From the NCBI GenBank assembly GCA_017432825.1, contig JAFRIJ010000008.1:1-48389 (forward strand): a DNA stretch of 48,389 nt, read 5' to 3'. Origin of the DNA: Bacilli bacterium (GTDB taxonomy: Bacteria; Bacillota_I; Bacilli_A; RF39; UBA660). Positions 1 to 48,389 of the stretch are shown here, piece by piece. Within the stretch, counting starts at the first letter, position 1; every line of letters starts with the position of its first letter. Made by a program: the position numbers and the translations under genes. The notes under the pieces were generated by a model, which ran no database searches, was not told the DNA's origin, and saw nothing but the letters and a program-made list of their open reading frames with translations.

Positions 1-78
1 GTTCCAGTTCCAGTTCCGGTCCCGGTTCCAGAACCATTACCTCCTGTTCCTGAGCCTGTTCCTGAGCCAGAACCTCCT
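1..78 (-). repeat. Degenerate hexanucleotide repeat encoding a Gly/Thr/Ser stalk
   Basis: Near-repeats of GGAACT/GGAACC/GGCTCA (minus strand) encode alternating Gly-Thr and Gly-Ser. The tract continues past the window edge. Such short-period repeats change length easily by replication slippage. Confidence 0.75.
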
Positions 79-776
79 TTTTCTTCTTCCTCATTTTTAT
101 TTAAATTATACTTATCTTCATCGTATTCATTTGTACTACCAATTATTTTTTTTAAATCTATATCTTCTCTTCCAAAGTTTAATTTTTCATTAGCAATATC
201 AAATGTATATGCTGAAGTTTTTAATACTGTTGGTTTTATTGTTTTAAGACTAACTTTATCATTTAGTAAAGTTGCGTTTCCTGATTTATCTAGATTTACT
301 ATTAAGTAATTGGTTGTTACTAATGATGAATTTGTTGATTCAATTGTTCTATCTATTATTAAATATTTTCTATCTGCTAATTTATAGAATTTAGAGTTAA
401 CTGAACTTTTGATTTTATTTTCATCTTTAATTACTTTTACTTTACCATCATTTTTAACTTCATAAAATTTTCCATATAAAGTTATATCTCCATTATTTGT
501 ATTATAAACAACTGAATGATTACCTAGATTATAATTTTCGTTATCATATTTTAGATAATAATTTCCTGCCCATTTCATTTTTATTGTTGATTCTTTAGTT
601 GTTGTAATCATTTTTTTGTCATCATCAAATAATATTGAACCTATATTTACTTCATATGCTGTTTTTGCTACATCAATTGATCTTTTTAAGAATAGAGAAA
701 ATATAATAATAAATACGATAAATAATCCTACTATTATTAATATTGTTCTCTTTGTTTTACTATTATATTTTCTCAT
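1..776 (-). CDS. N-terminal part of a second giant membrane-anchored surface protein (runs off window)
   Basis: An open frame starts at ATG 776 behind a strong AGGAGG site and has no stop before the window edge; 258 codons are visible. Residues 11-30 form one hydrophobic segment after a basic start (MRKYNSKTKR), so the protein is probably held in the membrane with the rest outside. Residues 40-215 form a beta-rich domain that aligns by eye with residues 40-235 of the 1969-aa protein encoded just upstream; for example DRKYLIIDRTI here matches SDNKYIIAGNNL there. Residues 233-258 are a Gly/Ser/Thr stalk made of GSGT and GTGT units. The preceding gene's stop is only 14 bases away, so the two are co-transcribed. 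By analogy the missing part probably carries repeated beta-sandwich modules, but that is inference. No known function is recognised. Confidence 0.8.
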   Translation of the reverse strand, partial: MRKYNSKTKRTILIIVGLFIVFIIIFSLFLKRSIDVAKTAYEVNIGSILFDDDKKMITTTKESTIKMKWAGNYYLKYDNENYNLGNHSVVYNTNNGDITLYGKFYEVKNDGKVKVIKDENKIKSSVNSKFYKLADRKYLIIDRTIESTNSSLVTTNYLIVNLDKSGNATLLNDKVSLKTIKPTVLKTSAYTFDIANEKLNFGREDIDLKKIIGSTNEYDEDKYNLNKNEEEEKGGSGSGTGSGTGGNGSGTGTGTGTG

Positions 777-790
777 TTAAATTCCTCCTA

Positions 791-3700
791 TTATAAATTC
801 AAAATTGTTGTAAATTTATCGTTTCCAGTATTTTGGTCTGTTAGTGGCCAATAACATTTTTCTATTTCTCTATTGTATACTACAATATCTGGATTTACTC
901 TACATTGTTTGTTTTCTCCAATTGTTAGGTATTCTCTTTGTTCTCCTGCTCTAGGATTTTTTTGTTTGTCATATATATCATCTTTATACATCATATACCA
1001 ATATTCAGTCATTATAAAGTATGTATTTCCTGCTTTTAGTGTAAATGATTCATCTGATGATTCTGATAAATCTATTGATAATTTAGGTGTTTTATCACTT
1101 GATATTGTAAATATATTTGTAATATCTCCTGCTATTTCAAATGATCCTGTAGCATTACTGCTACCACTTTTTAATGATATAGTATATTTTACTTTTTTGA
1201 TATTATTTGTCATGTTATATGCACCGTTATATGTTAATGTAAGTCTTTTATTATTATTTTGGGTAGCTGTTATTGTACCTAAAGTAATACCTACATCTAT
1301 TGGTGTATAGATAAAGTCAGTAAATGGAGTTGTTGCTACTTTTTCACTCTCACTATATCCTACATTATTTCTATATGTTTCATAGCTTAATTCAACATAA
1401 TATAATGCATTAGCGTCCAAGCCAGTAAATGTAATTGTTTTATTTTCTGTTGATGCACTAACGTTTGATCTAGTGTTTACAACTTCATTTTTGGAGTTCT
1501 TTAATTTTATTGTATAAGTTCCATATTTAATTGCATAACTATTATCTATAATTACTGGTTTAAACTCAATATAATATTCTACTGAATTTTGATTTGCACT
1601 TGAATCACATACAGGTGCTCTTGGGCTTCCATCATCGTATAATGTATTACCTTCCTCATCTTTTACTGTTATACATCTTGTTCCAGATTCTAAGTCTTTT
1701 ATGCTAACTGATGGAGATTTTAATTCATTTACCTCAGTAGTATATTTTACTCTTGTTATAGGATCAGAAGATGCATTCTGGGTAGATAGATTATCTATCT
1801 GGCTAATTATTATTTTATCTTCTTCTTTATATGTTCCATTTGTATAAGGAACAGCATAAATAATAAGCTTGTATGCTCCTTCTCCAAATATAAAATTATT
1901 ATTTGAGAAATAATATTTTATTGTTTGAGCATGTATATCTTCCAATTTCTCCTTTGGTATTTGAATATAACAATTTTTTACATAGCTTTCGTTTTCTATT
2001 CCTTCTACGTTTTTATTACAACTAGTTCCGGCTGTCCCATCAAATTTTATTGGGTTATCCTCTTGGTCGTATAATTCAAATCTTATTTTTAAGTTTTCTT
2101 GGCTTTCTTTTATTGGATTACCATTTTTATTTGCGAATCTTAATGTCCACGATAATTCTTTCTTAGATGCTTCACCATCGTATGCAATTGGTTTTACTTT
2201 AAAATCATATGATGATATTATTTCAGAAGGCCCTAGTGTTTTACTTTCGTATGTTTTTACTATATATCCATTTTTTGAATCCATGTCGTATAGTTTTGTT
2301 AATACGCCATCAACATATGCAGATACTGTTACATAGTATGTAGTATTTGGTTTTAAATTCTTTAATTCTACTTGTTCTGATTCTGCTGTATTGTTTGTTA
2401 TTGTAATATTGCTTGTTAGTGTTGATAAGTGATTTTCATTTGTTAATTCTTTATCACTATATACATCTATATAGAAAACATTATGTTCTTGTCCTGATTT
2501 AATAAATTGTCCATATACACCTGTTGAATTTACTTTGATTTTTAGGCTATTTATTGTATTATTACTAACTATTGATACTTTTGGAGTTATACTATTAAAT
2601 CTGTAGCTATAGTCATTTGCTTTTAATGTTGCTGTTTTTACTACGTTACTGTTATATAGCATATAATCTTTGTTATCATTTCTTAATACTACACCTGAAT
2701 TATTGTATGTTACTTGAAATGTTAATCCCATTGACTGATCTATATCATATATATCAGCGCCACCTAATTTATCGTAGTTATTTGTTCCTTTTAGGTAATT
2801 ATATAATGATAATTTGTCGCTATCTTTTTCAAACTCGTTTTTTAATTTATATATTCCGTTTAATTTTTCTTCTTCTTTAGAAATAGCGTTTGTACCAGGA
2901 GCATTATATATATTTAGGTACTTAGATCCATTATATAAAACCATGCCATTTGGAAATCTTTGATTAAATCCTACTAATCCACTATTAAAGTAACTTTCTA
3001 CTGATATTGTTAAATCATGCTTCATATATTCATGTATTTTAGCATAATCTAATGAAATATATTTAACTTCTTTTTTGATTGGATTACCTTCATCATCTAA
3101 TTCTCCTGTTTCAATATTTTCTGTAACTAGATTAGATGCTAAAAATAGTTTGCTATAATCTTCTAAACTTCCACTATTTTCTTTGATTGTTAATTTATAT
3201 ACTGCTGCTCTATTTGTAATATCATTATCTAGTATTTTTATCTTTAATGTATTATCATTATCATTAACTATTTGATATGCATTTTGATTATCATATTCAT
3301 ATTCTTTTTCAAAATTATACTTTGAAATTTCTTTATATGATTCTCTATTATCCACACTTTTTTCTCTAAAGAAAATACTATATTCTTTTCTTTCAGATAT
3401 AGGCAATGTAACATCATGAAATTCTCCATCGATAGTTATGTCTTCTTCTGTATGATTTTTTTCCTGTTCTTTGTATGCGTAATATATTTTTTTATCATAT
3501 AATGATTTGTCAATATCAGTTATTTTTAATCTATATGTTATACTATCAGCTGTACTTGTAGATATGTATTGGCTGTATATTGCGCTTTGTTTTTTAATAG
3601 TTATTTTTTCACTTAATTTGTCATTTCTATATACTGGATTATCTCCTTTTTCTGTTGTAAATTTTAATTCGTAGCTAATTGTGTAATTATATCCTCTAGT

Positions 3701-6700
3701 AAAATAGTTTTCTCCATCATCTAATTCCGTAGGGTCTAAATATACTGTTTGAGATTTTGGCTGATACTTATTTCCCATATCTATACTAATTCTTTTATTT
3801 TCCTTGTTTGTTGTATTATTATATATGATATAGTCAACTATTACCTTTTCATATTTAAATGCAGAATCAACATAGGTATCTGTTAAATTATTTTCTATTA
3901 TTATACCAACTATTGTGTCATCATTTAATAATTCTAAATCATTGTCTTTTCCTTTTAATTCATTATATTCTTCTTCTGTTAATGATTTCTTTTTTATTGG
4001 AGTTACTGTTATATATTTAGAAGTTGTATTTGTATTTATTCTTACATCTAGGTAATATGATGGGGTTAATTTAAATGTGTAAATATTATCTTCAACAAAT
4101 ATTTCGTTTACTCCTGCTGAATCCATTACATCTACTACTTCAACTGTATACGTACTATTTAATGTTCCTGTTTGATTATTTGTTAAAGTAACTAATTTAT
4201 CTACTGTATTTATTAATCCTGTTGCTTCATTTGAAAACAACTTGTTGGTAATTGTAAAATTATTGAAGAAGTCTTGTATGTCATTTCTATTTTCCATTTT
4301 ATATGTTCCAATTAATTTGTTTTCAACATTGTAACTTCCACTATATAGATTAAATGTTATGCTAGATATTTCTTCACTAATTGTAGAATCTTTAGGTGCT
4401 TCTAGTTTCGCATCAAATGTTACTACTGGTGCAGTCCTTATATTATCGTTTCCTTCTTCTTTGCCACTTTCGTTATCTTTTATAATTTTAAATTTTAAAT
4501 TTTCACTAACATCTGTCTTAACATAGATTATGTCACCTATTTGTACGTTTTTATGTTCATTATTATCGTCATCAATATAATTACCATATAATTTAACTGT
4601 ATAAGTTGTATTTGATGAAAGTCCTTCTAATGATACATTTGAAGTTAAATTTTCTGGATTAAAAGATATTTCTTTTTCTCTAGCTTCACTTTCATCTTCA
4701 CCTAGTTTGTAGTATCTAACGGTAAAATTATTCTGTTTGTTGTTACATCTTCTACCTGGTATTGGTATTGAACAATTCCCATCAGTTAATTTTAATGTTC
4801 CTACAACTTTATTAATTGAAGTAGATGTTGTTGTCCATGTAATACTTGGTTTACTTTTAATTAAAAAGTTAGAGCTATAGTCTGAAGATGCTTCTCTTAT
4901 CATTACATTATCATTATACAATGCTACTACTTTGCATCTATAATCAACACCAGTTCTTAGTTCTTCTATTTCATTTAAATTTAATATTAAATCATCTCTA
5001 TCATTTTTATTTATCGTATACACTGGTTCTGGTTCAGGATTATCTATTGTTATATCTTCTGCTTTATAAATATTATATTTAAACGAAATTATTCCTTTAT
5101 CAGGATCTTCAATATTATTTACCCTAATTGTAAATTTTATTTCTTCCGCATTTGGTGTAACCTGTATATCGGAAAGTATTGGTGTTTGTTTTAATGTAGT
5201 ATCAATTCTATTTATTGTATATACATCAGTATATTCTACATTTCTTATCCATATTGATTCAACTTTAGCTGAATAGTTACTGTTTGACAATAGATTATTA
5301 AATTCACGTGTTTTAGAAATATCGTCTGCCGATATTATTACATCTTCATTTCCTTCTTTTATTCCACCACTATTGTATAAAACTAATTTGGCTTTAGTTA
5401 CTTCTGAATTTTCATTAAATTTTATTGAATATGCTAAACTACTTGATGTTGCATATTCTTTTTCTAATACAATTCCTAAATCATTTGTTTTAAATGTCTT
5501 TTGAAAGTATTGTTTTTCGCTTCCAACGTTTGTTTCTGTTATTGTTAATGTATACTCGCTATCTGGAAGAAGTGATTCTTTAGATACTGTAAATGTACCA
5601 TTTCTTGCATCTATTTCTTTTTCTAGTTCTCTTTTATTATTATTTACATTTGTCAATGTTGCAACTAATTTTCCTTTAATTGCTGATGCATTATTAAGTT
5701 GAAATGATAAATCAATATCTGTTGATGTAACATTTGCTTCAATTAATTCAATTTGTGCTGCGCTATCGGCTTTTCCATTTCCGCCATTTCCACCATTAGA
5801 ATTGTTGTCTTCTCCTTGTCCTCCGCCGTTTTGATTGTTATCATTACCTGAATTGTTATTTGAATCTGAATTGTTATTAGGATTAATTATTTCATTTCCA
5901 TCGTTTCCACCATCGCCATCTCCGCCCGATCCAGAAGAATCATTATCTTTTTTTTCTGGTGTTTCTATGTCAATATTTTCATCACCATTTATCGTTAACT
6001 GTGACATTAACATTTTTGCTTCGCCGTTATGGAATATTTTTCCAGTTCCTAAATCAATTACTGTGTCATTTCCTACAGATATTGTTGTATCTTGTGCTGT
6101 TACTTGATAGCTTGATTCTTTGTTATCTATTTTTACTATTCCATTCTCAATAAATAATACTTCAAAATAATCCCCTGTTATTTTTTCTGTCTTGTTTGGT
6201 ATTTTAAGTGATAAGTTATTGCCAGCAATTATATACTTATTATCACTAATTCTTCCAATAAATGATTCTATATTTACTGTTCCTTTATTACTATTTACTA
6301 CGTAATTCTTATTCTTATACGTAATTATGTCATCATTATCTACATTATAATAATTTAAAGCAGATGAATTTATCTCTCCTAAATTTAGTAGAGCTCCTCT
6401 TGTTAAAAAGCTTATTGATCCATTTTGATAGTGTACAAAATTTTCTGATGATACAGTTACGGATTTTGAATCACTATCTTTAAATGTTATATCTTTATCA
6501 ACATTTTCTTTATATTTTGTATTAGGTGAAAAATAATATTTACTATTTTTCTTAGTAGTTGTTGAAATTATGTATCCTTCACTCTCAAATACTTTAGAAT
6601 TATCTTGATACATTACTATAGCACCTGCTATTAATAATCCCAATGTTAAAACACTTATAATTATAATAAATGCAAATTTATTTTTAATAAAATTGAACAT
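791..6700 (-). CDS. Giant (1969 aa) N-terminally anchored surface protein with fibronectin-III-like array
   Basis: A short basic N-terminus is followed by one membrane segment (residues 9-30). A beta-rich domain (about 40-240) is shared with the next gene downstream. An Asp/Asn/Gly-rich stalk (249-312) follows, and then about 1650 residues of repeated modules. These repeatedly show the Leu-x-x-x-Thr/Ser-x-Tyr-x-Val pattern of the last strands of fibronectin type III domains, near residues 375, 468, 580, 692, 1445, 1758 and 1885 (for example LSSNTTYTVKLYG, LKPNTTYYVTVSA). The C-terminus has no LPXTG sorting signal and no second membrane span, so the N-terminal segment looks like the only anchor. 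The gene has its own consensus promoter and is separated by a terminator from murG-murB-divIB. Adhesion, wall spanning or a scaffold role are all possible; no specific function is recognised. Confidence 0.85.
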   Translation of the reverse strand: MFNFIKNKFAFIIIISVLTLGLLIAGAIVMYQDNSKVFESEGYIISTTTKKNSKYYFSPNTKYKENVDKDITFKDSDSKSVTVSSENFVHYQNGSISFLTRGALLNLGEINSSALNYYNVDNDDIITYKNKNYVVNSNKGTVNIESFIGRISDNKYIIAGNNLSLKIPNKTEKITGDYFEVLFIENGIVKIDNKESSYQVTAQDTTISVGNDTVIDLGTGKIFHNGEAKMLMSQLTINGDENIDIETPEKKDNDSSGSGGDGDGGNDGNEIINPNNNSDSNNNSGNDNNQNGGGQGEDNNSNGGNGGNGKADSAAQIELIEANVTSTDIDLSFQLNNASAIKGKLVATLTNVNNNKRELEKEIDARNGTFTVSKESLLPDSEYTLTITETNVGSEKQYFQKTFKTNDLGIVLEKEYATSSSLAYSIKFNENSEVTKAKLVLYNSGGIKEGNEDVIISADDISKTREFNNLLSNSNYSAKVESIWIRNVEYTDVYTINRIDTTLKQTPILSDIQVTPNAEEIKFTIRVNNIEDPDKGIISFKYNIYKAEDITIDNPEPEPVYTINKNDRDDLILNLNEIEELRTGVDYRCKVVALYNDNVMIREASSDYSSNFLIKSKPSITWTTTSTSINKVVGTLKLTDGNCSIPIPGRRCNNKQNNFTVRYYKLGEDESEAREKEISFNPENLTSNVSLEGLSSNTTYTVKLYGNYIDDDNNEHKNVQIGDIIYVKTDVSENLKFKIIKDNESGKEEGNDNIRTAPVVTFDAKLEAPKDSTISEEISSITFNLYSGSYNVENKLIGTYKMENRNDIQDFFNNFTITNKLFSNEATGLINTVDKLVTLTNNQTGTLNSTYTVEVVDVMDSAGVNEIFVEDNIYTFKLTPSYYLDVRINTNTTSKYITVTPIKKKSLTEEEYNELKGKDNDLELLNDDTIVGIIIENNLTDTYVDSAFKYEKVIVDYIIYNNTTNKENKRISIDMGNKYQPKSQTVYLDPTELDDGENYFTRGYNYTISYELKFTTEKGDNPVYRNDKLSEKITIKKQSAIYSQYISTSTADSITYRLKITDIDKSLYDKKIYYAYKEQEKNHTEEDITIDGEFHDVTLPISERKEYSIFFREKSVDNRESYKEISKYNFEKEYEYDNQNAYQIVNDNDNTLKIKILDNDITNRAAVYKLTIKENSGSLEDYSKLFLASNLVTENIETGELDDEGNPIKKEVKYISLDYAKIHEYMKHDLTISVESYFNSGLVGFNQRFPNGMVLYNGSKYLNIYNAPGTNAISKEEEKLNGIYKLKNEFEKDSDKLSLYNYLKGTNNYDKLGGADIYDIDQSMGLTFQVTYNNSGVVLRNDNKDYMLYNSNVVKTATLKANDYSYRFNSITPKVSIVSNNTINSLKIKVNSTGVYGQFIKSGQEHNVFYIDVYSDKELTNENHLSTLTSNITITNNTAESEQVELKNLKPNTTYYVTVSAYVDGVLTKLYDMDSKNGYIVKTYESKTLGPSEIISSYDFKVKPIAYDGEASKKELSWTLRFANKNGNPIKESQENLKIRFELYDQEDNPIKFDGTAGTSCNKNVEGIENESYVKNCYIQIPKEKLEDIHAQTIKYYFSNNNFIFGEGAYKLIIYAVPYTNGTYKEEDKIIISQIDNLSTQNASSDPITRVKYTTEVNELKSPSVSIKDLESGTRCITVKDEEGNTLYDDGSPRAPVCDSSANQNSVEYYIEFKPVIIDNSYAIKYGTYTIKLKNSKNEVVNTRSNVSASTENKTITFTGLDANALYYVELSYETYRNNVGYSESEKVATTPFTDFIYTPIDVGITLGTITATQNNNKRLTLTYNGAYNMTNNIKKVKYTISLKSGSSNATGSFEIAGDITNIFTISSDKTPKLSIDLSESSDESFTLKAGNTYFIMTEYWYMMYKDDIYDKQKNPRAGEQREYLTIGENKQCRVNPDIVVYNREIEKCYWPLTDQNTGNDKFTTILNL

Positions 6701-6729
6701 ATATCCACCTACTATTCTATTATGTTTTA

Positions 6730-6758
6730 ATTATATCATTCCTATAATTTATTGTCAA
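6730..6758 (-). promoter_or_regulatory. Consensus SigA promoter of the giant surface protein operon
   Basis: On the minus strand, TTGACA (6753-6758) is followed after exactly 17 bases by TATAAT (6730-6735), which also has an upstream TG (TGATATAAT). Both hexamers match consensus perfectly. Transcription would begin near 6723, leaving a leader of about 20 bases that contains the GGTGGAT ribosome site. Confidence 0.85.
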
Positions 6759-6778
6759 TTTATAGTATCCTTTTTTAT

Positions 6779-6809
6779 AAAAAAAATACTCATTATCTAT
6801 TTGAGTATT
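6779..6809 (-). terminator. Terminator after divIB
   Basis: The arms AATACTCA (6785-6792) and TGAGTATT (6802-6809) form a hairpin followed on the minus strand by a run of U. It abuts the divIB stop codon. Confidence 0.85.
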
Positions 6810-7502
6810 TTATGATTTATTATCCTTTAGTTCTATATAGTTTCCAGAATCTAGATAAATAATTCCTGTTTTAGTACCTATTTTATCTTTTATTTTATTA
6901 TATTTATTTATTTTTTCTATTTTTGTTAATGTAATGTAGACCATATTTGAATCATTCATATATAGTAAGAATCTTTTTTTATCTACGTTAGTTGGATTAT
7001 ATTCTATTTGTGAAATTTGTCTTAATATATTATTTTCTATTTTACTAAATTTATTAATAAATTCATTATATACATTTTTATCTACTGTATTTGTTAATAT
7101 TGGTGAGTCTACTATATTGTATTTATTATCTACTATTTCTCCACTTGATAATACTATTTTATTATCTTTCTCTATTATTGCTATTGGTTTATATTCGGTT
7201 ATTTTTATTTCAATAATATTGCCTATTTTTTTTGATACTTTTACTTTTTCGATGTATTTATTTTTCTTTAGTCTTTTTTCTATTTCATAATTTGACGTCA
7301 AAAGAAATGAAGGATAGTTATTTATATTTGAATCTTCTATAATAATATTATCAGGTATTATGTTATTTCCTTTTAGATATATATTTTTTATTGGCATTGT
7401 TACAAAATAATATATACATATACCTATAGTAGTTAATATTAATAATAGTATCATTATATTTTTTATTTTTAGTTTCCTTCTTTTTTTTCTTTTTTTGGTC
7501 AT
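6810..7502 (-). CDS. divIB: Cell division protein DivIB/FtsQ
   Basis: This 230-aa protein has a very basic cytoplasmic start (residues 1-13), one membrane segment (about 14-34) and then an external POTRA domain (INIYLKGNNIIPD-type start at about residue 38, running to about 110). A C-terminal beta domain follows. That is the usual FtsQ/DivIB layout, at a length slightly short for the family. FtsQ/DivIB bridges the FtsL/DivIC pair in the divisome and controls septal wall synthesis. It is the last gene of murG-murB-divIB, a common Bacilli order, with 8 bases between it and murB. Family assignment rests on layout, POTRA-like sequence and context. Confidence 0.85.
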   Translation of the reverse strand: MTKKRKKRRKLKIKNIMILLLILTTIGICIYYFVTMPIKNIYLKGNNIIPDNIIIEDSNINNYPSFLLTSNYEIEKRLKKNKYIEKVKVSKKIGNIIEIKITEYKPIAIIEKDNKIVLSSGEIVDNKYNIVDSPILTNTVDKNVYNEFINKFSKIENNILRQISQIEYNPTNVDKKRFLLYMNDSNMVYITLTKIEKINKYNKIKDKIGTKTGIIYLDSGNYIELKDNKS

Positions 7503-7510
7503 AGTCTCAC

Positions 7511-8401
7511 CTAATCCACAATTATTTGTTCTAAAACTAATTCTATATTGTATTTTTCCTTTACTTTTTCTTTTATATAATCTATTAATTTTATTATATC
7601 TTCTCCTGTTGCATTGTTGTAATTAATAATAAAATTAGCGTGCTTTTCGCTTACTTTAGCGCCACCTATTTGATATCCTTTTAATCCGCATTTTTCAATT
7701 AATTCCCCAGAATGCATTCCTTCAGGATTACGGAATACTGATCCGGCAGAAGGATAGTCTAATGGTTGCGTTTCCCTTCTCTTTTTACTTCTTGTTTTTA
7801 TTAAATCAATTATTTTTTCTTTTTTGGTTGGTTTTAATTTTAATTTGCAGGATACAATTATATAGTTTTCCTTGTGTTTAAAAATAGAATCTCTATATTT
7901 AAAATCTAATTCATTTGCTTTAAGTGTTTTTAATTCAAAATTATCCGTTATTACTTCAACTGAATCAACAACTTCAGAAATTGAGTTATTATATGCTCCT
8001 GCGTTCATTGCAATAGATGCTCCAACATTTCCCGGTATTCCACCAGCAAATTCTAAACCAGATAACCCCATTATAGCAGTTTCCATGGCTAATTTTATTA
8101 AAGAATATCCTGCCTCTATTGTTAATATATTTCTTTTTCTTTCTAAGTTGTTTAGATTATCTAGTTTTATAATTATTCCATCGTAGTGTTTTTTAGATAA
8201 AATTATATTACTTCCATTCCCTAGTATCATATATTTTAATTCATTATTTTTAATATACTTTAATATTTTTAATAATTCATATTTGTCTTTTGGATAAATT
8301 AAATAATCACATGTTGCATTTATTCTGTATGTATTATGTTTTTTTAAATTAGCATTTTTTATATATTTTATATTGTTTTCTTTAATAAAATTTTCTGTCA
8401 T
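7511..8401 (-). CDS. murB: UDP-N-acetylenolpyruvoylglucosamine reductase MurB
   Basis: MurB reduces UDP-GlcNAc-enolpyruvate to UDP-MurNAc with NADPH and FAD, the second committed step of peptidoglycan synthesis. At 296 aa the length is normal. The FAD-binding domain shows GNGSN (61-65) and the glycine-rich stretch GGIPGNVGAS (120-129). The catalytic Ser lies in SAGSVFRNP (about Ser221), and a conserved Glu sits near the C-terminus (ELVLEQ). It lacks the extra insertion of the E. coli type, as expected for Firmicutes. The start overlaps the end of murG by 20 bases, implying translational coupling. Confidence 0.96.
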   Translation of the reverse strand: MTENFIKENNIKYIKNANLKKHNTYRINATCDYLIYPKDKYELLKILKYIKNNELKYMILGNGSNIILSKKHYDGIIIKLDNLNNLERKRNILTIEAGYSLIKLAMETAIMGLSGLEFAGGIPGNVGASIAMNAGAYNNSISEVVDSVEVITDNFELKTLKANELDFKYRDSIFKHKENYIIVSCKLKLKPTKKEKIIDLIKTRSKKRRETQPLDYPSAGSVFRNPEGMHSGELIEKCGLKGYQIGGAKVSEKHANFIINYNNATGEDIIKLIDYIKEKVKEKYNIELVLEQIIVD

Positions 8402-9476
8402 CTAATATCATTTCCTTTAAGATGTTATAAATTCTAGTTGAAGAGTCTTTTATTCCTAATTTGCTCAAGTTACTTTTAATTTTATCATATTTTTCTTTGT
8501 TTTCTAATATATCATCTATTGTTCTTATTAAATTATTTTTATTAAGATTTTTTTCTTCAATTATTAATGCTGCATCTTTGTTTACTAAATCCATGGCATT
8601 TTTGTATTGATGATTATTTGTAACATAAGGGCTTGGTATAAAAATTGTAGGTATGCCTAGTGCCATTATTTCACTCATCGTTGATGCTCCTGCTCTCGAT
8701 ACTATTAAATCTGTATTTTTCATTAAACCTGGCATATCTTTTATGAAAGGCACTACCTTTACATTTTCAGGAAACATTTTGGTTTTTATTTTATCATAGT
8801 AGTCATTTCCTGTTACAAATACTACTTGATAGTTTTTATTTCTAAATCCATATATATACTCAGACATTTTTTCATTTATCGTTTTGCTTCCTAAGCTTCC
8901 CATTACAATTAATACAAGCTTTTTATCTTCTTCTAATCCAAATTCTTTTTTGCTTATTTTTTTTGTATTTATTGCTTTTTCACCACACGGATTACCTGTT
9001 AATATGGCTTTTTCTTTGGGAAATAAATTTATAGTTGATTCAAAACTTACACCTATTTTATCTACATATTTACTTAAATATCGATTTGATAATCCTACAA
9101 CTGAATTTTGTTCATGAATAAAAGTCTTATGTCCTGTTTTTTTTGCAGCCCAAATAACAGGTGCTGTTACATATCCACCTGTTCCAATAACTAAATCAGG
9201 ATTAAATTCTTTCATTATTTTTTTGCATTTTTTTCGTGCATTTAAAAAATTTGTTAGTGTTTTTATATTATCTAATGATATTTTTCTTTTAAATCCTGTT
9301 ACTTCTATTTCTTTATATGGAATACCTAATTCTGGTATTAAATCTTTTTCCATTCTATTGTGAGTTCCAATATATAAAAACTCACTATTAGGTTCTTCTT
9401 CTTTTATTTTATTTATAATGGCTAAGGCTGGAAATATGTGACCCCCAGTTCCACCTGCAGTAACGATTACTCTCAC
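8382..9476 (-). CDS. murG: Lipid II synthase MurG (UDP-GlcNAc transferase)
   Basis: MurG transfers GlcNAc from UDP-GlcNAc to lipid I on the inner face of the membrane, giving lipid II. This GT28-family protein has 364 aa, a usual length. It shows the N-terminal GGTGGH loop (residues 8-13), the second glycine loop GTGGYVT, and the donor-binding segment SRAGASTMSEIMALG in the C-terminal domain. The start is GTG, placed by an AAGAGGTGAT ribosome site three bases before it. It is first in the murG-murB-divIB operon, behind an extended -10 promoter. Confidence 0.96.
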   Translation of the reverse strand: MRVIVTAGGTGGHIFPALAIINKIKEEEPNSEFLYIGTHNRMEKDLIPELGIPYKEIEVTGFKRKISLDNIKTLTNFLNARKKCKKIMKEFNPDLVIGTGGYVTAPVIWAAKKTGHKTFIHEQNSVVGLSNRYLSKYVDKIGVSFESTINLFPKEKAILTGNPCGEKAINTKKISKKEFGLEEDKKLVLIVMGSLGSKTINEKMSEYIYGFRNKNYQVVFVTGNDYYDKIKTKMFPENVKVVPFIKDMPGLMKNTDLIVSRAGASTMSEIMALGIPTIFIPSPYVTNNHQYKNAMDLVNKDAALIIEEKNLNKNNLIRTIDDILENKEKYDKIKSNLSKLGIKDSSTRIYNILKEMILDDRKFY

Positions 9477-9496
9477 AAAATCACCTCTTGTTATGT

Positions 9497-9505
9497 ATTA
9501 TATCA
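9497..9505 (-). promoter_or_regulatory. Extended -10 promoter of murG
   Basis: The minus strand reads TGATATAAT, a TATAAT with an upstream TG. No good -35 box is visible. It lies about 20 bases before the murG start codon. Confidence 0.6.
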
Positions 9506-9570
9506 TTTTTTGATATTTTTGTAATAAATTTACACTATTATTATATTTTTTTGTTAATAAAATGTTATAA

Positions 9571-10362
9571 CTATTTAATTAAAAAGTTTAGTATAGAATT
9601 TATATCAATTTTAGAAATTAATATTATTATTGCCGACATACTTAAAAATGGTCCAAACGGGATAATATTTTCTTTATCCGAAAATAATATATAAATTGAT
9701 ATTGGAAACGCTATAAAGGTTGCTAAAAAGATTGTACATAGTGATAAAGGATATCCTATTACTAATCCAAATAAAAACATTAATTTTATATCTCCACCGC
9801 CTAATGATTCTTTTTTAAATAGTTTATCTCCAAATATTTTTAATCCATACATAGTCGCAAAAGCTCCAATTCCAGGATATACATGATTAACCATTAATTC
9901 AACTAGTCCTTCTTTATAGTCCATAAAGAATATATAGTGTATTAAATACAAGACTATTATTAATAATGTTGAAAAAACTAATACTTCATCTAGTATTATC
10001 ATATATTCTATATCACTTACTATAACAATAATCAAACTAGATACAAATATTAATGCAATTATTAAATCAAAAGATAGTTTAAAGCTATGAAAACATACTG
10101 AAAATAATGCTCCTGTTATTATTTCAACTATTAAACAACTAAGTGGTATATTAGAGTTACAATTACGACATTTTCCTTTTTGAATTATAAATGAGATTAT
10201 CGGTATATTTTCGTACCATTTTAGTTTATGATTACAATTAGTACAATGTGAACCTGGAAAGATAATTGATTCGTCATTGGATAATCTTGTCGCTACAACA
10301 TGATAAAATGACCCCATTATTGAACCTAATATAAAAAATATTATTAAAAAATAGGTTTCCAT
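9571..10362 (-). CDS. Prepilin peptidase (type IV pilus/competence, PilD/ComC family)
   Basis: This polytopic aspartic protease of 263 aa cleaves, and usually N-methylates, type IV prepilin-like proteins. It starts with the hydrophobic FLIIFFILGSIMGSFYHVV segment typical of the N-terminal methylase domain. Next come two CxxC pairs (CTNC and CRNC), which bind zinc in the family. The protease half shows the two catalytic Asp contexts, SDIEYM and GGGDIKL. It follows the pilC-like gene by 15 bases, so the two form a pair. Its likely substrate in the window is the prepilin at 15269-15874. The start is set by a GGATGTGAT site three bases upstream. Confidence 0.93.
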   Translation of the reverse strand: METYFLIIFFILGSIMGSFYHVVATRLSNDESIIFPGSHCTNCNHKLKWYENIPIISFIIQKGKCRNCNSNIPLSCLIVEIITGALFSVCFHSFKLSFDLIIALIFVSSLIIVIVSDIEYMIILDEVLVFSTLLIIVLYLIHYIFFMDYKEGLVELMVNHVYPGIGAFATMYGLKIFGDKLFKKESLGGGDIKLMFLFGLVIGYPLSLCTIFLATFIAFPISIYILFSDKENIIPFGPFLSMSAIIILISKIDINSILNFLIK

Positions 10363-10377
10363 TTTATCACATCCTTT

Positions 10378-11733
10378 TTATACTATTTCTCCATACATAC
10401 TAAACATTGGAACTATTACTGCTAGTAATACTATTCCTACTACGAATGCAAGCATGATTATCATTATTGGTTCAATTAGACTTTTTAATTGGGCAATTAG
10501 ATTTTTCTGCTCAGTATTATAATATTCTGCTACTCTTGCCATCATTGAGCCTAATCTATCTGTTCTTTCTCCTGTTACTAACATTTCATATGCTATAATT
10601 GGAAAGGCCCAATTATCTTTGAAGGCTAAAGAAACACTTTCACCATTGCTAAGATTAATTACAGCATTTTTTATTAGTAATTTATATATTTCATTGTCTG
10701 TTATTTTTCCTAATATTTCCATACTATCAGTAATAAATACATCATAGTTTATTAATGATGCAAATGTTTTAGTAAACATTATTACTTCTTTATAGATTAT
10801 TATATTTTTTACTACTGGAATATGCATTAATGTCCATTGCACCATCCTTTTAAAGGCGGTTATATTTTTATACATTATTGTTAATATTACAGCTATAGCT
10901 ATAATTACTAATATTACATATATTAGATTTGTAGCTAAGAAATCACTGAATCCTACTATAAATACTGTTATTGGTGGTAAAGAAGAACCTATTTGACTAT
11001 ACATATCTGTAAATTGTGGCACAACATATATCATTATGTAAACTAATACAACAATTGCTATTATGAATATTACACTTGGATATGTCATAGCACTTATTAT
11101 TTGTTTTCTATTTTCATATGCTGTTTTATAATAATCAGACATATCATCCAATACGCCAGTTAAATTACCTGTTAATTCAGAAGTTTTTATCATATTTATT
11201 AATAGTTTAGGAAAAATATTCCCTTGTTTGGATAGTGCTTCACTTAATGTTTCCCCACTAGTAAGTTCAAACACTAGTCTATTATATAAATTTTGATGTT
11301 GTTTCTTTTTCGATTGTCTTGCTAGTATTGATATTGATTCAACTAATGGTATACCTGCTTTTAAATAAGTCGATAGTTGTGTTAAGAAAAAACTTAAATC
11401 TTTATCACTCATTGGTTTTATCATTAATTGAGCTAAACCAAGTTTATTAAACAATTGATCTTCTTCAATAGAAATTACATCATATCCTTGACTCATTAAG
11501 AAGGAATGGACATCAACCTTTGATAAAGCATCTAATGAAGATGTTACTATCTTTCCGCTTTTTTCTCTTGCTTTATATTTATATCTTATGTTTTTAGTGT
11601 TCTTTATGGCATCTGCAGGTGTTAATTCCATAGTTTTTAGTTGCATATTAGCAGCCAATTTTTTTGAATTATCACCACTAGAACCTATTGGTTTATTTAA
11701 TGCATCTATTATTTTTTTAAATGATCCTGCCAT
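10378..11733 (-). CDS. Type IV pilus/type II secretion inner-membrane protein (PilC/GspF/ComGB family)
   Basis: In pilus machines this platform protein couples the assembly ATPase to pilin polymerisation. The 451-aa protein has a Lys-rich N-terminal extension (1-50) and a small YKYKAREKSGK-type domain (about 50-90). Two GspF repeats follow: the first contains the FFLTQLSTYLKAGIPL motif at about 125, and the second starts with FTKTFASLINYDVF. Three to four membrane segments are visible. An assembly ATPase (PilB/ComGA) would normally lie next to it but is not in the window, because the upstream neighbour is divergent. A good AAGGAGG site fixes the start. Confidence 0.93.
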   Translation of the reverse strand: MAGSFKKIIDALNKPIGSSGDNSKKLAANMQLKTMELTPADAIKNTKNIRYKYKAREKSGKIVTSSLDALSKVDVHSFLMSQGYDVISIEEDQLFNKLGLAQLMIKPMSDKDLSFFLTQLSTYLKAGIPLVESISILARQSKKKQHQNLYNRLVFELTSGETLSEALSKQGNIFPKLLINMIKTSELTGNLTGVLDDMSDYYKTAYENRKQIISAMTYPSVIFIIAIVVLVYIMIYVVPQFTDMYSQIGSSLPPITVFIVGFSDFLATNLIYVILVIIAIAVILTIMYKNITAFKRMVQWTLMHIPVVKNIIIYKEVIMFTKTFASLINYDVFITDSMEILGKITDNEIYKLLIKNAVINLSNGESVSLAFKDNWAFPIIAYEMLVTGERTDRLGSMMARVAEYYNTEQKNLIAQLKSLIEPIMIIMLAFVVGIVLLAVIVPMFSMYGEIV

Positions 11734-11796
11734 ATATATTCCTCCTTATGATAATATCTCTATTATTTATTGTATCATATTTTTTTGTTTTTTTAA

Positions 11797-11823
11797 ACTT
11801 TTTTTATTATTAGGCATATATTA
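11797..11823 (+). promoter_or_regulatory. Candidate SigK-type promoter of the YqfQ-like gene
   Basis: The plus strand has AC (11797-11798), then 16 bases, then CATATATTA (11815-11823). This fits the published SigK consensus AC-N16/17-CATANNNTA, and the -10 also fits the SigE form CATAYAHT. The ribosome site begins only about 8 bases after the -10, so the leader would be very short. In AT-rich DNA this can arise by chance. Confidence 0.4.
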
Positions 11824-11843
11824 TTGTAAAGAGGTGGTTTGGA

Positions 11844-12224
11844 ATGTATAATCAACCATTTTATATTCCTAGATTTTATAGCGCATACAATCCAATGATG
11901 ATGCGTGGAACTGCTGGTTTTGTTGGTAGAAATAATTTTTTTTCTAAGATAGGATCATTATTTGGAAGTTTTAAAAATTATAATTGGAGTGGACTTATTA
12001 ATAATACTTCTAAGACATTAGGTGTTATTAATCAAACTATTCCTATAGTCAAACAAGTAAAGCCTGTTATGAACAATATGCGTTCTATGATTAAAATTGC
12101 ATCAATTTTTAAAGATGAGACTGATAGTAAAAAATCTATTAACAGTAATAATACAAATATTCCAAATAAGACTAGTTATGTAGATTATGATGCTTATGAT
12201 GAATCTCCAACTTTTTTTGTATAA
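11844..12224 (+). CDS. YqfQ/VrrA-like protein, probably spore-associated
   Basis: This is a 126-aa protein without membrane segments. The N-terminus is rich in Tyr, Phe, Met and Gly. The centre (about residues 35-85) contains LINNTSKTLGVINQT and a PIVKQVKPVMNNMRSMIKI-type stretch, which resembles the conserved core of the YqfQ-like family of spore-forming Bacilli (repeated 'P-V-QQYGPMVRNLPSMIK'). The tail is low-complexity. It stands alone on the plus strand between minus-strand genes, with a strong AAAGAGGTGG site and a terminator after it. A SigK-like promoter upstream agrees with a late sporulation role. The family call is by pattern and is moderate. Confidence 0.55.
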   Translation: MYNQPFYIPRFYSAYNPMMMRGTAGFVGRNNFFSKIGSLFGSFKNYNWSGLINNTSKTLGVINQTIPIVKQVKPVMNNMRSMIKIASIFKDETDSKKSINSNNTNIPNKTSYVDYDAYDESPTFFV

Positions 12225-12254
12225 AAAAAGTAATTACTTTTTGTAATTACTTTT
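12225..12254. terminator. Bidirectional terminator
   Basis: A perfect hairpin with arms AAAAGTAATTAC and GTAATTACTTTT and a TTTTT loop lies between two converging genes. A/T runs on both sides let it serve both strands. Confidence 0.88.
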
Positions 12255-13389
12255 ATTTTACAAATGCAAGATAAATAATAAATGATAGATATATCGTTAA
12301 TAGTATTAAGCCATTAATTCTATCTTTTTTTATTTCTTTTCCAGGAATTCCACATGCCATTGTGGTAAAAATTCCTCCTATTAAACCTCCTATATGAGCA
12401 AAGTTATCTATTCCACTTACTATAAAACCTATCCCAAGATTTAGTAGTATAATGGGAATTATTTGATTTTTTAAGACATTTCCTAAATATACTCTATAGT
12501 GATATCCAAAGTATAATATGGCTCCTAGTAATCCAAATATCGCCCCACTAGCGCCAATGCTAATTGAATTACTATTACTAAATGCTAATGATAATACGCT
12601 TCCACATATACCACTTAATAGAAATATTATTAGATATCTAATTTTACCAAAAAAACTTTCTAATTGAGTTCCTATTATATAAAGTGAATACATATTACAT
12701 GTTATATGTATTATTCCTCCGTGTAAAAATATACAAGTCAATAATCTGTAATATTCTCCGTTTCTTGTTAAATCTTTAATATTTCCACCTAGTATGAAAA
12801 TATCTTCTCTTTGAAATAAATAAGTTATTATAAACATAAGTATACATATTCCAATTAATAAATAAGTAATTACTGGTTTTTTTATAGAAAATATCTTTTC
12901 TATTTTTTTTGACTTTTCAAATGATTCTTTATTAATATCATCACTTATTTTTACTATTAAATCTAATCCTTCTTCTTTATGAGTAGTCTTTTCAACAATA
13001 TCTGGAAATACTTCTATTAATCCCTTGTTTTTAATTTCACTATTGTTTGATACTACTATACTGTAGATATTATCTTTTTTTTCAGGTAAATTAACATTTT
13101 CTCCTAAGCTTGTATATATACTTAGTATTGGCATATCAAAGGTAAATGTTTTTTTCTTTAGATTATCTAATATTTTTTTTAGTTTAAATCTATCAAAGTT
13201 TAATTGTTCATCATTATGAATATAGTGACTTACTATTCTTATTATTTTGTAATCATTGTCTAAATTTTCTAGCCATATTTCATCATTTATTCCATGAAGT
13301 ATTACTGGATTATAATTTTTTTCTTTGATAAAGTAATGCACTAAATTCATTATTAATACATCATTGCTATTAATTTTTATCTCATTCAT
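12253..13389 (-). CDS. Rhomboid family intramembrane serine protease (GluP/YqgP-like)
   Basis: Rhomboids cut membrane proteins within the bilayer. The 378-aa protein has a soluble N-terminal domain (1-170) and then about seven membrane segments, like B. subtilis GluP/YqgP. The catalytic Ser281 lies in GASGAIFG and the partner His332 in AHIGG; the loop motif HGGIIHITCNM (about 223-233) is intact. All key residues are therefore present. It is a single gene with a terminator shared with the converging YqfQ-like gene. The substrate is unknown; YqgP in B. subtilis acts in membrane protein quality control with FtsH. Confidence 0.93.
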   Translation of the reverse strand: MNEIKINSNDVLIMNLVHYFIKEKNYNPVILHGINDEIWLENLDNDYKIIRIVSHYIHNDEQLNFDRFKLKKILDNLKKKTFTFDMPILSIYTSLGENVNLPEKKDNIYSIVVSNNSEIKNKGLIEVFPDIVEKTTHKEEGLDLIVKISDDINKESFEKSKKIEKIFSIKKPVITYLLIGICILMFIITYLFQREDIFILGGNIKDLTRNGEYYRLLTCIFLHGGIIHITCNMYSLYIIGTQLESFFGKIRYLIIFLLSGICGSVLSLAFSNSNSISIGASGAIFGLLGAILYFGYHYRVYLGNVLKNQIIPIILLNLGIGFIVSGIDNFAHIGGLIGGIFTTMACGIPGKEIKKDRINGLILLTIYLSFIIYLAFVK

Positions 13390-13456
13390 GCAATTTACCT
13401 TCTTTCATATGTATAATATTATACTAAAAATAATAAAATAAATAAAGAGGTGAATT

Positions 13457-13915
13457 ATGAAATATAAAAAAATAATTAGATATTTTATTTGTCTTTTACC
13501 ATGGTTTATTTCTAGTATTATTTTTAAAGTAGATACAAATTATTATAAGAGTTTAAACTTACCTTTTTTTGCTCCACCTAGTATATTATTTCCGATTGTA
13601 TGGACTATATTATATATTCTTATAGCAGCATCAATTTATATTATTTCATATAAAGATAATATTGATTCTAATTATAAAATTTCTTTATTAGTTAATTATT
13701 TATCTAATCAGTTATATACTTTGTGTTTTTTTGTTATTAAAAATAATTTTTTAGCTTTGTGTGATGCTTTAATTGTCTTCATTTCTTCATTATATTTATA
13801 TTTAGAATCAGGAAAGTATGATGATAGATCTAAAAAATTATTAATTCCTTATATTATTTGGAATTTATTTGCTACTATACTATCAATTAGTATTTTTATA
13901 TTAAATAAAGCGTAA
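13457..13915 (+). CDS. TspO/MBR family membrane protein, divergent
   Basis: This 152-aa protein has five predicted membrane segments. It matches the TspO/MBR (tryptophan-rich sensory protein) family at SLNLPFFAPPS and PIVWTILYILIAASIY near the start, and at LLIPYIIWNLFAT near the end. Several hallmark residues are changed: the Trp after PPS is Ile, the family NxxWSxLFF region reads NQLYTLCFF, and the final LNxxIWxLN reads LSISIFILN. TspO proteins bind porphyrins and have been linked to tetrapyrrole handling and stress. Whether this copy still binds ligand is unclear. It is a single plus-strand gene with GAGGTGA before its ATG and a terminator after it. Confidence 0.8.
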   Translation: MKYKKIIRYFICLLPWFISSIIFKVDTNYYKSLNLPFFAPPSILFPIVWTILYILIAASIYIISYKDNIDSNYKISLLVNYLSNQLYTLCFFVIKNNFLALCDALIVFISSLYLYLESGKYDDRSKKLLIPYIIWNLFATILSISIFILNKA

Positions 13916-13928
13916 CATTGTTACGCTT
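13908..13928. terminator. Bidirectional terminator
   Basis: Arms AAGCGTAAC and GTTACGCTT with a three-base loop form a perfect hairpin between the tspO-like gene and rluD. Confidence 0.85.
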
Positions 13929-14822
13929 CTATTTTTCATTTTTGTATTTTTCTTGTATTTTTTTAAATTCTTCTGGTACATCTATATTAAATTCCAAATA
14001 CTCTTTTGTTATAGGATGAATAAAGCCTATTGTTTTGGCATGTAACATTTGACCAAATAGTTTATCATCTTTGTTTGTTCCATATATTGGATCATTTATT
14101 ATAGGATGATTAATATATTTTAGGTGTACTCTTATTTGATGTGTTCTTCCCGTTTCTAGAATACATTCTATTAAAGTTGCATTCTTATATCGTTCTAAAA
14201 CTTTAATATTGGTTATTGCCTTCTTGGAATTTTTATCCGTTACAGACATTTTCTTTCTATTTTTTTCATCTCTTCCAATAGGTGCATCTATTGTTGCTGT
14301 ATCTTCGTATATTACTCCACTAACTAGTGCTATATACTTTCTTAAAACAGTTTTATTCTTTATTTGCTCTGCTAAGTCAGCATGTACCTTATCATTTTTT
14401 GCTACTAATAAAAGTCCTGAAGTATCTGCATCTATTCTATGAACTATACCTGGCCTTATTTCTCCATTTATACTACTCAAATTATTGCAATGATACATTA
14501 GAGCATTTACTAGTGTATTATGATAATTGCCTGGAGCTGGATGTACTACCATTCCACTTGGTTTATTTATTACTAACAAATAATCATCTTCATATACTAT
14601 ATCTAATGGAATGTTTTCTTTTTCTATAGTTATATCTTCACTATAATCATCGTTAATTGTTATTTCATCATTAATATTTAATATATAACTATTTTTTATG
14701 TTCTTATTATTTACTAAGATATTATTTGATTTTATCATTCTTTGAATTTTACTTCTAGATATGTCTGTATTATCCATTATGTATTTATCTATTCTTTCTT
14801 TAGTATTTGCTATTAATTTCAT
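13929..14822 (-). CDS. rluD: RluD-type 23S rRNA pseudouridine synthase
   Basis: This RluA/RluD-family enzyme has 297 aa: an N-terminal S4 RNA-binding domain (about 10-65) and a catalytic domain with the signature HRIDADTSGLLL, whose first Asp (131) is the catalytic residue. The family makes pseudouridines in 23S rRNA helix 69 (RluD) or in other RNAs. Position next to lspA is common in Firmicutes, where the gene is usually called ylyB/rluD. The S4 domain favours RluD over RluA or RluC, but the exact target sites are not provable here. Spacing to lspA is 7 bases. Confidence 0.92.
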   Translation of the reverse strand: MKLIANTKERIDKYIMDNTDISRSKIQRMIKSNNILVNNKNIKNSYILNINDEITINDDYSEDITIEKENIPLDIVYEDDYLLVINKPSGMVVHPAPGNYHNTLVNALMYHCNNLSSINGEIRPGIVHRIDADTSGLLLVAKNDKVHADLAEQIKNKTVLRKYIALVSGVIYEDTATIDAPIGRDEKNRKKMSVTDKNSKKAITNIKVLERYKNATLIECILETGRTHQIRVHLKYINHPIINDPIYGTNKDDKLFGQMLHAKTIGFIHPITKEYLEFNIDVPEEFKKIQEKYKNEK

Positions 14823-14829
14823 GGTATCA

Positions 14830-15279
14830 CTACTTTCTTTTGAAGCTTGTTATAATTAAAATAATTACTCCTATTACTATAGCAGAATCAGCTAAATTAA
14901 ATATTGGATAATTATAATTAAATATTTTAAAATCTAAAAAATCTATTACATATCCATATATTATTCTATCAATTAAGTTCCCTAAGGCGCCACCTATTAT
15001 TAATCCATATGATATTTGTTCTAATCTATTTACATACTTATTATTTAAATATTTTATTAATACAATTAGAATAATAATTGTTGCTATTATTATAAATATT
15101 TTACTGCCTTCTAATAAACTGAAGGCTACTCCTGTGTTTTTGGTATATGTTATATAAAAGAATTTATTTATTATTTTTATGCTTTCTTTTAATGTTAAAG
15201 TATTTGTAATAATAACTTTGGATATTATATCAATTAATAAAGTAATTATCGTCGTTAAATATATTTTTTTATGTTTCAT
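14830..15279 (-). CDS. lspA: Lipoprotein signal peptidase LspA
   Basis: LspA is the type II signal peptidase that removes the signal peptide from diacylglyceryl-prolipoproteins. The 149-aa protein has four membrane segments and the conserved blocks NTGVAFSLL, GGALGNLIDR and FNLADSAIV. The last two hold the catalytic Asp pair. Its start overlaps the end of the prepilin gene by 11 bases, so the two are probably translated together. Lgt, which acts just before it in the pathway, is encoded at 31600-32412. Confidence 0.96.
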   Translation of the reverse strand: MKHKKIYLTTIITLLIDIISKVIITNTLTLKESIKIINKFFYITYTKNTGVAFSLLEGSKIFIIIATIIILIVLIKYLNNKYVNRLEQISYGLIIGGALGNLIDRIIYGYVIDFLDFKIFNYNYPIFNLADSAIVIGVIILIITSFKRK

Positions 15280-15874
15280 TTAACTTACATCCTTTTTCAT
15301 TATCGTATGTTCCACTTAATACTGTACATAATCCTTTAGGAATATTTGTTACAATAGCATTTTCGTCAGATATTTCACAAGATGTCTTGTCACCACTTAA
15401 ATCTAAATAATAGTAGTATACGTAATCACTGTCTTTAAATACTCTTATTGTTGGATCTTTACCTTCTACGCAATTCATTTTTGTTTTGGGATTTATTAAA
15501 TCATTTTTATTTAATGTTTTTAAACTGTTATTTGTTATTTTTGATAATACTACATCATTATATGTATTGCCTTCAGTAATTTCTTTTAATTCTTTAGCAT
15601 TTACATTTTTTTCTTCTTCGCATTCACCGTTACTTTTTAGTTTGGTACATTTGGTAAATGTATATGTTGATTCTATTTCTGTTAATTCCTTTGATGCACT
15701 ATAGGATAAATATCCTTGAATTGCATCTCCTATTTTTTCTGTAAAAAGTCTTTCACTTTTTATTTTAGAATTATTTATAGCAGTTATTACACCATATGAG
15801 GCTATTCCCATTATTACTCCTAATATTACTATAGTTGCTAATAATTCTACTAGTGTAAATCCTTTGTTATTCAT
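15269..15874 (-). CDS. Type IV prepilin-like protein
   Basis: A class III (prepilin) signal begins at the chosen start: MNNKG followed by FTLVELLATIVILG. Cleavage would fall after Gly5, leaving Phe1 and the conserved Glu5 in the mature protein. A 20-residue hydrophobic helix and a soluble globular part follow, with four or more Cys in the last two thirds that could form disulfides. The start at 15874 is preferred over one 27 bases upstream because AAAGGTGAT lies three bases before it and the prepilin leader then has normal length. It is 201 aa. It is likely processed by the peptidase encoded at 9571-10362, although it sits in the lspA-rluD operon and not with that gene. Confidence 0.88.
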   Translation of the reverse strand: MNNKGFTLVELLATIVILGVIMGIASYGVITAINNSKIKSERLFTEKIGDAIQGYLSYSASKELTEIESTYTFTKCTKLKSNGECEEEKNVNAKELKEITEGNTYNDVVLSKITNNSLKTLNKNDLINPKTKMNCVEGKDPTIRVFKDSDYVYYYYLDLSGDKTSCEISDENAIVTNIPKGLCTVLSGTYDNEKGCKLNET

Positions 15875-15934
15875 TTTATCACCTTTAATTAATTTTAACA
15901 TATTTTATTATTTAATGCTATAGTATTTTTTAGG

Positions 15935-15964
15935 TTGACATATGATTAAAAAATAATATATACT
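15935..15964 (+). promoter_or_regulatory. SigA-type promoter of the DUF192-gpsA operon
   Basis: TTGACA (15935-15940), then 18 bases, then TATACT (15959-15964), ending 15 bases before the GTG start. Confidence 0.65.
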
Positions 15965-15979
15965 TATTATGGTGATATA

Positions 15980-16294
15980 GTGAAGTTAAAGTATAAAGAT
16001 AAAGAAATTTCATTAAAAGAATGTTCTTCATTTTACAGCAGATTAAAGGGATTTATGTTTTGTAAAAATATTGATAAAGCTCTTTTGTTTAATAAATGTA
16101 ATAGTATTCATACTTTCTTTATGTATAAAAATATTGATGTAATTATGTGTAATAAAGATAATAGAATACTTTATTATTTTAATAATTTAAAGAAAAATAA
16201 AATTATATTACCTAAAAAGGGTGTTTATAAAGTATATGAAACACCTAGTAATTTTTTTAAGATTAAGATTGATGACAAGTTGGAGGTTATATAA
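15980..16294 (+). CDS. DUF192 family protein
   Basis: This 104-aa protein matches the small DUF192 family: FYSRLKGFMFCKNIDKALLF near the start, then the CNSIHTFFM segment (family form 'sihtffM.f.iDvvfld') and IDVIMCNKDNRIL. No catalytic function is established for the family; many members are exported or lie near phospholipid or transport genes. This copy has no signal peptide. The GTG start at 15980 is supported by GGTGAT three bases before it. Its stop overlaps the gpsA start codon by one base, so the two are translationally coupled. Confidence 0.8.
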   Translation: MKLKYKDKEISLKECSSFYSRLKGFMFCKNIDKALLFNKCNSIHTFFMYKNIDVIMCNKDNRILYYFNNLKKNKIILPKKGVYKVYETPSNFFKIKIDDKLEVI

Positions 16295-17235
16295 TGAATG
16301 TTACTATCTTAGGTTGCGGTGCTTTTGGTACTGCTCTTGCTTATATGTTTAAAGAAAATAATTGTAAAATTAAGATGTGGAATAAATTTGATGATCGATT
16401 CGATACATTAAAGAAAGAACTTTCTGGTGTTTTTTTTACCACTAATATGGTAGAATCACTTGATAAAGATGCTTTAATTGTTATAGCGGTTCCTGTTAAA
16501 TATTTTGAAGATACTGTTAAAGAATTAAGTAATTATTATACTAATCAAGACATTCTAATTGCTACTAAGGGAATAGATACTGAAATTGGAATGCTTTCAA
16601 GTGACATAGTTCATAAATATATTAAATGTGATAATATTGGTGCTATTTCTGGTGGTTCTTTTGCAGTGGATATGAAAGATAAAAAGATACTTGGTCTTAC
16701 TTTAGGAACTAATTCTAATGTGTTAAAAGATAGAATTAAGCATTATTTTGATAATAAATATTTAAAAATACAGTATTATGATGATATTATTGGTGTGCAA
16801 TTATGTGGCGCTATTAAAAATGTAATGGCTATAGGGCATGGTATTTTAGATGGTGCTAATTATCCTGAATCATCTAGATTTTTGTTTTTAACAGATGCTG
16901 TATATGAAATAATGGATATTATTAAGTTTGTTGGAGGAAATGATAAAACTATTATGAGTTATGCTGGTATTGATGATATTATGATGACTTGCACTTCTTC
17001 TAAATCAAGAAATTATTCTTTTGGTGTATTAATTGGTAAAAATAGTTCTAAAGAAGAAATTGATAAATATATTGAAGAAACTACTATTGAGGGGTTAGCT
17101 AGTATAGAGGGAATAAAAAAGTTACTAGGTGATAATATAAATAAATTTGTTATATGTAATACTATTTATAATATTTTATATAATAATGCAAGCTATCAGG
17201 AGCTAGTTAATATTTTAATAAATAAAAAGAATTAA
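16294..17235 (+). CDS. gpsA: Glycerol-3-phosphate dehydrogenase [NAD(P)+] GpsA
   Basis: GpsA reduces dihydroxyacetone phosphate to sn-glycerol-3-phosphate, the backbone of phospholipids and the source of glycerol-phosphate polymers. The 313-aa protein has the Rossmann motif GCGAFG (7-12), the substrate-binding region around LCGAIKNVMAIGHG and the conserved SRNYSFG block. The usual SGPSFA is SGGSFA here. The sequence is somewhat diverged but all main blocks are present. It is translated from an ATG overlapping the DUF192 stop, behind TTGGAGG. Confidence 0.92.
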   Translation: MNVTILGCGAFGTALAYMFKENNCKIKMWNKFDDRFDTLKKELSGVFFTTNMVESLDKDALIVIAVPVKYFEDTVKELSNYYTNQDILIATKGIDTEIGMLSSDIVHKYIKCDNIGAISGGSFAVDMKDKKILGLTLGTNSNVLKDRIKHYFDNKYLKIQYYDDIIGVQLCGAIKNVMAIGHGILDGANYPESSRFLFLTDAVYEIMDIIKFVGGNDKTIMSYAGIDDIMMTCTSSKSRNYSFGVLIGKNSSKEEIDKYIEETTIEGLASIEGIKKLLGDNINKFVICNTIYNILYNNASYQELVNILINKKN

Positions 17236-17254
17236 ATAATATTTAATTCTTTTT
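17224..17254. terminator. Bidirectional terminator
   Basis: Arms AAAAAGAATTAAAT and ATTTAATTCTTTTT overlap the ends of the converging gpsA and obg genes. Confidence 0.85.
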
Positions 17255-18524
17255 ATTTTGTCCATTCAAATTCATAATCTAATATTCTTACGATATCTCC
17301 TTCATTAATACCCATCTTTTCTAATTCTTCATCTATTCCCATTCTTCTTAGTTTATTAGAAAATCTTACATATGATTCTTCGGTATTAAAGTTTGTCATT
17401 TTAAATAATTTTTCTACTTGTTCACCTTTTATTATGTATACATCTTTATCTTTTAAAATGGTAAATGGTTTTTCTGTTTTAAATTTATATAGTACATGAC
17501 TTTCTTGATTGTCTAAATCATATAATAATTCATCTTTAGTATTTTTAACTAGTTCTTCCATAGCATTTATTAAATTATCTAAACCTTTATTATTTATTGC
17601 AGATATTTCATATATTGGTTTTTTTACTTTTTCTTTAAATAGTTTTAAATTATCTATAGAAGAAGGTATGTCCATTTTATTTGCAACAATTATTTCTTCT
17701 TTTTCTGTTAGTTTTGGACTAAATTTTTTTAATTCATCTCTTATTGTTAGGTAATCTTCATAAGGATTTCTTCCTTCTATGCCTGACATATCAATAATAT
17801 GTGCTATGATTTTGGTTCTCTCTATATGTTTTAAAAACTTATGCCCTAACCCTAAACCATCAGATGCTCCTTCTATTAATCCTGGCAAGTCTGCTACTGT
17901 ATAAGAATAGTTATCTTTTGTTGTTACTACACCTAAATTTGGGGATAGTGTTGTGAAATGATATGAAGCTATTTTAGGATTAGCATTTGTTATCATTGAT
18001 AATATAGTGGATTTCCCTACACTAGGTAAACCTACTAATCCTACATCAGCTAACATTCTAAGCTCAACTTTTATTTTTCTGTTCTCACCTGGTTCGCCAT
18101 TTTCACAATAAGATGGGCAAGGATTTGATCTTGTAGCAAGTGATACATTACCTCTTCCACCTCTTCCGCCATATGCTACTATTACTTCATCATTATTTTT
18201 TATTAAATCAGCAATTACTACTCCTGTTTCATTATCTTTTACTGTAGTACCTAATGGAACTTTTATTATTGTATTTTCTGCATTACTTCCATTTTTGTTT
18301 TTTCCTTCTCCATTTTTACCTGGATTAGCTTTAATGTGTTTCTGATATCTTAAATCTATTAATGTTCTTAGGCCTTCATCTGCTTTAAATATAATATCTC
18401 CACCTTTTCCACCAGATCCACCGAATGGTCCTCCCATTGGTATATATTTTTCTCTTCTAAAGGCCATACATCCATCTCCGCCGCGACCTGCTGTTAATTC
18501 TATTATTACTTCATCTACGAACAT
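17253..18524 (-). CDS. obg: GTPase Obg
   Basis: Obg is an essential ribosome-associated GTPase linked to 50S assembly, stress and sporulation entry. The 423-aa protein has all three parts: the glycine-rich Obg fold (1-157, with GRGGDGC and GGSGGKGGD), the G domain (GLPSVGKST at 165-173, DLPG, NKMD, SAIN) and the C-terminal OCT domain (about 340-423). In many Bacilli spoIVFA-spoIVFB lie close to obg; here they do not. The start is set by GGAAGTGAT three bases upstream. Confidence 0.97.
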   Translation of the reverse strand: MFVDEVIIELTAGRGGDGCMAFRREKYIPMGGPFGGSGGKGGDIIFKADEGLRTLIDLRYQKHIKANPGKNGEGKNKNGSNAENTIIKVPLGTTVKDNETGVVIADLIKNNDEVIVAYGGRGGRGNVSLATRSNPCPSYCENGEPGENRKIKVELRMLADVGLVGLPSVGKSTILSMITNANPKIASYHFTTLSPNLGVVTTKDNYSYTVADLPGLIEGASDGLGLGHKFLKHIERTKIIAHIIDMSGIEGRNPYEDYLTIRDELKKFSPKLTEKEEIIVANKMDIPSSIDNLKLFKEKVKKPIYEISAINNKGLDNLINAMEELVKNTKDELLYDLDNQESHVLYKFKTEKPFTILKDKDVYIIKGEQVEKLFKMTNFNTEESYVRFSNKLRRMGIDEELEKMGINEGDIVRILDYEFEWTK

Positions 18525-18566
18525 GATATCACTTCCCTGTTAATAATTATACAATATTTTTTAAAT

Positions 18567-18593
18567 AAAAAAAAGAGAATCATTTGATTCTCT
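18567..18593 (-). terminator. Terminator of the str operon (after tuf)
   Basis: Arms AGAGAATC and GATTCTCT are followed by eight or more U on the minus strand, 7 bases past the tuf stop. Confidence 0.88.
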
Positions 18594-18599
18594 AATTAA

Positions 18600-19784
18600 T
18601 TATTCAATAATTTCTGAAACGTTTCCAGCACCAACTGTACGTCCACCTTCACGAATTGAGAACTTAGTTCCTTGTTCGATAGCAACTGGAGCGATTAATT
18701 CTACAGTCATTTCTACGTTATCACCAGGCATAACCATTTCTGTACCTTCTGGTAATTGGATTACACCAGTAACATCTGTAGTTCTGAAATAGAATTGTGG
18801 TCTGTAGTTTGAGAAGAATGGTGTATGTCTTCCACCTTCTTCTTTAGATAAAACATAAACACTTGCTTTAAATTTCTTATGTGGATGAACGCTTCCTGGT
18901 TTTGCAAGAACTTGACCTCTTTCAACGTCTTCTCTTGAAATACCACGTAATAATACACCAGCATTGTCTCCAGCTTCAGCATAGTCTAATGTTTTTCTAA
19001 ACATTTCAATACCAGTAACAACTGTTTTCTTTGTATCTCTTAAACCAACGATTTCAACTTCATCGTTTAATTTTAATTGTCCTCTTTCAACACGACCAGT
19101 AACAACTGTTCCACGACCTGTAATTGTAAATACGTCTTCTATTGACATTAAGAATGGTTTGTCAACATCTCTTTCTGGAGTTGGAATCCATTCGTCGACA
19201 GCTTTCATTAATTCATTAATTGATTCTACATACTTTGCATCTCCTTCAAGAGCTTTTAATGCAGATCCTCTAATAATTGGAGTATTATCTCCATCGTATC
19301 CATATTCGTTTAATAATTCACGAACTTCCATTTCTACTAGGTCTAATAATTCTTCGTCGTCAACCATGTCACATTTGTTTAAAAATACAACCATTTTAGG
19401 TACACCAACTTGACGAGCAAGTAAGATGTGTTCTCTTGTTTGAGCCATTGGTCCGTCAGTAGCTGCAATTACTAGAATTGCTCCATCCATTTGAGCTGCA
19501 CCAGTAATCATATTTTTTACATAGTCAGCGTGTCCTGGACAGTCTACGTGAGCATAGTGACGAGCGTCTGTTTGATACTCAACGTGAGCTGTATTAATTG
19601 TGATACCTCTTTCTCTTTCTTCAGGAGCTTTATCGATATCAGCATAGTCTTCAAATTGTGCATATCCTTTTTCAGATAGTACCTTAGTAATAGCTGCTGT
19701 TAAAGTAGTTTTACCATGGTCTACGTGTCCAATTGTACCAATATTAACATGTGGTTTTGAACGATCAAATTTTTCTTTTGCCAT
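18600..19784 (-). CDS. tuf: Elongation factor Tu
   Basis: EF-Tu carries aminoacyl-tRNA to the ribosome. The 394-aa length is standard. The G motifs are GHVDHGKT (19-26), DCPGH and NKCD; domains 2 and 3 follow with the family's C-terminal [11 protein letters not shown]. Many Arg codons are CGT, unlike the AGA that dominates in neighbouring genes, which suggests selection for high expression. It is the last gene of the rpsL-rpsG-fusA-tuf operon, 73 bases after fusA, with a terminator behind it. Confidence 0.99.
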
Positions 19785-19857
19785 TTTAATTTTCCTCTCT
19801 TTCTTTAATATACATTTATTATTTTATCAAATTTTGGAAATTAATCAAGTAATATCT

Positions 19858-21930
19858 CTAATTTCCTCCATTTTTTTTGATTATTTCTTCAGAAATAGAT
19901 TTTGGTACTTCTTCATAATGATCTAATGTCATTGTAAAGTTACCACGTCCTTGTGTATTTGAACGTAAGCTTGTAGCGTAACCAAACATTTCTGCTAATG
20001 GAACCATTGCAGTAAATGCTATTGCATTACCACGAGACTCTTGTCCTAATGGTTTTCCACGTCTTGATGTTATATCTCCTATAACACCTCCTGTGTATTC
20101 ATCTGGAGCAATTACTACTACTTTCATAATTGGCTCTAAAAGTACTGGTTTACATTTATTTTTTGCTTCTTTTAATGCTAATGAAGCTGCAACTTTAAAT
20201 GCCATTTCTGATGAGTCAACATCATGATAGCTTCCATCAAATAGTGTTGCTTTAACATCTACCATTGGATATCCTGCTAAAACACCTGTTTGCATTGCTT
20301 CTTGTAATCCTTTGTCAACAACTCCTATATATTCTCTTGGTACTACACCACCAACAATGTTATCGACAAATTCATATCCTTTATCTGGATTAGGTGTAAA
20401 TCTAACCCAAACGTGACCATATTGTCCACGTCCACCAGATTGTTTAATGTGTTTTCCTTCACATTCTGCTTCTTGGGTAATTGTTTCACGGTATGCAACT
20501 TGTGGTGCTCCTACAGTTGCTTCTACACCAAATTCTCTTCTTAATCTATCAACTTGAATATCTAAGTGTAATTCACCCATTCCAGATACAACAGTTTGTC
20601 CTGTTTCAGCATCAGTATTCCATCTAAATGTTGGATCTTCTTCTGCTAATTTTGATAAAGCAATTGCCATTTTATCTTGGTCTGCTTTTGATTTTGGTTC
20701 TAGAGCTTGTGTTATAACTGGTGCTGGGAATTCCATTCCTTTCATTATGCATGGTTTCTTTTCATCACATAATGTATCAGCTGTTGTTGTATTTTTAAGT
20801 CCAACTATAGCTCCAATATCACCTGCATACACTTCACTGATTTCTTCTCTGTGATTAGCATGCATTTGTAATATTCTTCCAACTCTTTCTTTTTCACCCT
20901 TTGTTGAGTTTAATACATAACTTCCACTCTTTAGTGTTCCAGAATATACTCTAAAGAATGTTAATTTACCAACAAATGGGTCTGTCATAACTTTGAAAGC
21001 TAATGCTGTAAATGGTTCAGAATCAGATGGATGTCTTAATACAACATTACCCTTATCATCTGTACATTCAATTGCTTCAACATCTGTTGGTGCTGGTAAA
21101 TAATCGATTACTGCATCTAGTAGTGGCTTAATTCCCATATTACCTAATGCTGTTCCACACATGAATGGGAAGAATTCAGCAGAAAGTGTTCCTTTTCTTA
21201 TTGCTTTCTTCAATAAATCAACAGATATTTCTTCTCCATCTAGGTATTTCATCATTAATTCTTCATCATAATCTGCTGCTGCTTCTATTAGGATATTTCT
21301 ATACTCTTCTGCTTTATCTTTTAAATCTGCAGGTATTTCAATTTCTTTAGCGTTTTCGTCTTCTTTACCATCAAATTCATATGCTTTCATTGTTACTAGA
21401 TCAATTACACCATTAAATGTGTCTTCTGCTCCAATTGGTAATTCGATTGCCGCCGTTTTTGCACCAAGTCTGTCTTTAACGCTTGCCAAACTCATATAGA
21501 AGTCAGCACCCATCTTATCCATTTTGTTTGAGAAGATAATTCTTGGTACATTGTATTCATTTGCTTGTCTCCATACTGTTTCACTTTGTGGCTCAACACC
21601 AGCTTGTGAATCTAGTAGAAGAATTGCTCCGTCTAATACTCTTAAGCTACGTTGAACTTCAATTGTAAAGTCTACGTGTCCTGGAGTATCTATTATATTA
21701 AATCTATAGCCTTTCCAGAATGCTGTAGTTGCAGCACTTGTTATTGTGATACCTCTTTCTTGTTCTTTTTCCATCCAGTCCATTTGTGATTCGCCATCGT
21801 GAGTTTCACCAATTTTATGGATTTTTCCTGTATGGTATAGAACACGCTCAGTACAAGTTGTTTTACCAGCATCTATGTGGGCCATTATTCCTATGTTACG
21901 TGTTTGTTGTAACGATGTTTGCCTTGCCAT
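19858..21930 (-). CDS. fusA: Elongation factor G
   Basis: EF-G drives translocation on the ribosome. The start at 21930 gives 690 aa and the normal N-terminus [20 protein letters not shown], with GAAAGGAAT before it. A start 39 bases further upstream is open but would run into rpsG and lacks a ribosome site. G motifs ([18 protein letters not shown]) and domains II-V are complete. The position between rpsG and tuf is the classic str order. Confidence 0.98.
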
Positions 21931-21949
21931 AATTTTATTCCTTTCTATT

Positions 21950-22417
21950 TTACCATCTATAATGTGCAAATGCTTTATTAGCTTCTGCCATTTTGTGTGT
22001 ATCTTCTTTTTTCTTAACTGATGCTCCTATTCCATTTGCGGCATCAATTATTTCATTAGCTAGATTTTCAGCCATTGAATGCCCACTTCTTAATCTAGCA
22101 TATTGAGCTAACCAACGAAAAGCTAATGCTTGAGCACGTTCTGCTTTTACTTCAACTGGTACTTGATAGTTAGCTCCACCAACTCTTCTAGATTTTACTT
22201 CTAGAGCTGGTTTAATATTTTCCATGGCTTTTTCAAATATAGTCATTGGTTCTTCTTTTGTTTTTTCTTTTATCATTTCAAATGCATCATATACTATCTT
22301 TTGTGCTGTTCCTTTTTTTCCATCATTCATAACTTGATTGATTAACTTAGTTACAACTTTTGATTTGTATAGCGCATCTGGTAATACATCTCTTTTTGTT
22401 GCACGTCTTTTACGCAT
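21950..22417 (-). CDS. rpsG: 30S ribosomal protein S7
   Basis: S7 nucleates assembly of the 30S head and binds 16S rRNA. It is 155 aa, with [14 protein letters not shown] at the start and the conserved [11 protein letters not shown] and [11 protein letters not shown] blocks. It lies 35 bases after rpsL and 19 bases before fusA. Confidence 0.98.
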
Positions 22418-22452
22418 ATTAATCCTCCTCTCAAAAATTTATTTATAACTAA

Positions 22453-22860
22453 TTACTTTTCTTTCTTAGCTCCGTATTTAGAACGGCCTTGTTTCCTGTC
22501 TTGTACTCCTGCTGTATCCATTGTTCCACGAATAATGTGATAACGAACACCGATTAAGTCTTTAACACGACCTCCTCTTACTAAAACAACTGAGTGTTCT
22601 TGTAAATTGTGTCCTATTCCAGGAATATAACAAGTAACTTCCATACCATTTGATAATCTAACACGGGCATATTTACGTAATGCTGAGTTAGGTTTCTTTG
22701 GTGTCATTGTTCCAACACGTACACAAACTCCTCTTTTTTGAGGTGAATTTTGATTTACTGTTTTATTATTTACAGTATCTAATCTTGTTTGTAATGCTGG
22801 TGATTTACTCTTTTTTATTTTCTTTCCTTTTCCTCTTAATCTTTGATTAATTGTTGCCAT
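22453..22860 (-). CDS. rpsL: 30S ribosomal protein S12
   Basis: S12 sits at the decoding centre. The start at 22860 ([13 protein letters not shown]) has a near-perfect GAAAGGAGG site and gives 135 aa, a normal length; an ATG 21 bases upstream would place the ribosome site inside the gene. The conserved loops [17 protein letters not shown] and [20 protein letters not shown] are intact. Residues at the streptomycin-sensitive positions (KKPNSA and GGRVKDL contexts) are of the usual sensitive type. It is the first gene of the str operon. Confidence 0.98.
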
Positions 22861-22875
22861 TTTGCTCCTCCTTTC

Positions 22876-22938
22876 ATACACATATCCAGGTGTATCATTT
22901 TATCTTTTAAATATAAGTCTTGTCCTAAGACAAAACTT
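22876..22938 (-). promoter_or_regulatory. Structured leader of the str operon
   Basis: The leader contains two hairpins. One (22915-22938) pairs AAGTTTTGTC with GACAAGACTT apart from one G-U. The other (22876-22895) pairs ATACAC with GTGTAT and ends directly before the rpsL ribosome site. Neither is followed by a U run, so they do not look like terminators. Autogenous control by a ribosomal protein is a possibility, not shown. Confidence 0.5.
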
Positions 22939-22956
22939 AAATTTATGAACGTTAAT

Positions 22957-22985
22957 AATATATCAAAAATATTTATTTAAGTCAA
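22957..22985 (-). promoter_or_regulatory. SigA promoter of the str operon
   Basis: TTGACT (22980-22985), a 17-base spacer and TATATT (22957-22962) on the minus strand. The transcript start would be near 22950, about 90 bases before rpsL. Confidence 0.8.
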
Positions 22986-23005
22986 TATTTATTTTAGATA
23001 TTTTT

Positions 23006-23596
23006 CTATTTATTATACTTTTTCTTTAATTTTTTATAACAGTTTCTACATTTTGCTTCATATGTTGCTTCTACTCCATCTATCATTATTTGATTTCCAT
23101 CAAAGACAGGAATATTATTTTCTAATCTCATATTATATATTTTTTTTCTTCCACAGCTACATTGTCTTTCTATTTCTATTAGATTATCTGATATTTCTAT
23201 TAATCTTTTTGATCCTTCAAATAATTCTCCTTTAAAATCTGCTTTCAGTCCGTAGCATATTACTGTTATATTTAAAATATCTACTATATCTGATAATTCA
23301 TCTACTTGTTTAGTACTTAAAAATTGAGCCTCGTCTACTAATAAAAAATCTAAATTATTATCAATTAAATATTTACATACTTCCATATAAATATTATCTT
23401 CTTTATCTACTAAAAAATCAACTTTGTATCTATTGTTATCTCTTGATACAATATGGTCTTCTCCTTTTTTATCTACTTTAGGTTTTAATAATCCCACATA
23501 AAAACCATCTTCTTTTTTACTGTGTAATATTTTTAATAATTCTCTTGTTTTACCGCAACCCATTGGTCCGTAATAAAAATTTAATTCTCCTTGCAT
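23006..23596 (-). CDS. tdk: Thymidine kinase
   Basis: Type II thymidine kinase phosphorylates thymidine in the salvage pathway. The 196-aa protein has the P-loop GPMGCGKT (10-17), the DEAQF motif and four zinc-binding Cys in two pairs (CSC with G, and CRNC). It follows the recombinase gene by 9 bases, with AAGGAG in the gap, and forms the end of that operon. Confidence 0.95.
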   Translation of the reverse strand: MQGELNFYYGPMGCGKTRELLKILHSKKEDGFYVGLLKPKVDKKGEDHIVSRDNNRYKVDFLVDKEDNIYMEVCKYLIDNNLDFLLVDEAQFLSTKQVDELSDIVDILNITVICYGLKADFKGELFEGSKRLIEISDNLIEIERQCSCGRKKIYNMRLENNIPVFDGNQIMIDGVEATYEAKCRNCYKKLKKKYNK

Positions 23597-23605
23597 AATT
23601 ACTCC

Positions 23606-24481
23606 TTACTTCTTTGCTCTTGGGTGAGCAAAATCATATACTTTTTTTATTTGTTCATTTGATACATGTGTATAAATACTTGTTGTATCTAGTGTACTAT
23701 GTCCTAATAACTCTTTTACACTTATTAAATCTGCTCCACTATTTAGCATGTCTGTTGCAAATGTATGTCTTAATGTATGTGGTGATATATGATAATCTAT
23801 TTCACATTTTCTTACTACATTATCAATCATTTTTCTTATGTATCTATCTGATAATTGATTACCATTTTTGTTAATAAATAAATAGTCATTTGTTTTATTT
23901 TTTAGTAATTCTCTTCTTCCCTCTTTTAAATATAATTCTAATATGTCTTCGCAGAACGATCCATAGAATACTATTCTTTCTTTAGAACCTTTTCCTAATA
24001 TTTTGATACTATTATTAAATTTATCTATATCATTTATTTTTATATTAACTAGTTCACTTACCCTAATCCCAGTTGCATATAACATTTCTAATATTAATAA
24101 ATTTCTTTGTTCAAGTGGTTTTTCTTTATTAAATGAATTGAACATTTTTTCTAAATCATTATCTTTAGCATATTTAGGTAATGATTTGTTCTTTTTGGGG
24201 TTAGATATTTCTTTAAAATAATTTACTTTAATAATATTTTCCTTTAATAAATAATTATAGAAGCTTCTAATAGAACTTAATTTTCTCGATATACTATTTC
24301 TATTTAATCCTTTGGAATATAAGTATTCTAAATATTCTCTTACTATTACTTCATCTATATTTATTAAATCAGTATAAAAATCATATAATTCTTCTATGTC
24401 TTTTTTATAATTGACTAATGTATATTCAGAATCCTTTTTAATTACTTTTAAATACTTTATAAAATCATCTATATAATTCAT
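23606..24481 (-). CDS. Tyrosine recombinase XerC/XerD
   Basis: Xer recombinases resolve chromosome dimers at dif. The 291-aa protein has an N-terminal SAM-like core-binding domain (1-85) and the catalytic domain (105-291). The catalytic set is complete: Arg140 (ATGIRVSEL), Lys164 (ILGKGSKER), His235 and Arg238 (HTLRHTF), His261 (LLGHSTLDTT) and the nucleophile Tyr270. Length and lack of flanking mobile-element genes argue for a housekeeping Xer and not an integrase. XerC and XerD cannot be told apart safely here. A perfect AT-only inverted repeat (24495-24518) precedes its ribosome site. Confidence 0.93.
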   Translation of the reverse strand: MNYIDDFIKYLKVIKKDSEYTLVNYKKDIEELYDFYTDLINIDEVIVREYLEYLYSKGLNRNSISRKLSSIRSFYNYLLKENIIKVNYFKEISNPKKNKSLPKYAKDNDLEKMFNSFNKEKPLEQRNLLILEMLYATGIRVSELVNIKINDIDKFNNSIKILGKGSKERIVFYGSFCEDILELYLKEGRRELLKNKTNDYLFINKNGNQLSDRYIRKMIDNVVRKCEIDYHISPHTLRHTFATDMLNSGADLISVKELLGHSTLDTTSIYTHVSNEQIKKVYDFAHPRAKK

Positions 24482-24494
24482 ATTTTACCTCTTT

Positions 24495-24518
24495 AATAAT
24501 TATATATTTATAATTATT
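24495..24518 (-). promoter_or_regulatory. Inverted repeat in front of the xer gene
   Basis: A perfect ten-base inverted repeat (AATAATTATA / TATAATTATT, four-base loop) lies between the SpoIVFA-like gene and the xer ribosome site. No U run follows on the minus strand. It could weakly reduce or delay downstream expression, or be chance in AT-only DNA. Confidence 0.3.
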
Positions 24519-24537
24519 CTTTGTAAATAGTATTAAC

Positions 24538-25089
24538 TTAGGATAAATAATTTTTATAATCTAATATTGTATCTCCTTTTTTATATACTACATATATATA
24601 ATTATTGCATGATTCTCCTATTAAATCGTTTTTTTCTATATTGTCATATAACTTTAAATTACTATTACATATATTACCATATAATATATCTATTCCTTGT
24701 TCATTTTCTATTACTACTGTGTTATTATATTGATCTTTTTTTCCAATATAAATTACTATTCCTTTTTCTTGATTTGGAACTAAATAATTATTTGATACTT
24801 CTAATTTAGCTCCTTCTTCATATGAAGATATATTTGTATAGTTTATTTTTTCGTTAAATACTTGCATATTTTCTTTTTCTTTTATGCTTGTTATTCCACC
24901 TAAATACTTATTATATATATTTCTTACTTTAGAAAAATTTATGTTGTTATTATATAAATATGTTTTAATCATTTCTTTGTAATTATAATTACTTTTTGAT
25001 ACTATACCTGCTATTAAAAAAAATATTGTACATAATAATAGTTTGTTAAAAAAATTAATAATACTTTTATTATTTTGTTTCTTTTTCAT
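24538..25089 (-). CDS. SpoIVFA-like membrane protein with degenerate LytM domain
   Basis: This 183-aa protein has one membrane segment (about residues 14-33) and a C-terminal domain with the LytM/M23 fold pattern. GIVIYIGKKDQYNNTVVIEN and LKLYDNIEKNDLIGES match by eye the SpoIVFA segments EGYVVEVSKDSQTGLTVKVQ and VALYDFVDKGKKLGS, and the tail IYVVYKKGDTILDYK matches YYFAMKDGDKFIDP. The His and Asp zinc ligands of active M23 peptidases are missing, as in SpoIVFA. In B. subtilis SpoIVFA holds the protease SpoIVFB in check until pro-SigK is processed. No spoIVFB is adjacent here. The start at 25089 is preferred because GGTGA precedes it. SpoIIQ-like identity is the main alternative. Confidence 0.6.
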   Translation of the reverse strand: MKKKQNNKSIINFFNKLLLCTIFFLIAGIVSKSNYNYKEMIKTYLYNNNINFSKVRNIYNKYLGGITSIKEKENMQVFNEKINYTNISSYEEGAKLEVSNNYLVPNQEKGIVIYIGKKDQYNNTVVIENEQGIDILYGNICNSNLKLYDNIEKNDLIGESCNNYIYVVYKKGDTILDYKNYLS

Positions 25090-25104
25090 ATTTTTCACCA
25101 TCTA

Positions 25105-25132
25105 ATTATATGTTGTTATTTGGTTTTTATGA
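25105..25132 (-). promoter_or_regulatory. Candidate SigE-type promoter of the SpoIVFA-like gene
   Basis: On the minus strand TCATA (25128-25132), 15 bases, then CATATAAT (25105-25112), close to the SigE pattern. The start point would lie almost at the ribosome site, which weakens the case. Confidence 0.3.
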
Positions 25133-25139
25133 TTTGTTA

Positions 25140-25148
25140 TGATATAAT
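25140..25148 (+). promoter_or_regulatory. Extended -10 promoter of the RNHCP gene
   Basis: TGATATAAT on the plus strand, 15 bases before the ATG at 25164. No clear -35 box. Confidence 0.5.
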
Positions 25149-25163
25149 TTTTATGGTGATTTT

Positions 25164-25466
25164 ATGAAAAGATTTAATATGATTGATGAAGGTTTTATTT
25201 GTGATAATTGTCATAGACATGTTAACAAATTAAAATATTCTGCTAGAGATCATTGTCCATATTGTTTGTATTCTAAACATGTGGATATTATGCCAGGTGA
25301 TAGGAAAAATGAATGTAAAGGTCTTTTAATTCCAATTGGTATTGAAAAATTTAAAGATACTTATAAAATAATTTATAAATGTTCTAAATGTGGAATTACA
25401 CATAAAAACATCGCCGCTATCGACGATGATTTCAATGAAATTATTAAATTAAGTATTATTTTATAA
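25164..25466 (+). CDS. RNHCP domain zinc-ribbon protein
   Basis: A 100-aa protein with the RNHCP-type core: CDNC near residue 14, then YSARDHCPYCLYSKHVDIMP (the 'RNHCPxC' signature, here RDHCPYC), PGDRKNECKGLLIPIG, and a second CSKC pair. The paired Cys indicate two zinc-binding knuckles. The family has no established role. It is a lone plus-strand gene, divergent from the SpoIVFA-like gene, with GGTGAT three bases before its ATG. Confidence 0.85.
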   Translation: MKRFNMIDEGFICDNCHRHVNKLKYSARDHCPYCLYSKHVDIMPGDRKNECKGLLIPIGIEKFKDTYKIIYKCSKCGITHKNIAAIDDDFNEIIKLSIIL

Positions 25467-25973
25467 ACCTAAAAAGAAATCATATATATATGGTATTATT
25501 AATAGGAATATAATAAGAATTAATATTATAAATACCATTAATTTAGCTTCTTTTGTTTGAATAATGTTTAATTTTTTATTAGCATTATTCTTTTTTTCTT
25601 GTAAAATAGGTTCATATGAATAATATTGATTATTATCACTTGTATCATAAAAGCTTGTTTCATATTCACTACTATAATCACTAAAATTTGGTGTTTGTTG
25701 TCCCAAATTAGTATTATTTTCTATTTTAGATTGATTATCTATGAAATTATTACTTATTTGATTTGTTTGTATATTTTGATTAGGTGCATTTAATATAAAA
25801 TTATTCTGTTCATTTTGATTACTATTAACGTTATTATCCTCAATATTAACCCCTGTCGCACTTCCCATATTTATTTGGGGATTTTCTATTGCTGTATTTA
25901 AATTTGTTGTTGCATGGTAGACATTAGTTGTATTGGGATTTTCTGAATTATTATTTATATTATTATCATTCAT
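25461..25973 (-). CDS. Asn-rich protein with C-terminal membrane anchor
   Basis: A 170-aa protein. Residues 1-125 are low-complexity, rich in Asn, Gln, Thr and Ser. A short Lys-rich stretch follows (about 127-145), and then one hydrophobic segment (about 147-166) at the very end. The layout is that of a tail-anchored protein with the disordered part in the cytoplasm. It lies 33 bases after the repeat protein (26007-26825) and in the same direction as ezrA, so all three may form an operon. No homologous family is recognised. Its end overlaps the end of the converging RNHCP gene by six bases. Confidence 0.75.
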   Translation of the reverse strand: MNDNNINNNSENPNTTNVYHATTNLNTAIENPQINMGSATGVNIEDNNVNSNQNEQNNFILNAPNQNIQTNQISNNFIDNQSKIENNTNLGQQTPNFSDYSSEYETSFYDTSDNNQYYSYEPILQEKKNNANKKLNIIQTKEAKLMVFIILILIIFLLIIPYIYDFFLGL

Positions 25974-26006
25974 ATTAATCCTTTCTATAATAGCATTATA
26001 TATCTA

Positions 26007-26825
26007 TTAATTATTATTATTTGAAAACATATTTGAAACATCAAATGCTTGATTACCATTACTTGTTGTTACTTGTCCAGGTTGTACTGTAGTAGCTGGT
26101 TCTTGAGGTGGTACTGCCATCATTGGATCTATTTGCGGTGTTACCACTGGCTGTGGTGCTACTGGAGCAACTGGTTCTTGTGGTGGTACTGCCATCATTG
26201 GATCTATTTGTGGTGTTACCACTGGCTGTGGTGCTACTGGAGCAACTGGTTCTTGAGGTGGTACTGCCATCATTGGATCTATTTGTGGCGTTAACACTGG
26301 CTGTGGTGCTACTTGAGCAACTGGTTCTTGAGGTGGTACTGCCATCATTGGATCTATTTGTGGTGTTACCACTGGCTGTGGCTCTACTGGAGTAACTGGT
26401 TCTTGTGGTGATACTGCCATCATTGGATCTATTTGTGGTGTTACCACTGGTTGTGGTGCTACTGGAGCAACTGGTTCTTGAGGTGGTACTATTGGTTGTG
26501 GTTGCATTGAAGCTATGCTATCTAATTGATTATTATTTTCTAGTTGTGGTTCAATTTTTGCTAATGGATCTACTTGAACATTAGTTTCTGGCTCAGGCAT
26601 CGCAGTTAGTGGATCTATTGTAGGTTGGCTTACCATATTAGAATTATTGCTTGCTACAACTGGTCCATTATTATTCTGCATATTTTCTTGTTTTACCTCT
26701 ACGCTTTTTGCTTTTTTGCTTTTGTTTTTAGAATCAACTATAAAGCCTATTACCCCTATAATTAGTATAACTATTACAACTAATATGTATATGTAATAAT
26801 TCATTAAAAAATTTATAAAACTCAT
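26007..26825 (-). CDS. N-terminally anchored Pro/Gln-rich repeat protein (ZipA-like layout) next to ezrA
   Basis: A 272-aa protein with an N-terminal membrane segment (about 9-30), a charged stretch (32-48), an Asn/Gln/Pro-rich linker, then five 25-residue repeats and a partial sixth (about 109-242). The repeat contains PQEPVAPVAPQPVVTPQIDP. The protein ends in a different short stretch, GNQAFDVSNMFSNNNN. Membrane anchor, charged zone and P/Q-rich tether together recall ZipA, although no ZipA FtsZ-binding domain follows. It lies 61 bases downstream of ezrA. An AGGAGG site fixes the start. Function is unknown; a divisome tether is inference. Confidence 0.8.
   Translation of the reverse strand: MSFINFLMNYYIYILVVIVILIIGVIGFIVDSKNKSKKAKSVEVKQENMQNNNGPVVASNNSNMVSQPTIDPLTAMPEPETNVQVDPLAKIEPQLENNNQLDSIASMQPQPIVPPQEPVAPVAPQPVVTPQIDPMMAVSPQEPVTPVEPQPVVTPQIDPMMAVPPQEPVAQVAPQPVLTPQIDPMMAVPPQEPVAPVAPQPVVTPQIDPMMAVPPQEPVAPVAPQPVVTPQIDPMMAVPPQEPATTVQPGQVTTSNGNQAFDVSNMFSNNNN
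26098..26499 (-). repeat. 75-bp tandem repeat within the Pro/Gln-rich protein
   Basis: Copies begin at 26098, 26173, 26248, 26323 and 26398, exactly 75 bases apart, with a partial copy from 26473. Units differ at only a few bases, so the reading frame is kept. The near-identity implies recent duplication or ongoing correction. Confidence 0.95.
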
Positions 26826-26886
26826 AATTTCCTCCTCTTTACTCTATATTTAAAGACTAACACAAATCTAATAAAAAGTAAATATG

Positions 26887-28590
26887 TTATTTACTTTTAT
26901 TATGTTTATTTCCTTCTATTTTTTCTATGGATTCAAGTGATAAATTTAATGATTTATCATATTGTCCTTTATAAAATAATGTTGTTGCCAATTCTAAATT
27001 TTGTTCTACTTCTGGATAAGTGCTTCTATATCTATTTCCATAAATAATCATTTTCTCACTCATCATTGATGATTTTATCATGTCATTTGTTTTATTATAT
27101 ATTTTAAATACTAAATCCCTTGCTGTATCTACTCTTATATTTAATATTTTTATTACTATTGGCTTTTTTTCTAATTCTTTTGCTATTTCTTTTATTGCAT
27201 CTTGAGCTTCTTTTAATTCTATAAAATAATTACTTGGTATTACTGGTAATTTGTAATCATCTAATTTATATTTTGCTTCTTTTAATAAGTTTTGTATTGT
27301 TTTTAATTGCTCTTTAGCTCTATATTCGTCATCTTTCATGCTTGTTATAGACCTTAACTCAAAGTCTAAATCATCTTGTAGTCTAGATAATTTTAATACT
27401 AATCCATCTAATTCATCATTTAATTTTGAATAAGCATAATTTTTTGTTTTGCTTTCTTCCAATAGTCTTTTAAAATCTTCATTAATTATTTCAAGATTTT
27501 TGTTTAAATCACTGAATCTATTTATTTCTTTTTCTGTTAAATCATAGGTTACTTTTATATCGTCTATTTGTACATATATGTCATATACTACTTTATTAAC
27601 TTTTTCTAATTTTATTCTAAATTTTTTACATCCTTCTTTAAATGTATCTTTACATTCTTTTTCTTTATCAAAATCTTTAAATAACTCATTAAAATAATCT
27701 AACATTGTTTTTAATTCAATACTTGTTTCTTCAAGATTTATATCTAGTTTTTTTGTTTTCTTCATTATTTCTTTTGTTTTACTATCTATTTCATCTAGAT
27801 TATATTCAACATTTAAATAATCAAGTGGATAACCATCTCTTATCATTCTTGAATAATGAGTTTTTGCTTCTTCAATTTTTCCTGGGATTAAAATATTTGC
27901 TGAAAGAATTATATTTGGTACTTTCTCAAGTATTTCTTTTAAATTGTTTATTTCAGCTTCAATTACAATAACTATTTTTTCTACTTCTACATAATCATTG
28001 TTATCCATTGCATCTTCAAATTTTTGGAATTTTTTTTCAATTTTACTAAATTCTTTTCTTATAGAATCTTCAACTTCATTATATTCTTTTAAGCTTCTTT
28101 CAAATTTAGCTTGTAATTCTCTATATAATACTTTTAATTTGGTAATTAATGCTCTATTTCTTTCTTCACTGTTTGTTATTAATTTTATTTCATTAATTAG
28201 TTTATTACTTTTTTTCTTAAGTCTATCTATTTCTAGTTCTATATTAGTCATTTTTTTTACTGCATTTTTAAAGTCGTGCTTATCTACTAAAAAGTCCACA
28301 TTAGTTATATCTTCTGTAATTTGAGGTAACATTTCTTCTTTAATATAATCAAATGTTTTGTTCCATTCATCTAATTTATGTTGCAAATTATCTGTTTTTA
28401 CTAATTCTTTTACTTTAGTCATTTCTGATAGAATTTCAACATTTATTAATTGATTTTTTTCAATATCTAAATCATTAATTTCCTTTTTAAACTTCTTGCT
28501 TTCTTTTTTTCTTAATGAAAAAAAGGTAATTGCCACTAATATTATAGCAACTATAATCGTTGTAATAATCATTAATACGGTATTATTCAT
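26887..28590 (-). CDS. ezrA: Septation ring formation regulator EzrA
   Basis: EzrA is a membrane-bound spectrin-like protein of Firmicutes that binds FtsZ and limits or coordinates Z-ring formation. The 567-aa length is typical. One N-terminal membrane segment (about 5-26) precedes a long, highly charged helical region of spectrin-like repeats (30-560). Recognisable family blocks include KLDEWNKTFDYI, DFKNAVKKMTNIE and MIRDGYPLDYLNVE. GGTGAT lies three bases before the ATG. Two low-complexity membrane proteins follow in the same direction. Confidence 0.93.
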   Translation of the reverse strand: MNNTVLMIITTIIVAIILVAITFFSLRKKESKKFKKEINDLDIEKNQLINVEILSEMTKVKELVKTDNLQHKLDEWNKTFDYIKEEMLPQITEDITNVDFLVDKHDFKNAVKKMTNIELEIDRLKKKSNKLINEIKLITNSEERNRALITKLKVLYRELQAKFERSLKEYNEVEDSIRKEFSKIEKKFQKFEDAMDNNDYVEVEKIVIVIEAEINNLKEILEKVPNIILSANILIPGKIEEAKTHYSRMIRDGYPLDYLNVEYNLDEIDSKTKEIMKKTKKLDINLEETSIELKTMLDYFNELFKDFDKEKECKDTFKEGCKKFRIKLEKVNKVVYDIYVQIDDIKVTYDLTEKEINRFSDLNKNLEIINEDFKRLLEESKTKNYAYSKLNDELDGLVLKLSRLQDDLDFELRSITSMKDDEYRAKEQLKTIQNLLKEAKYKLDDYKLPVIPSNYFIELKEAQDAIKEIAKELEKKPIVIKILNIRVDTARDLVFKIYNKTNDMIKSSMMSEKMIIYGNRYRSTYPEVEQNLELATTLFYKGQYDKSLNLSLESIEKIEGNKHNKSK

Positions 28591-28675
28591 ATAATCACCT
28601 ACCTATGTTAAAAGCTATATATAATCATTTTATCATATTTTTTTATTTTTTTATATATTTTTTATTAGTTTACAC

Positions 28676-28699
28676 AAAAAAAGATAGAAATCTATCTTT
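28676..28699 (-). terminator. Terminator after typA
   Basis: AAAGATAG and CTATCTTT form a hairpin followed by seven U on the minus strand. It abuts the typA stop. Confidence 0.85.
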
Positions 28700-30514
28700 T
28701 TAATTATTCTTTTTACTATCAGCTTTTTTTCTTAATTCAGTATTTAATATCTTTTTTCTTAGTCTTATACTATTAGGTGTTACTTCTACTAGTTCATCTG
28801 AATTTATATATTCTAAAGCATATTCTAGAGTTATTGGTCTTGGTCTTTTTAATACTACTGTATGATCTGAACCTGCTGCTCTTGTATTTGTTAATTGTTT
28901 TCCTCTTACAACATTTACTGCTAAATCATTTTCTCTATTACATTCGCCAACTATCATACCTTCATATACATCCGTTCCTGGTTCTATAAACATTATACCT
29001 CTATCTTCAAGATTTCCTATAGCATATGCTGTTGTTTTTCCATTTTCCATTGATACTAGGACTCCTAATTTTCTTTCTCCAACTGTTAAGTTTTCAACTT
29101 TTTCATAATCTTTAAACGTATGATTTATTATTCCATATCCTTTAGTCATAGTCATAAAGTCTGTCATAAATCCAATTAATCCTCTAGATGGTATTACATA
29201 ATTTAATCTTGTTAAGTTATTTATTGTAGACATATTTTGCATTACTGCTCCTCTTAAACCTAATGCTTCAATAATATTTCCCATGCTTTCTTCTGGTACT
29301 TCTATTTGAACATCTTCATATGGTTCACAAAGCACTCCATTTATTTCTTTTGTTATTACTTCAGGGCGAGATACTTGTAATTCAAATCCTTCTCTTCTCA
29401 TGTTTTCAATTAAAATAGATAAATGTAATTCTCCTCTTCCTGATACTGTCCAAGAATCGTTACCTGATTGTTCTACTTTTAAACTTACGTCTCTCTGGGT
29501 TTCTCTAAATAATCTTTCACTTATTTTGCTTGCAGTTACTAACTTTCCTTCTTTTCCTACAAATGGACTATCGCTTGTCATAAATGTCATTTTTAATGTA
29601 GGTTCGTCTATTCTTAATATTGGTAATGCTTCTTCACTACCTATGTTACATATTGTTTCCCCTACTGATATATCAGAAAGTCCTGCTATTGCTACGATAT
29701 CTCCTGCACTTGCTTCTTTAATTTCAATTCTTTTTAGGCCCAAGAATCCAAATAATTTTTGTATTCTAAATTGTTTAATAGTTCCATCTAGTCTTACACA
29801 ACTAACCATTTCATTTTCGTGAATTGTTCCTGATTTTATTCTTCCTATACCTATTCTTCCTACAAAATCATTATAATCTAATAGTGCTGGTTGAAATTGT
29901 AATTTTCCCTCTATATTTACTTCTGGTGCAGGTATTTCATCTATTATTAGATCTAATAATGGACTATAATCTTCTTTTTGAGACTCTATACTAGGTTCTA
30001 AACTACACGTTCCATTTAATGCTGATACGTAAGCTGTTTTAAAGTCTAATTGTGAGTCATCTGCTCCTAATTCGATAAATAAATCTATTACTTCATCTAT
30101 TACTTCGTTTATTCTTGCTGTTGGTTTATCTATTTTATTAATTACAACTATTGGTTTTACACCAGCATCTAATGCTTTTTTTAAAACAAATCTTGTTTGT
30201 GGCATAGTTCCTTCGTAGGCATCTACTACTAATAATACCCCATCAACCATATTCATAATTCTTTCTACTTCTCCACCAAAATCTGCGTGTCCTGGAGTAT
30301 CTAGAATATTTATTTTGTAATCTTTATAATTAATAGCAGTAGTTTTAGCTAATATTGTTATTCCTCTTTCTCTTTCAATATCATTAGAATCCATAGCTCT
30401 ATCATTAACTACTTCATTATCTCTAAATGTTCCACTTTTTCTTAACAATTGATCTACTAATGTTGTTTTTCCATGGTCAACGTGCGCTATAATAGCAATA
30501 TTTCTTATTTCCAT
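28700..30514 (-). CDS. typA: Ribosome-associated GTPase TypA/BipA
   Basis: TypA/BipA is a translational GTPase related to EF-G that aids 50S assembly and growth under stress. The 604-aa length is standard. G motifs are AHVDHGKTT (10-18), DTPGHADFGGEVERI and NKID; the family-specific C-terminal domain with RGLIGFMTDFMT is present. The gene stands alone, between its own extended -10 promoter and a terminator. Confidence 0.97.
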   Translation of the reverse strand: MEIRNIAIIAHVDHGKTTLVDQLLRKSGTFRDNEVVNDRAMDSNDIERERGITILAKTTAINYKDYKINILDTPGHADFGGEVERIMNMVDGVLLVVDAYEGTMPQTRFVLKKALDAGVKPIVVINKIDKPTARINEVIDEVIDLFIELGADDSQLDFKTAYVSALNGTCSLEPSIESQKEDYSPLLDLIIDEIPAPEVNIEGKLQFQPALLDYNDFVGRIGIGRIKSGTIHENEMVSCVRLDGTIKQFRIQKLFGFLGLKRIEIKEASAGDIVAIAGLSDISVGETICNIGSEEALPILRIDEPTLKMTFMTSDSPFVGKEGKLVTASKISERLFRETQRDVSLKVEQSGNDSWTVSGRGELHLSILIENMRREGFELQVSRPEVITKEINGVLCEPYEDVQIEVPEESMGNIIEALGLRGAVMQNMSTINNLTRLNYVIPSRGLIGFMTDFMTMTKGYGIINHTFKDYEKVENLTVGERKLGVLVSMENGKTTAYAIGNLEDRGIMFIEPGTDVYEGMIVGECNRENDLAVNVVRGKQLTNTRAAGSDHTVVLKRPRPITLEYALEYINSDELVEVTPNSIRLRKKILNTELRKKADSKKNN

Positions 30515-30544
30515 GTTTACACCTCTTTTTTTTCATACCGAGAT

Positions 30545-30553
30545 ATTATAGCA
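30545..30553 (-). promoter_or_regulatory. Extended -10 promoter of typA
   Basis: TGCTATAAT on the minus strand, about 30 bases before the start codon. No clear -35 box; it lies just past the terminator of the upstream gene. Confidence 0.6.
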
Positions 30554-30554
30554 C

Positions 30555-30592
30555 AAAAAAATAACAAAGAGTATACTTTTTTGTTATTTTTT
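30555..30592 (-). terminator. Terminator after the lgt-containing operon
   Basis: Arms AAAAAATAACAAA and TTTGTTATTTTTT with a 12-base loop. The hairpin overlaps the stop codon of the 166-aa membrane protein. Confidence 0.8.
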
Positions 30593-31084
30593 ATAATTTT
30601 TAATATATTCTATTAATGGATATACTGCTACTATAATTAAATATACTCCTGTTACTTTTAAATAAGTAAAAATTGCACTTTCTTTAGCGAATATAAGTAA
30701 TAATCCTGTAATAACTGCACCTATACCAAATATTATATTAATCCATTTAGTATTTTTTTCTTCTTTTGCTTTTTGGAAAAAATTAGCTGTTATAATAAAT
30801 AGATATAAGCTAAATAATATTGGTAATATATTATATCCATAATTTGCATATAGTATTAATGCTGCCCATATAAAAATAATACCTATTATTAAATTAAATT
30901 GTTTTTTGTCTTTATTAAATATATTACTTATTATTTGAACAACACCAATTACTGCACAAACACAAATCAATATATAATTAAATGTTTTTATTAATTCTTC
31001 CGTTGTACATATAAATAATACTCCTAATAAAAAATATAATATATTAGTTATAATAGGGGTTATATTTCTTTCTTTTTCTTCCAT
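30584..31084 (-). CDS. Small polytopic membrane protein (HdeD/DUF308-like)
   Basis: A 166-aa protein that is almost entirely membrane-embedded, with six hydrophobic segments paired into hairpins and a short charged start (MEEKERN). The layout and the recurring GxxxxxxG-rich helices resemble the HdeD/DUF308 group, whose molecular role in Firmicutes is unknown. The start at 31084 is chosen because GAGGAGTG precedes it; a longer frame would overlap the lipoprotein gene. One base separates it from that gene's stop. It is last in the yvlD-lgt-lipoprotein operon. Confidence 0.7.
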   Translation of the reverse strand: MEEKERNITPIITNILYFLLGVLFICTTEELIKTFNYILICVCAVIGVVQIISNIFNKDKKQFNLIIGIIFIWAALILYANYGYNILPILFSLYLFIITANFFQKAKEEKNTKWINIIFGIGAVITGLLLIFAKESAIFTYLKVTGVYLIIVAVYPLIEYIKNYKK

Positions 31085-31085
31085 A

Positions 31086-31586
31086 CTAACACTCCTCATC
31101 GCAGGTATCTTGTAATACATTATGTATTTTTTCTAAGTATTCATTATATAAATCAATACTCTCATCTTCTGTTAATTCTTCTTTTTCATTTATATTAATA
31201 TCTATTATTTTACCATCTAATACAAATAGTACTATAGGAATTTTAGGATTATTTATTTCATTTAATTTAATTTCTTTTAAGCTATCTATATAATATATTT
31301 TATCTAAATCAGTACTTTCTGATGCATCTAGTAATAATTTGATACTTTCTCTACTGGCATTATCCTTAGGGTTCCCAATAAATATTATTCCTGTACCTTC
31401 TTTTATTATTTTATTTATTTCTTCTGTAGTTTTATATTCTATAATATTTTTATCAGAAATATTTAACTCTATTTTTTCTTTATTGTACTTTTCATATTCT
31501 TGTTTAAATTTTATGGCGTCTTTTATATTATTACTACATGCTACTAGTAGTAATAGCACTATTAATACATAAAACTTTTTATACAT
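31086..31586 (-). CDS. Thioredoxin-like lipoprotein without the CxxC site
   Basis: A 166-aa lipoprotein. The signal peptide ends in LLLVAC, so Cys17 would be lipidated. The rest has a thioredoxin-like order: GTGIIFIGNPKDNASRES (family 'vyIGrptCpyCrkf'), a helix, IYYIDSL, then IPIVLFVLDGKII with the cis-Pro context. The two redox Cys are replaced, so thiol chemistry at that site is unlikely. The C-terminus carries a separate CDEEC. The start at 31586 follows GAGGTAAT. It sits directly after lgt, the enzyme that would lipidate it. Fold assignment is by pattern only. Confidence 0.7.
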   Translation of the reverse strand: MYKKFYVLIVLLLLVACSNNIKDAIKFKQEYEKYNKEKIELNISDKNIIEYKTTEEINKIIKEGTGIIFIGNPKDNASRESIKLLLDASESTDLDKIYYIDSLKEIKLNEINNPKIPIVLFVLDGKIIDININEKEELTEDESIDLYNEYLEKIHNVLQDTCDEEC

Positions 31587-31599
31587 TTTTATTACCTCG

Positions 31600-32412
31600 T
31601 TATATTCTACCATCATTTGTTGTTACTATGGTTTTATTTTCTCTTTTATGTGTCTTAAAATATATAATTATTTGCATTATTAACCCAATTATTACTATTA
31701 TTATTGATACTATTTGACTTATTTTAAAATCATTTAAGTATAGGCTATCACTTCTTAATCTTTCTATAAAAAATCTTCCTATTCCATACCATATTAAATA
31801 AAAGCTTATTTGTTGTCCATCTATTTGTTTTTTTCTTTTCCTTATAAATAATAGTATTATTACACCTATTAAGCACCAAATTGATTCATAAAAGAATGTT
31901 GGCTCTCTATAAGATGCTTCAATATACATTCCATCAATTATAAATTTTGGTATATGTAGTGATTTTAAATGCTCTAATGTTGTAATTCTTCCGTATGCTT
32001 CACTATTAAAGAAGTTACCCCATCTTCCTATTGCTTGACCTAGTAATAAAGATAATGAAGAAATATCTAGTATTTTTATAAGTGGGAAATTTTTCTTTTT
32101 GCTATAGTATACCAGGTATAAGAATCCACCTATAATAGCTCCGTATATAGCAAGTCCACCTTCCCATATTTTAAAGATATCCATAATATTATCTTTATAA
32201 GAATCAAACTTAAATATTACAAAATATGCTCTAGCACCTATAATCGCACTTATTATTAGTCCTAATATTAAATCAGTAATTATTATTTCAGGTAATTTTT
32301 TTTTCTTACAATAGTATATTGCTATTTCGTATCCTATTATTATTGCTGATAAAATGATTACTGAATACCAATATATTGTTATTGGTCCTATGCTAACAAA
32401 TACTTTGTTCAT
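31600..32412 (-). CDS. lgt: Prolipoprotein diacylglyceryl transferase
   Basis: Lgt transfers diacylglycerol from phosphatidylglycerol to the lipobox Cys of prolipoproteins. The 270-aa membrane protein has about seven segments and the Lgt signature GRWGNFFNSEAYG, preceded by WEGGLAIYGAIIGG; the later IGRFFIERLRSD block is also present. GTGAT lies three bases before the ATG. It sits between yvlD and a lipoprotein gene. Confidence 0.96.
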   Translation of the reverse strand: MNKVFVSIGPITIYWYSVIILSAIIIGYEIAIYYCKKKKLPEIIITDLILGLIISAIIGARAYFVIFKFDSYKDNIMDIFKIWEGGLAIYGAIIGGFLYLVYYSKKKNFPLIKILDISSLSLLLGQAIGRWGNFFNSEAYGRITTLEHLKSLHIPKFIIDGMYIEASYREPTFFYESIWCLIGVIILLFIRKRKKQIDGQQISFYLIWYGIGRFFIERLRSDSLYLNDFKISQIVSIIIVIIGLIMQIIIYFKTHKRENKTIVTTNDGRI

Positions 32413-32416
32413 ATTA

Positions 32417-32911
32417 TCACTTTCCTTTATTGATAATAGGTTTGATTATCATTCCTTCCATAAGTATATTAAGCAACGATATAACGATTGCTATTATAAA
32501 TGGTAGTATTACACCATTTATTTGAAAATTACTTCCTAATATCATACTTGATAGATATAAAATGATTACATTAATAATTGGATAAAATAAACCAAATGTT
32601 ATAGCAGTTAATGGTAATGTTACATAGAATAATAATGGTTTTACAGTTTGGTTTAATATATATATTATTATTGATGTTATTAAGTAATATATACCATAAT
32701 TACTACTATTTATATAAAAACTATTTTTAAATAGTTTGGATACTATCATTAATACTACTGCATATCCTATTGTATAAAGTAACCATTCAAAAAACTTATT
32801 TTGTACTAATCTATGAAATTTAGAATTTGTATCTGTATATTCTGTAACGGTTATTTTTCTATTTATTTTATCTTTATTATTTTCTTCTTCAATTATTATT
32901 TTCTTTTTCAT
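32417..32911 (-). CDS. YvlD-type phage-holin-like membrane protein
   Basis: A 164-aa protein with a charged N-terminus (1-40) and four membrane segments. The family pattern is clear: ILNQTVKPLLFYVTLPLTAI, then TFGLFYPIINVIILYL and a final SLLNILM. This is the 'phage holin family 4/YvlD' group, chromosomal in many Firmicutes and linked in B. subtilis to envelope stress operons, without a proven function. It is not evidence of prophage. It is first of a four-gene operon leading into lgt. Confidence 0.85.
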   Translation of the reverse strand: MKKKIIIEEENNKDKINRKITVTEYTDTNSKFHRLVQNKFFEWLLYTIGYAVVLMIVSKLFKNSFYINSSNYGIYYLITSIIIYILNQTVKPLLFYVTLPLTAITFGLFYPIINVIILYLSSMILGSNFQINGVILPFIIAIVISLLNILMEGMIIKPIINKGK

Positions 32912-32935
32912 AATGCCTCCTTATTTGTTTATTTA

Positions 32936-32944
32936 ATTATAACA
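32936..32944 (-). promoter_or_regulatory. Extended -10 promoter of the yvlD-lgt operon
   Basis: TGTTATAAT on the minus strand, about 25 bases before the yvlD start codon; no good -35 at normal spacing. Confidence 0.5.
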
Positions 32945-32970
32945 TATTATTCAATTTTTTTGACAAAAAA

Positions 32971-32979
32971 CATATAATA
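32971..32979 (+). promoter_or_regulatory. SigE/SigK-like -10 box of the 83-aa gene
   Basis: CATATAATA fits both CATAYAHT (SigE) and CATANNNTA (SigK). The transcript start would fall near 32986 and leave the TAGGAG site intact. No matching -35 is seen. Confidence 0.35.
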
Positions 32980-33005
32980 AATTGTAATAAGTAGGAGTGA
33001 TTATT

Positions 33006-33257
33006 ATGAATAATAGAGATATGTATTATGGATATGGTGGTTTTACACCTATTTCTTCTACTAATCAGATACCTATGGGGTCTTTTAGTGATAATGTTCC
33101 AAATAATTATACTAATAATATGTTTAATGATATGAATAGTAGAATTGAAAGATTAGAAAGGCAAGTTAAAAGACTTGATCAAAGAATATCTAGATTAGAA
33201 GTTCCATATTCTAATAATACTATAAATGAAATTGATAATGATAAGTATATTATGTAA
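33006..33257 (+). CDS. Small coiled-coil protein, possibly spore coat-associated
   Basis: An 83-aa protein. Residues 1-35 are rich in Tyr, Gly, Asn, Met and Ser (MNNRDMYYGYGGFTPIS). Residues 36-62 form a clear heptad coil (RIERLERQVKRLDQRISRLE), and a short acidic tail follows. Composition and layout resemble small spore coat-like proteins of Bacilli, but no family is certain. The ATG at 33006 is chosen because TAGGAG lies eight bases before it; a GTG nine bases upstream overlaps that site. It is a lone plus-strand gene with terminators behind it. Confidence 0.75.
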   Translation: MNNRDMYYGYGGFTPISSTNQIPMGSFSDNVPNNYTNNMFNDMNSRIERLERQVKRLDQRISRLEVPYSNNTINEIDNDKYIM

Positions 33258-33271
33258 TAGATAATATACTT
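33243..33271 (+). terminator. Hairpin terminator of the 83-aa gene
   Basis: AAGTATATTAT and ATAATATACTT pair across a seven-base loop containing the stop codon, followed by a short T run. A second hairpin lies just downstream. Confidence 0.6.
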
Positions 33272-33284
33272 TTCTTATCGAAAA

Positions 33285-33307
33285 AAACTTGAAAATTTTT
33301 CAAGTTT
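33285..33307. terminator. Bidirectional terminator
   Basis: AAACTTGAAA and TTTCAAGTTT form a perfect hairpin between the 83-aa gene and the converging Ca2+ ATPase gene. Confidence 0.82.
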
Positions 33308-35885
33308 ATACTCCTGTTTGATAATTATTTTTTTTAATATATATTTTTCTTATCATATCAATAGGTATTACTGTTATTGATAGAAAAATCATTATTATAA
33401 ATTCTTTTATATTTAATCCACTTGTACGAAATAGTTTTCCCCCATAATAAATCATTATTATTTGAATAAACGCTACTAAACAAATTATAGCTAGGAATAC
33501 TTTATTCTTTGTTATATTTCCAAGTATATTCAACCTATTAGTTCTAGCATTAAAACTATTAAAAATACTCATAAAAATAAATAATCCAAAGAAAGCTGTT
33601 AATAAATAAGTGTTATTATTTCTAAATAGATTTTTAATAAGTGGTGTTTTTAAAAACATAATACATAGTATAGAACTATATAATCCAGTTATTAATATTT
33701 CATTTAACATATATTTATTTATTATTTCTTCATTTCTTTTTTTTGGTTTTTCTTCCATATATTCTTTTAATGGTGGTTCAAAAGAGAATGCCAATCCTGC
33801 TAAAGTATCCATTACCATATTTATCCATAACATTTGTATTACTGTTACAGGAGCTGGTATTCCAATAAATGGGCCTATTATACTTATGCTAACTGCGCAT
33901 AAATTTACTGTTAATTGAAAAATAATAAATTTTCTTATGCTTTTAAATATTGTTCTTCCAAAGAGAATAGATGTTTCTATTGATTTAATATTATCATCTA
34001 ATATTATTATATCAGATGCTTCTTTAGCTACTTCAGTACCGCTTCCCATACTAAAACCTATATCTGCTTTTTTTAATGCTATGGCATCGTTTACTCCATC
34101 TCCTGTCATTCCTACTACTAATCCTTTGCTTTTGGCGATTCTTACTAATCTACTTTTATCTTCAGGTAATGCTCTTGATACCACTTTTAAATTAGGTAGT
34201 ATTTTTTTTATCTCTTCGTCTGTTAAATTATTCAAATCATTACTTGTTAATGATATATCTTTTTCATTATTAATTATTCCTACTTCTTTAGCAATACTTT
34301 CAGCTGTATTTTTATTATCTCCTGTTAGCATTACTACATTTATTCCAGCATTATTTATTGTTCTTATTGCACTTATACTTTCTTTTCTAATATCGTCTTT
34401 TATTAAGAGAAATCCTATTAATATTAAATCATCTAATGAATTATCATCATTGTTGTTATAAGCAAGAGCTACCACTCTTATTCCTTTACTTGTAATTTTA
34501 TTTATTTCGTTATAAATATTATCTTTATGTAATATTAAGTGTTTATAATTATTTTCATCTAAATATCTTTCACATTTAGGTATTATTACTTCTGATGCTC
34601 CTTTTACTAATTTATATTTCTTTTTATTATCCTCAATAACACATAAAGAATATTTATTCTTGCTATTAAAATAAATTCTAGATAATTCTTTTATATTTTT
34701 ATCTTTTTTCTTTTTTATAAAATTTAATATAGATTTATCAGTAATATTACCCCCTATTATTTGATTAGAATTATTATCATAAGAACTTTCATTGTTATAG
34801 ATTAGATTTTTTTCTAAGATATTTTTATATTCTTTAGATAAGTTATTTAGATTATTATACTTTTTGTTATTTGCTAGTAATAAACTAGTTACTTCTAATT
34901 TTCCTTTAGTAATAGTTCCAGTTTTATCTGTAAATAAGATATTCATACTACCTGACGTTTCTATTCCAACTAATTTCCTTACTAAAACATTATTTCTTAG
35001 CATTCTTTTCATATTAGATGATAATACTAGTGTTACCATCATAGGTAATCCTTCTGGTACACTTACTACTATTATAGTTACAGATAATGTTAATGCATGT
35101 AATATATAGGCAAATAATAATGAAATATTTGATATAGTACTTATTATTTTATCTATTTGAAATCCATTAGAAATAATTATTTTATTAAATAAGTAACTTA
35201 CACTTACTAATACTGAACCTATATAACCTAGTTTACTTATTTGTCCTGCTAAGACATTTAATCTTTCTTTTAATGGAGAGATATCACTTTTTTCTCCTAA
35301 CTCTTTAACCATTTTCCCATAGTAAGTGTTATTTCCTATTTTGTCTACTAGGATATTAGCATTACCATTATATACGACACATCCTCTATAAACATAATCA
35401 TTTTCCTTTTTATTAACACTTTTGGTTTCACCATTCATTGATGATTCATCTATTTCTATATTACCACTTATAATTATTCCATCCGCTCCTATTTTATCGC
35501 CCGAACTTAATACTAGAATATCTCCTTTAACTATATCATCAATTAATATTTCTATAACTTGTCCATTTCTTTTTACTTTACATTTTATTTTAGATGATTC
35601 TTCTTGTAATCTTTCAAATGCTTTAGATGACCCATACTCACTTATTGTAGATATTAATGACGCTATAATAATAGAAATAACAATACCTACTGTTTCATAC
35701 CAATCAAAATCTTTAATTAAGAATATTGTTTTTATTCCTAGTGCTATTAAAAGTATTCTAATTATTGGGTCTCCTAGGCTTTCTAATAATAGTTTAAAAA
35801 ATGTATCTTTTTTTACTCCCGTTATTTCATTTGTACCATATTTTTTTCTATTTACAATTACTTCTTTATTAGTTAGTCCATTCAT
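33306..35885 (-). CDS. Calcium-translocating P-type ATPase (PMCA-type)
   Basis: A P-IIB-type ATPase that would pump Ca2+ out of the cell. From the ATG at 35885 (four bases after GGTGAT) it has 859 aa. It shows an N-terminal cation-ATPase domain, an actuator loop with MNGETKS (TGES site as NGET), VPEGLP in M4 (about 276-281), the phosphorylated Asp320 in DKTGT, the hinge GDGVND, and NMVMDTLAGLAF in M6. Ten membrane segments fit the family. The M4 and M6 residues are those of Ca2+ pumps and not of Na+/K+ pumps. It stands alone between a shared terminator and a 180-base upstream gap. Confidence 0.93.
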   Translation of the reverse strand: MNGLTNKEVIVNRKKYGTNEITGVKKDTFFKLLLESLGDPIIRILLIALGIKTIFLIKDFDWYETVGIVISIIIASLISTISEYGSSKAFERLQEESSKIKCKVKRNGQVIEILIDDIVKGDILVLSSGDKIGADGIIISGNIEIDESSMNGETKSVNKKENDYVYRGCVVYNGNANILVDKIGNNTYYGKMVKELGEKSDISPLKERLNVLAGQISKLGYIGSVLVSVSYLFNKIIISNGFQIDKIISTISNISLLFAYILHALTLSVTIIVVSVPEGLPMMVTLVLSSNMKRMLRNNVLVRKLVGIETSGSMNILFTDKTGTITKGKLEVTSLLLANNKKYNNLNNLSKEYKNILEKNLIYNNESSYDNNSNQIIGGNITDKSILNFIKKKKDKNIKELSRIYFNSKNKYSLCVIEDNKKKYKLVKGASEVIIPKCERYLDENNYKHLILHKDNIYNEINKITSKGIRVVALAYNNNDDNSLDDLILIGFLLIKDDIRKESISAIRTINNAGINVVMLTGDNKNTAESIAKEVGIINNEKDISLTSNDLNNLTDEEIKKILPNLKVVSRALPEDKSRLVRIAKSKGLVVGMTGDGVNDAIALKKADIGFSMGSGTEVAKEASDIIILDDNIKSIETSILFGRTIFKSIRKFIIFQLTVNLCAVSISIIGPFIGIPAPVTVIQMLWINMVMDTLAGLAFSFEPPLKEYMEEKPKKRNEEIINKYMLNEILITGLYSSILCIMFLKTPLIKNLFRNNNTYLLTAFFGLFIFMSIFNSFNARTNRLNILGNITKNKVFLAIICLVAFIQIIMIYYGGKLFRTSGLNIKEFIIMIFLSITVIPIDMIRKIYIKKNNYQTGV

Positions 35886-36051
35886 TATTATCACCTATAA
35901 CATAATATTTAGCTAATAATACTTTTATGATAATATTATTTAGACAAAAAATTAGTTATATTTTTATTTTCTTTTAAACTGTTATTCTTTAAATTATTAA
36001 TGAATACATACTAACTACCACCCTATGTTATAACATATTTTAGATAAAGAA
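35886..36051. other. AT-rich gap upstream of the Ca2+ ATPase gene, with a palindrome
   Basis: The longest untranslated stretch inside the gene-dense part. It contains the perfect palindrome ATGTTATAACAT (36025-36036). A related CCTATAACATAATAT sequence (minus-strand ATATTATGTTATAGG) lies at about 35892-35906, just before the ATPase start. On the minus strand AGGGTGGT is followed by a six-codon frame (MYSLII, about 36009 to 35989). No clear promoter or RNA gene is seen. A regulator site is possible but not shown. Confidence 0.3.
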
Positions 36052-36071
36052 AAAGCAACTAATGTTGCTTT
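36052..36071 (-). terminator. Terminator after the Pro-rich membrane protein gene
   Basis: AAAGCAAC and GTTGCTTT with a four-base loop, followed on the minus strand by a U-rich run. Confidence 0.85.
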
Positions 36072-36072
36072 A

Positions 36073-37050
36073 TTATTCAAAATTTTTTATTATCCAGTTA
36101 TTATTTTCTTTAACAAATGACGCTTTGTACTCTTGATTTATTTCTCCTAATGTATATGACGTTTTAACCTCAAAACTATCTTCTTCTTTGTTTTCAACGT
36201 TATATTTTAATATGTTCTGTTTTGTTATATTCTCTTCTGTACTAAAAACAGATAAATCTTTACCAGATGCTACATATGAACAATATAATTTTCCATCTTG
36301 TTCTATATAGCTGTTAGTATCCGTTGCAAAGTATTTATTTAAAACGTCTGTAGTCATTATTGTATTTAAAAATTTCTTTAATTCATCTATTGTTTTGTAT
36401 TTTGTTGAAACTCTGTATGAAAAAGCATCTTTTGTTAAATCACTATTTTCACTTGCTCCACAATAAGTATATGCACCATTTTTTTGATTGGCTAGGCTTA
36501 ATATTGTTGGAACTTTTTCTTTAGCAATTGATTCATAGTCTGTTACCTCATCATTTTGCATTTCTTCATTTGTATTATCTGTTACTGTTGTTCCTGAATT
36601 AGTATTATTACTTTTTGTAGTTTTATTGGCAAAGAAATAGTTGTATCCAAAATAAATTGCTCCTCCTATTAATGCTACAAACATTAATACTATTAATACT
36701 GGATTAGATTTTTGTTTTGGTGGCTTTTCAGGTGCAGCAGGTTGTTCTGGTGCTTGATTTTCCATTGGTGTTATTGTTGGTTGTGGTTGTTGATCTGGCA
36801 TTGGATTTTGTACCTGTGCTCCCATATTCATTTGTTGTGGATTTATTGATTGCTCTGGCATTGGATTTACCATGTTAACATTCATTGGTTGTGCAACTGG
36901 TTCTTGTGGTGGTACCATTCCTTGATTCATTGGTTGTGCAACTGGTTCTTGTACTGGGTTTGGTATTGGTTGTGGATTAACTGGTTCTGTGTTTGGCATT
37001 GGTTGTGGTGTTATATTATTATTTAAATTTTGATTTAAATCGTTATTCAT
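36073..37050 (-). CDS. Pro/Gln/Asn-rich single-pass membrane protein with external domain
   Basis: A 325-aa protein. Residues 1-113 are low-complexity and rich in Pro, Gln, Asn and Met, with repeats such as QEPVAQPMN. After a KPPKQKSNP stretch comes one membrane segment (about 117-140). An Asn/Thr-rich linker and a globular external domain follow (about 175-325) with a Cys pair (YCGASE and LYCSYV). The domain ends in a beta-rich KASFVKENNNWIIKNF stretch. Its length and pattern recall IseA-type DL-endopeptidase inhibitors or NTF2-like stress domains, but neither is certain. The PPQEPVAQ motif is shared with the ezrA-linked repeat protein. Confidence 0.75.
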   Translation of the reverse strand: MNNDLNQNLNNNITPQPMPNTEPVNPQPIPNPVQEPVAQPMNQGMVPPQEPVAQPMNVNMVNPMPEQSINPQQMNMGAQVQNPMPDQQPQPTITPMENQAPEQPAAPEKPPKQKSNPVLIVLMFVALIGGAIYFGYNYFFANKTTKSNNTNSGTTVTDNTNEEMQNDEVTDYESIAKEKVPTILSLANQKNGAYTYCGASENSDLTKDAFSYRVSTKYKTIDELKKFLNTIMTTDVLNKYFATDTNSYIEQDGKLYCSYVASGKDLSVFSTEENITKQNILKYNVENKEEDSFEVKTSYTLGEINQEYKASFVKENNNWIIKNFE

Positions 37051-37089
37051 TTTTTACAACTCCTTCTATTATGTAATAATTATATAATA

Positions 37090-37132
37090 AAAAAAAGTGT
37101 AAAGCAATCTTTTTTTTATTCTTTACACTTTT
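37090..37132 (-). terminator. Terminator after uvrA
   Basis: AAAAGTGTAAAG pairs with CTTTACACTTTT across a 16-base loop; the arms overlap the last codons of uvrA. A U run follows on the minus strand. Confidence 0.75.
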
Positions 37133-39936
37133 AATATGTCTTTTAGAAATTGGCCTGTATAAGATTCTTTTACTTTTGATACATCTTCAGGTGTTCCAGT
37201 AGCAACTATTTCTCCACCATCATTACCACCTTCTGGTCCTAAATCTATTATATAGTCTGCTACTTTTATAACATCTAAATTATGTTCTATTACAAGTACT
37301 GTGTCTCCATTATCTACTATTCTTTCTAATATTAATAATAATTTCTTTATATCATGAGAATGTAATCCTGTTGTTGGTTCATCTAGAATAAATAAACTCT
37401 TACCTGTTGGTTTCTTTTGTAATTCTTTTGCTAATTTTACTCTTGCTGCTTCTCCTCCTGATAAGGTTGGAGCTGGTTGTCCTAATTTTACATAATCTAA
37501 TCCTACATCTGATAATACTTGTAATTTATGTTTTACTTTTGGATGATTTTCAAAGAATATTAAAGCTTCTTCTACTGTCATATTTAAAACATCATTTATT
37601 GATTTCCCTTTATATTTTATAGATAACGTTTCACTGTTATAACGTGTTCCATTACATACTTCACATGGTACGTATACATCTGGTAAGAAATGCATTTCTA
37701 TTTTCTTTACGCCATCTCCCCAACATGCTTCACATCTTCCACCTTTTACATTAAATGAAAATCTTCCTTTATCATATCCTCTTATTTTTGCTTCTTTAGT
37801 TTCAGCAAATATCTCTCTTATATCATCGAAGACTCCTACGTATGTAGCAGGATTACTTCTTGGTGTTCTTCCTATTGGAGATTGTGATATATCTACTACT
37901 TTATCTATATTATCTAATCCTTTGATAGTTTTATGTAATCCTGGCATTTCTTTAGTTTTATATAAATAGTTTCTTGCACTTTTATATAATATTTCATTTA
38001 CTAATGTAGATTTACCACTTCCTGATACTCCTGTTACGCATGTAAATGTTCCTAGTGGTATTTTTACATCAATGTTTTTTAAATTGTGTTGTTTGGCACC
38101 TTTTATTTCAATAAATTTTTTATTACCTTTTCTTCTCTTTTTAGGTATATCTATTTTTAATTTTCCTGTTAAATATTTTCCTGTTAAACTATTATTATTT
38201 TTCATAACTTCTTCTGGTGTTCCACATGCTACTACTTCTCCGCCATGTTCTCCTGCAAAAGGTCCGATATCTACTAAATAATCTGCTGATAGCATTGTTT
38301 CAGTATCATGTTCTACTACTATTAAAGAATTACCTAAATCTCTCATTTCTAATAGTGAATTTATTAATTTTTGATTATCTCTTTGATGTAATCCTATACT
38401 TGGTTCATCTAGTACATATAAAACTCCTGTTAATTTAGAACCTATTTGAGTAGCAAGTCTTATTCTTTGGCTTTCTCCTCCTGATAGGCTTCCTGCATTT
38501 CTAGATAATGTTAAATAATCTAATCCTACATTAATTAAGAAATCTAATCTATTATTTATTTCTTTTAATAATATATTTGATATTTCTTCTTGTTCTTTAG
38601 TTAGTTTTAATTTAGATAAGAATTCTTTTAATTCTTTTATAGACATATTTGTTACATCATAAATACTTTTCTTATTAATTAGTACTGATAGAACGCTTGG
38701 TTTTAATCTTGCTCCGTGGCACTCATCACATGGTAGTTCCATCATAAACTGTTCTATCCATTCTCTTATCCAGCCACTTTTTGTTTCTATATATCTTCTT
38801 TCTAAATTAGTTATTATTCCTTCAAAGTAATCATATGTATTTCTAGTATTACCATTTTTAGATACATAATTAAATTCTATTGGTTCTTTTGAACCATATA
38901 GTATTATATCTAATTTTTCTTTTGGTAATTTTTTTAATGGTAAGTCTAAGTCTATATCATAATATTTACTTACTGCTCTTATTTGAGTATTTACAATATT
39001 ATTACCATCCTCCATAGATATTGTTTTAATAGCACCTTCATTTATTGATTTTTCTTTATCTACTACTAAGTCAACATTTATTTTATATTCTACTCCTAAT
39101 CCTTTACATGATGGGCACGCTCCATATGGAGCATTAAAAGAAAATATTCTTGGTTCTAATTCTTCTAATGAATAATCACAATATGGACATGCATATTCTT
39201 CTGAAAATAATATTTCTCCAATACCAACCATATCTATTATAACTTTTCCATGAGAAAGTTTAGTACTATTTTCTATAGCTTCATATAATCTACTTCTAAT
39301 ATCTTCTTTTATTATTAATCTATCTATAATTACATTTATATTATGTTTTTTATTTTTATCTAAAGTAATATCTTCTGATAAATCATATAATTCATTATCT
39401 ATTTTTACTCTTATATATCCTTCTTTTCTTAAATCATCTAATAAGTCTTTATGAGTACCTTTTTCTCCTTTTACTATAGGAGATGTTACCATTATCTTAG
39501 TACCATTTTCATAAGATAATACTTTATTTACCATTTCTTCTATACTTTGACTGGTAATAGGTATATGATGATTTGGACAATGAGGTATACCAATTCTCGA
39601 ATATAATAGTCTTAAATAATCATATATTTCTGTTACTGTACCTACTGTTGATCTAGGATTTTTATTAGTTGTTTTTTGATCGATACTAATAGATGGTGAA
39701 AGTCCTTCAATAGTATCTACATCTGGTTTTTCTGTTAATCCTAAGAATTGTCTAGCATATGATGATAATGATTCTACATATCTTCTTTGTCCTTCAGCAT
39801 ATATGGTGTCAAATGCTAAAGATGATTTACCACTTCCTGATACTCCTGTTAACACTACTAATTTGTTTTTAGGAATATCTATATCTATATTCTTTAAATT
39901 ATTTACTCTTGCTCCTCTTATTATTATATTATCCAT
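37123..39936 (-). CDS. uvrA: Excinuclease ABC subunit A (UvrA)
   Basis: UvrA is the damage-recognition ATPase of nucleotide excision repair. The 937-aa length is normal. Two ABC modules are complete: Walker A GVSGSGKSS (about 31-39) and GVSGSGKST in the second half; signatures SLSGGESQRIRLA and TLSGGEAARVKLA; zinc modules CPYC...CPSC and CEAC...CEVC. uvrB is not adjacent, unlike in many Firmicutes. The gene has its own promoter. Confidence 0.98.
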   Translation of the reverse strand: MDNIIIRGARVNNLKNIDIDIPKNKLVVLTGVSGSGKSSLAFDTIYAEGQRRYVESLSSYARQFLGLTEKPDVDTIEGLSPSISIDQKTTNKNPRSTVGTVTEIYDYLRLLYSRIGIPHCPNHHIPITSQSIEEMVNKVLSYENGTKIMVTSPIVKGEKGTHKDLLDDLRKEGYIRVKIDNELYDLSEDITLDKNKKHNINVIIDRLIIKEDIRSRLYEAIENSTKLSHGKVIIDMVGIGEILFSEEYACPYCDYSLEELEPRIFSFNAPYGACPSCKGLGVEYKINVDLVVDKEKSINEGAIKTISMEDGNNIVNTQIRAVSKYYDIDLDLPLKKLPKEKLDIILYGSKEPIEFNYVSKNGNTRNTYDYFEGIITNLERRYIETKSGWIREWIEQFMMELPCDECHGARLKPSVLSVLINKKSIYDVTNMSIKELKEFLSKLKLTKEQEEISNILLKEINNRLDFLINVGLDYLTLSRNAGSLSGGESQRIRLATQIGSKLTGVLYVLDEPSIGLHQRDNQKLINSLLEMRDLGNSLIVVEHDTETMLSADYLVDIGPFAGEHGGEVVACGTPEEVMKNNNSLTGKYLTGKLKIDIPKKRRKGNKKFIEIKGAKQHNLKNIDVKIPLGTFTCVTGVSGSGKSTLVNEILYKSARNYLYKTKEMPGLHKTIKGLDNIDKVVDISQSPIGRTPRSNPATYVGVFDDIREIFAETKEAKIRGYDKGRFSFNVKGGRCEACWGDGVKKIEMHFLPDVYVPCEVCNGTRYNSETLSIKYKGKSINDVLNMTVEEALIFFENHPKVKHKLQVLSDVGLDYVKLGQPAPTLSGGEAARVKLAKELQKKPTGKSLFILDEPTTGLHSHDIKKLLLILERIVDNGDTVLVIEHNLDVIKVADYIIDLGPEGGNDGGEIVATGTPEDVSKVKESYTGQFLKDILKV

Positions 39937-39967
39937 AATTACACCTCAAATTCATAATACCTATAGT

Positions 39968-39995
39968 ATTATAACATATAGTAAATATTTTACAA
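39968..39995 (-). promoter_or_regulatory. Promoter of uvrA
   Basis: On the minus strand TTGTAA (39990-39995), 16 bases, then TATAAT with upstream TG (TGTTATAAT). No clear LexA-type palindrome overlaps it. Confidence 0.6.
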
Positions 39996-40000
39996 GTAAA

Positions 40001-40021
40001 AAGGTACTAGTAAATAGTACC
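40001..40021 (-). terminator. Terminator after the 163-aa gene
   Basis: GGTACTA and TAGTACC with a five-base loop, then a run of U on the minus strand, just past the stop codon at 40024. Confidence 0.8.
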
Positions 40022-40023
40022 AT

Positions 40024-40515
40024 TTATTTTTTTAATGTGTATTTTCTTTTAAATACGTCGTAGTCTTTTTCTTGAAAATATGATATAAAATTAAGAACGC
40101 TTTCTTTTCTTTTGTAGATAGATTTAAACAATTCTAATTCTTCTTTAGTTAATTTGTATCCTTGGATAAATCTAAGTAATCTTTGTTCATGTAAATTTAG
40201 AGCATAATCTATTATTTCTTCTCTTGTTAAGAGTTTATCTATATATATTTTATTTGTACATCCTAGATCATAATATCCATAGTATTCATCATCATACCAA
40301 TCTATATTACCTAAGGCTAATACTTTACATAGAATGATTTTTTCCTCTAGTCCGTTAACATATCTTAGTGTATCTTCTAGTCTAGAGGCAAAATGATATC
40401 CATGTTTATGATATTTTATTTCTCCATCGATTTCATATATATTGTTTGGTTCCATTATAATGTCGTTAAATGTTTTAAAATCTTTATTAAAGCTTTTATA
40501 TCCATTATTATTCAT
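40024..40515 (-). CDS. Hypothetical protein, DUF7666-like
   Basis: A 163-aa soluble protein. Its middle reads YHKHGYHFASRLEDTLRYV, then KIILCKVLALGNI and CTNKIYIDKLLTREE. This resembles the 'GYHF-C-LEDTL...EV-ALGDI...TNKI' pattern of a small domain found in phage and bacterial proteins (DUF7666-like). The second half is helical and highly charged. No catalytic residues are obvious. It is the last gene after sigH, 17 bases downstream, where other Bacilli usually have rpmG-secE-nusG. Function unknown. Confidence 0.65.
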   Translation of the reverse strand: MNNNGYKSFNKDFKTFNDIIMEPNNIYEIDGEIKYHKHGYHFASRLEDTLRYVNGLEEKIILCKVLALGNIDWYDDEYYGYYDLGCTNKIYIDKLLTREEIIDYALNLHEQRLLRFIQGYKLTKEELELFKSIYKRKESVLNFISYFQEKDYDVFKRKYTLKK

Positions 40516-40532
40516 AGTTTTATTTCCTAATA

Positions 40533-41144
40533 TTATAAATTATCTTGTAATTCTTTTATTTTTGTTTTTATTCTTTGAATAGCGTTATCTATACTCTTTG
40601 GATCTTTATCTAGGATATCTGCTATTTCCTTATAGTTAAAGTTTTGTAGTTTTAGGTTAAAGACACATTCTTCTAAATCTGTTAATTTCTTTTTTATTTT
40701 GTTATATAATTCTTGGTATTCTACTTCCTCTAGTAGTCCTAATTCTGGATTATCTGTATTATCTTTTAAGTAATCTATTAAATTTATATCTTTTTCTGTA
40801 TCTAAAGATTCTAATGGTATTGCTTCATTTAATATTCTATATTTATCTCTATTTACTCTTTTTATTTCTGTTAATATTTGTCTATCCATGCATAAATTGG
40901 TGAATGTATAGAATGTTACATTATCATCAGGATTAAAATCTTTTATTGATTCTTCAAATCCTACTAAACATTCTTGCATTAAATCAGATAATTCTATACC
41001 TTTATTACTTACATATTTATAATACTTTTTACTTTTTAAATCTATTAATGGTTTATATTTAGTATGTAATAGGTTTAATGCTTCTTCATTATGTTCTTTT
41101 GCCAAAGATATAAGTTCGTTATCATTTAATTCTCTATAATCCAT
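40533..41144 (-). CDS. sigH: RNA polymerase sigma factor SigH
   Basis: A sigma-70 factor of 203 aa. Region 2 includes DLMQECLVGFEESIKDFNPD, FYTFTNLCMDRQILTEIKRVNR, and region 4 has a helix-turn-helix (YKEIADILDKDPKSIDNAIQRIK). Synteny mrnC-rlmB-sigH matches the B. subtilis yazC-yacO-(yacP)-sigH locus, with yacP missing. In spore formers SigH directs transition-state and early sporulation genes; in related non-spore formers it controls competence. The start codon directly follows the rlmB stop. Confidence 0.88.
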   Translation of the reverse strand: MDYRELNDNELISLAKEHNEEALNLLHTKYKPLIDLKSKKYYKYVSNKGIELSDLMQECLVGFEESIKDFNPDDNVTFYTFTNLCMDRQILTEIKRVNRDKYRILNEAIPLESLDTEKDINLIDYLKDNTDNPELGLLEEVEYQELYNKIKKKLTDLEECVFNLKLQNFNYKEIADILDKDPKSIDNAIQRIKTKIKELQDNL

Positions 41145-41843
41145 TTAATCAACCATCCTTGATAATATTATTCCACATGATACTGATGCATTTAAACTAT
41201 CTATTTTACCTTTCATGGGAATTGTTACTATATAATCACAGTTATTTTTTACTACATTACTTATACCTTTTCCTTCATTTCCTATTACTAAACATGTATT
41301 CATATTATAATCTATTTTTCTATAATCTGTTCCTTTCATGTCTGTACCTATTATCCAATAGTTATTTTCTTTTAATTTTTTTATTGCTACTTGTAAATTA
41401 GGCACTTTAATAATACTAATATGTTCTATAGCACCTACTGATGTTTTTACTACTGTACTGTTAATACTTACTGATCTATCATTTGGTATTATTATTCCCA
41501 TAATTCCTAATGCTTCACAAGTTCTTATTATGGCACCAAAGTTATGAGGATCTTCTAGATGATCTAACATTACTAATCTAACATTATTCTTATTATTAAT
41601 TTTTGATAATAATTCTTCTAGGGTATACGTTTTTATATCGTCTATTTCTAATATAATTCCTTGATGAAGTCCTTCTACTTTACTATTTAATACTCTATTA
41701 TCTACAAAATGAATGCTAACCTTTTTTTCTCTTAATTTATTTATTATATCTTGTTCTTTAAAGTTATTACTTATATATGCTTTATTTATTTTGTCATTAG
41801 TGTCCAGTTTTTCTCTTATAACATTTTTTCCATAAATATACAT
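41145..41843 (-). CDS. rlmB: 23S rRNA (guanosine-2'-O-)-methyltransferase RlmB family (TrmH/SPOUT)
   Basis: This SpoU-family enzyme methylates ribose in RNA; RlmB targets G2251 of 23S rRNA (E. coli numbering). The 232-aa protein has an N-terminal substrate-binding domain (1-75) and the SPOUT knot with DHLEDPHNFGAIIRTCEA, VIGNEGKGIS and SLNASVSCGIIL, all conserved. Its start codon overlaps the mrnC stop by one base, and the next gene is sigH. Confidence 0.93.
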   Translation of the reverse strand: MYIYGKNVIREKLDTNDKINKAYISNNFKEQDIINKLREKKVSIHFVDNRVLNSKVEGLHQGIILEIDDIKTYTLEELLSKINNKNNVRLVMLDHLEDPHNFGAIIRTCEALGIMGIIIPNDRSVSINSTVVKTSVGAIEHISIIKVPNLQVAIKKLKENNYWIIGTDMKGTDYRKIDYNMNTCLVIGNEGKGISNVVKNNCDYIVTIPMKGKIDSLNASVSCGIILSRMVD

Positions 41844-42217
41844 TATTTCACCTCGATATAATTTAATATTTCCTTTAATCTATCTTGTCTATTAGATAGA
41901 TATAGGTAGCCTAATAAGGCTTCAAAACCTGTAGATAATTTATATGTTATTATGTCTGTATTCTTTGGATGATTACTTCTTTTATTATTTCTTCCTCTTT
42001 TTACAACATCTAATTCTTCTTCTGTTAGTAAATCATTCTCTATTAGATTATTAAGTATTCTAGCTTGTCCTTTAGCAGATACATATTTAGTAGATACTTT
42101 TTGTAATAATTCAACTTTTTGTATTCCTTTGTTAATTAGTGATTCTCTTATATATAAATCAAATATACTATCTCCTAGATATGCTAGCGCTATAATATTT
42201 ATAGTATCTATATTCAT
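41843..42217 (-). CDS. mrnC: Mini-ribonuclease III
   Basis: MrnC trims 23S rRNA precursors. The 124-aa protein is an RNase III catalytic domain without the double-strand-binding domain. It has the LAYLGDSIFDLYIRE motif with catalytic Asp and Glu, KGQARILNNL, and GFEALLGYLYL (second acidic Glu). Length and position before rlmB are as in B. subtilis. GGGGGAT marks the start. Confidence 0.93.
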   Translation of the reverse strand: MNIDTINIIALAYLGDSIFDLYIRESLINKGIQKVELLQKVSTKYVSAKGQARILNNLIENDLLTEEELDVVKRGRNNKRSNHPKNTDIITYKLSTGFEALLGYLYLSNRQDRLKEILNYIEVK

Positions 42218-42227
42218 ATAATCCCCC

Positions 42228-43202
42228 TTATATTAAGTTTTCTCTTATTACTGGTTTAATATTTTTTATATATATATTTATTTTTATTTCTTTAGTTGTT
42301 TTTATAAAACATAATCCTCTTATAACTATATCTTTTCCTTTATCTATATTAAATGTATACTTATTATATTCTTTATATTTATTATTATCTATTGAATTAA
42401 ATTTAATATCTAATAATCTAGAACTGTATATTATTATACTATTAGTATTGTTTGTCTCATAATCTAGTCTTAAATATTTATCTATTATAATACTCCCTTT
42501 CCCATTTATTTGACATGTTTTTGGGTTAATAGATGACTTTGGTAATACTTTTTTTAACTCTTCTTTTTCTAGATAATTTATTATGTTGTTTTCATCTATT
42601 AATCCTGGAGTATCAATAATAGTTAAATTATTTAATTTTATTTTTACTATATCTAATGTTGTTGATGGATACATACTTTCGGTTATTTTATAATTATAAT
42701 TAGTATAGTTTTTTATTAGTTTATTTACTAATGTAGATTTTCCTGTATTGGTATAACCTACTACATATATATCTTTATTATCTGAGTATTTTATTAGTTT
42801 ATTATATAATTCATCTATATTATAGTTATTTATACTGCTTACTATTATTATATCTATTATATTAGGTAGTATCTTTTTTAGTTTATTTATTATTTTGTAT
42901 TCTTTTACTGACCTGGGAATTATATCTCTTTTTGTTATTACTAATAATACTTGCTTAAATTTATCTATATTATCAATATTTAAAGATAAAAAATCGGTTG
43001 TATATAAAACTAGTGAATCATTTGGAATACTTTTTATTATTTTTGTGTAATCATTATTATTTAATGATACTTTTTTATACTCTCCATAATTAGTTAATCT
43101 AAAACATCTATTACATAATTTATTAGATAAATTATCTGTATATCCTAGTGAATTGATATCATTATCTTGTAATTCTATTCCACAACCATTACATTTAGTC
43201 AT
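42228..43202 (-). CDS. yqeH: Circularly permuted GTPase YqeH
   Basis: YqeH acts in 30S ribosome assembly. The 324-aa protein begins with a zinc finger (CNGCG ... CNRC, residues 4-33). The G motifs come in permuted order: TKRD, then SSIN, then GYTNTGKST (P-loop) and DTPG. The G4 motif is TKRD where NKxD is usual. The C-terminal RNA-binding part is present but low in complexity. It overlaps yqeG by eight bases, the usual Firmicutes pair. Confidence 0.92.
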   Translation of the reverse strand: MTKCNGCGIELQDNDINSLGYTDNLSNKLCNRCFRLTNYGEYKKVSLNNNDYTKIIKSIPNDSLVLYTTDFLSLNIDNIDKFKQVLLVITKRDIIPRSVKEYKIINKLKKILPNIIDIIIVSSINNYNIDELYNKLIKYSDNKDIYVVGYTNTGKSTLVNKLIKNYTNYNYKITESMYPSTTLDIVKIKLNNLTIIDTPGLIDENNIINYLEKEELKKVLPKSSINPKTCQINGKGSIIIDKYLRLDYETNNTNSIIIYSSRLLDIKFNSIDNNKYKEYNKYTFNIDKGKDIVIRGLCFIKTTKEIKINIYIKNIKPVIRENLI

Positions 43203-43710
43203 AGTATTTCCCTTTTATTAGTTTTTTCTCTTTAGATAATTTTTTAAAAATACTTGCTTCTATTTTTCTAGAGAATTTTGTAAAAAACATATCTTCTTCT
43301 GTTAATGGTTCTATTAAACAAGTATGTATTCCTACTAAATTTCCACCTAATACATCTGTTAATAATTGATCTCCTATAATACATACTTCGCTTTCTTTGT
43401 AATTATATTTTTTTATTATTTTTTTAAAATTATGTCTTAGTGGTTTTCTTGATGAAGGATTATAATCTACATTTAAAGATAATTTGTCTAGTCTTTTTTT
43501 AGGCGAATTAGAAAACACTATTACTTTAAAATTCATTTTAGTTAGTTTATCAAATAATTCTATTAAACTTCCTGGTATTGAATTGTTTTTATATGGAATA
43601 CAGGTGTTATCTAAATCAAATAATAAACATTTAATATTATTTTTTTTTAATTTCTCATAATTAATTGTATATATACTTTCTTGATATATTTCTGGATAAA
43701 ATTTATTCAT
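43195..43710 (-). CDS. yqeG: YqeG family HAD-type phosphatase
   Basis: A 171-aa HAD hydrolase. Motif I is DLDNTCIP, motif II lies in IVFSNSP, and motif III/IV is GDQLLTDVLGGN. The family hydrolyses small phosphates; the physiological substrate is unknown. The start at 43710 (MNKFYPEIY) matches the family N-terminus (typically M-K-F-P-E-Y) and has TGTGAT three bases upstream; a start 24 bases earlier has no ribosome site. It is the first gene of the yqeG-yqeH-mrnC-rlmB-sigH operon and is divergent from sigK. Confidence 0.92.
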   Translation of the reverse strand: MNKFYPEIYQESIYTINYEKLKKNNIKCLLFDLDNTCIPYKNNSIPGSLIELFDKLTKMNFKVIVFSNSPKKRLDKLSLNVDYNPSSRKPLRHNFKKIIKKYNYKESEVCIIGDQLLTDVLGGNLVGIHTCLIEPLTEEDMFFTKFSRKIEASIFKKLSKEKKLIKGKYYD

Positions 43711-43816
43711 AAAATCACACTTTCTAAATTTCATTATTAAATGATATCATAGGTTTATTATGATGTCAATTGTTCTATTTTGTTATTTTTAATATATATT
43801 TTATTAGAGGTGTATT

Positions 43817-44515
43817 ATGCTTTTTGGTTTGTTAAATTTTATTATTTCTAATATGTCTTTTATGGGAAGTTATTCTAATGAAGTTTTTCCTCCTCCTTTA
43901 TCTTTAGAAGAAGAAAATGATTGTATTATAAAAATGAAAAACGGTGATACTGACGCTAGGAACAAATTAATATTACACAATTTAAGATTAGTAGCTCATA
44001 TTGTAAAGAAATTTGATACTAATGGTGATGATGTTGATGATTTAATTGGAATTGGTACTGTAGGTTTAATTAAAGGTATTGATACTTATTCTTTAGATAA
44101 AAAGGTTAAGCTTACTACTTATGCTGCTAAATGTGCTGAAAATGAAATACTAATGTATTTTAGAAGTAACAAAAAAAATATTAATAATATTAGTATTTAT
44201 GATGGTATTAGTTGTGATAAAGAAGGTAATGAGATAACAGTATTAGATATTTTAAAGACTAAAGATCCTGATTATTTAGAAGATATCTATATAAAAGATA
44301 ATATTGAATTATTAAAAGAGTATTTAAAAGTTTTAAGTCCAAGAGAAAGAAAGATAATTGACATGAGATATGGTTTTGGTAATAAGGATGAATTAACTCA
44401 AAAAGAGATTGCTAAGAAATTAGGTATATCTAGAAGTTATGTATCTAGAATTGAAAAAAGAGCTATTACTAAAATACTTAGGGAGTTTATAAAAAATAAA
44501 AAATATACTGACTAG
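43817..44515 (+). CDS. sigK: Sporulation sigma factor SigK (with pro-sequence)
   Basis: SigK is the late mother-cell sigma factor. The 232-aa frame is intact, with no intervening skin-type element. Region 1.2/2 reads ARNKLILHNLRLVAHIVKKF and DDLIGIGTVGLIKGIDTY; region 4 carries LTQKEIAKKLGISRSYVSRIEK. The N-terminus MLFGLLNFIISNMSFMGSY is a hydrophobic pro-sequence; alignment with B. subtilis pro-SigK places the SpoIVFB cut after Ser18. It has AGAGGTG before its ATG and is divergent from yqeG. Confidence 0.93.
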   Translation: MLFGLLNFIISNMSFMGSYSNEVFPPPLSLEEENDCIIKMKNGDTDARNKLILHNLRLVAHIVKKFDTNGDDVDDLIGIGTVGLIKGIDTYSLDKKVKLTTYAAKCAENEILMYFRSNKKNINNISIYDGISCDKEGNEITVLDILKTKDPDYLEDIYIKDNIELLKEYLKVLSPRERKIIDMRYGFGNKDELTQKEIAKKLGISRSYVSRIEKRAITKILREFIKNKKYTD

Positions 44516-44526
44516 ATATATTTTTT
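44500..44526 (+). terminator. Weak terminator after sigK
   Basis: AAAATATA and TATATTTT pair around the stop codon, followed by a T run. Confidence 0.45.
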
Positions 44527-44532
44527 ATTTTG

Positions 44533-44541
44533 TGCTATACT
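44533..44541 (+). promoter_or_regulatory. Extended -10 promoter of the phosphoglycerol transferase gene
   Basis: TGCTATACT lies 19 bases before the ATG at 44561; no good -35 box. Confidence 0.45.
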
Positions 44542-44560
44542 TCAAACTAGGAGTGATAAT

Positions 44561-46018
44561 ATGAATAATAAAAAAACTATTTTGAATATTATGTATGTAT
44601 GTATTATAATTATATCTTGTCTATTAATTTCTTTTTCATATCATTTAAAAATTTATTATTCATCATCTTATTTTGAACAATTACTTTATAATCTATTAAA
44701 TACTACTACTTTAAAACTTACTTCTTTAGAAAAAGCCTATGTAGAAATACCTTCGCTTGCTATAATAATTTCTTGTTTATTATTAATACCTTTATTTTTT
44801 AGATTTAATTTTAAGATAAATATATTAAAAAAAGATATAAAGATATTTCCAATTAATATAAAAAAATATTCTATTATTGTTTTAATTATATCAGTAATGA
44901 TTACTTGCTATCAGATTAGATTTCATACTTATTTATGGAATCAAATAAATGATACTCGTTTATATGATAGATATTATGTTAAGTATAATAAAAAAAATGT
45001 TAATTTCACAACTAAAAGAAATCTAATACATATATATGTTGAGTCTTTAGAAAATAGTAACTTTAGTACTAGTAATGGTGGGCTTCAAAAAAAAAGTTAT
45101 ATGCCTAATTTGGAGAAGTTGGCTTTAGATAATATTAATTTTTCTAATAATAATAAATTAGGTGGATTTAAAAGTATAAATGGTACTAATTGGACTATTG
45201 CAGGTATGGTAGCCCAAACTTCTGGAGTTCCTATATATATTAAAACTAAGAATAAGAATAATATTTTCTTGGAAGGTGCTACTTCTTTGGGTGATATATT
45301 ATATGATAATGGCTATAGCAATTATTTAATGATAGGTTCTGATGCTAAATTTGGAGAAAGAGATGATTATTTTAAAAGACATGGTAATTATAAAATAATG
45401 GATTATAACTATGCTATAGATAATGGTATGATATTAAAGAATTACTATAAATGGTGGGGATTTGAAGATAGTTTATTATTTAGTTTTGCTAGGAATGAAT
45501 TAGTAAAGATTAGTAATGATGATAAACCTTTTAATTTTACTATTTTAACTGCAGATACACATTTTTATGATGGTTATGTAGATAGTAGTTGTAAGAGTGT
45601 TTTTGATAGTCATTATGCTAATAGTTTTAATTGTGAAGATAGTATGCTATATAGTTTTATTAGTTGGGTAAAGGAACAAGATTTTTATAAAAATACTACT
45701 ATTGTGGTTACTGGTGATCATTTAACTATGCAAGATGGTTTTTATAAATCTAGTAATAATTATACTAGGACTGTATTTAATATGTTTATTAATCCTATTA
45801 ATAAGCCTGCAAATGATAAAAATAGAGAATTTACTTCTTTTGATATTTTTCCTACTACTTTAAGTAGTATAGGTGCTACTATAAAAGATGATAGACTTTC
45901 TTTGGGTACTAATTTATTTTCAGATAAAAAGACTCTATGCGAAGAAATTGGTTATAAGAAGTTTAGTCAAGAAATTAGTAAAAGATCTAATTATTATAAT
46001 AAATATATATTAAAATAA
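44561..46018 (+). CDS. OpgB/MdoB-like phosphoglycerol transferase (LTA synthase superfamily)
   Basis: A membrane-bound sulfatase-fold enzyme of 485 aa. Three membrane segments (about 8-28, 64-82, 103-120) precede an external catalytic domain (from about 150). It shows HIYVESLENS (metal-binding Glu161), then NGTNWTIAGMVAQTSGVP with the candidate nucleophile Thr209 or Thr212, GDHLTM near residue 398, and LTADTHFYDGY. The GTxWTIAGxVAxxxGxP pattern is that of E. coli OpgB/MdoB more than of LtaS, which also has five membrane segments. Family members move phosphoglycerol from phosphatidylglycerol onto surface glycans or glycolipids. The acceptor here is unknown. Confidence 0.85.
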   Translation: MNNKKTILNIMYVCIIIISCLLISFSYHLKIYYSSSYFEQLLYNLLNTTTLKLTSLEKAYVEIPSLAIIISCLLLIPLFFRFNFKINILKKDIKIFPINIKKYSIIVLIISVMITCYQIRFHTYLWNQINDTRLYDRYYVKYNKKNVNFTTKRNLIHIYVESLENSNFSTSNGGLQKKSYMPNLEKLALDNINFSNNNKLGGFKSINGTNWTIAGMVAQTSGVPIYIKTKNKNNIFLEGATSLGDILYDNGYSNYLMIGSDAKFGERDDYFKRHGNYKIMDYNYAIDNGMILKNYYKWWGFEDSLLFSFARNELVKISNDDKPFNFTILTADTHFYDGYVDSSCKSVFDSHYANSFNCEDSMLYSFISWVKEQDFYKNTTIVVTGDHLTMQDGFYKSSNNYTRTVFNMFINPINKPANDKNREFTSFDIFPTTLSSIGATIKDDRLSLGTNLFSDKKTLCEEIGYKKFSQEISKRSNYYNKYILK

Positions 46019-46041
46019 AGAACTTATTTAAGTTCTTTATT
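46014..46041. terminator. Bidirectional terminator
   Basis: AATAAAGAACTT and AAGTTCTTTATT with a four-base loop, between the converging transferase and topA genes. Confidence 0.88.
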
Positions 46042-48067
46042 CTTTTATATAATCACAATTTATACATTTTATTTCATTTTTTGTCTCTACTAGTATATCT
46101 TTACATTTTGGACATAGTTCTCCCGTTGGTTTATCCCAAGATGCTGTTTTACATTTTGGATAATTGTTACATCCATAAAAAGTTTTACCCTTTTTTGTAG
46201 TCTTTTCAACTATTTTTCCACCACAATGTGGACAAACCATTATTTCTAATATTTCTTTTTTTGTTTCATTTGGTTTAATATATTTACATTCTGGATAATT
46301 AGAACACGCTACAAATTTACCATATTTAGATTGTTTTATAACTAATGGGCTATTGCATTTTGGACATAATTCTCCTGTTTCTTCGGGAGCTTTTTTCTCC
46401 ATATTCTTAAATGCTACTTCTACTTTTGGTTCAAATTCGTTATAAAATCTATCTAATAATTTATACCATACTAAATCTCCTTCAGCTATCTTATCTAAAT
46501 CATCTTCCATCTCTTTGGTATATTTTACATTTATTATATCTTTAAAAAATTCTTGTAATCTATCTGTTATATCAAAACCTACTTCTGTTGGAATAAATTT
46601 TTTATCTACTACGTTTACATATGCTCTTTCTTTTAATATATCAATTGTTTTAGCATATGTAGATGGTCTTCCTATACCTAATTCTTCCATTTCTTTAATT
46701 AATTTTGATTCAGTATATCTTGCTGGTGGTTTTGTTTCATGTTCTGAATATTCTACTTTATTAGCTTCTAAACTATTTCCTTTTTCTATATTTGGAAGTA
46801 TTTTATCGTTTGAGTCTTCATAATCAGAATATACTTTTAAATATCCATCAAATATTAATATTTGTCCTGTAGTTTTAAATCTATATTCATTATTATTCAA
46901 TATTATCGTTGTTGCTTCAACCTTTGCATTTTTCATTAATGACGCTAAAGCACGATAATATATCATTCTATATAGTTTATACTCATCATTTGTTAAATAT
47001 TCTTTAACACTTTCTGGGGTTCTGTTTATACTTGTTGGTCTAATTGCTTCGTGTGCATCTTGAACATTATCTTTACTTTTAGCCTTTTTTACATAACCAA
47101 TATAATTATCTCCGTAGTTTTCTTTAATATATGCATAGGTTGTTTTTATAAATTCATCACTCATACGTATTGAATCTGTACGCATATAAGTAATAAGACC
47201 TACTGTTTCATCTTTTAAAGTAATTCCTTCATATAATTTTTGTGCTACAGACATTGTTTTTTTAGATGTAAAATTTAATTTATTTGATGCTTCTTGTTGC
47301 ATTGTAGAAGTTGTAAATGGATATTTACTTTGTTTTTCTTTTTCTTTCTTATCAATATCTTCAATTATAAATACTTTATCTAATTCGTTTAGTATTTTTT
47401 CTGCTTCTTCAATTGTTTTTATTTCTATTTTTTTATTTTTATATGTATCTAATTTAGAATCGAAGTCATCAAAATAAGCATCTATTTCATAATACTTTTC
47501 TATATTAAATGCCTGTATTTCTCTTTCTCTATCTACTATTAATTTTAAAGCTACACTTTGAACACGACCAGCTGATTTTCCTTCTGTTTTGGATTGCATT
47601 AATTTACTTAATCTAAATCCTATTATTCTATCTAGTATTCTTCTTGTTTCTTGTGATTTAACTAAATTGTCATCTATATTTCTAGCATTATTAAAAGAAT
47701 TTAATATTACATCTTTAGTAATTTCATTAAATACTATTCTTTTGTAGTCATTATCTTTTAATCCTAATGTATCGTATAGATGCCATGAAATTGCTTCTCC
47801 TTCACGATCTGGGTCGGTCGCTAGATAAACAAAATCAGAATCTTTTACCATTTTTTTTAAATCTGTTACTAATTTTTTCTTTCCTTTTATTAATTTATAA
47901 TCTGGTTTAAAGTTATTATCTATATCTACTCCAAGTCCAAATTTTCCTGATGTTGAGAGGTCTCTTATATGTCCTAATGAAGACACTACTTTATATCCTC
48001 CACCTAAATATTTTTCAATTGTTTTACTTTTACTTGGAGATTCCACTATTACTAGTTTCTTTGACAC
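46037..48067 (-). CDS. topA: DNA topoisomerase I
   Basis: Type IA topoisomerase relaxes negative supercoils. The 676-aa protein has the TOPRIM domain (LVIVESPSKSKTIEKYLG, DPDREGE at 85-91) and the active-site Tyr294 in GLITYMRTDSI. The C-terminus carries three zinc ribbons: CPKCNSPL..CSNYPEC, CPHCGGKI..CNNYPKC and CPKCKDIL..CINC. The start is GTG with GGGAT three bases upstream. It lies directly downstream of the rRNA operon terminator. Confidence 0.97.
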   Translation of the reverse strand: MSKKLVIVESPSKSKTIEKYLGGGYKVVSSLGHIRDLSTSGKFGLGVDIDNNFKPDYKLIKGKKKLVTDLKKMVKDSDFVYLATDPDREGEAISWHLYDTLGLKDNDYKRIVFNEITKDVILNSFNNARNIDDNLVKSQETRRILDRIIGFRLSKLMQSKTEGKSAGRVQSVALKLIVDREREIQAFNIEKYYEIDAYFDDFDSKLDTYKNKKIEIKTIEEAEKILNELDKVFIIEDIDKKEKEKQSKYPFTTSTMQQEASNKLNFTSKKTMSVAQKLYEGITLKDETVGLITYMRTDSIRMSDEFIKTTYAYIKENYGDNYIGYVKKAKSKDNVQDAHEAIRPTSINRTPESVKEYLTNDEYKLYRMIYYRALASLMKNAKVEATTIILNNNEYRFKTTGQILIFDGYLKVYSDYEDSNDKILPNIEKGNSLEANKVEYSEHETKPPARYTESKLIKEMEELGIGRPSTYAKTIDILKERAYVNVVDKKFIPTEVGFDITDRLQEFFKDIINVKYTKEMEDDLDKIAEGDLVWYKLLDRFYNEFEPKVEVAFKNMEKKAPEETGELCPKCNSPLVIKQSKYGKFVACSNYPECKYIKPNETKKEILEIMVCPHCGGKIVEKTTKKGKTFYGCNNYPKCKTASWDKPTGELCPKCKDILVETKNEIKCINCDYIKE

Positions 48068-48144
48068 GATATCCCTTCCCTTTCCATAGTTACCATTATA
48101 TACTAAATTTAAGGGTAGTTGTCAAGAGATTTTATTTTTTTTGT

Positions 48145-48183
48145 AAAAAAAAGCCCATAAACTTATGTTTAAAGTCTTTGGGC
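48145..48183 (-). terminator. rRNA operon terminator
   Basis: A GC-richer hairpin (GCCCA at 48153 with TGGGC ending at 48183, plus inner pairing) is followed by eight U on the minus strand, just beyond the 5S gene. Confidence 0.9.
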
Positions 48184-48192
48184 ATAAAAAAA

Positions 48193-48300
48193 ATATTGGC
48201 AATGTCCTATTTTTGCTTTCGCTATCGTCGGCGTTAAAGTGCTTAACTTCTGTGTTCGAGATGGGTACAGGTGAGCCACTTTGCTATCTTCACCAATATC
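48193..48300 (-). rRNA. rrf: 5S ribosomal RNA
   Basis: On the minus strand the sequence holds the 5S core ACCCATCTCGAACACAGAAG followed by TTAAGC and CGCCGACGATAG. The ends ATATTGG and CCAATAT pair to close helix I, giving about 107 nt. It follows the 23S 3' end by about 45 bases with no tRNA between. Boundaries are good to a few bases. Confidence 0.95.
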
Positions 48301-48344
48301 TTTATCGTTCTCTGAAAACAGGATAACGTTGGTCATCAAATTTT

Positions 48345-48389
48345 TTGGGATTAAACCCTCAATCTATTAGTACTAGTCCGCTCAATGTA
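48345..48389 (-). rRNA. rrl: 23S ribosomal RNA, 3' end only
   Basis: The last 45 bases, read on the minus strand, contain GGACTAGTACTAATAGATTG and end in GGGTTTAATCCC, the conserved 3' end of 23S rRNA that pairs with its 5' end. The rest lies beyond the window. Confidence 0.92.

Follow-up and report, generated by a model that had tools for sequence, protein, structure and literature searches.

Giant membrane-anchored surface proteins encoded next to an F1-like ATPase in uncultured Bacilli: a candidate ATP-driven surface machine

The locus and its surface proteins

The window – the whole stretch of DNA analysed here, 48,389 nucleotides long – begins with two genes for membrane-anchored surface proteins, giant1 and gene 2, preceded by a predicted promoter. 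The features are as follows.

6779..6809, reverse strand: A/T-rich hairpin with a T-run, terminator-like, read from the sequence; between divIB and the promoter
6730..6758, reverse strand: predicted sigma-70-type promoter-like site, TTGACA-17-TATAAT with TG before the second hexamer (12/12 match)
791..6700, reverse strand: giant1, a 1969-aa open reading frame with a transmembrane (TM) helix, a beta domain, a low-complexity stalk and an FN3-like array
5966..6595, reverse strand: beta domain of giant1 (about residues 36-245), from an AlphaFold2 model; related to those of gene 2 and gene 3
5765..5962, reverse strand: Asn/Asp/Gly-rich low-complexity stalk of giant1 (about residues 247-312), read in translation
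794..5749, reverse strand: FN3-like array of giant1 (about residues 318-1969), of which Pfam recognises four stretches only
3..776, reverse strand: first 258 codons of gene 2, open at the window edge and continuing past base 1
111..665, reverse strand: beta domain of gene 2 (about residues 38-222), from an AlphaFold2 model; related to that of giant1
3..76, reverse strand: Gly/Thr/Ser repeat of gene 2, seen in translation, where the assembly breaks

Both products start with a basic tip and a single TM helix, which agrees with the anchoring through the N-terminus put forward in the original prediction, and no LPXTG signal is visible at the C-terminus of giant1, where a sortase signal had indeed been reported missing. 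The FN3-like array that had been read in the complete protein is recognised by the Pfam fn3 model (44.3 bits against a cut-off of 25), as is that of another giant, at locus L068 (33.7 bits, above the cut-off). One genome, G013, encodes a second giant with a Laminin_G_3 lectin-like domain. The idea of a pair of giants stands for giant1, the orthologues of which span about 1740-2010 aa, but not for its partner: the gene 2 product is about 455-560 aa long in relatives, and that of a third gene, gene 3, encoded adjoining gene 2, has about 245 residues. The pairing itself is conserved, the giant immediately preceding gene 2 wherever the contig leaves room for it.

The sequence beyond base 1 was located in the same genome. 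The remainder of gene 2 occupies the start of contig C7 (G000:C7:2-748), which begins within the same kind of Gly/Thr repeat that ends gene 2 in the window; no reads join C3 and C7. Next on C7 come gene 3 and the operon of an F1-like ATPase. This downstream ATPase is the conserved neighbour of the trio made of giant1, gene 2 and gene 3, and it had been missed because its genes sit past the contig end.

On the upstream side, the promoter-like site stands about 30 bases ahead of the giant1 ATG and is the sole 12/12 site of its kind within the first 12.3 kb, a predicted feature consistent with the strong promotion proposed at the outset. The linkage to murG-murB-divIB, present here, is a shallow one. 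The T-run hairpin listed above intervenes – too low in G+C for the scan that gave the promoter-like site, it was found by reading the sequence – and in other species giant1 and gene 2 have a different upstream neighbour. For these two reasons the septal or wall role that the vicinity of divIB had hinted at was dropped.

A beta domain common to three proteins

The N-terminal domains of giant1, gene 2 and gene 3 are related. In the AlphaFold2 models of the first two (mean pLDDT 88.9 for giant1 and 86.0 for gene 2), the TM helix (residues 8-31 and 6-37, respectively) is followed by some 20 short strands, so that the domain, of about 190-210 residues, is predicted to consist almost exclusively of short strands in both. 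BLASTP of one domain against the other gave no match; profiles were therefore needed. Profile-profile comparison gave 81% with 9 and 8 sequences, and 94% (E 1.4e-7, 196 columns) with deeper profiles of 29 and 24 sequences. With the TM helix removed the match still reached 41% (E 2.8e-4), while 20 column-shuffled controls and a reversed one all stayed at or below 0.5%. The common domain that had been proposed by eye is thus borne out, as is one of the pairs of segments on which it was based: DNKYIIAG and DRKYLIID are aligned in the deeper comparison. The correspondence of the other, YQNGSISF with YNTNNGDI, is uncertain, since it is roughly in register in the shallower comparison but out of register in the deeper one. 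Nor is the domain limited to a pair, as gene 3 carries a third member (89%, E 2.3e-6, A4 against A6).

As had been surmised, the domain belongs to no described family that Pfam or NCBIfam could recognise at their cut-offs. Foldseek with the domain models retrieved nothing at E <= 0.001, and the best VIA scores were Z 4.4 (72 residues, rmsd 4.4) and Z 2.5 (59 residues, rmsd 3.3). The single-layer beta sheet of CPAP/TCP10 was weakly listed for both models; we do not accept it as kinship. Two weak PDB sequence matches of one domain profile to chromodomain Y-like proteins (E 0.005-0.01) were judged to be chance, and the other profile matched nothing in the same search. The N-terminal domains of second giants gave a weak, local profile match (21-31%), and we make no claim of homology for them.

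An F1-like ATPase that has lost its ion site

On contig C7 the genes are ordered as follows: rest of gene 2, gene 3, c, b-delta-like, alpha, beta, epsilon-like, a 4-TM protein, gamma. One group of loci displays the classical order c, b/delta, alpha, gamma, beta, epsilon, and G037, a genome of a different family, has the same gene order as the carrier operon. A multi-TM protein of about 180 aa is always encoded adjoining epsilon.

Alpha, gamma and c match their Pfam families, and beta passes the atpD model (476.6 bits against 462.85). The catalytic motifs of alpha and beta are intact in nearly all copies. The c subunit retains the c signature, and yet the ion-binding carboxylate is absent: the 21 c subunits collected (20 from the family and that of G037) are all devoid of any acid in TM2. 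Our limited search of the literature retrieved no description of c subunits without this carboxylate, and an earlier report may exist elsewhere. In principle, the c ring might use an unrecognised ion site. Subunit a (PF00119) is absent from the 12 carrier genomes tested, while both class controls have it; the multi-TM protein was considered for this part and rejected (profile likeness 0.3%).

The b-delta-like gene encodes an N-terminal TM segment and a delta-like C-terminus (56%, E 1.1e-4), while its b part was not recognised (2%); b and delta are apparently fused in one gene. The epsilon-like protein, reduced to its N-terminal domain, gave a weak profile match (15%, E 0.0017), other candidates staying below 0.3%; its counterpart in G037 passes Pfam (28.3 against 27).

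Distribution of the trio and the ATPase

We surveyed 386 genomes of the family, counting as members of the beta clade the sequences with 62% identity or more. Clade beta is present in 33 of the 34 genomes that carry gene 2 and in none of the 352 that do not, counts that are not independent because the genomes are mutually related metagenome assemblies. In 20 carriers gene 2 and beta share a contig, always on the same strand, with beta 3.0-5.3 kb downstream, and the ATPase clade was found in 26 of the 28 genomes behind the named loci. The association spans 18 genera and persists through rearranged gene orders and into a second family (G037).

It is not always one of adjacency. The genomes G001, G005 and G006, and those of a group of named loci, have the ATPase away from the trio, and in some of the genomes where the two are apart a cluster resembling a type IV secretion system (T4SS) adjoins the trio. 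In the carrier G002 the ATPase was not seen, although masking covers 19 kb of the same contig there.

Likeness to known systems

In mycoplasmas, F1-like ATPases serve surface proteins (PMC12994834; PMC11864180; PMC3369863). Gliding of Mycoplasma mobile involves the Type 2 F1-like G1-ATPase (MMOB1610-1670), together with Gli521 and Gli349, and GliD (MMOB1620) has been proposed as its b-delta-derived part (PMC11864180). The Type 3 ATPase is required for the function of MIB-MIP in Mycoplasma mycoides subsp. capri, and the two co-occur systematically, in 126/126 strains (PMC12994834). Both types are defined by a seven-gene cluster with a 12-TM protein and no c gene (PMC3369863; PMC12994834). In neither type can the membrane part (X0) be recognised, and an account of how F1 rotation leads to extracellular movement is still wanting (PMC3369863; PMC11864180; PMC12994834).

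As in the Type 2 system, relatives of alpha, beta, gamma and epsilon are tied here to very large surface proteins, and subunit a was not found. The differences are many: an ion-dead but true c and a membrane-anchored b-delta-like gene remain; a multi-TM protein of about 180 aa is found instead of one with 12 TM; the surface proteins are N-terminally anchored FN3 proteins with a new common domain; alpha and beta fall below the NCBIfam models MMOB1660 (386.9 against a cut-off of 600) and MMOB1670 (375.3 against 850); and the host is no mycoplasma, having the cell-wall genes murG, murB and divIB. The likeness to Type 3 and MIB-MIP lies in an F1-like cluster that adjoins genes for surface proteins and co-occurs with them, but no relatives of MIB or MIP were seen, c and b-delta-like genes are present without a 12-TM protein, and alpha and beta again remain below the NCBIfam models, MSC_0619 (311.7 against 520) and MSC_0618 (409.8 against 570). 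Models of the N-ATPase type are not reached either (alpha, TIGR03324, 363.9 against 750.5; beta, TIGR03305, 430.7 against 752).

With canonical F1Fo the ATPase shares the families of beta (atpD), alpha, gamma and c and, in one group, gene order; it departs from it through the missing subunit a and c carboxylate, the apparent b-delta fusion, the truncated epsilon and its constant company of surface-protein genes. As for giant1, its FN3 repeats, low-complexity linker and very large size recall the FN3-rich adhesins of Gram-positive bacteria, from which it is set apart by its N-terminal membrane anchor, the lack of an LPXTG signal, the juxtamembrane beta domain and the tie to an ATPase. The whole is best read as an analogue of the mycoplasma systems of Type 2 (gliding) and Type 3 (MIB-MIP) that differs from them in its lineage and in its membrane sector.

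A proposed machine and its alternatives

On balance, we lean towards the view that giant1 and gene 2 open a conserved locus that combines an F1-like ATPase with giant surface proteins and encodes an ATP-driven, ion-uncoupled motor for fibres. That this motor represents a third class of rotary ATPase turned to another use, this one outside mycoplasmas, in which F1 turns an ion-dead c ring and drives N-terminally anchored giant fibres, is a tentative proposal, with the chances slightly against it. The original prediction had left filament, adhesin and scaffold open; with an ATPase with an ion-dead c as partner, the likely function becomes that of a powered surface machine, not of a passive scaffold or adhesin.

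Such a machine might work as follows. The products of giant1, gene 2 and gene 3 would be anchored by their N-terminal TM helices, with the beta domain just outside the membrane, and the first two would expose FN3-like extracellular parts. Their partner would be the F1-like ATPase, with its gamma rotor, epsilon-like N-terminal domain, b-delta-like stator gene and ion-dead c, and we infer that all would assemble into one complex. ATP hydrolysis would rotate gamma, epsilon and the c ring with no ions moved; the c ring, the multi-TM protein or both would carry torque across the membrane and hand it on to the beta domains and TM helices of the anchored proteins, and the long fibres would consequently be moved, tensed or reset. 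The output may be surface attachment and release, or gliding, as is thought for the G1-ATPase with Gli521 and Gli349 in M. mobile, or else the resetting of a capture device, as was proposed for MIB-MIP.

Pushed further, this last possibility makes a reading of its own, in which the same ATPase-surface machine would capture, process and release ligands, the motor merely resetting the binding complex. The requirement of MIB-MIP for its Type 3 ATPase (PMC12994834) and the lectin-like domain of the second giant in G013 speak for it, but Pfam recognises neither a protease nor an immunoglobulin-binding domain in any protein of the trio, and the proteins are long FN3-type fibres; we hold it to be unlikely.

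It is decidedly unlikely that we are looking at an ATP synthase in decay, retained for some other purpose such as regulated ATP hydrolysis, while the trio makes passive adhesins or wall-spanning fibres co-inherited by chance. That beta still passes atpD and that trio and ATPase are apart in some genomes would fit; the co-occurrence across genera, gene orders and two families would not. Moreover, a catalytic site that is kept while the ion site is lost everywhere is unlike decay.

One might also imagine an ATPase that still translocates ions through a non-canonical site, with the multi-TM protein in place of subunit a and the surface proteins capping or regulating the pump. A c ring is present, the multi-TM protein never leaves epsilon, and no second F1 beta of this type occurs in carriers; yet the uniform loss of the TM2 acid, the negligible resemblance between the multi-TM protein and subunit a and the absence of the latter from carriers make this quite improbable. 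Finally, that the trio forms the surface parts of a chromosomal T4SS-like apparatus rather than of the ATPase is highly improbable, and was dropped as a main reading despite the VirB2/VirB6/VirB4-like genes that adjoin the trio in G002, G005, L067 and L075 and the VirB4-like gene present in 9/9 trio genomes tested, because the T4SS-like genes of the genome under study lie inside contig C14, away from the trio, and the ATPase is the neighbour in most genera with contig room.

Significance

Returning to the ATP-driven surface machine, the literature that we found on rotary F1-type ATPases serving surface proteins describes mycoplasmas only (PMC3369863; PMC11864180; PMC12994834). If our proposal is true, a rotary ATPase would have been repurposed in bacteria with cell-wall genes as well. 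Its membrane rotor is still recognisable as a c subunit, minus exactly the residue required for ion transport, and, because c ring and b-delta-like stator were both kept, it could reveal the route from an ATP synthase to a mechanical motor at the cell surface. We would then have a testable intermediate between the two, and the giant surface proteins of this family, from uncultured gut Bacilli, would gain a powered role.

A domain common to three membrane-anchored proteins

The window is contig C3 (48,389 bases), starting at base one, in a host genome (G000) of 1.16 Mb in 17 contigs, and the following features are relevant at that end:

791-6700, minus strand: giant1, 1969 aa, 3' of divIB
3-776, minus strand: 5' part of gene 2, cut within its Gly/Thr repeat by the contig end
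6758-6730, minus strand: predicted promoter-like site of giant1 (12/12 match, extended -10)

Between divIB and giant1 lies an A/T-rich hairpin with a T-run. Within the FN3-like array of giant1, about 1650 residues long, Pfam recognizes FN3 in four stretches (44.3 bits). The N-terminal domains of giant1 and gene 2 have no Pfam match above cut-off, and giant1 and a full-length gene 2 have none in NCBIfam, so that the original prediction of a domain outside any named family stands. It had also held the two domains to be related, and this is borne out by profiles. BLASTP finds no match between them; profiles made from relatives (9 and 8 sequences) align at 81%, E 1.2e-5, and deeper ones (29 and 24 sequences) at 94%, E 1.4e-7, over 196 columns. 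Removal of the transmembrane (TM) helix leaves 41%, E 2.8e-4, against a maximum of 0.5% for 20 column-shuffled profiles and one reversed profile. Both domains give confident AlphaFold2 models, a single TM helix followed by some 20 short strands, and their two longest strands (giant1 residues 155-184, gene 2 residues 137-162) coincide in the profile alignment. A structure search with the two models found no convincing match among solved structures.

Gene 3, a protein of about 245 aa encoded 3' of gene 2 in relatives, matches the giant1 domain at 89%, E 2.3e-6 (56% without TM); its direct comparison with gene 2 gives 4%, no detectable kinship. The distant genome G037 shows two cross-matches, of the giant1 profile to the gene 2 homologue (E 1.7e-6) and of the gene 3 profile to the giant (E 2.7e-5). 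Together with the profile scores, controls and models, these matches therefore make a common domain with three members well supported.

The conserved neighbour is an F1-like ATPase operon

Run against GTDB species genomes, the gene 2 profile picked up 28 loci. Their source bacteria are all metagenome-assembled or uncultured, many come from gut or rumen, and they carry the labels Bacilli, Bacillales, Erysipelotrichaceae, Tenericutes, Firmicutes or Clostridia. The pair was to be checked for travelling together, and a giant indeed lies immediately 5' of gene 2 in every locus with room. It was also to be checked for a constant place beside divIB, which was not found: what is conserved is an F1-like ATPase operon downstream. 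Gene order varies among groups, gene 3 lying 3' of gene 2 or, in one group, 3' of the ATPase genes. In G000 the operon is on contig C7, which opens on the 3' end of gene 2, its final 248 codons (TGTGTGTG...), on the far side of the repeat; it is these matching halves of a broken gene, not a read-level join, that suggest that C3 and C7 are continuous.

C7 758-1501: gene 3
C7, within 1480-1870: c
C7 1861-2625: b-delta-like gene
C7 2618-4033: alpha
C7 4048-5400: beta
C7 5387-5638: epsilon-like gene
C7 5641-6183: 4-TM gene
C7 6196-6987: gamma

Several genera encode, 3' of gamma, a protein of about 615-640 aa without named domain (L076:17538-19382, L072:17534-19435, L068:17688-19610); a short 73-aa ORF occupies this spot in G000. 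Around trio-ATPase loci there are repeated genes whose products are small secreted proteins that begin alike, VATLVVAIIGATFAYFSA, and look TasA/camelysin-like by eye (L074:2181-4380, L076:19451-20107, L078:18863-20666, L119:9704-11554).

Of the 386 genomes of the window's family, all metagenome assemblies, 34 give a strong match to the gene 2 profile, and these carriers span some 18 of 150 sampled genera. To judge from genome size, habitat and record labels, the family probably belongs to the order RF39. The trio-linked beta (62-100% identity) is present in 33 of the 34 carriers versus none of the 352 non-carriers, four of which have only a canonical-like beta at 42-44% identity; the Fisher value, 5e-47, only describes this contrast, because related genomes are not independent. 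The sole exception among carriers, G002, has a 19-kb N-masked stretch on the same contig (G002:C2:48001-67000; L046), where its missing ATPase may lie. In 20 genomes a single contig bears both genes, without exception on one strand, beta lying 3.0-5.3 kb downstream; this beta is also present in 26 of the 28 genomes from which the named loci come. Searches with beta found no F1 beta of any sort in 28 family genomes without the trio, and no second F1 in trio-ATPase genomes. Most of the 386 genomes appear to be without any F1-type beta.

An F1 with a non-canonical membrane part

Beta scores above the atpD model (476.6 vs 462.85) and alpha falls under the atpA cut-off; neither reaches the NCBIfam models for mycoplasma Type 2, Type 3 or alternate F1F0. 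The nearest PDB betas are those of ordinary F1 (392 bits), that of the M. mobile G1-ATPase being farther (303 bits), and in a tree the family's trio-linked betas form one clade (100/100), separate from eight canonical betas of the class. Nearly every copy has its catalytic motifs intact; the few gaps are broken or variant ORFs. Alpha is 600-650 aa long in L080, L084 and L086, and in genome G013 the alpha ORF, with its very long C-terminal extension, reaches 1416 aa (L121:4888-9138).

The membrane part departs from the canonical form. Each of the 20 c subunits found in the family keeps the c signature, a glycine-rich TM1 and a GRNPE loop, and all 20 have a small or aliphatic residue at the position of the ion-binding carboxylate, with no other acid in TM2 in these or in the G037 c. 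Subunit a is absent from 12 of 12 carriers tested and present in 2 of 2 controls; the 4-TM protein adjoining epsilon has no likeness to it. The stator gene, with its delta-like C-terminus (profile, 56%, E 1.1e-4), looks like a b-delta fusion.

G037, which belongs to a second family, holds a syntenic set: an N-terminally TM-anchored protein (713 aa), a giant of 1735 aa and an 800-aa gene 2 homologue, along with c, b-delta-like, alpha, gamma, beta (44% identity to the query), epsilon (above the Pfam cut-off), a multi-TM protein and another giant, at least 2883 aa long. Its b-delta-like protein has a weak likeness, below the Pfam cut-off, to FliH, a protein considered related to b plus delta.

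Secretion-like and pilus-like genes

A chromosomal type IV secretion-like cluster (VirB2-like, VirB6-like, PrgI-like, split VirB4 and cell-wall hydrolase genes), which adjoins the trio in some species but in G000 lies on another contig, was seen at:

G000:C14:23673-29000 (L047, L054)
L025:11813-19001
L048
L067:12212-20655
L075:12244-20667

A VirB4-like gene occurs in 9 of 9 trio genomes tested, and a VirD4/TraG-like ATPase accompanies the cluster in G013 and G024. Between trio and secretion-like genes, G013 encodes a 3531-aa giant (L050:204-10799) that has TM segments at both its N- and its C-terminus and a lectin-like Laminin_G_3 domain (7.8e-14); it may belong to the same machine as a second giant. 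The genes for a prepilin peptidase and for T2SSF/ComGB-like proteins that lie upstream of murG (window 9571-11733), a small Flp-like pilin gene after gamma (G000:C7:7146-7358) and CpaB/CpaF-like genes in G002 (L045:15853-19001) suggest that a pilus system may be present too.

A proposed motor for the surface fibres

With its catalytic site kept, a ring that cannot carry ions in the known way and no half-channel subunit, this F1 looks like a motor still lacking a load. No extracellular partners are conserved other than the three anchored proteins, with their common domain just outside the membrane and, in giant1, the long FN3-like array. As the most likely mode of action we propose that the rotor would act on the TM helices of these proteins and on their juxtamembrane domains, either directly or via the multi-TM protein, and would thereby move or reset the fibres.

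The analogy is with M. mobile gliding, in which Gli521 and Gli349 are believed to be powered by a Type 2 F1-like ATPase (PMC11864180), and with MIB-MIP, whose function requires a Type 3 F1-like ATPase (PMC12994834). Beven et al. described the mycoplasma clusters as without detectable F0-like subunits, and weighed a c-derived 12-TM protein, for which they found no evidence (PMC3369863); the trio-linked ATPase, by contrast, retains a true c. The output of the machine may be adhesion, gliding or ligand processing, and the Laminin_G_3 domain of one second giant would fit binding to glycans or matrix.
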